37,085 bases of DNA, taken from assembly GCA_017481285.1 (NCBI GenBank), contig JAFUPI010000047.1, positions 1 to 37,085 of the forward strand, given 5' to 3'. The notes below the pieces were generated by a model, which ran no database searches, was not told the origin of the DNA, and worked only from the letters and a program-made list of their open reading frames with translations. This document shows positions 1-37,085 of the stretch, piece by piece. The position numbers were made by a program, and so were the translations under genes. Numbering within the stretch: the stretch's first letter is position 1; each line of letters begins with the position of its first letter. The DNA is from Agathobacter sp. Lineage in GTDB: Bacteria > Bacillota > Clostridia > Lachnospirales > Lachnospiraceae.

Positions 1-1
1 A

Positions 2-592
2 AAACAACCAGAGCGAACAGCGGCAACCAGAAGTGCTTTTGTGGATGCATTTATTAGCATAAGCGAAAGTAGACCGATTGAGAAAATAACGATACAAGAA
101 ATTGCAGATAAAGCAGGATATAATCGCACAACATTTTATCAGTATTTTGAAGATACATTTCATTTGCTTAGCTATATGGAAGATTATATTATTTCTTATA
201 TACAGGAATCTATTGTAACCCGTATCGGAAGAATACCAGCAGAAGAAAAGTTTGTTCAATTATTTACAGAAATGTATCGTGAAAACAACAAATATTTGAA
301 GGTGTTATTTAATTCGGTGAATTATCACCGCTTTGAACAAAAATTAAAGAGAATATTGACTCCTGCATTTGAACAACAGATAGGCCTTACTTTAGATAAT
401 GTTCAAGCAGATTACATTATAGATTTTTATTTATCTGGTATGATTTCGATTATTGCTAAATGGATTACTTCAGAAGATCTGTCAGTAGAAGAGTTTGCAC
501 AATTAGTAAGGCGTATTGTAGAGGGAATGAGTAAAGGGATTCTTACTTCTGAGATGGTGCCTCCCAGGCTGCAATTAACAAGACATGGTTGA
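2..592 (+). CDS. TetR/AcrR family transcriptional regulator, 5' end outside window
   Basis: One-component DNA-binding repressor or activator. The open frame runs back to the window edge with no stop. The residues before the first in-frame GTG (position 41) already match the usual TetR opening (R-T-x-x-x-T-R-x-A-F), so the real start is probably upstream. The helix-turn-helix is clear: ITIQEIADKAGYNRTTFYQYF. The rest is an all-helical ligand domain of roughly 140 residues with no recognisable effector signature. The GNAT gene follows on the same strand after 76 bases and could be a target. No operator is visible because the promoter lies outside the window. Family assignment is firm; the ligand and regulon are unknown. 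Confidence 0.88.
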   Translation, partial: KQPERTAATRSAFVDAFISISESRPIEKITIQEIADKAGYNRTTFYQYFEDTFHLLSYMEDYIISYIQESIVTRIGRIPAEEKFVQLFTEMYRENNKYLKVLFNSVNYHRFEQKLKRILTPAFEQQIGLTLDNVQADYIIDFYLSGMISIIAKWITSEDLSVEEFAQLVRRIVEGMSKGILTSEMVPPRLQLTRHG

Positions 593-668
593 AGAATATC
601 ATAATTATTGGTTTCATATCAATGTTTGGTGTATTTTTTATGTTTTAAATGGCGGAAAGGAGATTTGC

Positions 669-1184
669 ATGAAAATATTAGATGGCAGAGAGGTAACAGT
701 AAGAAGATATCAGGAGCAAGATGCAGAAGCAATTGTGAATGTGATACGAAGAAATTTTTTAGAGGTTAATGTAAAAGATTATGGTGAAAAAGCAATGAAA
801 GCATTGGCGGAGCATCATGATGTAAATTGGTTTAAGGGAGTTGCATCGTATGCAAATGTATACGTTTTTTGTATTAACGATGAGATTATAGGAGTTGGCT
901 CTATATCAAGTTTCTGGGGAAGTTTGACGGAAAGCATTCTTCTTACCATATTTGTATTACCAGAGTTGCACGGCAATGGAATAGGGCGATTTATTATTCA
1001 GACATTAGAGCAAGATGAACTGTTTTTGCGTGCAGACAGAATAGAAATTCCCGCTTCCATTACAGCAGTAGACTTTTATAAGAAACAGGGGTATGATTAT
1101 AAAAATGGGGTAAAAGAATTAGATGACGAAGGTCATTATAGATTAGAAAAGTTTCATGAGGGAAGGAAATCAGAATATGTATAG
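669..1184 (+). CDS. GNAT family N-acetyltransferase
   Basis: Predicted acyl-CoA-dependent N-acetyltransferase of 171 residues; the substrate is unknown. I chose the ATG at 669 because GGAAAGGAG lies just before it and the GNAT fold starts immediately (MKILDGREVTVRRYQEQD). A longer frame from 585 adds residues unlike the family and overlaps the TetR gene. Beta4/motif A reads TIFVLPELHGNGIGRFI, where GNGIG is the acetyl-CoA pyrophosphate loop, and the C-terminal ITAVDFYKKQGY is the usual motif B tyrosine region. The last 8 bases overlap the next gene, so the two are probably translationally coupled. Confidence 0.87.
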   Translation: MKILDGREVTVRRYQEQDAEAIVNVIRRNFLEVNVKDYGEKAMKALAEHHDVNWFKGVASYANVYVFCINDEIIGVGSISSFWGSLTESILLTIFVLPELHGNGIGRFIIQTLEQDELFLRADRIEIPASITAVDFYKKQGYDYKNGVKELDDEGHYRLEKFHEGRKSEYV

Positions 1185-1974
1185 CAAAGATGACCTTTTA
1201 AAAGATTTATATAACATGGGGTTGCAACACACAGATGCCATTATGGTGCATTCTTCCATGAAGGCGATTGGACCGGTGGAGGGCGGAGCAGACACGGTTG
1301 TGGATGCATTTATGGAGTATTTTAAAGATGGATTGTTTATGACGCCTACTCATACATGGGCTCAGATGAGTGAGGAGTACTCTTTGTTTGATCCGAAAGA
1401 AGAACCAGCATGTGTAGGGATTATTCCAAATGTTTTTCGAAAGAGAGAAGGTGTGGTTCGATCGCTGCATCCAACTCATAGTATTGCGGCTTATGGTCAA
1501 GCTGCAGAAGAGTATGTAAAGGGGGAGGATGATGTTACTACACCATGCCAGCCGGGCGGCTGTTGGAGCAGACTTTTCGATATAGATGCAAAGATTCTCA
1601 TGCTAGGTTGTACACATATTAGAAATACCTTTATTCATGCGGTAGAGGAGCATTTGAATGTGCCAGAGAGACTGACGGATGAGCCAGTGCAGTTTCAGAT
1701 TAAAATGCCGGATGAAAGTGTAAAAGAGGTGTTCATACATCGTCATTATAATCCGCTTCAGCCTCATATTTCAGAGGAATATGATAAGCTGGCACAGGCG
1801 TTTTATGATCTTGGTGCCGCAAGAAAAGTAAAATTTGGTGATGCAGAGTGTATTTTATGTGAAGCAAGAAAACTTTATGAAGTGACAGAAAAGGTGCTTT
1901 CACATGAGATAAATTGCTTGATCGATAGAAAAGAAATTCCAAGAGAATGGTGGGAGAAGGAGGAAAAGAAATGA
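1177..1974 (+). CDS. AAC(3) family N-acetyltransferase
   Basis: A 265-residue member of the aminoglycoside 3-N-acetyltransferase superfamily (AAC(3)/YokD). Diagnostic stretches are MVHSSMKAIGPVEGGADTVV near the N-terminus and the family signature RSLHPTHSIAAYG, which contains the conserved HPTHS. I chose the ATG at 1177 because GGGAAGGA precedes it at good spacing; the ATG at 1156 lies inside the GNAT gene and lacks a site. The gene overlaps GNAT by 8 bases and ends in an ATGA overlap with the deacetylase gene. Family membership is solid. Many clostridial chromosomal homologues are not known to confer resistance, so the substrate could be an amino sugar or another amine. Confidence 0.85.
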   Translation: MYSKDDLLKDLYNMGLQHTDAIMVHSSMKAIGPVEGGADTVVDAFMEYFKDGLFMTPTHTWAQMSEEYSLFDPKEEPACVGIIPNVFRKREGVVRSLHPTHSIAAYGQAAEEYVKGEDDVTTPCQPGGCWSRLFDIDAKILMLGCTHIRNTFIHAVEEHLNVPERLTDEPVQFQIKMPDESVKEVFIHRHYNPLQPHISEEYDKLAQAFYDLGAARKVKFGDAECILCEARKLYEVTEKVLSHEINCLIDRKEIPREWWEKEEKK

Positions 1975-2717
1975 AGAAATTATTAGTACGTGCAGATGAT
2001 TTAGGTTACTGTGAAGCCGTAAACTACGGGATTGCCAGAGCAGTAAAGGATGGCATTGTGCGTAGTGTTGGTGTTATGCCAAATATGGAATGGGCAGAGC
2101 ATGGCGTGCGTTTGTTAGATGATACAGATGTTATTTTTACAGTTCATGCAAATATCTGTCAGGGTAAGCCTATTACAGATCCAAAGTTGATTCCTAGCTT
2201 AGTAGATGGGGAGGAATTTAAGGATAAAAACCTCTATCGTGAAGCGAAGGAAGATTTCGTAGTTTTGGACGAGGTTATCATGGAAGTTGAGGCGCAGTAT
2301 TTGCGTTTGGTCGAACTCACTGGAAAGAAACCATACATGATTGAAGCACATGCAGTACCTAGTGATAATTTCAACAAAGCTTTGGCTATTGTGGCTAAAA
2401 AATATGGTGTAGAAGCACTCAAATTTGAGCCAGGTCGTGGACCAAAGGTTGGAAATACGATTTTCAAATTTAGCATGGATAGTGGTAATCCAGACTACAA
2501 TCCATTTGAAAGTATGAAAAAAGCTATGAATCAGGATTTTGCGGAAGATGAAGCGATGCTTATGGTACTTCATCCAGGTTATGTGGATGAATATGTGCTG
2601 AATACCTCATACATAACCGTACAGCGTGCCCTTGAAGTTGCATTTGCTATTAATCCAGAGACTAAGAAGTGGTGTGAAGAAAACGAGGTAAAACTTCTCA
2701 CTTATGCAGATTTATAA
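1971..2717 (+). CDS. ChbG/YdjC-family carbohydrate deacetylase
   Basis: Predicted metal-dependent deacetylase of N-acetylated sugars (YdjC/ChbG fold), 248 residues, cytosolic. The N-terminus carries the metal-site motif LLVRADDLGYCEAVNYGI, followed by a conserved histidine in TVHANICQGKP and a second in MIEAHAVPSDNF, with LHPGYVDE near the C-terminus. The start at 1971 has GGAGAAGGAGG upstream and forms an ATGA overlap with the AAC(3)-like gene, so translation is likely coupled. Pairing a sugar deacetylase with two N-acetyltransferases suggests a shared acetyl-amino compound as substrate. That link is inference. A rho-independent terminator follows 20 bases after the stop. Confidence 0.87.
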   Translation: MKKLLVRADDLGYCEAVNYGIARAVKDGIVRSVGVMPNMEWAEHGVRLLDDTDVIFTVHANICQGKPITDPKLIPSLVDGEEFKDKNLYREAKEDFVVLDEVIMEVEAQYLRLVELTGKKPYMIEAHAVPSDNFNKALAIVAKKYGVEALKFEPGRGPKVGNTIFKFSMDSGNPDYNPFESMKKAMNQDFAEDEAMLMVLHPGYVDEYVLNTSYITVQRALEVAFAINPETKKWCEENEVKLLTYADL

Positions 2718-2737
2718 AAAGGAAATTGCATGATAAT

Positions 2738-2767
2738 CCCTATCACAAAAATGTGGTAGGGTTTTTT
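2738..2767 (+). terminator. Rho-independent terminator after the deacetylase gene
   Basis: CCCTATCAC pairs with GTGGTAGGG (one G-T pair) across a 6-base A-rich loop and is followed by six T residues. It closes the acetyltransferase/deacetylase operon and separates it from the sigma-D-type promoter just downstream. Confidence 0.85.
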
Positions 2768-2775
2768 ATGTGCTA

Positions 2776-2803
2776 TAAACATTTTTGTTCGACTCTCCGA
2801 TAT
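2776..2803 (+). promoter_or_regulatory. Sigma-D/sigma-28 (flagellar-type) promoter
   Basis: TAAA at 2776-2779 and TCCGATAT at 2796-2803 are separated by 16 bases. The Bacillus sigma-D consensus is TAAA, 14-16 bases, gCCGATAT; only the first base of the -10 box differs. The site lies between a terminator and the gene at 2855, with a leader of about 45 bases. This suggests the downstream gene belongs to the motility regulon. It was found by eye, not by scoring. Confidence 0.7.
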
Positions 2804-2854
2804 AAATATAAGACAAACGGAATTGTCTAAATTTAACGGAAAGGAGTCCGACAT

Positions 2855-4054
2855 ATGAAGATTCAAAACAGTAGTATCAGCATGTCCTCTACACATCTGG
2901 AAAAGTCATTTCAGTTCATGGAACACGCCACGATAGAAGGACGTGCATCGGAAGATTTACAAGGCGTTATACTTAGCTTGTCGAAGGAAGCCGAAGACGG
3001 AAGCTATGCAAAAGCCATTGAATCTTACGAACAGCAACAAAAAGAAGAGGCACAGCGCCGACAGGAGCAAAACCTCAAATCCCTTGCACAAATTATGCAA
3101 ACCAAGCGCAATGAAAATTATGGGTTTGATGTGTCAGATGAATATGACCTGAAACTAGAACTTTTGCGTCAGATGCTTGAGATGCTGAACAAGGGAAAAT
3201 GTCTAACAAAACTCCCGCGAGAAAAACAGAATAATGGTGGGGTGCTGGATTTGAGAACCAGAAGACCACAGAACGTAATCAGCTTGGGAAGTATGTCCAG
3301 TGCAGGCGTTTCAGTCAACACAAGTGAAACAGGCAGCGTAGCAAATACGGCTACTCCACGTATCGGAACAACCTCGGGAGGAACCATGTGGCAGAAAATC
3401 ACAGTTTCGTCTGCGAGTATAACAGAGTACGAAAGTACCAGCTTCATGACTCAGGGAAAAGTGCAGACAGAAGATGGAAGGAGTATTGATTTCAATGTGG
3501 CTTTTTCTATGTCCAGAGCTTGCTCAGCTTGCATCAATACCATGGAAGTATCGAATTATATTTTGACAGATCCATTGGTAATCAATCTGAATACGGAGAT
3601 GACCGAGATTTCAGATCAGAAGTTTTTCTTTGATATCGATAGCGATGGAAAAGAAGAAGAAATTTCGGAACTTGGAAAAGGCAGCGGTTTCCTGGCCTTG
3701 GATAAGAATGAAGATGGCGTGATCAATGATGGAAATGAGCTTTTTGGTACCAAAAGTGGTGATGGATTCAAAGATTTGAAGGCTTATGATGAAGATGGAA
3801 ACCATTGGATTGATGAGAATGATGAAATCTTCCATAAATTGAAAATTTGGATGAAAGATGCGAATGGTGAGGATATCCTGCTGGATTTAAAAGAAGCAGA
3901 TATTGGAGCGATTTATCTGGGAAATGCAAACACAGAATATTCCTTCAAAGACGAGTCTTTAAACACCAATGCAGTTCTTCGTAAGACTGGCGTGTATTTG
4001 AAAGAGAGCACTGGGAAAGTAGGCACAGTAAGTCATGTAGACTTAGCAGTGTAA
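2855..4054 (+). CDS. DxDxDG-repeat (EF-hand/dockerin-like) putative calcium-binding protein
   Basis: Uncharacterised 399-residue protein of a type I associate with Lachnospiraceae; no function is assigned. The N-terminal half is polar and helical, with a Q/E-rich stretch (about residues 55-80) that may form a coiled coil. The C-terminal third has three acidic loops resembling EF-hand/dockerin calcium sites: DIDSDGKEEE (about 260), DKNEDGVINDGNE (283) and DEDGNHWIDENDE (312). The segments between them (GSGFLALD, LFGTKSGDGF, KLKIWMKD) resemble VCBS/hemolysin-type calcium proteins. There is no signal peptide, membrane span or LPxTG motif. The start is set by GGAAAGGAG. The sigma-D-type promoter and the following chemoreceptor suggest a motility-linked role. 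Confidence 0.75.
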   Translation: MKIQNSSISMSSTHLEKSFQFMEHATIEGRASEDLQGVILSLSKEAEDGSYAKAIESYEQQQKEEAQRRQEQNLKSLAQIMQTKRNENYGFDVSDEYDLKLELLRQMLEMLNKGKCLTKLPREKQNNGGVLDLRTRRPQNVISLGSMSSAGVSVNTSETGSVANTATPRIGTTSGGTMWQKITVSSASITEYESTSFMTQGKVQTEDGRSIDFNVAFSMSRACSACINTMEVSNYILTDPLVINLNTEMTEISDQKFFFDIDSDGKEEEISELGKGSGFLALDKNEDGVINDGNELFGTKSGDGFKDLKAYDEDGNHWIDENDEIFHKLKIWMKDANGEDILLDLKEADIGAIYLGNANTEYSFKDESLNTNAVLRKTGVYLKESTGKVGTVSHVDLAV

Positions 4055-4067
4055 GATGTGATATAAT
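4038..4067 (+). promoter_or_regulatory. Sigma-A-type promoter (extended -10) before the receptor-PilZ gene
   Basis: A perfect TATAAT at 4062-4067 is preceded by TG plus one base at 4059-4061 (extended -10). A partial -35, TAGACT, lies 18 bases upstream and overlaps the end of the previous gene. It gives a leader of about 27 bases to the ATG at 4101. Found by eye. Confidence 0.5.
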
Positions 4068-4100
4068 ATTTGTGTATTTATCATCAGGGAGTGTTAGTGT

Positions 4101-6194
4101 ATGAAATACAATGAAAAACAGTTTGCGAGAAATGCAAATAAGAAAGCAATGATTATGTGGTTGACAATGTCAATTGTATTGTCAGCGGCATATGTGATTG
4201 AAATTGTAAAGGGACTCAAATCCGTATTCTATTTTGTCAATATGGAAATGTGCTGTTGGATTCCATTTATCATTGGGTTAGTTGTTCTAAAAGTAAAGGG
4301 TTGGCATACAAAATGGTATCGTGATATCTGTGCAGGTGGATATTGGCTGTTTTATGCATATATTATGTTCACATCACCAGGAACATTGGCATTTGCATAT
4401 GTATTGCCATTGCTTTGTATTTTAGTAATCTACAAAGATCGAAATTTGATGTTGCGATATGGCGTTATCAACATGATAATCCTTACTATTACAATTGTTC
4501 GAAATTATTCTAATGGTATGAACACACCATCGGATATTACGGTATTTGAGATGCAGTTTGGAATTACGCTGTTCTGCTATATCGGATTAATCATAGCGAT
4601 AAAGCATATGAGTCTTTCGGACGATTCTTTATTGGATTCGGTAAAAGACAATTTAGCTAAAGTGGTTTCTACTGTAAAGCAGGTAAAAGGGGCGAGTAAT
4701 GCTGTTGTAGATGGCGTAACAGTAGTTCGAGAATTAGCGGATGAAAACAAGCATAGTGCTAGCGAAGTTGTAAGTAGTATGTCTGAATTATCAGAGCAGA
4801 ATGATGTGCTCAGTAATCGAATTTTTTCTTCTATTGATATGACAGAAGATATCGATAATCAGGTTCAGAATGTAACAGAGCAGATGGAGCGTCTTTTGGC
4901 TATTAGTCAGAAATCCACCAGTCAAGCTCATGAAAGTACAAAAGAGTTGGAAGCAGCAGTTGATTCAACCAATTCTATGGCAGAATTATCTACAGAAGTA
5001 GAGGCCATTTTGAATGATTTCAGCAATCATTTCGAAAAGGTTAAGGCGGAGACTGGAACTATTACAAATATCAGTTCGCAGACAAATCTTTTGGCATTAA
5101 ATGCGTCTATAGAAGCAGCAAGAGCTGGAGATGCAGGAAGAGGATTTGCAGTTGTTGCAGAAGAAATTAGAAACCTTAGTATTGGAACACAGCAGTCTTC
5201 CGAGAAGATTATGGAGGCTTTGAATTTGTTGGAGAATACCTCCGAGAAAATGACAGAGTCTATCACTCTTATTTTGCGTTTGATTTCAGAGAATCTGGAA
5301 CGTATGCAGAGTGTAAATGAGAGTGTAAGTAATATTGCTGAGGATGCAATTCAGTTAGGTGATGAGATTCAGGTTGCAGATGCTGCAATTAAGAGTGTAA
5401 AAGAGTCTAATGAACATATGGTGGAAAACATGAGAGAAGTCCAGGAAATTATGGAAACCATAACGGAAAGCGCTGTCTATTCTAAGAATGCATCCACCAC
5501 TATGCTTAGCAAATATGAAGAAACCGCTCGTAATGTGATTAATATTGAAGTTGTAGTTGGAAAGCTTGTGGAGGAATTAGGAACAGGCGGTTTCATGAGT
5601 TTAGATGATATTTCTGCGGGTATGAAAGTGTTACTTATTTCTCAGGGAAGTAAAACAGAGTATTCTGCTGAGGTTGTAGAGACGAGTGATACTACGATGT
5701 TGATTAAGATGCCTCAGGAAACAGAGCGTCTCTTAAGCCGTGAAGCTGGAAATAATATGTATGAAATACATGTTGTTGTTAATAATGCAATATATATTTG
5801 GAGTGAAATCAAACTCGGAAAATCAGATGCATCAGGCAACTACAAACTATTGCTTGAAGATAATCCGAAGGTAATGAACAGAAGAAAGTATCCAAGATTA
5901 CCAATGAGAAATACGTGTCATGGCTCTTGGGCCACGGATGGAGAAAGCTTTGAAGGAAATATGGTTAATATTAGTGCAGGCGGTTTTGCTTTCGCATGCA
6001 AAGATGATAGGTTTGCAGATGCGGTTGGAGAACAGGTGCAACTGATTATACATGATTTTACTCTCCTTCATGAAAAACCACTTACAGGAATTATTATCCG
6101 TTCTACAAATGATGAAGGCACCTATATTATTGGCTGTAGAATGTTACAGGATAACACAGATATATTGGCTTATGTAAGTGCTAAAATGTCTTAG
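4101..6194 (+). CDS. Methyl-accepting chemotaxis protein with C-terminal YcgR-like/PilZ module
   Basis: A 697-residue membrane chemoreceptor. Residues 15-170 hold several hydrophobic spans (about six) with no large extracellular domain, so sensing is probably within or near the membrane. A long cytoplasmic helical hairpin follows. Its tip ([20 protein letters not shown], then [15 protein letters not shown]) is the canonical CheA/CheW-binding region. After the hairpin, residues from about 508 look like the YcgR N-terminal barrel ([20 protein letters not shown]). A PilZ domain then begins at R594 with [10 protein letters not shown] (the RxxxR c-di-GMP motif) and NISAGG (the D/NxSxxG motif). Both c-di-GMP motifs are intact. 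The protein likely couples c-di-GMP level to chemosensory signalling. It has its own promoter and is followed by an M20 peptidase gene. Confidence 0.9.
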
Positions 6195-6229
6195 ACGAAA
6201 GGAATATGTGTTTTACATATTGAAAAATT

Positions 6230-7552
6230 ATGAATACGCCAAACACCTCAAACTATGCAAAAAGATTACAAAAAATGATTCAGTGCAAAACGGTTTCTAT
6301 CAAGGATAGTTATGATGATACTGAATTTGCAAAGCTTCGTGATGTGATGAAAGAGTTGTTTCCACTAGTACATAAGCAGGCAAAGAAGATGACATTTAGT
6401 GATGACTGCTGGATATACTGTTTGGAAGGAAAAGATAAGACTAGAAATATTATGCTCATGTCTCACCATGATGTAGTGGCTGTAGAGGGAGAATGGAAGT
6501 ACGATGGTTTTTCTGGAGAAATTGCAGAAGGTAAAATCTGGGGACGAGGGACGGTAGATACCAAGACACCACTGTTTGCCGAGTTTATGGCACTCGAGGA
6601 GTTGTTGGCAGAAGGCTATCAGCCGCCTTGCAATGTATACATAGGTTCTTCACACAATGAGGAAATTGCGGGCGATGGTATTCCAAAGGCTTTGGAATAT
6701 TTCAAAGAACAGGGCATTACCTTTGAGGTGATTTTAGACGAAGGTGGTGCAGTGATTGATCCACCTGTAGGCGGAATGAATGTAGAGAAATGTGCCATGG
6801 TAGCGGTGCATGAAAAAGGTTTTTATCACTTGAACTGCAAGGCTACGACGGGTACGGGACATGTGGGGCTTACCAGTGGAAAAAAGGCTACACCGGTAGA
6901 ACGCATGTCAGCTTTTATTCATGAAATCAATAGTAAGAATATCTTTATTCGTAGATTGAATCCACAGGTTACTGCGATGTTTACCTGTATGGCACCACAT
7001 TGTAATTTCCCGATGAATCTGGTATTTGGAAATTTAAACATATTTGGTGGAATACTAAAGAAAGTGATACCGTCTCTTAGTCCAGTGGCAGGTGGCTTAT
7101 TGGGAACGACCTGTGCCTTTCACGAGATAAAAGGAAGCAATGAAGAAAAGAGTTGTACGGCAAAAGCGACTTTACGTCCTGTGGATAGTTCAGATTGGCA
7201 AAAGGATTTACAGAGTTTTATTGAAGTTGCGAAAAAATATGATATTACGGTAGAGGTGGATGAAAAATCCGAATATCATGAACCGGCAGATATGACGAAA
7301 CCACAGCTTGCATATACATTTGAATGTATAAAGAAAGTGTTTCCACAATATCCACCGATACCGATGATTTTGCCAGCAGGTACAGATGCGAGACATTTTA
7401 CGGAGATTTGTCCGTGTATTCTTCGCTTTGCACCGATTCGCTTATCTGCACAGCAGTTGGCTTCCGTGCACAGCGAAAATGAAAATATTGATTTGGATGC
7501 GATTGCGGATGCAGTGGCATTTTATAGAGAGTTCTTGAAAAATTATAGATAG
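6230..7552 (+). CDS. M20 family metallopeptidase / amidohydrolase
   Basis: Di-zinc peptidase or aminoacylase of 440 residues, cytosolic, with no signal peptide. Metal-site motifs are all present: LMSHHDVV (H79, D81), the bridging aspartate in WGRGTVDTKTP, the catalytic/metal pair in SHNEEIAGDG, ILDEGG, and the C-terminal histidine in GTDARHFTE. Overall it resembles the carboxypeptidase S/PM20D1 branch. The start at 6230 lacks a convincing Shine-Dalgarno; GAAAGGA lies about 25 bases upstream, next to a six-base inverted repeat (ATATGT/ACATAT). The flavodoxin gene follows after 12 bases. Substrate cannot be inferred. Confidence 0.87.
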   Translation: MNTPNTSNYAKRLQKMIQCKTVSIKDSYDDTEFAKLRDVMKELFPLVHKQAKKMTFSDDCWIYCLEGKDKTRNIMLMSHHDVVAVEGEWKYDGFSGEIAEGKIWGRGTVDTKTPLFAEFMALEELLAEGYQPPCNVYIGSSHNEEIAGDGIPKALEYFKEQGITFEVILDEGGAVIDPPVGGMNVEKCAMVAVHEKGFYHLNCKATTGTGHVGLTSGKKATPVERMSAFIHEINSKNIFIRRLNPQVTAMFTCMAPHCNFPMNLVFGNLNIFGGILKKVIPSLSPVAGGLLGTTCAFHEIKGSNEEKSCTAKATLRPVDSSDWQKDLQSFIEVAKKYDITVEVDEKSEYHEPADMTKPQLAYTFECIKKVFPQYPPIPMILPAGTDARHFTEICPCILRFAPIRLSAQQLASVHSENENIDLDAIADAVAFYREFLKNYR

Positions 7553-7564
7553 AGGAATTGAGAA

Positions 7565-9208
7565 ATGAACATTCTTGTAATTAACGGCAGTCCAAAAGGG
7601 GATAAAAGCAATTCTTTGCGACTTGCCAATGCCTTTATAAAAGGTTTATGTGAGGAAAAGAAACGTGTCAAGCTTTCTACGGAAGTAGAACAGTTGGATG
7701 TTGCCAAGTTACATATCGAAGGCTGCAAAGGTTGTTTTGCCTGTTGGAAAGCCACACCAGGAAAATGTTGTATCAAGGATGACATGACAATGGTTTTGCA
7801 GAAAATCCTGTGGGCAGATTTGATTGTATATAGTTTTCCATTGTATTATTTTAATGTACCAGGAACCTTGAAAAATCTCATTGACCGTCAGCTTCCAATG
7901 GTGCTTCCATTTATGAGTGAGCGGGAAGATGGTGTGGGCAGTGGCAGCCATGATGCACGATATGACATGAGTGGAAAAAAATACGTGCTCATTTCTACAT
8001 GCGGTTTTTATTCTTCAAAAGGAAACTATGACAGTGTATGTCAGATGTTTGATCATATTTGTGGCAAAGAAAAATATGAGACCATTTTCTGCGGACAGGG
8101 AGAGTTGTTCCGCGTGAAAGAACTCCATGGACGTACCGATGAATACTTAAGGCAGGTAGAAAAAGCAGGAACAGAGTATGCCTGTGGAAAAATAGAAGAA
8201 GATACAAAGTCGAAATTAGAAGAACTTCTTTTTCCTAAGGAGGTCTTTGAAAGAATGGCGGACGCCAGTTGGGGTGTCAGCAAGGAATCAGGTGAAAAAG
8301 AAGCGGAAAGTCTCGTGTTTACCAGACAGATGGCAGCCTTATATAATCCAAAGAGTCATGATGGAAAAGATAGAGTTTTGGAAATGTGCTATACGGATTT
8401 AGGGCAGACCTATCAGATTCTCATGACTACTACTGGAAGCAAAGTGGTGACGGACGGAAGTTTGAAATATACGACCCGAATTGAAACGCCATATGATGTA
8501 TGGGTTTCTATCGCACAGAATGAAATTCGTGGTGACGAAGCACTGATGAAACAGATGTACAAAGTATCGGGCGATTTCGACCTCATGATTAACTGGAATA
8601 AATATTTTGGTGGCGAAGAGGCAGTGGAAGAAAAGCAGACGGCTGTTTCAAATAAGGCAAAGAAACCGCCTGTCATGACAACGATGTTATTGGCATGGAT
8701 TAGTTTCTGGGTTGCCATGTCTGTGAATGAACAGATGGGGCCTTTGGTGACATTGGCGGTGGGAGCGTGCATACCATTATTTATGCATAAGCATGAAATC
8801 GTGTGGTTTGATAAGTTATCCATTGCGGCTACAGCATTGTTATCTATTTTGGTTTTAGTTACAGAAAACACATTTCTAGGTATCATCTTAAGTTACTTTC
8901 TATTTGGTGTAATGTGGCTGGGCTCATGTTTTACCAAAGAGCCAGTCTGTGCAGCTTATGTGAAGTATGACTATAATGGTGAAGATGCCTTAAATAATCC
9001 GATTTTTATGAAAACAAACTATATTATTGCAGCAGGATGGGGTATTCTATACATAGCTATGGCAGTTTGGACGTATCTATTGTCAGGAACATCCCTGGTG
9101 CAGATGGTAGTGCTACTCAATAACATTATGCCAGCATTTATGGGAATCTTTACGGTGTGGTTCCAGAAATGGTATCCAGCATGGGTAGCTGGTGGAAAAG
9201 CAAAATAA
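7565..9208 (+). CDS. Flavodoxin-like reductase fused to SCP2-like and membrane domains
   Basis: A 547-residue three-part protein. Residues 1-190 are an NADPH-dependent FMN reductase/flavodoxin fold: ILVINGSPKGDKSNS binds the FMN phosphate, SFPLYYFNVPGTLKNLIDR is typical, and GCKGCFACWKATPGKC is a cysteine cluster common in this family. Residues of about 240-350 (YQILMTTTGSKVVTDGS through DFDLMINWNKYFGG) look like an SCP2 sterol-carrier-type lipid-binding domain. From about 375 there are six hydrophobic spans with charged ends, so the C-terminus sits in the membrane and both soluble domains are probably cytosolic. This suggests redox chemistry on a lipid-like or membrane-associated substrate, which is inference. 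It sits between an M20 peptidase and a small conserved-looking protein in one operon. Confidence 0.8.
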   Translation: MNILVINGSPKGDKSNSLRLANAFIKGLCEEKKRVKLSTEVEQLDVAKLHIEGCKGCFACWKATPGKCCIKDDMTMVLQKILWADLIVYSFPLYYFNVPGTLKNLIDRQLPMVLPFMSEREDGVGSGSHDARYDMSGKKYVLISTCGFYSSKGNYDSVCQMFDHICGKEKYETIFCGQGELFRVKELHGRTDEYLRQVEKAGTEYACGKIEEDTKSKLEELLFPKEVFERMADASWGVSKESGEKEAESLVFTRQMAALYNPKSHDGKDRVLEMCYTDLGQTYQILMTTTGSKVVTDGSLKYTTRIETPYDVWVSIAQNEIRGDEALMKQMYKVSGDFDLMINWNKYFGGEEAVEEKQTAVSNKAKKPPVMTTMLLAWISFWVAMSVNEQMGPLVTLAVGACIPLFMHKHEIVWFDKLSIAATALLSILVLVTENTFLGIILSYFLFGVMWLGSCFTKEPVCAAYVKYDYNGEDALNNPIFMKTNYIIAAGWGILYIAMAVWTYLLSGTSLVQMVVLLNNIMPAFMGIFTVWFQKWYPAWVAGGKAK

Positions 9209-9234
9209 TAAAATGAGAAAAGGAGACCAGAAAT

Positions 9235-9468
9235 ATGAGTATGAATCCAGCAGCAATGATGAAAGTAATGAATGCAATGAATACATTTAAAGCAAATCAT
9301 CCAAAATTCATGGCATTTTTAAACTATGTTTTCGCAGGTGGTTTTCCAGAAGGAACTGTAATCGAGATTACTGTGACAAAGCCAGGACAGGAGCCTATTA
9401 CCTCGAATATGAAGGTTACACAGTCTGACTTAGATTTGTTTGATTCCTTGAAAGATGTTGGAATGTAA
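9235..9468 (+). CDS. Small uncharacterised protein (77 aa)
   Basis: Short soluble protein with no recognised domain. AAAAGGAGACC gives a strong ribosome-binding site, and the codon use resembles that of its neighbours, so it is likely a real gene. The N-terminal half is methionine-rich and helical (MNPAAMMKVMNAMNTF), then HPKFMAFLNYVFAGGF, and the C-terminal half is beta-like (GTVIEITVTKPGQEP). It lies 26 bases after the flavodoxin fusion and 13 bases before the receiver protein. An accessory role for the membrane reductase is possible but unsupported. A second ATG at 9241 is an alternative start. Confidence 0.7.
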   Translation: MSMNPAAMMKVMNAMNTFKANHPKFMAFLNYVFAGGFPEGTVIEITVTKPGQEPITSNMKVTQSDLDLFDSLKDVGM

Positions 9469-9481
9469 TAAAGAGGTTACC

Positions 9482-9877
9482 ATGATAGTTAGAAGAGTAT
9501 TAAATATCGAAGACTTACCATCCAAGCATGCCGCAGTAAGACGGGCATTGGAACGCTGTGGAGTTCCATATATTGACCATGTGGACAATGCGGTAGATGC
9601 TCTTGATATGATTGAAATTGCGATAAAGGAAGGTAAGCCATATCATGTAATTGTATCTGACATGTATTTCCCGATTTCGAAAGGCGGAATGGAAGCACAG
9701 GCAGGCATGTATGTGATTGAAGAACTGAAGGCACGCGGAATTGATGTTCCTGTTATCGTGTGTTCATCTGCCAGAATGATAATTCCAGATATCGTGGGCT
9801 GTATCCACTATAGTCCATATCGTAATGATTTGGATGCGGATATGAGGGAAATGATTGAGATTGTTCGAAATATGTAG
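9482..9877 (+). CDS. Stand-alone atypical response-regulator receiver protein
   Basis: A 131-residue receiver-like protein with no output domain. The start at 9482 is set by AAAGAGG; an ATG at 9455 would overlap the previous gene. It has an acidic pair in VLNIEDLPSK, a candidate phospho-acceptor D60 in VIVSDMYFP, and a serine switch site in PVIVCSS. It lacks the usual conserved lysine near beta5 (the region reads GCIHYSPYRNDLD) and carries an extra GGMEAQAGMY insertion after the aspartate. It may therefore be a phosphate-accepting variant or a non-canonical partner domain. It is the last gene before the terminator in the receptor-PilZ operon, so it could act with that receptor. Confidence 0.78.
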   Translation: MIVRRVLNIEDLPSKHAAVRRALERCGVPYIDHVDNAVDALDMIEIAIKEGKPYHVIVSDMYFPISKGGMEAQAGMYVIEELKARGIDVPVIVCSSARMIIPDIVGCIHYSPYRNDLDADMREMIEIVRNM

Positions 9878-9884
9878 AATAAGA

Positions 9885-9929
9885 AAGAGGTAGCACTGAT
9901 AAGCATCAGCAAGCTACCTCTTATTTTTT
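9885..9929 (+). terminator. Terminator between convergent genes (probably bidirectional)
   Basis: AAGAGGTAGC (9885-9894) pairs perfectly with GCTACCTCTT (9913-9922), followed by ATTTTTT. The loop holds a second small stem, CTGAT/ATCAG. On the minus strand the stem is followed by a T-rich stretch, so it probably also ends the exonuclease III transcript. Confidence 0.85.
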
Positions 9930-9933
9930 GTTG

Positions 9934-10698
9934 CTATAAGTTATGATTTGTCACCAGCTCCACAGGGCAGTGGTCTGAACCGAAGATATCCGTATGAATC
10001 TTTGCATCCACCAGTTTGTCATTCATAGAAGCAGATGTGATAAAGTAGTCAATTCTCCATCCTGAGTTCTTTTCTCTTGCTTTGAAGCGGTAAGACCACC
10101 AAGAGTAAATCTGCTCGACGTCTGGATAGAAGTGACGGAAGGTGTCGGTAAAGCCTGCACCTAAAAGTTCTGTCATTTTGCTGCGTTCTTCATCGGTGAA
10201 ACCTGCATTATGACGATTGGTTTTCGGATTTTTTAAGTCGATTTCCTTATGGGCTACGTTTAAATCACCGCAAACAATCACTGGTTTTTTCTCATTTAAA
10301 GAGAGCAGATATGCACGGAAAGCATCTTCCCAGGTCATGCGATAATCCAGTCTGGCCAATTCGTTCTGTGAATTTGGAGTGTAGCAGGTAATCATATAGA
10401 ATTCGGGATATTCCAAAGTGATGACACGGCCTTCCTGGTCATGTTCTTCAATGCCGATTCCGTAAGAAACAGAAAGTGGTTCATGCTTGGTGAAAATAGC
10501 AGTACCAGAGTAGCCTTTTTTTACGGCATAGTTCCAGTACTGGTGATATCCAGGCAGGTCTAATTCAATCTGTCCTTCCTGTAATTTGGTTTCCTGTAAG
10601 CAGAAGAAGTCGGCATCTATTTTGTTAAAAAAATCGGTGAAATCGCCTTTTTGTACGATTGCACGAAGTCCATTTACATTCCAAGATATAAATTTCAT
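9934..10698 (-). CDS. xth: Exodeoxyribonuclease III / AP endonuclease
   Basis: DNA-repair enzyme of the ExoIII/APE1 family, 254 residues: it nicks DNA at abasic sites and removes 3' blocks. All family motifs are visible in order: SWNVNGLRA, FCLQETKLQ (metal-binding glutamate), TCYTPNSQ, VCGDLNVAHKEIDL (catalytic D and N), TFRHFYPD, SWWSYRF, DYFITS and the C-terminal GSDHCPVEL (catalytic D and H). Length fits the Gram-positive ExoA/ExoIII group. The start at 10698 has GGAG upstream. It is the only intact minus-strand gene here, has its own promoter at 10774-10802 and converges on the receiver gene at a shared terminator. Confidence 0.95.
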   Translation of the reverse strand: MKFISWNVNGLRAIVQKGDFTDFFNKIDADFFCLQETKLQEGQIELDLPGYHQYWNYAVKKGYSGTAIFTKHEPLSVSYGIGIEEHDQEGRVITLEYPEFYMITCYTPNSQNELARLDYRMTWEDAFRAYLLSLNEKKPVIVCGDLNVAHKEIDLKNPKTNRHNAGFTDEERSKMTELLGAGFTDTFRHFYPDVEQIYSWWSYRFKAREKNSGWRIDYFITSASMNDKLVDAKIHTDIFGSDHCPVELVTNHNL

Positions 10699-10773
10699 GT
10701 TATATAATCTCCATTCAAAATTGTATTTTGTTTAAATCTTTTCCCATACCATAATACAAAAAAAGACACTTAG

Positions 10774-10802
10774 ATTATACATATAAAATTACTCTGGGAC
10801 AA
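10774..10802 (-). promoter_or_regulatory. Sigma-A promoter for exonuclease III
   Basis: Read on the minus strand: TTGTCC (10802-10797), 17 bases, then a perfect TATAAT (10779-10774). The leader to the start codon at 10698 is about 70 bases. This is the best sigma-A match I found by eye in the window. Confidence 0.7.
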
Positions 10803-10821
10803 GTGGTGAATATATGCAAAT

Positions 10822-11027
10822 TTATCGAATTACCCTTACCTCTAATGCAGTGGTTTGAGGTGGGATGCTCGCGGTCATAAAGTTTGCATGGCGTACACGT
10901 ACACGAAGTCCAGGGAAAAGTCGTGAAAATCCCATTGGACGTCCTTCCATATCAAAGATTGGCGTCCTCTTTGGATTTCTACGAAGGTGTCATTTAGAAG
11001 TCCTTCGTTAAACATAGTATTGTCCAT
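10822..11027 (-). pseudogene. Frameshifted remnant of a small conserved protein gene
   Basis: On the minus strand an ATG at 11027 opens a frame (MDNTMFNEGLLNDTFVEIQR) that soon becomes unlike a protein and stops at 10877-10875. From about 10960 a different frame reads PIFDMEGRPMGFSRLF, then GLRVRVRHANF and MTASIPPQTTALEVRV, ending at a TAA at 10824-10822. I associate the pattern of D-x-x-GRP followed by a basic strand and SIPPQ with a conserved C-terminal segment of small clostridial proteins. The second frame has an in-frame stop upstream and no good start, so a single frameshift in a formerly intact gene is the simplest reading. An upstream deletion, a sequencing error or programmed frameshifting are alternatives. 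Confidence 0.5.
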
Positions 11028-11111
11028 TTTATACCTTATATATGAGTTTTACTTATATTATATGCGGGTCAGTTATAACTTTTCTTATGAATAACTATAA
11101 ATTTTAGTTCT

Positions 11112-11141
11112 TTGACTATTTTTCTATTATTAGAATAAAAT
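11112..11141 (+). promoter_or_regulatory. Sigma-A promoter for the AGCS symporter operon
   Basis: TTGACT at 11112-11117, 18 bases, then TAAAAT at 11136-11141, about 30 bases before the symporter start. The 11028-11111 stretch is AT-rich, and I see no riboswitch or operator in it. Confidence 0.5.
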
Positions 11142-11173
11142 AGAACAAGAAAAAGAAAGGAATCAAGTGTAGT

Positions 11174-12565
11174 ATGTTACAAAAAATAGATGATTTGGTT
11201 TGGGGAATCCCGATGATTGTGCTTATTTTAGCAGTAGGAGTCTTATTAACCATTCGATTAAAAGGATTACAAATTACCAAATTACCATTGGCGGTAAAAC
11301 ATATTTTTGCAAATGATAAGGATGGAAAAGATGGAGAGGTTTCCAGTTTTGGAGCTCTTTGTATGGCATTATCTGCAACAATTGGTACAGGAAATATTGT
11401 AGGTGTCGCTACGGCTATTGTGACAGGTGGTCCAGGTGCTCTGTTCTGGATGTGGATTGCGGCGCTTTTGGGAACTGCAACCAAATATGCAGAATGTTTA
11501 CTGGCTATTAAATATCGTGTGGTGGCAGAAGATGGACACGTAGTAGGTGGTCCATTCTATTACATAGAAAAGGGTATGGGGTCAAACTGGAAGTGGTTAG
11601 CAAAGATGTTTGCGGTGTTTGGCGCTGGAGCAGGTTTGCTTGGAATCGGTACATTTACACAGATTAATGGTATCACAGGTGCCGTGAAAAATTTCTTTGA
11701 TCCAGATAGTTTAAATACAGTATCTTTATTTGGAAATGAGTATTCTTGGGCGATTGTTATTTCAGGAATTATTCTTACGATATGTACGGCTTTAGTACTT
11801 ATTGGCGGAGTAAAGAGAATTTCTTCTGTTGCAGAAGTAATTGTACCATTTATGGCAGTTTTTTATATTGGAGCAGTCATTATTATTCTGATTACTCATG
11901 CAGCAGAGATTCCTGGTGTTTTGGTAGAAGTAGTGGAAAGTGCCTTTGGTCTTCGTGCTGCAGCAGGTGGAGCGTTGGGAGCTATCATGGTAGCGATGCA
12001 AAAAGGAATCGCTCGTGGGATTTTTTCTAATGAAGCAGGTTTGGGTAGTGCACCAATTGCAGCAGCTACTGTAAAAACCAATGAGCCAGTAGAACAGGGG
12101 CTGGTTTCTATGACAGGAACTGTGATTGATACATTGATTATTTGTACGATGACAGGTCTCTCTATTTTGGTGACAGATACATGGAATATTGGTTTGGAAG
12201 GTGTTGATGTTACAACTGCAGCTTTTCAGGCAGGACTTCCATTCCCGGCAGCAGTGTCTTCCTTTGTTTTAATGTTATGTTTAGTATTTTTTGCCTTTAC
12301 AACTATCCTCGGTTGGGATTATTATAGTGAAAGATGTATGGAATATTTAGTTGGGGATAAGCCAGGCGTGATTAAAGGGTTCCGTTGGGCCTATATTGTG
12401 GCTGTTTTTATCGGACCATATATGACGGTGTCTGCAGTTTGGACTTTGGCAGATATTTTCAACGGTCTTATGGCATTTCCAAACTTAATTGCGTTATTTG
12501 CATTGAGTGGAGTGGTAGTGGCAGAAACCAAAAAATATTTCGACAAGCAAAAAACGAAAAAATAA
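11174..12565 (+). CDS. Alanine/glycine:cation symporter (AGCS family)
   Basis: Membrane transporter of 463 residues that takes up alanine or glycine with Na+ or H+ (AGCS family). The family signatures are clear: SATIGTGNIVGVATAIVTGG, then GPGALFWMWIAALLGTATKY, GGPFYYIEKGMG and RGIFSNEAGLGSAPIAAA. About ten or eleven hydrophobic spans fill the length, which is normal for the family. The GAAAGGA site is about 12 bases from the ATG at 11174, a long spacing, but no better start is in frame. The mscL gene follows 17 bases after the stop; joint transcription of a solute importer and an osmotic release valve is plausible. Whether alanine or glycine is preferred cannot be read. Confidence 0.93.
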   Translation: MLQKIDDLVWGIPMIVLILAVGVLLTIRLKGLQITKLPLAVKHIFANDKDGKDGEVSSFGALCMALSATIGTGNIVGVATAIVTGGPGALFWMWIAALLGTATKYAECLLAIKYRVVAEDGHVVGGPFYYIEKGMGSNWKWLAKMFAVFGAGAGLLGIGTFTQINGITGAVKNFFDPDSLNTVSLFGNEYSWAIVISGIILTICTALVLIGGVKRISSVAEVIVPFMAVFYIGAVIIILITHAAEIPGVLVEVVESAFGLRAAAGGALGAIMVAMQKGIARGIFSNEAGLGSAPIAAATVKTNEPVEQGLVSMTGTVIDTLIICTMTGLSILVTDTWNIGLEGVDVTTAAFQAGLPFPAAVSSFVLMLCLVFFAFTTILGWDYYSERCMEYLVGDKPGVIKGFRWAYIVAVFIGPYMTVSAVWTLADIFNGLMAFPNLIALFALSGVVVAETKKYFDKQKTKK

Positions 12566-12582
12566 ACGGAGGAGTTTCACAA

Positions 12583-13008
12583 ATGAAAGGTTTTATTGAA
12601 GAATTTAAGAAGTTTATTATGAGAGGCAATGTGCTGGATATGGCAGTCGGTGTTATCGTTGGTGGTGCGTTTACCGCAATTGTAACATCTTTAAATACAG
12701 ATATTCTGACACCGCTCTTGGCTATTTTAGGCGGAACAGATTTTTCGCATCTTACTTTAAAACTTGGAACTGGCGAAACAGCACCAGTGCTGATGTATGG
12801 TAACTTTCTTACAGCAGTTATCAATTTTCTAGTAACTGCATTTGCAATTTTCTGCTTAGTTAAGCTGATTAATACAGTTGGCGAGAAATTTGCAAAGAAA
12901 GAAGAGGAAGCACCAGCGGAGCCAACGACGAAAGAATGTCCATTCTGTAAGTCAGAAATTGCGATTGAAGCAACCAGATGTCCTCATTGTACATCACATA
13001 TTGAATAA
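12583..13008 (+). CDS. mscL: Large-conductance mechanosensitive channel MscL with zinc-ribbon tail
   Basis: Pentameric membrane channel that opens under hypo-osmotic shock. The protein is 141 residues: MKGFIEEFKKFIMRGNVLDM is the N-terminal helix, TM1 is AVGVIVGGAFTAIVTSL (the GxxxxxG pore motif), and a periplasmic loop and TM2 (AVINFLVTAFAIFCLVKL) follow. The start at 12583 is set by CGGAGGAG; a longer frame from 12385 overlaps the symporter and is not used. Unlike the classic protein, the C-terminal bundle is replaced or extended by a CPFCKSEI...CPHC zinc ribbon after an acidic, alanine-rich linker. Similar tails occur in some clostridial MscL proteins. A strong terminator follows. Confidence 0.95.
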   Translation: MKGFIEEFKKFIMRGNVLDMAVGVIVGGAFTAIVTSLNTDILTPLLAILGGTDFSHLTLKLGTGETAPVLMYGNFLTAVINFLVTAFAIFCLVKLINTVGEKFAKKEEEAPAEPTTKECPFCKSEIAIEATRCPHCTSHIE

Positions 13009-13051
13009 AACTGACCAAGAAAGGTTCACTGGACCGTTTTTGGCATGCGCG

Positions 13052-13100
13052 TGCAACAAAAAGCTCAAAATTGTTTGGATTTTGAGCTTTTTTTGTTGCA
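13052..13100 (+). terminator. Strong rho-independent terminator after mscL
   Basis: A very long stem: TGCAACAAAAAGCTCAAAA (13052-13070) pairs with 13080-13100, which reads TTTTGAGC, seven T residues and GTTGCA. The T-run is inside the 3' arm. This is a clear boundary between the transporter pair and the signalling cluster. Confidence 0.88.
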
Positions 13101-13124
13101 TATTGTTCAAAAATTTCCTATAAT
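13096..13124 (+). promoter_or_regulatory. Candidate promoter for the signalling cluster
   Basis: A perfect TATAAT at 13119-13124 with a weak -35 (TTGCAT, 13096-13101) at 17-base spacing, overlapping the 3' arm of the terminator. It gives a leader of about 43 bases to the kinase start at 13174. The good -10 but poor -35 suggests a weak or activator-dependent promoter. Confidence 0.45.
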
Positions 13125-13173
13125 ATACTAGATATAGTTTATTTTGGGAAAATGGGTAAAAAGGGGAATAGCC

Positions 13174-14589
13174 ATGAGTCAGGATAATCTTTCAAGGTAT
13201 GTATTAGAATATATGGGGGAGCTGGTGATTTCATTTGATGAACGTGGTCTCATCAGCTATGGAAATAAAACTGCAGAAGAAAAATTAGAGTTTGTCAATC
13301 AGTTAAGTGGCACACATATTAGCGAGATTTTTCCAAATGAGTTTACGGAAACGGATGATGGATTTGAAACTGAGGTAGTGTTTGGTACGAATGTTGTGCA
13401 GAATTTGATGGCATACCGTATGAATAAAACCTGTTTTGCAGTAGAGGCAAAATTCTCAGATTTAAATGATGATTTTGAATATGTCTGCATCATGAAGGAT
13501 ATTACCAATCGTAATTTCCTGGAGAAACGTATTAAGCAGGTAGAGCAGGATGCAGAGGACGCATTAAAGGTAAAATCAGAATTTGTGGCAAATGTAACAC
13601 ATGAGTTGCGTACACCGGTAAATGGTATTCTGGGCAATACCAGAGAATTGATTTCCAGAATTGAAGATGAAGGTTTGCTCCGGATTTTAGATTTGATGGA
13701 ACGTGGCTGCAATGATATGCATGCTCTTATCAACAATATTTTAGACTTTTCCAAACTTGAGGCTGGTAAGTTTACTTTGGAAAAACGAGAATTTGATTTC
13801 CGCAAGATGGTAGATTATGTCAAAGGAAATCATATACATAAAATTACGGAAAAGGGATTGGAATTTTTCGTGACTATTTCACCAGAGGTTCCAGCTCATA
13901 TTATCGGAGATGAGCTTCGTATTGTACAAATTCTGAACAATCTGCTTTCCAATGCAACGAAATTTACATCTGTAGGTAAAATTGCAGTAGAAATTGTTAA
14001 GACGGCTCAGATGGGACAAAGAGCGGAACTGTTCTTTCTGGTAACAGATACCGGTGTTGGTATCGCAAAAGAAAACTTAGACAAGTTGTTTAAGAGTTTT
14101 TCACAGGTGGATGCGTCTATCTCCAGAAAATACGGAGGTACAGGTCTGGGACTCAATATTAGCAAACAGCTGGTTGAGATGATGGGCGGTACGATTACGG
14201 TACAAAGCGAGTTAAATCAGGGAACGATTTTTTCATTCTCGGTATGGGTTGATTTGCCAAAGGATGAACAGGAAAAAGAGTCTGTTACCGTGGATTGTAT
14301 GGCATTCCTTACTGGCGTAATGCAGGGTAGAGAAGAAGATGCACATTTGAAGGAATTTGGTACGGAAGAAAATATAACAGAATTAGAAAAGAATTTATCG
14401 AAATTGATTCTTTGTGTGGAAATGGATAACTGGGAGAAGGCGGAAACCTTCATGACTGCAGTAAAACAGTTGACCGATGCAGCCCCACAGGAAATCAGAA
14501 CTGCATCATTACGTCTTAAGATGGCAGTTCAAAAAGCAGATTATGACAAGACAAGTGCAGCTTATGAAGAGCTTATGAAGCTGTTATAG
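13174..14589 (+). CDS. Soluble PAS-domain sensor histidine kinase
   Basis: A 471-residue cytosolic kinase with no membrane spans. Residues 1-120 form a PAS-like sensor (ELVISFDERGLISYGNK is the usual opening), followed by a short coiled coil. HisKA has the phospho-histidine at about H143 in FVANVTHELRTPVNGILG. HATPase_c has the N box LRIVQILNNLLSNATKF, G1 DTGVGIAKENLDKLF and G2 KYGGTGLGLNISKQL. The last 75 residues are a separate helical module. The ATG at 13174 follows AAGGGG; a TTG at 13144 is a weaker alternative. The receiver-HD-GYP gene starts 12 bases later and is the likely cognate partner. No receiver is fused, so phosphate must go to a separate protein. Confidence 0.9.
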   Translation: MSQDNLSRYVLEYMGELVISFDERGLISYGNKTAEEKLEFVNQLSGTHISEIFPNEFTETDDGFETEVVFGTNVVQNLMAYRMNKTCFAVEAKFSDLNDDFEYVCIMKDITNRNFLEKRIKQVEQDAEDALKVKSEFVANVTHELRTPVNGILGNTRELISRIEDEGLLRILDLMERGCNDMHALINNILDFSKLEAGKFTLEKREFDFRKMVDYVKGNHIHKITEKGLEFFVTISPEVPAHIIGDELRIVQILNNLLSNATKFTSVGKIAVEIVKTAQMGQRAELFFLVTDTGVGIAKENLDKLFKSFSQVDASISRKYGGTGLGLNISKQLVEMMGGTITVQSELNQGTIFSFSVWVDLPKDEQEKESVTVDCMAFLTGVMQGREEDAHLKEFGTEENITELEKNLSKLILCVEMDNWEKAETFMTAVKQLTDAAPQEIRTASLRLKMAVQKADYDKTSAAYEELMKLL

Positions 14590-14601
14590 TCAGGAGGCTT
14601 T

Positions 14602-15648
14602 ATGTTACGAATTTTAATTATTGATGATGTGGAAACCAACCGATTTGTTCTCCGCAACATTATTACGGATATGGGTTATCAGCCAGTGTTAGCTGAAAAT
14701 GGAAAACAAGGGCTTAAGATTATGGAGCGTATTGTTCCGGATTTAATCCTTTTGGATGTTGCGATGCCAGAAATGGATGGATTTGAATTCGCGGATATTA
14801 TCAAAAAAGATGTGAAGACCAGAAATATTCCGATTATCTTCATTTCAGCATTTGATGCACCTCAGGATATTGTAAAAGGCTTTGAGGCAGGCGGAGCAGA
14901 TTATGTAACGAAACCTTTCATTCAGGAGGTTGTAAAATCAAGAGTTGCAGTACAGCTGAAACTTGCAGAGATGAATAAGACTCTGGCAGATACCAATCGC
15001 AGATTACAGGTTTCTATCACAGAACAGCTTCGTCAGTTGGAAGCAGAAAAGAAAAAAGTATTATATGCACTTTTAACCGTAGTACGTAAAAATGCAGTGT
15101 TTGATGAAAGTCATATCGAAAGACTTCAGGAGAATTGCAAGATTTTAGCACAGGCAATGCAGCTTTCTCCAAAATACGAAAGTATTGTTTCAGATACATT
15201 TGTAGAAACAATTGAGCTGGCAGCACCACTTTGCGATTTAGGTATGGTAGGTGTACCATTGGATATTTTGCAAAAAAACGGCAAGTTATCGGATGAAGAA
15301 ATGGCGATTGTACAAAAACATACAGCGATTGGAACTCAGATTATGGAAGATATCAAAGGTGATGGTGACTATAACGATTTCGTAGATATGTCCTGTGATA
15401 TTACTAAGTACCATCATGAAAGATGGGATGGAAGTGGTTATCCAAATGGTAAGTCAGGAAACGATATTCCGTTACCAGCACAGGTTGTTTCTTTGATTTC
15501 TTACTATAATGCTTTGACCGAAAAACGTTCTTACCGTGATGCGTATAGCAAGGAAGAGGCGATTCAGATGCTTGAAGCAGAATCAGGAAAGGCTTTTAAC
15601 CCTGATATTTTTGTAATCTGCAAGAAAATTGCAAGACAATTAAAATAA
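14602..15648 (+). CDS. Response regulator with degenerate HD-GYP domain
   Basis: A 348-residue protein. The receiver is complete: acidic pair in IIDDVETN, phospho-acceptor D52 in LILLDVAMPEMDG, switch serine in IFISAFDA and the lysine in YVTKPF. A coiled-coil linker (about 120-155) leads to an HD-GYP domain, normally a c-di-GMP phosphodiesterase. HHERWDGSGYPNG is present (H271, H272), as is the KHTAIG histidine. However, the HD pair reads CDLG (C211-D212), and the usual D-x-x-D before ALT reads SYYNALT. Two or three metal ligands are therefore changed, so catalysis is doubtful and the domain may bind c-di-GMP or a partner instead. It lies between its likely kinase and cheR, with 12-base gaps. 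Confidence 0.9.
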   Translation: MLRILIIDDVETNRFVLRNIITDMGYQPVLAENGKQGLKIMERIVPDLILLDVAMPEMDGFEFADIIKKDVKTRNIPIIFISAFDAPQDIVKGFEAGGADYVTKPFIQEVVKSRVAVQLKLAEMNKTLADTNRRLQVSITEQLRQLEAEKKKVLYALLTVVRKNAVFDESHIERLQENCKILAQAMQLSPKYESIVSDTFVETIELAAPLCDLGMVGVPLDILQKNGKLSDEEMAIVQKHTAIGTQIMEDIKGDGDYNDFVDMSCDITKYHHERWDGSGYPNGKSGNDIPLPAQVVSLISYYNALTEKRSYRDAYSKEEAIQMLEAESGKAFNPDIFVICKKIARQLK

Positions 15649-15660
15649 GAGGACAAACAA

Positions 15661-16485
15661 GTGGCGAAGATGACGGACGAGGAATATCTGCGTATTGCCC
15701 GTTTTTTAAAGGGGCGGTATGGCATTGATATGAGTCGTAAAAAGGAGATTATTTCAGGACGATTAGAAAACTACATTAGAGCAAATGGCTGGAATACATA
15801 TACTGAATACATGAATGCAGTGGAAAAAGATGTGACCGGAAGTTTGGAGAAGAAACTGGTAAATCTTTTGTCTACGAATCATACATATTTCATGCGTGAA
15901 CCAGAACATTTCACCTATTTAAGGCAGGTGGTGCTTCCTTGGATTCGACAGAAGGAAGAACGAACCAGAGATGTTCGTATTTGGTGTGGTGCTTCCTCTA
16001 CGGGAGAAGAACCATATACCATTGCCATGGTAATTGCGGATTATTTTGGTTTGGAACATGGGGCTTGGGATACGCAGGTTTTGGCGACCGATGTTTCTAC
16101 AGATGTGTTGCGTCGTGCTATGGAAGGTATATATAGTGCAGAACAGGTAGAAGTACTCCCAGATAATTGGAAACGAAGATTTTTCCGTAAGATTATCAGC
16201 GAAGATGCTTATCGTGTTACAGATGAGTTGAAAAATGAAGTTATGTATCGCAAGTTTAACCTGATGGATGATTTTCCATTTCGCAAGAAATTACATGTAG
16301 TATTTCTTCGAAATGTGATGATTTATTTTGATGAAAAGACCAAAAAAGAGTTGATCCAAAAGGTTTATGATGCGATGGAACCAGGTGGATATTTGTTTAT
16401 TGGACAGACAGAGAGTATTAATAAAGAGTATTGTCCATTTGAACATGTAAGACCATCGGTTTATAGAAAAATAGAAAGAAAATAG
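15661..16485 (+). CDS. cheR: CheR chemoreceptor glutamate methyltransferase
   Basis: SAM-dependent methyltransferase that methylates glutamates on chemoreceptors for adaptation; 274 residues, cytosolic. An N-terminal helical domain with the basic stretch SRKKEIISGRLENYI is followed by the SAM domain: RIWCGASSTGEEPYTIAMVI (motif I), TDVSTDVL (acidic residue binding SAM ribose) and FLRNVMIYFDEKTKKELIQK. The C-terminal GYLFIGQTESI is characteristic. The GTG start at 15661 is supported by AAGAGGA seven bases upstream; an ATG at 15670 is the alternative. Paired with cheB immediately downstream. Confidence 0.96.
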   Translation: MAKMTDEEYLRIARFLKGRYGIDMSRKKEIISGRLENYIRANGWNTYTEYMNAVEKDVTGSLEKKLVNLLSTNHTYFMREPEHFTYLRQVVLPWIRQKEERTRDVRIWCGASSTGEEPYTIAMVIADYFGLEHGAWDTQVLATDVSTDVLRRAMEGIYSAEQVEVLPDNWKRRFFRKIISEDAYRVTDELKNEVMYRKFNLMDDFPFRKKLHVVFLRNVMIYFDEKTKKELIQKVYDAMEPGGYLFIGQTESINKEYCPFEHVRPSVYRKIERK

Positions 16486-16496
16486 GATAATTTGTC

Positions 16497-17531
16497 ATGC
16501 GAAAAATTAAAGTACTGGTTGTAGAAGATTCCGTATTTTTTCGAGAACTTCTTGTAAAACATTTGAATAATGATCCAGCTCTGGAGGTTGTAGCGAGCGC
16601 GAAGGATCCATTTGAAGCCAGGGATATGATTGTAAAACATAAACCTGACGTTATGACACTGGATATTGAAATGCCTCGTATGAACGGAATTGAGTTTTTA
16701 AGAAAACTGATGCCACAATATCCAATGCCGGTCGTTATGATTAGCTCATTAAGCGACAAGGTATTTGAAGCATTGAATGCAGGTGCGGTCGATTTCGTTG
16801 CAAAACCTGCGATGACGGACAGAAAGAAATTGGAAGAGCTTATGACGAATGAGCTTCCAATTAAAATAAAAATTGCATCGACTGCGAAAATCGGGAATAT
16901 CAAGAGAAGCATGGTTCCTGAGTTAACAGAAACGGTAACCAGCAATGCCAGAAGTAAGGAATTGATACTGGCCATTGGGGCTTCGACAGGAGGCACAGAG
17001 GCGATTGCAACGGTGCTAAAGGAGTTCGGAACAGATATTCCAGGGACGGTTATTGTGCAGCATATGCCGGCTGGATTTACAGAAATGTATGCCAATCGTC
17101 TGAATGATCAATGTCGTGTTTCCGTAAAGGAAGCGAAGAATGGAGATAAGGTTCTGCCAGGACAGGTGTTGATTGCACCGGGTGGAGAGTGCCAGATGCG
17201 TTTGATTAAGGTAAATGGAACTTTTCAAGTAGAAGTAAAACCTGGACCAAAGGTAAGTGGACATTGTCCTTCCGTAGATGTGTTGTTTGAATCTGTTGCT
17301 AAGGCAGCTGGAAGCAGAGCCATTGGAATTATTTTGACCGGCATGGGCGGCGATGGAGCCAAGGGGCTTTTAGAAATGCGTAAGGCAGGTGCAAAAACCA
17401 TCGGTCAGGATGAATCCACTAGTGTAGTATATGGAATGCCAAAGGTGGCATTTGATATAGGTGCAGTAGAGCACCAGGAGAAATTAAGTGATATAGCAAA
17501 GAAAACATATGCTGTTCTTAATAACATGTAA
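16497..17531 (+). CDS. cheB: CheB chemotaxis methylesterase/glutamine deamidase
   Basis: Receptor methylesterase, 344 residues, opposing CheR. The N-terminal receiver has VVEDSVFFRELL and phospho-acceptor D56 in MTLDIEMPRMNGIEF, then MISSLSD and the lysine in DFVAKPA. After a linker, the esterase domain shows the catalytic serine in LAIGASTGGTEAI, histidine in VIVQHMPAGFTEMYA and aspartate in LTGMGGDGAKGL. All catalytic residues are present. The start at 16497 lacks a textbook Shine-Dalgarno (AAATAGGATAATTTGTC), perhaps indicating coupling to cheR, whose stop lies 11 bases upstream. CheA is expected to phosphorylate it. Confidence 0.96.
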   Translation: MRKIKVLVVEDSVFFRELLVKHLNNDPALEVVASAKDPFEARDMIVKHKPDVMTLDIEMPRMNGIEFLRKLMPQYPMPVVMISSLSDKVFEALNAGAVDFVAKPAMTDRKKLEELMTNELPIKIKIASTAKIGNIKRSMVPELTETVTSNARSKELILAIGASTGGTEAIATVLKEFGTDIPGTVIVQHMPAGFTEMYANRLNDQCRVSVKEAKNGDKVLPGQVLIAPGGECQMRLIKVNGTFQVEVKPGPKVSGHCPSVDVLFESVAKAAGSRAIGIILTGMGGDGAKGLLEMRKAGAKTIGQDESTSVVYGMPKVAFDIGAVEHQEKLSDIAKKTYAVLNNM

Positions 17532-17543
17532 AGGAGAAAATGT

Positions 17544-17936
17544 ATGAGAATTTTATTAGCAGAGGACGATTTCGTAACAAGAAAGTTTATGAGCAACTTC
17601 TTATCCAAGTATGGCGAATGCGACGTTACCGTTGACGGTTTGGAAGCGGTTGATGCATTTATGATGGCTTTGGAAGAAGGTGAGCCTTACGATTTGGTAT
17701 GTCTTGATATTATGATGCCAGTTATGGATGGATATCAGGCATTGGTAGGCATTCGTAATTTGGAAAAAGAACGTAATATTCCAGAAGACAAATCAGTTAA
17801 GGTTATTATGGCAACAGCATTGAATGATGAAAAGAATGTAAAAATGGCTTTTGAACTTGGATGTACTATCTATTCTGGAAAACCAATTGATCAGGACCGC
17901 TTCGAAGAAGCATTAAAGAGATTGGATTTAATCTAA
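17544..17936 (+). CDS. cheY: CheY-like single-domain response regulator
   Basis: A 130-residue receiver with no output domain. The acidic pair is in LLAEDDFVTR, the phospho-acceptor is D55 in VCLDIMMPVMDGYQ, the switch threonine is in IMATALND and the lysine is in YSGKPID. The strong site AAAGGAG precedes the ATG. It lies between cheB and cheA, the expected place for the CheA-phosphorylated output. Compared with classical CheY it has a longer alpha3-beta4 loop (LEKERNIPEDKSVK). Such variants often occur in chemosensory systems that do not act on a flagellar motor, so binding to FliM should not be assumed. Confidence 0.92.
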   Translation: MRILLAEDDFVTRKFMSNFLSKYGECDVTVDGLEAVDAFMMALEEGEPYDLVCLDIMMPVMDGYQALVGIRNLEKERNIPEDKSVKVIMATALNDEKNVKMAFELGCTIYSGKPIDQDRFEEALKRLDLI

Positions 17937-17969
17937 GATAGGTGATAAATAATAGGAAGGAGCGTTAGT

Positions 17970-20120
17970 ATGGCAGACGGATTTAATACAGAAGACATGC
18001 TTGACATGTATCTGTTTGAAAATCAGCAATTGCTAGAAAAGCTTCAGGAAACAGTACTGGAACAAAAAGACGAAGAATGTTTTGATGAAGATGCCATCAA
18101 TGAAATCTTCCGTACTATGCACACCATCAAGGGTTCCTCTGGAATCATGATGTTTGATGATATTACGGCGGTTTCACATAAGCTAGAAGACATTTTCTAT
18201 GTGCTTCGTGAGTCACATCCTGATAATGTGCCACATTTGCAGTTGGTAGAACATGTATTAGAGGTTTCAGATTTTATTACAAGCGAATTGGAAAAAATCG
18301 AAAACGGAGAAGCTGCAGACGGCGATTCTAGTGAAATAATTGCAAGACTGGATAAGTTCTTGAAGCAAATAAAAGGTGAAAAAGATACAGAAGAGAAGAA
18401 GGAAGCGAAAAAAGATACTTCGGCACAGAAATTCTATATCGCACCGGTTGCTAGTAATTCAAGTAAATATTTCCGCATTAAAATTACATACAATGAAGGT
18501 GTCAATTTAGTAAACGTACATGCGTACAAGGCGGTATATGCGTTAAAAGAAATTGCGGAAGATTTGATATATTCGCCAGAAGATATTATCTCGGACGAGA
18601 GTAGTGCAGAGCAGATTTTAGAAAATGGTTTTGATATTCTGTTGCAGACACAGGCAAAAGAAGCTGATATCCGCGAAATTATCAAAGAAGGATATGATGT
18701 AAAACGAGTTGACGTTTTAGAGTGCACAGAAGCAGAATACAAACGTGGATTTGATGACGAGGAAGAAACTCCGATTATCATGATTGACCTGGATTCTTCG
18801 GTAGAAGAAATTGAAGCGAAGGCAGAACGTACGCAGGAACAGATTATGGAGGAAGCCAAGAGCAAGGCTTTGGTACCGGGTGATTTCGTTATTCAGTCCA
18901 AGGAACCAGGGAAAGCGAAGAAACTTGCCAAGGATAAGCCTAAGAAATCGGAAAAAGCGACCTTTATCAATGTTGATGTTGCAAAGATGGATCAGCTGAT
19001 GGATTTGATTGGTGAGTTGGTAATTTCCCAGTCTGTTGTGTTGCAGAATCCAGATTTGAAGGTGCCAGGATTATCCCTGGATAACTTCAATAAATCGGCT
19101 GCACAGATGGTGAAAATTTCTACTGATTTGCAGAATGTTATCATGTCAATGCGAATGGTACCACTGACTAATACATTCCAGAAGATGAATCGTATCGTAT
19201 TCGATGTTTCTAGAAAATTAGGAAAAGATACTGAATTTGTTACGGTTGGTGAAACGACAGAAGTGGATAAGAATATTGTAGAACATATTTCGGACCCACT
19301 TATGCATCTGGTACGTAATTCGGTTGACCATGGTATTGAAATGCCAGAAGACAGAGCTGCGGCAGGAAAGACAGAGCGTGCAAGAGTTACTTTATCTGCC
19401 AAGACAGAATCCGGTAAGGTTTGGATAACGGTTGAGGATAACGGAAAAGGCTTAGACCGTCAGCAGATTTTAAATAAAGCCCGCAATCAGGGACTTTTGG
19501 ATTATAGTAAGCCAGAAAGTGCTTATACAGACAAAGAAGTATATCAGTTTATTACTTTACCAGGCTTTTCTACCAAAGAAAAAGTTACCGAATATTCCGG
19601 ACGTGGTGTTGGTATGGACGTTGTATTATCCAATATTGCATCCATCGGCGGCAGTTTGGAAATCGAAAGCGAAAAGGGTAAAGGAAGTAAGATGATTCTC
19701 AAGATTCCACTTACACTTGCGATTATTGATGGTATTGTAATGAGGGTAGGAGATACCTCCTTTGTTATTGAAACGGGTGTCGTAAAAGAATTTGTAAGTG
19801 TGACAGAGGATATGATGATTCATGACCCAGACCATCGTGAGTTTGTTATGATTCGAGGAGAATGTTATCCAGTGCTTCGCGTTGGAGACAGATATCATTT
19901 GACAGGATATCAGACAGAAGTGGAAAAAGGCATGATGGTTATCATGGAAGTGGATGGACAACATGTATGTCTGTTTGTAGACAGTCTTGTAGGTAAACAG
20001 GAGATTGTTGTTAAGCCAATTCCGACTTATGTAAAAAAAGTGAAAGGGTTATCTGGATGTACTCAGCTAGGTGACGGCAGTATTGCCTTAATCTTAGATG
20101 GAGCAGGTCTGGTGGACTAA
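17970..20120 (+). CDS. cheA: CheA chemotaxis histidine kinase
   Basis: A 716-residue kinase of receptor arrays. P1 (Hpt) carries the phospho-histidine H51 in MHTIKGSSGIMMF. A P2-like region spans about residues 155-260 and probably docks CheY/CheB. P3 begins near FINVDVAKMDQLMDLIGELV. P4 holds the ATPase boxes: LMHLVRNSVDHGIEMPE (N box), VEDNGKGLDRQQIL (G1) and YSGRGVGMDVV (G2). The P5 CheW-like regulatory domain runs from TLAIIDGIVMRVGDTSFVIE to the end. All functional residues are present. The linkers are charged and lysine-rich. A GGAAGGAG site precedes the ATG at 17970; cheW follows after 18 bases. Confidence 0.97.
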   Translation: MADGFNTEDMLDMYLFENQQLLEKLQETVLEQKDEECFDEDAINEIFRTMHTIKGSSGIMMFDDITAVSHKLEDIFYVLRESHPDNVPHLQLVEHVLEVSDFITSELEKIENGEAADGDSSEIIARLDKFLKQIKGEKDTEEKKEAKKDTSAQKFYIAPVASNSSKYFRIKITYNEGVNLVNVHAYKAVYALKEIAEDLIYSPEDIISDESSAEQILENGFDILLQTQAKEADIREIIKEGYDVKRVDVLECTEAEYKRGFDDEEETPIIMIDLDSSVEEIEAKAERTQEQIMEEAKSKALVPGDFVIQSKEPGKAKKLAKDKPKKSEKATFINVDVAKMDQLMDLIGELVISQSVVLQNPDLKVPGLSLDNFNKSAAQMVKISTDLQNVIMSMRMVPLTNTFQKMNRIVFDVSRKLGKDTEFVTVGETTEVDKNIVEHISDPLMHLVRNSVDHGIEMPEDRAAAGKTERARVTLSAKTESGKVWITVEDNGKGLDRQQILNKARNQGLLDYSKPESAYTDKEVYQFITLPGFSTKEKVTEYSGRGVGMDVVLSNIASIGGSLEIESEKGKGSKMILKIPLTLAIIDGIVMRVGDTSFVIETGVVKEFVSVTEDMMIHDPDHREFVMIRGECYPVLRVGDRYHLTGYQTEVEKGMMVIMEVDGQHVCLFVDSLVGKQEIVVKPIPTYVKKVKGLSGCTQLGDGSIALILDGAGLVD

Positions 20121-20138
20121 AGAGGGAAGGAAACCGAT

Positions 20139-20639
20139 ATGGACGAAAGAGATACTCAAAAAGGGAAATATGTAACCTTTAAATCGGGCTGTGAATACTT
20201 TGGTCTTAAGATTCAGTATGTAAATGAAATCATCGTTTTTCAGGAAATCACCAAGATTCCAGAAAGCGAAGATTATATCAAAGGGCTGATTAACTTAAGA
20301 GGAAAGATTATTCCTGTTATCGATGTGAGATTACGTTTCAAACAGGAACCATTCGAATATACAGATAGAACCTGTATCATTGTAGTAAATGTAAAAAATA
20401 TCGTTGTGGGACTTATCGTAGAACAGATTGCGGAAGTTGTTGAGATTCAGGAAGAAAATATTATTCCATCTCCATCTGTTGGAAAAGCAGACAAATCTCA
20501 GAACAAATATGTATATGCTATTGGAAAGGTAGGAGATCAGGTAAAACTCTTACTTGACCCAGATAGATTACTGAATGATGAAGAAATAACTGCGTTAGAT
20601 CCAAATAGTGGAAATGCAGAAGATGAAGGAGACGAATAA
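20139..20639 (+). CDS. cheW: CheW chemotaxis coupling protein
   Basis: A 166-residue SH3-like adaptor that links CheA to receptor tips. The family pattern is clear: [40 protein letters not shown] (with the conserved NLRG arginine) and VIDVRLRF, ending with an acidic tail (NAEDEGDE). GAGGGAAGGAA gives the ribosome-binding site. It lies between cheA and a chemoreceptor with gaps of 18 and 2 bases, so co-translation is likely. Confidence 0.96.
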
Positions 20640-20641
20640 TC

Positions 20642-22009
20642 ATGAAAATCAATAAAAAATTATACATGCGTACAAAAATCATAGTAAGTTTTATTATTCT
20701 AGATATTTTGGTGTTATTTTTACTTTGGGCTGGATATTCAACAGCATCAACAATTGTATATGACCCAACAATCAACCCAGAGAGATATTTAATGAGCTAT
20801 AATATTTTCTCAGGACTTATCCTTGGAATTTTCCTTGTTGTAGCAGGTGGTATTTCTATTGTAATTCCAAGACAGCTTCGTAAGAGTAGCCAGAATCTTA
20901 TCAATATTACCAAAGAAATTGCAAGAGGTAATATGGATGTGGAAATCAAAAAAGTCTATAATGACGAATTCGGTGCTGTTATTGATGAATATGTAATTAT
21001 GGTAGAAAACATTCGTGCACAGGCAATGCTTGCACAGGCAGTAGCGAATGGCGATATGACAGTAGATGTTATCGCATCTTCTGACGTGGATACCATGGGT
21101 AACGCATTGAAAACTTTGGTACAGCGTAATGGTAGTGCTCTTGGCAACATTAACGATGCAGCATATCAGGTAATGACCAGTGCTTCACAGGTAGCAAGTG
21201 CCAGCGAAGCATTAGCACAGGGCTCTACCGAACAGGCAAGTGCAATCGAACAGATTACTTCATCTATTAGTGAAATCGCTGAAAAGACAAGAGAAAATGC
21301 TTCTCAGGCAAATCATGCAGCTAACTTAGTAAATGAAGCAATTCAGGATGTAGAAAAAGGTAACGAAGAAATGCGAGAAATGGTTATCGCTATGGAAGAT
21401 ATCAACAAATCTTCGGAAAGCATTTCTAAGATTATCAAGGTTATTGACGATATCGCATTCCAGACCAATATTCTTGCTCTTAACGCAGCAGTAGAAGCAG
21501 CTCGTGCAGGAGATGCAGGAAAAGGCTTTGCAGTAGTAGCAGAAGAAGTTCGTAACTTGGCTGCTAAGAGTGCAGCAGCAGCTTCTGAAACAGCAGAAAT
21601 GATTGAAGATTCTATCGCAAAAGTAGCAATAGGTTCTCGTCTGGCAGATGAAACAGCAAAAGCATTGGAAGATATTTCAAATGCTGTAAAACAGAGTGAA
21701 GTTATTATCAATAATATTGCAGAATCATCGAACTATCAGGCAACAGCGGTAGCACAGATTAACCAGGGTATCGGTCAGGTATCTCAGGTTGTTCAGACAA
21801 ACTCAGCAACTAGTGAAGAATGTGCAGCTGCCAGTGAAGAGCTTTCTAATCAGGCAGTTCGTATGAGAGACTTACTTTCTATTTACAAGTTAAACGAAAG
21901 TGCAGTTGTTTCTCGTTATCATGAGTTAGAAGAGGAAGCAAATACTGCTTCAGCAGTAGATGCAAATGAACCAGTGATTTCTCTTGGTGAGGGATTCGGA
22001 AAATACTAA
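20642..22009 (+). CDS. Methyl-accepting chemotaxis protein with minimal extracellular part
   Basis: A 455-residue receptor. TM1 (about 13-33) and TM2 (about 53-73) are separated by only some 20 residues, so there is no ligand-binding domain outside the cell. Sensing must be in the membrane, cytosolic or via partners. A HAMP domain follows TM2 ([20 protein letters not shown]), then the signalling hairpin with tip [20 protein letters not shown] and [15 protein letters not shown]. The C-terminus ([11 protein letters not shown]) has no NWETF-type CheR tether. It is encoded 2 bases after cheW and is presumably the cognate receptor of this array. A strong hairpin follows. Confidence 0.95.
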
Positions 22010-22018
22010 GAAAAGCTT

Positions 22019-22067
22019 AGGCTGTCGCAAAAGGCTAGAATTTTGCGACAGCCTCTAGTGCGTTTTT
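22019..22067 (+). terminator. Strong hairpin between the receptor and hybrid-kinase genes
   Basis: A perfect 14-bp stem, AGGCTGTCGCAAAA (22019-22032) with TTTTGCGACAGCCT (22041-22054), and an 8-base loop. The T-run (22063-22067) starts 8 bases after the stem rather than immediately. It may be a partial terminator or an RNA-stability/processing element that lowers expression of downstream kinases relative to the che genes. The next gene's GGAGG follows directly. Confidence 0.6.
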
Positions 22068-22079
22068 GGAGGCAAAAAA

Positions 22080-24824
22080 ATGGGCAAGTATGATTACCTT
22101 AAATCATATGAAAGACAAATAGAATCGATTGTAGTTGCGATTGCTTCAATATATTGTTTTACAGAATTAATTTTAGGATATCAAAAGAACTGGAATCCTT
22201 GGGGGCAGATGTCGGTATTTGCAGGTTTACTTTCCATGTGGGTGTTCTTTTTTGGAAAATATAAAAGCTTTGAAGTAAGAGCACATGTGACCTGTTTAGC
22301 TTCTCAGATTATGATTTTGGTATATGGAATTGAGTGTGGAGATTTTTACTTAATTTTGTCGCTCTTTATCAGTCTGTGTATTTTATTAGGCTTGTATGGT
22401 GTAACGCGGGCAATGATTTATCCATTTATCTCTTATAATACTCTAGTTCTGTATTACATTTTCGTTGCAAAACAGTTGAACTGGGGTGTGTATGACACAG
22501 ATATTGGTATGGTAACTCGTATTTTACAGGGCTACTTGACATTGTTTTTGGTTATTTATCTGGTATACCGTTACAAAACCTCTCAGGAAAGCATGTTAGA
22601 AATGATTGATGCACTGAGAAAATCAGAGCGTGAAAAGGATGATTTCCTTGCTAATGTCAGCCATGAAATTCGTACTCCAATTAATACCATTTGTGGTATT
22701 AGTGAGATTATGTTAAAGAATGATGTTCCAGCAGAAATGAAAGAAGACGTACTGAACATTCAGTCTGCTGGTCGAAATCTTATGTCTGTAGTAGGAGATA
22801 TTTTGGATTACTCTGAATTGCAGGAAGGAGATTTCGAAATTGTAGAAGAAAATTATTATGTTAGCTCTACCATTTATGATGTTATCAATATGTCTATGGC
22901 AAAGAAAAGCGAGAAAAAGCTGGAGCTTATCGTAGACTGTGAAGCAGATATGCCAAGTGTTTTGATTGGTGATGAGCAGAAGATTCGAAGAGTTATTATG
23001 AACCTGGTAAACAATGCCATTGAGTTTACCGCTGAAGGTTGTGTAAGTATTCGTTTCGGATACCGTAAAGAAGAATATGGCGTAAACTTAATTATCTCTG
23101 TAAAAGATACAGGTATTGGTATGACCAAGGAAAGTGTTGAAAATCTGTTTCAGAAATTCTCACAGGCCGATATGGGACGTACCAGAAAGAAGGGCGGTGT
23201 AGGCCTTGGTCTTGCCATTGCCCAGACTATTGTCAACCGTATGGGTGGTTTCATTACGGTTATGAGTGAGTTAGGAAAAGGCAGTGAGTTTAAAATCGTT
23301 ATTCCACAGAAGGTTTATGATCCAAAACCAATCGTAGAGCTGCCAGAAAAAAATGAAATTAATGCAGCAGTATACATCAATATGGAGCAGTTTAGATATA
23401 ATGAAATCCGTGATGAATACGGCGAAAATATACAGCGTCTTGTAGAGCAGCTTAAGGTAAAATGCCATGTTTGCCGTAATCTACAGGAACTTAAGAGATG
23501 GGAAAAACGTGAGGACTTCAATCAAATCTTTATTAGTTTGATTGAATATCAGGAAGATCCAGTTTACTTTGATAATCTTGCAAAACGAAACAATGTACAT
23601 ATTATTTTGGATCATTATGATGATGCAAAGGTGCAGAATAAGAATTTAAGCAAGATTTACAAGCCATTCTTTGTATTGTCTATTATGGCTGCCTTAAAGA
23701 ATGCTATGGCACAAAATGGGGAGAAGATTGTTGAAGTAGAAAATCATCAGCTTTATGCACCAGAAGCACATATTCTGGTTATTGATGACAACCGTATGAA
23801 TATTCGAGTAGTCGAAGGTTTACTGAGAGCCTATGGAGTTAAGGTTTCCTATGCATTAAGTGGACAGGAAGGTATTGATATGCTTTCTTCCAAGGCATAT
23901 GATTTGATCCTCTTAGACCATATGATGCCTGGTATGGATGGTGTAGAAACCTTCCATCACATTCGTAAGAAACCAGATTTATATTACAAAGAAATTCCTA
24001 TTATTGCATTGACGGCGAATGCGATTGCTGGTGCGAGAGAAATGTTTATCAAGGAAGGGTTCAATGATTTTGTGGCGAAACCAGTAGAAAGCTCTGTATT
24101 GCAGCGTACCTTGAAACGTCATCTTCCAGCAGAAAAATTAAGAACCTTAGATGAAGCAGAACGAATCCAGATAGAGGCCAAACAGGCTGAAACTTCAAAA
24201 TCAGCTTCTGCATCAGAGGGAGAACTGGTTATCGGGGATTTGGATATTTCGAAGGGAATTATGTATTGCGGTAATCAGGAAAACTACCTCGAAATATTAT
24301 CTAGCCAGAGAGATAGTGGTAAAGATATTATTGAACAGGCACAAAGTTTGTATGAAAAAGCGGACTGGAAGAACTATGTTATCGTAGTACACGGTATCAA
24401 GAGCTCTATGATGAGTATTGGTGCAGTGAAGCTTTCGGAAATGGCAAAGGCATTGGAATTTGCTGGAAAAGGTGAAGATTTCGACTTTATCCGAAGAGAA
24501 CATGCTACAATGATCAAAGAGTTTGAACGTGTAATGCAGATTTTGTATGATTGTAAACTTTTGACACCGCAGGAAGAGGAACAGGTAGTTGTGAATAAGC
24601 CTGAACTATCAGATGCGGATTTTGCACAGAAATTAGTAGAGTTAGAGAATGTCACCTACGAGTTTGATGCAAATAAGGTGCTTCCAATTTTGGACGAATT
24701 GAGTAAATATGCATATCATTCCAAGGATTTGGAGAAAGAATTAAAGCCAGTATACAAGAAAGTAGAAATGTTTGATTTTATGTCTGCTTATGAGACAGTA
24801 GCGAAAATCAAAGAAAAGGCATAA
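22080..24824 (+). CDS. Membrane hybrid histidine kinase (HisKA-HATPase-pseudo REC-REC-Hpt)
   Basis: A 914-residue phosphorelay kinase. About six hydrophobic spans (residues 15-165) without an extracellular domain are followed by HisKA with H195 in FLANVSHEIRTPINTICG. HATPase boxes are IRRVIMNLVNNAIEF, KDTGIGMTKESVENLF and GGVGLGLAIAQTI. Residues of about 430-545 resemble a receiver that has lost its aspartate. A complete receiver (LVIDDNRMN, D612 in LLDHMMPGMDG, ALTANA, VAKPVE) and an Hpt domain (H771 in VVHGIKSSMMSIG) follow, then about 65 helical residues. The intact Hpt means phosphate can be handed to another receiver, for example CheY or the HD-GYP protein, but the target is not encoded with it as a DNA-binding regulator. 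Confidence 0.93.
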   Translation: MGKYDYLKSYERQIESIVVAIASIYCFTELILGYQKNWNPWGQMSVFAGLLSMWVFFFGKYKSFEVRAHVTCLASQIMILVYGIECGDFYLILSLFISLCILLGLYGVTRAMIYPFISYNTLVLYYIFVAKQLNWGVYDTDIGMVTRILQGYLTLFLVIYLVYRYKTSQESMLEMIDALRKSEREKDDFLANVSHEIRTPINTICGISEIMLKNDVPAEMKEDVLNIQSAGRNLMSVVGDILDYSELQEGDFEIVEENYYVSSTIYDVINMSMAKKSEKKLELIVDCEADMPSVLIGDEQKIRRVIMNLVNNAIEFTAEGCVSIRFGYRKEEYGVNLIISVKDTGIGMTKESVENLFQKFSQADMGRTRKKGGVGLGLAIAQTIVNRMGGFITVMSELGKGSEFKIVIPQKVYDPKPIVELPEKNEINAAVYINMEQFRYNEIRDEYGENIQRLVEQLKVKCHVCRNLQELKRWEKREDFNQIFISLIEYQEDPVYFDNLAKRNNVHIILDHYDDAKVQNKNLSKIYKPFFVLSIMAALKNAMAQNGEKIVEVENHQLYAPEAHILVIDDNRMNIRVVEGLLRAYGVKVSYALSGQEGIDMLSSKAYDLILLDHMMPGMDGVETFHHIRKKPDLYYKEIPIIALTANAIAGAREMFIKEGFNDFVAKPVESSVLQRTLKRHLPAEKLRTLDEAERIQIEAKQAETSKSASASEGELVIGDLDISKGIMYCGNQENYLEILSSQRDSGKDIIEQAQSLYEKADWKNYVIVVHGIKSSMMSIGAVKLSEMAKALEFAGKGEDFDFIRREHATMIKEFERVMQILYDCKLLTPQEEEQVVVNKPELSDADFAQKLVELENVTYEFDANKVLPILDELSKYAYHSKDLEKELKPVYKKVEMFDFMSAYETVAKIKEKA

Positions 24825-24847
24825 ATATATGTGAATGAGGTACATAT

Positions 24848-27514
24848 ATGTTAAAAAAGATATTGAACGTGTTTATAGATGAAAAAATGGATATTAAGGA
24901 GAGATTGTTCCGTATTATTTTGGTAGTAGGAACAACAGTAGTAGGTTTGGCAATTTTACAGGGACTTACTTTGATTAACGCGGATAGTCTTATGATGATT
25001 TATGGCATTATGTTTGCGGCCTTTGTATCTGCATTAATTTTGACCTTTAAGTATCGAAATATTGAATTATCCTCCACCATTTTAGGGTTTGCACTGATCG
25101 TAGTAGCCTTGCCATTTATCTTTTTAAGAGGTGGCGGTGTAAATAGTGGTTCTGGACTATGGATGTGTTTGGGAATTTTTTACATCTTTATCATGTTTTC
25201 GGGAAAGAAACTAGCTTTCTTCCTGATACTCACCTTAATTATGGATATTGCCTGTTATGTGGTTTCTTATTTGTATCCAGATCAGGTAATCGAATTGGCG
25301 ACACCTTTTGAAAAACATTTTGATTCTATCTTTGCAGTTGTAATGGTAGGATTTACAGTTGGTGTTATTATGAAATTCCAGTTAAAGGTTTTTGATAAGG
25401 AAAGACAGTTAACACAGGAACAGAAAAAAGAATTAGAATTGGTAGGCAAATCCAAAGATGCGTTCTTTGCAAGTATGAGTCACGAGATTCGAACTCCAAT
25501 TAATTCCATTATTGGGTTAAATGAGTTAATTTTGCGTGAGGACCCATCGGTAGAAATTCAAGGATATGCCAAGAATATTCAGAATGCCAGCAAGATGTTA
25601 TTGTCTCTGGTAAATGATATTTTGGATTTGTCCCAGTTAGAAATCCAAAAAATGGAGTTGGTGGAAAAAGAATATGAGGTGGAAAATCTTCTTCATGAAG
25701 TTGTAGATATGATGCAGGTTCGAATGGAAGAGAAGAAGTTAAACTTTATTGTTCAGGTTGACAAAAATATTCCATCCAAGCTTTATGGAGACGAAAGACG
25801 TGTGAAGCAGATTCTTCTCAATATTCTCTCAAATGCAGTAAAATATACAGAAGAAGGAGCGGTTACTTTAAATTGTCGCTACGAGCAAAGTGACGCAGAA
25901 AAGGTGTTTCTTCGTATTTCGGTAGCAGATACTGGAATGGGGATTCGAAAAGAAGAACTGGAGCATCTGTTTGATGCTTTCCGTAGAATCAATACAGATA
26001 GAACGCAGAAGATAGAAGGTACTGGTTTGGGACTCTCTATCACCAAGCATTTGTTAGATTTGATGCAGGGAGAAATTACAGTAGACAGTATTTATACACA
26101 AGGTTCTGAATTTACTGTGGTGATTCCACAAATCATCGTGGATGAGGCTCCATTGGGTGAATTTACAACTAAGATAATGGATAAGAAGTCTGCGACATAT
26201 TATAGTAAATCTTTTGAGGCTCCAGAAGCACGTATTTTGATTGTAGACGATGATGATTTGAATCTTATCATCACAACAAAATTGTTACAAGATACGAAAA
26301 TGTCGATTGACACTGCAAGCAGTGTGGATGAATGTTTGCGAAAAACAAGCAAGAGATATTATAACCTTATTTTGATGGATTACATGATGCCAGGTATGAA
26401 TGGCGGAGAACTTCTCCGTGAGCTGCGTAAACAGGAAAATGGCTTGTGTAGAGAGTCGAATGTAGTGTTGTTATCTGCAAATGTTCTGGCAGATAAGCAA
26501 ATAGAATATCAGCAGATGGGCTTTGATGGTTTGTTGGAAAAACCAGTAGATGCTGTTCGTTTGGAAAATGAGGTAATGAAGCATATTCCGGATGAGTTGA
26601 TTGAATATCGTAGAGATACGATGAATGGATTAAAGAGCGAATATTTTGTTTCGAGACTTTCCAAACGTCGCAAGAAAGTATATGTTACATCAGATGGTGT
26701 TTGTGATTTAACACCAGAATTGATTGAAAAATACAATGTAAAACTGATTGACTTATATATTAAGACAGAAACAGGAAGATTCCGCGATACGAAAGAGATT
26801 GATATTCACAATCTGTCCAGATATTTGTCAGATGAAAACTCCACCGCGTTTTCTTTGTCACCAACAATAGAGGATTATGAACGATTTTTTGCTGATACAT
26901 TGATGGAAGCGGATAATGTGATTTATATTTCTATGGCAAGTGGTTCGGGACATTGTTATGAGAATGCAACAGAAGCGGCAAAAGGTTTTGCTCATGTTCA
27001 TGTTGTAGATTCTGAACACATTTCTTCTGGGCAGGCACTTGTAGTGTTACATGCGGCGAAAATGGCTTCCGAAGGTGCTACTGTGCAGGAGATTTTGAAA
27101 GAAGTAGAGGCAATGAAGTCAAAAGTAAAAGCCTCTTACCTGCTTCCAAGTACACGTATTTTTTATCAAAAAGGTTTTACAGATAAGCTTACAGCGAAAA
27201 TTTGTGATGCATTTAGATTACATCCAGTGCTTGGCTCATACAACCATAAAATTACAGTTTTAGGTGTACGTGCTGGAAAAATGGAAAAAGTATGGAAGCA
27301 GTTTATTCGTTTCCATTTGAGAAACAGCTCCCGAATTGATGATAGAATTGTATTTGTTGTGCATGCAGGATGTACTGTGAGACAACAGGAGATGCTATTA
27401 GAAGAAATCAATCGAAATATGAGGTTCAAGCAGGTTGTATTTACACAGGCTTCGTCAGCGAGTGTATGTAATGCAGGGCTAGGCTCTATTGGTTTTGCGA
27501 TTTATCAAAAATAG
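24848..27514 (+). CDS. Membrane hybrid histidine kinase fused to a C-terminal DegV domain
   Basis: An 888-residue fusion. Residues 15-180 are about six hydrophobic spans. HisKA has the phospho-histidine at about H212 in FFASMSHEIRTPINSIIG; HATPase boxes are VKQILLNILSNAVKY, ADTGMGIRKEELEHLF and EGTGLGLSITKHL. A complete receiver follows (LIVDDDDLN, D510 in LILMDYMMPGMNG, LLSANV, LLEKPVD). From about 610 to the end, some 278 residues match a full-length DegV (FakB-type fatty-acid-binding) fold: YVTSDGVCDLTPELIEKYNV, TAFSLSPTIEDYERFF, ISMASGSGH, VVDSEHISSGQ and VFVVHAGC. No stop or frameshift separates the parts. The usual SSxLSGT loop is altered to SMASGSG. It probably couples a lipid ligand to phosphorelay output; this is inference. 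uppP follows after 12 bases. Confidence 0.92.
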   Translation: MLKKILNVFIDEKMDIKERLFRIILVVGTTVVGLAILQGLTLINADSLMMIYGIMFAAFVSALILTFKYRNIELSSTILGFALIVVALPFIFLRGGGVNSGSGLWMCLGIFYIFIMFSGKKLAFFLILTLIMDIACYVVSYLYPDQVIELATPFEKHFDSIFAVVMVGFTVGVIMKFQLKVFDKERQLTQEQKKELELVGKSKDAFFASMSHEIRTPINSIIGLNELILREDPSVEIQGYAKNIQNASKMLLSLVNDILDLSQLEIQKMELVEKEYEVENLLHEVVDMMQVRMEEKKLNFIVQVDKNIPSKLYGDERRVKQILLNILSNAVKYTEEGAVTLNCRYEQSDAEKVFLRISVADTGMGIRKEELEHLFDAFRRINTDRTQKIEGTGLGLSITKHLLDLMQGEITVDSIYTQGSEFTVVIPQIIVDEAPLGEFTTKIMDKKSATYYSKSFEAPEARILIVDDDDLNLIITTKLLQDTKMSIDTASSVDECLRKTSKRYYNLILMDYMMPGMNGGELLRELRKQENGLCRESNVVLLSANVLADKQIEYQQMGFDGLLEKPVDAVRLENEVMKHIPDELIEYRRDTMNGLKSEYFVSRLSKRRKKVYVTSDGVCDLTPELIEKYNVKLIDLYIKTETGRFRDTKEIDIHNLSRYLSDENSTAFSLSPTIEDYERFFADTLMEADNVIYISMASGSGHCYENATEAAKGFAHVHVVDSEHISSGQALVVLHAAKMASEGATVQEILKEVEAMKSKVKASYLLPSTRIFYQKGFTDKLTAKICDAFRLHPVLGSYNHKITVLGVRAGKMEKVWKQFIRFHLRNSSRIDDRIVFVVHAGCTVRQQEMLLEEINRNMRFKQVVFTQASSASVCNAGLGSIGFAIYQK

Positions 27515-27526
27515 AAAGAGGTTATT

Positions 27527-28429
27527 ATGGATCAGATTTTTGAAATTATCAAAGCTTTATTATTCGGTATTGTAGAAGGTATTACCGAGTGGCTTCCAGT
27601 AAGTAGTACAGGACATATGATTCTTTTAAATGAATTTGTAAAGTTGAATGTAAGCAAGCAGTTTTGGGATATGTTTTTAGTTGTGATTCAGCTTGGTGCG
27701 ATTCTTGCAGTTGTTTTAATTTTCTGGAATACAATTTGGCCATTTGCGTTAGCAAAAAACACAGATTTCTCTCAGAATTTAGGTAGAAGAGGTTTTTGGG
27801 GACAAAAATATTGGGGATTAGGACCAATTGCTGTAAAAATGGAAATCATTATTAACTGGTTTAAAATTGTGGTAGCATGTATGCCAGCGATTGTATTTGT
27901 GTTACTGGATTTGGATGATGTTTGTGATGCGTTGTTCTATAATGCAGTAGGTGTTTCAATTGCACTTATTGTATTTGGTATTGCATTTATCGTAGTTGAA
28001 ACACGAAATGCTGGTAAGAATGCGGTTGTAATGGAAATGTCAGAAATTACATGGAAAATGGCTGCACTCATTGGTGTATTCCAGCTTCTTGCTGCAGCAT
28101 TCCCAGGAACTTCACGTTCTGGTGCAACCATTATTGGTGCGTTATTGATTGGAATTTCGAGAAAAGCTGCTAGTGAATTTACATTTATTTTGGCAATTCC
28201 AGTTATGCTCGGCGCAAGTCTTTTGGAATTATTCGATTTTGGATTTAATTTGACTGGAAATGAAGTTGTAATACTTTTGGTTGGAATGATTAGCGCATTT
28301 TTAGTTTCCATTTTTGTTATTAAGTTCTTATTAAGCTATATCCGTAAGCATGATTTCAAGGTGTTTGGCTGGTATCGAATTGTACTTGGTATTGTTGTAC
28401 TGCTTTGCGGAGTTATAGGTATTATTTAG
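27527..28429 (+). CDS. uppP: Undecaprenyl-diphosphatase (UppP/BacA family)
   Basis: Integral membrane enzyme that dephosphorylates undecaprenyl pyrophosphate, recycling the lipid carrier for cell-wall synthesis; homologues confer bacitracin tolerance. The 300-residue protein has both signature motifs: GIVEGITEWLPVSSTGHMIL and AAAFPGTSRSGATIIGALL, with multiple hydrophobic spans between. A cytoplasmic insert around residues 70-100 (LAKNTDFSQNLGRRGFWGQK) is longer than in E. coli BacA but I recall it from clostridial members. The start at 27527 follows AGAGG. It sits 12 bases after the DegV-kinase gene and before a phosphopantetheinyl transferase, tying envelope or lipid functions to the signalling cluster. 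Confidence 0.95.
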   Translation: MDQIFEIIKALLFGIVEGITEWLPVSSTGHMILLNEFVKLNVSKQFWDMFLVVIQLGAILAVVLIFWNTIWPFALAKNTDFSQNLGRRGFWGQKYWGLGPIAVKMEIIINWFKIVVACMPAIVFVLLDLDDVCDALFYNAVGVSIALIVFGIAFIVVETRNAGKNAVVMEMSEITWKMAALIGVFQLLAAAFPGTSRSGATIIGALLIGISRKAASEFTFILAIPVMLGASLLELFDFGFNLTGNEVVILLVGMISAFLVSIFVIKFLLSYIRKHDFKVFGWYRIVLGIVVLLCGVIGII

Positions 28430-28445
28430 TAGAAGTTGGTATGCA

Positions 28446-29042
28446 ATGTTAAAGTTATATTATGGGCATATCCAGCTGGTCAAAGATCAGCTGGTGTTTG
28501 AGAAATGGTTTGAAAAAATGGATAGCCAGCGGAAAGAAAAAATTCTACGCTGTAAGAATGAAGTGGATAAACAACGCTCATTATTAGCCGGCATATTGTT
28601 GAATTTTGGAGTGGAGAATAATCGAAACGAAGAGCAGATTTTTTATAGCATTAGTCACTCTGGAAATTATGTAATATGTGCACTTTCGGACAGAAGAGTA
28701 GGAGTTGATATTGAAAATAAGTTTAGAAGTGTTTTTTCAGAAGCCAAAACGGAGCAATTAAATAAAATTGCAAAGAAATGCTTTACCATGGGAGAGGAAA
28801 TCTATTATCTTTCGGCGGATGAGGAGGATAGAGTAGATATTATGCTCCAATTTTGGACAAGAAAGGAAAGTTATAGCAAGGCTATTGGGAAAGGACTTGG
28901 GTTAGACTTTTCTATGATTGATACACAAAAGAAGGATCCGTTATATTGGTCTGGCTGGCTAGAAGAGGGGTATTATTGTAGTCTTTATGTAGAAAATGGT
29001 TTGTTTGGAGATATGAAACTGCAGGAAATTGTATCCCTATAG
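28446..29042 (+). CDS. 4'-phosphopantetheinyl transferase (Sfp type)
   Basis: Transfers the phosphopantetheine arm of CoA to a serine of acyl- or peptidyl-carrier proteins. Short Sfp-type protein of 198 residues with both signatures: SISHSGNYVICALSDRRVGV followed by DIE (magnesium site), and FWTRKESYSKAIGKGLGLDF. No ribosome-binding site of note precedes the ATG at 28446, 16 bases after uppP; coupling to uppP is possible. No carrier protein, NRPS or PKS gene is in the window, so it may serve fatty-acid synthesis or a remote pathway. Confidence 0.92.
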   Translation: MLKLYYGHIQLVKDQLVFEKWFEKMDSQRKEKILRCKNEVDKQRSLLAGILLNFGVENNRNEEQIFYSISHSGNYVICALSDRRVGVDIENKFRSVFSEAKTEQLNKIAKKCFTMGEEIYYLSADEEDRVDIMLQFWTRKESYSKAIGKGLGLDFSMIDTQKKDPLYWSGWLEEGYYCSLYVENGLFGDMKLQEIVSL

Positions 29043-29057
29043 GAAGGAAAAGAAAAG

Positions 29058-29561
29058 ATGTATGATGAATTGACTGCGAAGGATATTCAAAAGATGGAAG
29101 AGGAAATTGAGCATCGAAAGCTAGTGGTTCGTAAACAGGCTTTAGAGGACGTGAAAGAGGCTCGTGCACACGGCGATTTAAGTGAGAATTTTGAATACAA
29201 GGCAGCGAAAAAATTTAAAAATGAAAATGAAAGCCGCATTCGTTATCTGGAAAAAATGATTCGTACTGCGAAAGTGATTTCCGAAGAGTCTGCAGATGAT
29301 GAAGTTGGTATGAATAATACAGTTGAGTTGTATTTCGAAGAAGATGATGAAGTGGAAATCTATAAGGTTGTTACCACGGTAAGAAGCAACTCCTTAAAGA
29401 ATTTGATTAGTAAAGAGTCACCATTGGGAATGGCGATATATGGACATAAGGTAGGAGAGCGTTGTGAAGTAAAAGTGAACGATACCTATTCTTATTTTGT
29501 GCAGATTAGAAAAATTGAAAATACAGTTGACGATGGAAGCGATGCATTGCGAAAATTTTAA
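29058..29561 (+). CDS. GreA/GreB-family transcription elongation factor
   Basis: RNA-polymerase secondary-channel factor that stimulates transcript cleavage in stalled complexes. The 167-residue protein has the N-terminal coiled coil, with the catalytic acidic tip in ARAHGDLSENFEYKAAKK, and the C-terminal FKBP-like domain with ISKESPLGMAIYGHKVGE. Both tip acidic residues (D and E of DLSEN) are present, so activity is likely. Sequence drift from standard GreA (for example VELYFEEDDEVEIYKVVT) suggests a paralogue, with the housekeeping copy elsewhere. AGGAAGG sets the start. It follows the Sfp gene by 15 bases. Confidence 0.9.
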   Translation: MYDELTAKDIQKMEEEIEHRKLVVRKQALEDVKEARAHGDLSENFEYKAAKKFKNENESRIRYLEKMIRTAKVISEESADDEVGMNNTVELYFEEDDEVEIYKVVTTVRSNSLKNLISKESPLGMAIYGHKVGERCEVKVNDTYSYFVQIRKIENTVDDGSDALRKF

Positions 29562-29584
29562 CTGTATTGAAAGAGAGAACATAG

Positions 29585-30064
29585 ATGGCTAGAAGAGGTT
29601 TGACGGGACAATTGAATATGTTTGATTTATATAATTCACTGGATGCAGGTGAAGTTGAGATGGTCTCCTTGGTGCCAGACTTTGAAGAAGAGCCAGTGGT
29701 TGAGGAAGCCCAAGAGAACGTGGAAGAGCCAGTGGTTGAGGAAGCCCCAGAGGACGTGGAAGAGCCAGTGGCTGAGGAAGCCCCAGAGGACGTGGAAGAG
29801 CCAGTGGCTGTGGAGATTCCAGAGATTACGGTGGAGCCAGAATATGTAGAAGAAAAGCCGCAAGTGTCGTTGAAAGATGAAAAAGTATCCATGTCAAGAA
29901 GCTATGTAATTGATGGTGAAAAAATTGAAATCGCATATATCAATTATAATAAGGTGAAAATCACCAGAGGCAATAATGTTCCAGTCATTAAAACATTTGA
30001 ATCTACAAAAGAGGCAGTAGATTATTATGTAGAACAAATGCAGGAGTTAGAGAGCGATGAATAA
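29585..30064 (+). CDS. Acidic repeat protein of unknown function
   Basis: A 159-residue protein I do not recognise. The N-terminus MARRGLTGQLNMFDLYNSL is followed by an acidic, proline-containing region built from a 12-residue repeat (EEPVxEEAPEDV, encoded by a 36-bp tandem repeat). A basic-to-beta C-terminal segment (SYVIDGEKIEIAYINYNKV, then ITRGNNVPVIKTFES) follows, ending in a helix. There is no signal peptide, membrane span or LPxTG, so it is probably cytosolic and not a sortase substrate. GAAAGAGAG precedes the ATG. It overlaps the sortase gene by 8 bases, implying co-translation. Confidence 0.75.
   Translation: MARRGLTGQLNMFDLYNSLDAGEVEMVSLVPDFEEEPVVEEAQENVEEPVVEEAPEDVEEPVAEEAPEDVEEPVAVEIPEITVEPEYVEEKPQVSLKDEKVSMSRSYVIDGEKIEIAYINYNKVKITRGNNVPVIKTFESTKEAVDYYVEQMQELESDE
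29687..29812 (+). repeat. 36-bp in-frame tandem repeat
   Basis: Three full 36-bp units start at 29687, 29723 and 29759, and a partial fourth starts at 29795; each begins GAAGAGCCAGTGG. The units are nearly identical, with a few substitutions (for example CAAGAGAAC against CCAGAGGAC). The period is a multiple of three, so copy-number changes keep the reading frame. Confidence 0.92.
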
Positions 30065-31013
30065 AGTAGATTTAGAAGTAACAGATTTGAATACAGAAGA
30101 GCATGCTAAGGAAGAGATTTTGGCAGAAGAGATGCCTAAGAAGAAAAAGAATAATGTGATGAGTACAGTTCTGGTTTGTGTAGGTATCATGTGTATTGGG
30201 ATTGCAATATATGGCTTGTATGGAAGTTACAAGGAATATAAAGATGGACAGGATATTTATAATCAGGCAGAAGATGAGTTCGTTCATGTGAATGATGATT
30301 GGGGTGAAGATGAGATAGGTACGACTACAGAGGATCCTAATATTCCAGATGAATTTGTATCAGAAAATCCAGATTCATCAACGACAAATACACCAGCTCC
30401 AGAGGCTCCAAAGGGACCTTGGTATGAACGAGTATCGGTTGATTTAAAAGGACTTCAGGCAATCAATCCAGAGATTGTTGGTTGGTTATATTTCGAAAAT
30501 GAAAAAATAAATTATCCAATTTTGCAGGGTGAAGATAATGAGAAATATCTTACGACGGCATATAATGGAGCACAGTCAAACGTAGGAAGTATTTTTGTGG
30601 ATGCAGCGAATAGTGGAGATTTTTCAGATACACATACACTGATATATGGACATACATTGCATGATAATACGATGTTAAGCCGTTTGAAGTATTATATGAC
30701 CAAGTCTTGGTATTACGAGAATCATAAGTACTTTCAGATTTTCTGTGGAGATGAAATACTAAGATATCAGATTTTTTCTTATCAGGAAGTAGGCGTTGAT
30801 AGTTATATTTATTGGGAACGTTTTGAGTCTGCGAAAGAATTAAGCGACCGCATGTTGCAGACCTCTAAGATTAACCCAGGATTAAATATTGAGGACGATG
30901 ATAAAATCATCACTTTTTCAACCTGTGTGTCAGATAAGGCATATCGATTGGTAGTCAGTGCAGTGTTGGTTGAACGTTATAATATTACAGATAATATTCT
31001 CACAGAAGAATAA
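30057..31013 (+). CDS. Class B sortase
   Basis: Membrane-anchored transpeptidase of 318 residues that links proteins to peptidoglycan. A short charged N-terminus (PKKKKNN) is followed by one membrane span (about 35-52), a Pro/Thr-rich linker, and the sortase B fold: LQAINPEIVGWLYFENEKIN, then YPILQGEDNEKYL, LIYGHTLHDNTMLSRL with catalytic H199, TFSTC with C290, and R297 in YRLVV. All three catalytic residues are present. The start overlaps the end of the acidic repeat gene by 8 bases. No protein with an obvious sorting signal is encoded in the window, so its substrate is elsewhere. Confidence 0.93.
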   Translation: MNKVDLEVTDLNTEEHAKEEILAEEMPKKKKNNVMSTVLVCVGIMCIGIAIYGLYGSYKEYKDGQDIYNQAEDEFVHVNDDWGEDEIGTTTEDPNIPDEFVSENPDSSTTNTPAPEAPKGPWYERVSVDLKGLQAINPEIVGWLYFENEKINYPILQGEDNEKYLTTAYNGAQSNVGSIFVDAANSGDFSDTHTLIYGHTLHDNTMLSRLKYYMTKSWYYENHKYFQIFCGDEILRYQIFSYQEVGVDSYIYWERFESAKELSDRMLQTSKINPGLNIEDDDKIITFSTCVSDKAYRLVVSAVLVERYNITDNILTEE

Positions 31014-31028
31014 TGTAAGGAGAGAACG

Positions 31029-31481
31029 ATGAAAAGAGAAGACGAATTATTAAAACAGTTGATGGATATGACAAAGGATACTAAGGCTGGGAAGATTCAT
31101 TGGGATGTGAAATGTCAGACCACGGAATATAATGATCCAGCGAGCAAGCCACAGGTGATGGAAGATGATATTCTTTGGACAGTAGATGAATGTTATGTTT
31201 CTTATTACTGTGAATATAAGGGTAAGGAATTTTTGATGATTACCTATGAAATGATACATACGGCTGGAGATAAAGTGAAAACTACCAATTTAGTATTCCT
31301 TCCACCGCTTGGAATCCGTTATTTTGATATTCATACATTACTTCCATATGCAGTGGAAAATTCCAATATGCTTTCCTATCAGGTTAAGAACTTATGGAGT
31401 ATGTTATTAGATATGTATAAAGCAAATCCAGATAGTGTCGCTTTGGATGCAAGTGAGAGAGTTTTGACGATTGAAGATTAA
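31029..31481 (+). CDS. Uncharacterised protein (150 aa)
   Basis: I do not recognise this protein. It is soluble, has no signal peptide and is mixed alpha/beta in appearance. An N-terminal helix (EDELLKQLMDMTKDTKAGKI) is followed by beta-rich stretches (WTVDECYVSYYCEYKGKEF, MITYEMIHT) and a C-terminal helix (LWSMLLDMYKANP). TAAGGAGAG sets the ATG at 31029. It lies 15 bases after the sortase gene and 26 before the GH2 gene, so it probably belongs to the same transcript. Confidence 0.75.
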   Translation: MKREDELLKQLMDMTKDTKAGKIHWDVKCQTTEYNDPASKPQVMEDDILWTVDECYVSYYCEYKGKEFLMITYEMIHTAGDKVKTTNLVFLPPLGIRYFDIHTLLPYAVENSNMLSYQVKNLWSMLLDMYKANPDSVALDASERVLTIED

Positions 31482-31507
31482 TTGATTGTTTTTATGGAGG
31501 GTAGTTT

Positions 31508-33943
31508 ATGGGAAGAGTATATTTAAATGAGGGGTGGAAATTTACAGAAAATTTTTCTGTGAATTTATTTTATCCGGGTGTAGGTGAAAACGAGATGATA
31601 GACGTTCGTTTTCCTCATACCTGCAAGGAATTGCCATATAACTATTTTGATGAAAATGACTATCAAATGGTATGTGGATATCGTCGTACACTTCGTGTCG
31701 AAGAGGCATGGAAAGGGAAAACCATGCTCTTTACTTGTGAGGGAGCGGGACATCAGACTACACTTTATATCAATGGGCAGGAAGTGTACAAACATTCTTG
31801 CGGATATACAGGATTTACTGTAGATATTACGAAATATATGTTATATGGACAGGCCAATGTGCTGGTATTGAAGGTGGATAGCAATGAAACCTTAAATCAG
31901 CCTCCGTTTGGTTTTGTCATTGACTATATGACCTTTGGTGGGGTATATCGTGAAGTCTACATGGATGTAGTAGAAAATACATATATCAAAGATGTCTTTG
32001 TAAAGGCAGAAGCTGCAAAAGCTGGTAACGCTACCTTAGAATGTCAGGTAGAAGTGAGTGAAGAAGTACTCAAAGCAGAAAACGAAATGTTACTTCGTGG
32101 ATTTGTTACCAGAAAAGATACGGATCGTTGTCCAGTAAGTAATGAGGATAAATATTTCCTTCCAGTAGCTGCTTTTGAACAGAAAGTGGAAGAAATTAAA
32201 TTTACATTAAATAATGTGATGACAGACGTGCTAAATTGGCATGTAAATCATCCATATTTATATGAATTGACTTTGGAACTGGTAGATGCAGAGGATAATG
32301 TAAAGGATACTTATACCACTACGTTTGGTTTTCGAAGTGTAGAGTTTAAAGCAGATGGTTTCTATTTAAATGGGGAAAAATTCAAAATTCGCGGTTTGAA
32401 CCGTCATCAGAGCTACCCATATGTAGGTTATGCCATGCCAGAAAGTATGCAGAAGCTGGATGCTGATATTTTGAAGTTTGAGTTGGGCTGTAATGCCGCT
32501 AGAAATTCGCATTATCCACAGTCGCACCATTTTATCAATCGCTGTGATGAGATTGGTCTTTTAGTATTTATGGAAATTCCGGGATGGCAGCATATCGGAG
32601 ATGAGGAATGGAAGAAGCAGGCCTGCAAAAATGTGGAAGATATGATTTTACAGTACCGTAATCATCCTTCGATTATGATTTGGGGCGTTCGTATCAACGA
32701 ATCTCAGGATGATGATGCATTTTATATTGAAACCAATCGTATTGCCCATGAATTAGATGATACCCGACAGACCGGTGGGGTACGTAACTTTAGAAAGAGT
32801 CATCTTTATGAAGATGTGTATACCTATAATGATTTCATACATGACGGGAAAAAGCCAGGTTGTGAACCAAAGAAAAATATCACTTCCGATATGTCAAAGG
32901 GACATTTGATTACGGAATACAATGGACATATGTACCCAACCAAGCCTTTTGATTGGGAAGAGCATCGTTTGGAACATGCCCTTCGTCATGCAAGAGTAAT
33001 CAATGCAGTAGGCAAAGAAGAAGATATTGCAGGAAGCTTCGGCTGGTGTATGTTTGATTATAATACCCACAAGGATTTTGGTAGTGGAGATCGCATTTGC
33101 TATCATGGTGTTACTGACATGTTCCGTAACTCGAAGCTGGCAGCCAGTGTATATGCTTCTCAGCAGGAAGAAAGTATCGTTTTAGAAGTAAGTTCTTCCA
33201 TGGATATCGGGGAACATCCTGCAACAAATCTTGGAAATGTATATATTTTCTCCAACGCAGATAGCGTTAAGATGTACAAAAATGGCCATTTTATCAAGGA
33301 ATATAAACCAAGTGATTCAGCCTTCGATGGTATTCCTCATGGACCAATTTTGGTAGATGATTTCATCGGAGATATGTTAGAAACAGAGGAAGGTTTTAGT
33401 AAAAAACAGTCTGAAATGATTGCAGGTGCATTAAATTACCTTGCGATTCATGGTTACCAGACCTTCCCACCACATATTATTTGGACTGTAGTAAAAGCCA
33501 TTGCACAGTATAAGATGAAGCCAATGGACATGGTAAATCTTTATATTAAATACATCGGAAACTGGGGCGAAACTGCAACCTCTTATCGTTTTGAGGCTAT
33601 CAAAAATGGTGAGGTGGTAAAAACTGTAGTGAAGGAGCCAATGCGAAAACTTCATTTGGATACCAAGGTTTCGCACACGAAACTACATGAAGGAAATACG
33701 TATGATGTGGCAGCCATTCGTATTCGTGCAGTAGATGAAAATGAGAATCTGCTGCCATATTATCAAGAGCCAATTAGGGTAGAGGTAGAAGGTCCGATTG
33801 CTATAATTGGCGGAGATGTAATATCGCTTAAGGGCGGTATGGGCGGTTTGTACATCAAGACCACTGGAGAAAAGGGAGACGCAAAGGTTCGTCTTTTAAA
33901 TCCGCAGGTTGAAACGGTAGAAATCGCATTTGAAATAGTGTAA
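31508..33943 (+). CDS. Glycoside hydrolase family 2 (beta-galactosidase-like)
   Basis: An 811-residue intracellular glycosidase (no signal peptide). Order: GH2 sugar-binding jelly roll (about 1-160, with FTCEGAGHQTTLYINGQEV and GGVYREVYMD), an immunoglobulin-like domain (to about 280), then the TIM barrel starting at FKIRGLNRHQSYPYVG. The acid/base glutamate is about E398 in IMIWGVRINESQDD and the nucleophile about E470 in LITEYNGHMYP. C-terminal beta domains complete the protein. It is probably a beta-galactosidase or related exo-enzyme; specificity among beta-gal, beta-glucuronidase and beta-mannosidase is not certain. Neighbouring GH36 suggests joint use of galactosyl-containing oligosaccharides. 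GGAGGG lies before the ATG. Confidence 0.88.
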   Translation: MGRVYLNEGWKFTENFSVNLFYPGVGENEMIDVRFPHTCKELPYNYFDENDYQMVCGYRRTLRVEEAWKGKTMLFTCEGAGHQTTLYINGQEVYKHSCGYTGFTVDITKYMLYGQANVLVLKVDSNETLNQPPFGFVIDYMTFGGVYREVYMDVVENTYIKDVFVKAEAAKAGNATLECQVEVSEEVLKAENEMLLRGFVTRKDTDRCPVSNEDKYFLPVAAFEQKVEEIKFTLNNVMTDVLNWHVNHPYLYELTLELVDAEDNVKDTYTTTFGFRSVEFKADGFYLNGEKFKIRGLNRHQSYPYVGYAMPESMQKLDADILKFELGCNAARNSHYPQSHHFINRCDEIGLLVFMEIPGWQHIGDEEWKKQACKNVEDMILQYRNHPSIMIWGVRINESQDDDAFYIETNRIAHELDDTRQTGGVRNFRKSHLYEDVYTYNDFIHDGKKPGCEPKKNITSDMSKGHLITEYNGHMYPTKPFDWEEHRLEHALRHARVINAVGKEEDIAGSFGWCMFDYNTHKDFGSGDRICYHGVTDMFRNSKLAASVYASQQEESIVLEVSSSMDIGEHPATNLGNVYIFSNADSVKMYKNGHFIKEYKPSDSAFDGIPHGPILVDDFIGDMLETEEGFSKKQSEMIAGALNYLAIHGYQTFPPHIIWTVVKAIAQYKMKPMDMVNLYIKYIGNWGETATSYRFEAIKNGEVVKTVVKEPMRKLHLDTKVSHTKLHEGNTYDVAAIRIRAVDENENLLPYYQEPIRVEVEGPIAIIGGDVISLKGGMGGLYIKTTGEKGDAKVRLLNPQVETVEIAFEIV

Positions 33944-33995
33944 TTCTTTGGGAGAGGGACTCAGAGAGACAATAAAATTTTAGGAGAAGAAAGAT

Positions 33996-36344
33996 ATGAT
34001 TCGTAGATTAGGCAATGTATTTGTACTTGATACACCAAATACTACATATGCGTTTGGTGTTATTCCATCTGGTCAGTTAGAGCATTTGTATTATGGGGAA
34101 AGAATTGCTATTGACACAGAGGAAGAAGCTGCAGTGTTAGCAGAAAAAAGACTTTCGCTTCCAGGAAATGCGGTTTGCTATAGCCCAGAGCATAGCAATC
34201 TTTCGTTGGAAGTCATTCGTCTTGAAATGTCAGGTGGCGGAAAAGGGGATATCCGCGAACCTTTCATTGAGGTAACACATGCAGATGGCAGTTATACCTC
34301 GGACTTTGTTTTTGCGGATGCAAAGATTACGCAAGGAAAGCAAGCTTTTGAAACATTGCCTGGTTCTTACGAAGAAAATGATCAGGTAGAAGAATTAACA
34401 GTGACTATGGTTGATCATAGTTATAATTTGACGGTAGAGTTGCATTATTTCGTTTTCTTAAATCAGGATATAATTTCCCGTTCCGCAAAACTGATAAATA
34501 CGAGTGATGAACCAGTAATTTTGGATAGACTGATGAGTGCCCAGTTGGATTTTGATGAAACGAATTTGGAACTTACAACTTTCCATGGGGCATGGGCAAG
34601 AGAAATGAAACGCCATGATATGTCTGCAAATGCATGTAAGATAGTAAATGAATCCTATTGTGGCTGTTCTTCGAACCGTTCGAATCCATTTATCATGCTT
34701 TCCAAGAAGGGAACCACAGAAGATCATGGAGATTGCTATGGCATGAATCTGATTTATAGTGGCAATCATTATGAGGCAGTGGAAGTGAGCGCTTATGGAC
34801 AGACTCGAGTAGTAACAGGTATTAATCCAAGAAGCTTTCAGTTCCATATTGCACCAGGAGAATCTTTTGAAGCACCAGAAGCGGTTATGACCTATTCCAA
34901 GAAGGGCTACAATGGTATGAGTCAGAACATGCACCAATTTGTGCGTGAATGTATCGTACGTGGTGAATGGAAGAAGAAACCACGTCCAGTCCTTTTGAAC
35001 AGTTGGGAAGCAGCTTACTTTGATATCAATGAAAGCAAACTTTTAAAACTTGCAAAGGCAGGAAAAGAAGCAGGTATTGAACTTTTCGTAATGGATGATG
35101 GCTGGTTTGGAACCAGAGATAACGATACACAGTCTCTTGGGGACTGGTATCCAAACAAAAAGAAACTTCCAAATGGTTTGGCAGGCTTGGCAAGCAAAGT
35201 AAATAAATTAGGTTTGGATTTTGGTGTATGGGTAGAGCCTGAAATGGTAAATGTAAATAGTGACCTTTACCGTGCTCATCCAGAATGGGTAATGGAAATT
35301 CCAGGGAAACCACATTCCGAAAGCCGTACTCAGAGAATTTTAGACTTCTCGAATCCAGACTTGGTAGAATATATGACAGAAGCCATGACAAAGGTATTTT
35401 CGGATGGAAATATCGCTTATGTAAAATGGGATATGAACCGTATTTTTTCCGATTATTACTCACAGGCACTTCCACCAGAACGTCAGAAGGAAGTGGGACA
35501 TCGTTATATGATGGGCTTGTACAAAATGTGTGATACACTGATGAGCAGATTCCCACACATTCTTTTTGAAGGCTGTGCTTCTGGCGGCAATCGTTTTGAT
35601 TTAGGTATCCTTTGTTACTTCCCACAGATTTGGGCAAGTGATGATTCGGATGCGATTTATCGCGTGAATGGACAGACGGGCTACAGCTATGGATATCCAA
35701 TGTCTTGTGTGAGTGCTCATGTATCGGATTGTCCAAACCATCAGACACTTCGTAAAACACCTATGGCAAGCCGTTTCCAGGTAGCTGCTTTTGGTGTCTT
35801 AGGCTATGAATGTAACCTTTGTGAAATGAGCTCCGAGGATGTCAAAGATGTAAAAGAGCAGATTGCACTTTATAAGCAGTGGCGTGATGTTTTACAGTAC
35901 GGTACGTTCTATCGTGGCAGAGTATATGACAATACTTATGAATGGACCTGCGTAAGCCCTGATAAGAAAAGAGCGGTTGGTTTTGAAATGCAGGTACTTT
36001 TCAATCCAAATACCCACTTTGAAACCTATCAGCCAAAGGGCTTGGATGAAGATACGAAATATCTTTTCACCAACAGACAGCTTAAAATTAATATTAAGGA
36101 CTTTGGTGGCCTGATTAATCAGGTAATTCCATTCCACATTAAACCAGATTCTGCGGTTCATAACCTAGCTGCAAAACTGGTAAAACTCCCAGCAGAGAAG
36201 GAACATTGCGTAGCCAGTGGTAAGCTTCTTATGGATGGAGGAGTAAAATTACAGCAGAATTTTGGGGCGACAGGATATGCAGAGGGTATTCGTTTTACCA
36301 CAGATTTTGCTTCCCGTATGTACTTTATGGAGGAAATCCAATGA
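33996..36344 (+). CDS. Alpha-galactosidase, GH36
   Basis: Intracellular enzyme of 782 residues that releases alpha-1,6-galactose from raffinose-family sugars or melibiose. An N-terminal beta-sandwich leads to a TIM barrel with FVMDDGWFGTRDND, LDFGVWVEPEMVN, the nucleophile about D479 in YVKWDMNR, ILFEGCASGGNRFDLG and the acid/base about D549 in WASDDSDA. These two residue numbers fall almost exactly where known GH36 enzymes of the AgaA type have theirs. No signal peptide is present, so substrate must be imported; no transporter is in the window. TAGGAGAAG gives the ribosome-binding site. The stop overlaps the asparaginase start as ATGA. Confidence 0.95.
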   Translation: MIRRLGNVFVLDTPNTTYAFGVIPSGQLEHLYYGERIAIDTEEEAAVLAEKRLSLPGNAVCYSPEHSNLSLEVIRLEMSGGGKGDIREPFIEVTHADGSYTSDFVFADAKITQGKQAFETLPGSYEENDQVEELTVTMVDHSYNLTVELHYFVFLNQDIISRSAKLINTSDEPVILDRLMSAQLDFDETNLELTTFHGAWAREMKRHDMSANACKIVNESYCGCSSNRSNPFIMLSKKGTTEDHGDCYGMNLIYSGNHYEAVEVSAYGQTRVVTGINPRSFQFHIAPGESFEAPEAVMTYSKKGYNGMSQNMHQFVRECIVRGEWKKKPRPVLLNSWEAAYFDINESKLLKLAKAGKEAGIELFVMDDGWFGTRDNDTQSLGDWYPNKKKLPNGLAGLASKVNKLGLDFGVWVEPEMVNVNSDLYRAHPEWVMEIPGKPHSESRTQRILDFSNPDLVEYMTEAMTKVFSDGNIAYVKWDMNRIFSDYYSQALPPERQKEVGHRYMMGLYKMCDTLMSRFPHILFEGCASGGNRFDLGILCYFPQIWASDDSDAIYRVNGQTGYSYGYPMSCVSAHVSDCPNHQTLRKTPMASRFQVAAFGVLGYECNLCEMSSEDVKDVKEQIALYKQWRDVLQYGTFYRGRVYDNTYEWTCVSPDKKRAVGFEMQVLFNPNTHFETYQPKGLDEDTKYLFTNRQLKINIKDFGGLINQVIPFHIKPDSAVHNLAAKLVKLPAEKEHCVASGKLLMDGGVKLQQNFGATGYAEGIRFTTDFASRMYFMEEIQ

Positions 36345-37085
36345 AAAAGATTTTATTCATCGCCACAGGCGGTACCATTGCATCAAAAAAATCAGATAGT
36401 GGTTTAAAACCACAGATTTCGCCAGAAGAATTGTTGTCTTACATTCCAACAATTCAAGAGCTTTGTGAAGTAGAAACCTTGCAGCTCCTTAGTTTGGATA
36501 GCTCTAATATGGAGCCTAAGCATTGGCGCATGATGGTGGAATGTATTCAGGAAAATTATGATAAATACGACGGTTTTGTGATTGCTCATGGTACAGATAC
36601 TATGGCATATACAGCGGCGGGTTTATCCTATATGATTCAAAATTCCCGCAAGCCAATCGTAATTACGGGTTCTCAGAAACCAATCGATTTGGATATCACA
36701 GATGCAAAGACCAATCTGCTGGACAGTTTTACCTATGCTGCAGATGCTAAATCCCAGGGCATCGTAATTGTGTTCGATGGAAAAGTAATTGCTGGAACCC
36801 GTGCGAAAAAGATTCGTTCTAAGAGCTATAATGCTTTTGATAGTATTGATTTTCCAGCGTTGGCAATCATTCAGGATGGACAGATTATGCGTTATATCCC
36901 AATGGAACCATATCAGGAAGAGGTAAAATTCTATTTGCAAATGGACGAGAAGGTGTTCTTGCTCAAATTAATTCCGGGAATTACACCTGAAATTTTGAAA
37001 TACATTTTTGAGCATTATGATGCAGTTATCGTGGAAAGTTTCGGCGTGGGAGGAATTCCAAAATCCATTTCCGAAGATTTCTATG
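36341..37085 (+). CDS. L-asparaginase, 3' end outside window
   Basis: Hydrolyses asparagine to aspartate and ammonia. The first 248 residues are visible. The two active-site threonine motifs are intact: ILFIATGGTIASKK at the N-terminus and VIAHGTDTMAYTA near residue 87. There is no signal peptide, which fits a cytosolic type I enzyme. ITGSQKPI and AGTRAKKI are further family positions. The ATG overlaps the alpha-galactosidase stop as ATGA, with GGAGG at 36329-36333, so translation is probably coupled. The frame runs open to the end of the window. Confidence 0.93.
   Translation, partial: MKKILFIATGGTIASKKSDSGLKPQISPEELLSYIPTIQELCEVETLQLLSLDSSNMEPKHWRMMVECIQENYDKYDGFVIAHGTDTMAYTAAGLSYMIQNSRKPIVITGSQKPIDLDITDAKTNLLDSFTYAADAKSQGIVIVFDGKVIAGTRAKKIRSKSYNAFDSIDFPALAIIQDGQIMRYIPMEPYQEEVKFYLQMDEKVFLLKLIPGITPEILKYIFEHYDAVIVESFGVGGIPKSISEDFY

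Follow-up and report, generated by a model that had tools for sequence, protein, structure and literature searches.

The gene at positions 24848 to 27514 (forward strand) of the 37,085-nucleotide stretch of DNA analysed here, which we call the window, encodes a hybrid histidine kinase with a complete DegV domain at its C-terminus. DegV/FakB proteins are carriers in lipid synthesis. On balance, sequence comparison favours placing this gene in a phosphorelay of two kinases and one HPt, where the repurposed FakB-like domain would act as a regulatory, probably ligand-sensing module. The proposal draws on the domains, the intact catalytic residues, the pairing of the two kinase genes, the single HPt of each pair, the loss of Fak residues and the relocation of the DegV domain, all of which are visible in the sequences. 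Lachnospiraceae gut bacteria appear to have rebuilt a fatty-acid carrier as a movable part of paired signalling kinases. The conserved partner kinase encoded directly upstream, which an earlier sequence-only reading of this DNA had missed, is the main clue to function.

Domain organization of the DegV kinase

The gene is an unbroken frame from ATG to stop that encodes 888 amino acids. The first 185 residues (24848-25402) had no Pfam match and form a membrane region, with Kyte-Doolittle peaks in residues 23-179 that are compatible with several membrane helices. This region is followed by a HisKA domain (residues 203-265, 25454-25642; 63.7 bits), an HATPase_c domain (residues 314-428, 25787-26131; 91.4 bits) and a receiver (residues 463-575, 26234-26572; Response_reg, 76.7 bits). 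Alignment placed the phospho-acceptor, a role taken from the family, at His212 (25481-25483), and the receiver aspartate at Asp511 (26378-26380). The DegV domain (residues 610-887, 26675-27508) matched Pfam PF02645 at full length, over profile positions 1-279 of 280, with 122.2 bits against a cut-off of 27. The protein also scored 133.2 against a cut-off of 99.7 for the NCBIfam DegV family TIGR00762. No HPt domain was found in it.

Residues H212, N325, D467, D468, D511 and K565 were unchanged in all 34 full-length members of the alignment, among them the window protein. This invariance suggests that both the kinase and the receiver are active. The features of a hybrid histidine kinase are all present: a HisKA domain with its His, an HATPase domain, and a receiver with its Asp and Lys. 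The sequence-only reading had described one continuous frame running from a membrane region through HisKA, HATPase and an intact receiver to a full DegV fold, and had taken DegV to be covalently joined to a two-component relay. The frame, the Pfam domains and the invariant catalytic residues bore out both statements, and the match to the DegV family, on which that reading had staked its fold assignment, lay well over the cut-offs.

No stop or frameshift separates the receiver from the DegV part. A goat-colon metagenome-assembled genome (MAG) carries a DegV kinase (L121) that is also 888 residues long, with a DegV part 85% identical to that of the window. The window gene is therefore not an assembly join; a sequencing or assembly artefact was rejected on the grounds of this equal-length gene in another MAG and of many relatives of similar length. 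Between the two DegV parts, dN was 0.097 and dS 2.41, pointing to purifying selection. A second contig of the same MAG (L122) has a DegV sequence identical to that of L121 and is likely a duplicated contig. The genome of the window itself, 71% complete with 1.96 Mb on 100 contigs, encodes one FakA and five further DegV proteins, all of them stand-alone.

A partner kinase precedes the DegV kinase

Upstream on the same strand lies a second hybrid kinase of 914 residues (22080-24824), in which the frame, Pfam and comparison of loci revealed HisKA, HATPase, a pseudo-receiver-like region, a receiver and an HPt. The pseudo-receiver-like region (residues 414-564, 23319-23771) is diagnostic of the partner; it had no Pfam match, and its label follows from position and sequence. 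The HPt (residues 740-794, 24297-24461) scored 21.8 bits, below the Pfam cut-off of 24.6, which its relatives at L071 (26.5) and L213 (31.5) exceeded. Only 23 nt separate the end of the partner from the start of the DegV kinase.

This arrangement was highly conserved. We examined 106 distinct loci, obtained from 119 by removing 13 with repeated DegV sequences; L133 and L142, in which a longer reverse frame masks the DegV frame, were left out. In 97 of the 103 loci with an upstream ORF, the gene immediately upstream, on the same strand, was a partner scoring at least 300 bits against window positions 22080-24824, and the gap between the two genes was 30 nt or less in 91 of these 97 pairs. The partner was likewise upstream in seven of seven further loci, five of them new (L204 and L205 repeat L161 and L186). 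Among the six loci without an adjacent partner over the threshold, the partner was one gene further upstream at L049, whose own DegV kinase gene is split by a frame change, and was broken, cut or short at L070, L163 and L196; L075 and L076 are divergent. The frame change at L049 (6684-9363 of that locus) separates the receiver and DegV parts into overlapping frames of 631 and 285 residues. At L070 (genome G196) the fused frame does not end with DegV but continues through codons that cannot be read and a stretch of prolines, and a stop lies in the partner region; this locus looks decayed or misassembled.

Pairing was also evident across genomes. Both genes occurred in 46 of 299 genomes of the family, a DegV match only in six and a partner only in three. 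The 61 partner regions at E 1e-20 or better (out of 72 found at E 1e-8) and 67 DegV matches gave 56 same-strand pairs within 6 kb. Several of the 11 unpaired DegV matches lay near contig ends, and two others (G103 and G041:C32) had a different architecture. Two of the six genomes with DegV only (G099 and G114) contained plain free DegV proteins in which the five FakB residues considered below are kept. The unpaired partners were those of G022:C48, G233, G134, G188 and G156. In G022:C48 and G134 the contig ends on the downstream side of the partner, and in G156, one of the three genomes counted as having the partner only, a 907-residue DegV-part match lies downstream, seen with the window query and missed by the profile of fused domains. 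G188 (L222) has a real partner-type kinase with no DegV gene behind it, as does the weaker-matching G066 (L223).

Each pair contains a single HPt

We scored HPt domains with an HMM built from the window and six HPts located on DegV proteins (L066, L067 and L071-L074), at a threshold of 15 bits. The pattern expected of a shared HPt, one kinase without the domain and the other with it, held throughout: the HPt was on the partner in 91 of 97 pairs and on the DegV protein in the remaining six, with no pair having it on both or on neither. In those six loci the partner is 680-695 residues long and lacks the HPt. Pfam concurred, placing an HPt after DegV in L071 and none in the L066 partner. The six swapped loci formed one clade on the HK-REC tree (support 100/99), implying a single relocation of the HPt. 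As this swap is one evolutionary event, the 97 concordant pairs do not amount to 97 independent tests. The HPt nevertheless moved between adjacent kinases while its number stayed at one, which is good evidence that both kinases use it. The kinase pair very probably shares one relay, and this is a clear case of domain relocation tying two kinases into one pathway.

The DegV domain has diverged from FakB carriers

We used Staphylococcus aureus FakB1 as a residue ruler; the sequence employed agrees with PDB 6alw at 288 of 288 residues. According to excerpts of two studies (PMC8892158, PMC9136124), FakB1 holds the fatty-acid carboxylate through Thr62, Ser95, Ser171 and His270, requires Arg173 for phosphorylation, and uses Arg205 to dock FakA and the membrane and to contact the bilayer. 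A tree of 84 DegV domains, from which the duplicates L078-L082, L084 and L085 were left out, placed 46 fused-type domains on one side of a branch (100/100), beside seven free DegV proteins. The DegV of the window falls in a clade separate from ordinary FakB-like DegV.

In the window domain all five tested residues are replaced (T62S, S95G, R173F, R205A and H270N), the last by Asn875 (27470-27472), and the site for the head group has thus been rebuilt. The sequence-only reading had pointed to an altered loop, quoted as SMASGSG. The alteration is real, with FakB1 residues 91-97 (SSGISGS) corresponding to ASGSGHC and Gly at the Ser95 position, although the quoted motif begins two residues early.

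Similar losses were seen throughout the clade. Only two of 111 fused-type domains kept Arg205, which 33 of 37 free DegV proteins from related bacteria retained. His270 was kept in none of the 111 (Asn in 97), against 32 of 37 free proteins (four gaps); L224, a fused member outside this set, retains it. Thr62 was kept in four (Ser in 59) versus 32 of 37. Arg173 and Ser95 were kept in 43 and 44 of the 111, respectively, while both were present in all 37 free proteins. Not one of the 111 domains had all five residues together, and 44 had none. The clade has also gained conserved features of its own, namely a T-x-x-G-x-F motif, FFA, and a His in place of Lys188. From the loss of Arg205 in 109 of 111 domains, the complete loss of His270 and the absence of any intact set of five, we consider it highly probable that the window DegV domain is not a FakA substrate. 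Key features for handing fatty acids to an enzyme are among those lost, so the rebuilt domain probably reports on a molecule and no longer serves as a carrier.

The ligand tunnel was examined at five positions named in excerpts of PMC8892158, counting A, V, I, L, M, F, W, C and Y as hydrophobic. Hydrophobic residues occupied position 121 in 111 of 111 fused-type domains (36 of 37 free proteins), position 162 in 107 (32 of 37), position 191 in 109 (36 of 37) and position 271 in 75 (20 of 37). Position 158 was hydrophobic in 18 of 111 domains versus 24 of 37 free proteins, and is polar in most fused-type members. Four of the five positions are therefore mostly hydrophobic in the clade, although residue counts cannot show a cavity. 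An acyl ligand for the domain, as in the direct acyl sensor put forward by the sequence-only reading, is conceivable, with the balance tilted somewhat against it.

Free-standing and relocated forms of the domain

The DegV domain of this clade was also found outside the usual fusion. Three loci, L213, L214 and L215, have a free-standing clade DegV of 283, 284 and 302 residues, respectively, as the next gene after the partner. At L216 (1513-8304 of that locus) DegV is the N-terminus of a 958-residue HK-REC protein; the partner there has no HPt, a separate gene upstream encodes a 123-residue HPt (Pfam 22.6 bits, just below the cut-off), and a REC-REC-HD protein is also present. At L217 and L220 (the same gene as L075) DegV follows an HATPase protein that weakly matches the partner's pseudo-receiver-like region (28 and 31 bits); Pfam detected neither HisKA nor a receiver in these HATPase-DegV proteins. 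Two GGDEF proteins (Pfam) follow the HATPase-DegV protein at L217 (5576-8624), and at L220 proteins of similar length (459 and 553 residues) come after it; c-di-GMP may be the output there.

On a 68-row tree, the free-standing, N-terminal and HATPase-linked forms all fell inside the signalling clade (100/100, 53 rows), together with the window, in which DegV follows the receiver as an effector would. The free-standing trio L213-L215 branched outside the remaining forms (99/96 for the rest; only 92/67 for the trio itself). Since free-standing DegV behind the partner branches outside all fused forms, the tree suggests that the domain was first a free companion of an HPt kinase and was fused later. 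These natural variants, free, C-terminal, N-terminal and HPt-swapped, allow tests of DegV function.

Distribution

Searching with the DegV part of the window gave matches at E 1e-25 or better in 85 of 299 genomes of the family. Many of the matching frames were about 890-930 or 1115-1166 residues long, and others had ordinary DegV length. A profile of the fused domains matched at E 1e-66 or better in at least 52 of the 299, a figure that takes in a few free-standing forms. The profile surveys scored the first 8-10 candidates per genome, so some copies can be missed, as happened in G156. The DegV-kinase fusion, which the sequence-only reading had marked out for a survey of Lachnospiraceae, does recur in this family. 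Among 12 other genomes of the same genus, several of them incomplete, fused frames of at least 890 residues occurred in four and a 493-residue frame in one. Among the named relatives are Agathobacter, Roseburia hominis An869 and Agathobacter ruminis JK623, the last also a member of Lachnospiraceae; the named loci are the best 80 of 340 and tilt towards close relatives.

Fusions outside the family are rare. An order sample of 246 genomes contained the fused form in at least one genome of another family (G527, 924 residues), and a class sample of 245 genomes in at least two (G585, 908 residues; G659, 911 residues). At E 1e-62 or better, no fused form outside the family of the window appeared among the candidates scored in 299 genomes sampled from the phylum; the matches outside this family lay in frames of 284-336 residues, plus one of 580 residues in G562. 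The latter was rejected as a fusion, being a stand-alone-type DegV preceded by a low-complexity stretch. Automatic annotation would display both the DegV and the kinase domains. In the literature, no DegV-histidine-kinase protein was recognisable from title or start of abstract among the matches listed, with most subscription papers and all preprints outside the search.

Neighbouring genes and candidate outputs

In the window, the kinase pair is preceded by genes for a REC-HD protein, CheR, CheB, a CheY-like protein and a methyl-accepting chemotaxis protein (MCP); CheA- and CheW-like genes were named by eye. Two of these neighbours are candidate relay targets: the REC-HD protein (14602-15648, forward strand), an HD-GYP-like protein with CD instead of HD, relatives of which are in many other loci the gene just before the pair, and the CheY-like single receiver (17544-17936, forward strand). 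The MCP upstream of the pair (20642-22009, forward strand; ORF and Pfam) has 455 residues and belongs to a chemosensory cluster next to the kinases. Judged by eye, it has little sequence separating the membrane segments at its N-terminus and little room for a ligand domain. Labelling neighbours by similarity, with the REC-HD type defined as at least 300 residues and best matching the REC-HD protein of the window, we found before the 97 pairs an MCP in 30, a REC-HD type in 28, a small REC in 17, a CheY-like protein in three, another gene in 13 and a contig end in six.

CD (once SD) replaces HD in 13 of 29 aligned REC-HD-GYP-like proteins, including that of the window, and HHExWDGSGYP is retained in those. 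The REC-HD protein of the window is perhaps a phosphodiesterase turned binding protein. Downstream, positions 29585-30064 encode a small, acidic protein that contains repeats resembling EEAPEDVEEPV and matched nothing in Pfam.

The sequence-only reading had seen a lipid theme in the following UppP and Sfp-type genes, and this did not hold. UppP was the next gene in only four of 104 loci with a downstream ORF (the window, L121, L123 and L147) and in one of seven further loci (L203). Following so few of the loci, it says little about function, and a lipid theme from neighbours was rejected.

Proposed function of the kinase pair

In the mechanism that we favour, the DegV kinase would be one half of a two-kinase phosphorelay, each kinase having its own HisKA, HATPase and receiver. 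Phosphate from both would pass to the single HPt, which normally forms the end of the partner, and from there to a receiver output encoded nearby, of the single-domain REC, REC-HD or CheY-like kind. The DegV domain descends from a FakB-like fatty-acid carrier, has lost features required for FakA service and membrane docking, and bears a conserved signature of its own. Its former tunnel probably takes up a ligand that is small and amphipathic or modified in some other way, and the domain probably tunes the kinase pair. The phosphate flow, the binding of a ligand, its identity and the sign and direction of control are what we infer from the observations above. A sensor role is plausible because DegV forms the N-terminus of the HK-REC protein at L216. 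Counting against this explanation are the Arg173 and Ser95 retained in 43 and 44 of 111 domains, the His270 of L224, the polar position 158 and the partners without a DegV gene.

A more specific version is tentative. It holds that the DegV clade is a new cytoplasmic lipid- or acyl-sensing class, recruited as a free protein to an HPt-bearing hybrid kinase, later joined to a second kinase and moved to one end or the other, and that the phosphorelay of gut Lachnospiraceae reads acyl molecules from the membrane or the host and drives receiver outputs such as HD-GYP-like proteins or the chemosensory cluster. The clade in any case illustrates how a FakB-like fold may become a signalling part by dropping Fak docking and joining a phosphorelay, and it points to a candidate signal for bacteria of the gut, Roseburia and relatives of Agathobacter among them.

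Alternatively, DegV could be a ligand-free docking or dimerisation surface for the partner kinase or for a fatty-acid-loaded free FakB, as the FakA C-terminal domain, which binds FakB (PMC9136124), docks FakB. Free-standing copies directly behind the partner fit this idea, as do the FakA and five other DegV proteins of the genome and a weak FakA-like_C match of the domain (20.7 bits, cut-off 23; 24.0 at L217). We nevertheless regard it as unlikely, since the FakB-type DegV match is far stronger and the tunnel is mostly hydrophobic at four of five positions. FakA_C also uses Glu548 (PMC9136124, in part), whereas the window protein ends in YQK and many aligned rows, FakA being outside the alignment, are basic there.

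DegV could also be the output, with receiver phosphorylation opening or closing the domain so that the kinase controls lipid uptake or release at the membrane. Response regulators carry their outputs C-terminal to the receiver, the place that DegV occupies here. In addition, FakB1 changes conformation at membranes, as stated in an excerpt of PMC8892158. However, the domain also occurs free-standing behind the partner, at either end of a protein and on an HATPase protein without a Pfam receiver, which makes regulatory input more likely than receiver-driven output. The bilayer-contacting Arg205 is lost in 109 of 111 domains. Within the membrane helix, only 29 of 111 domains have a hydrophobic residue where FakB1 has Trp180, compared with 31 of 37 free proteins, although positions 181 and 185 stay hydrophobic (109 and 110 of 111). 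We therefore consider an output role improbable. Finally, a DegV domain still working as a fatty-acid carrier for FakA while tethered to the kinase would accord with its full length, the FakA in the genome and the Arg173 kept in some members, but is very improbable given R173F and R205A in the window, the near-universal loss of Arg205 and the lack of any domain with all five residues, 44 having none.

Comparison with known systems

The regulatory, probably ligand-sensing module that we favour can be set beside several known proteins. Its DegV domain resembles the FakB/DegV family (PF02645, TIGR00762; S. aureus FakB1) in its full-length match over the cut-offs and in the four of five mostly hydrophobic tunnel positions, and differs in sitting within a kinase and in keeping none of the five tested residues. 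The FakA C-terminal domain (PF13684) offers a related profile at a kinase C-terminus, with the sub-threshold match noted above; FakA, however, is a fatty-acid kinase and not a histidine kinase, and this match is much weaker than that to FakB-type DegV. In S. aureus SaeRS, two-component signalling depends on a fatty-acid status linked to fatty-acid kinase, the link being indirect, via the free fatty-acid pool, in the portion of the source consulted (PMC5539427). Both systems would be fatty-acid-linked two-component systems, whereas in the DegV kinase the FakB-like domain is an integral part of the protein.

For the shared HPt, LadS-GacS/GacA of Pseudomonas aeruginosa provides a tested precedent, in which one hybrid kinase makes use of an HPt that belongs to another kinase (PMC4866733, seen in excerpt). 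The DegV kinase, having no HPt, would similarly use that of its partner. To our knowledge, LadS and GacS have no DegV domain. In contrast to LadS-GacS, the two genes of the putative relay are adjacent here, and in one lineage the HPt has changed places between them.
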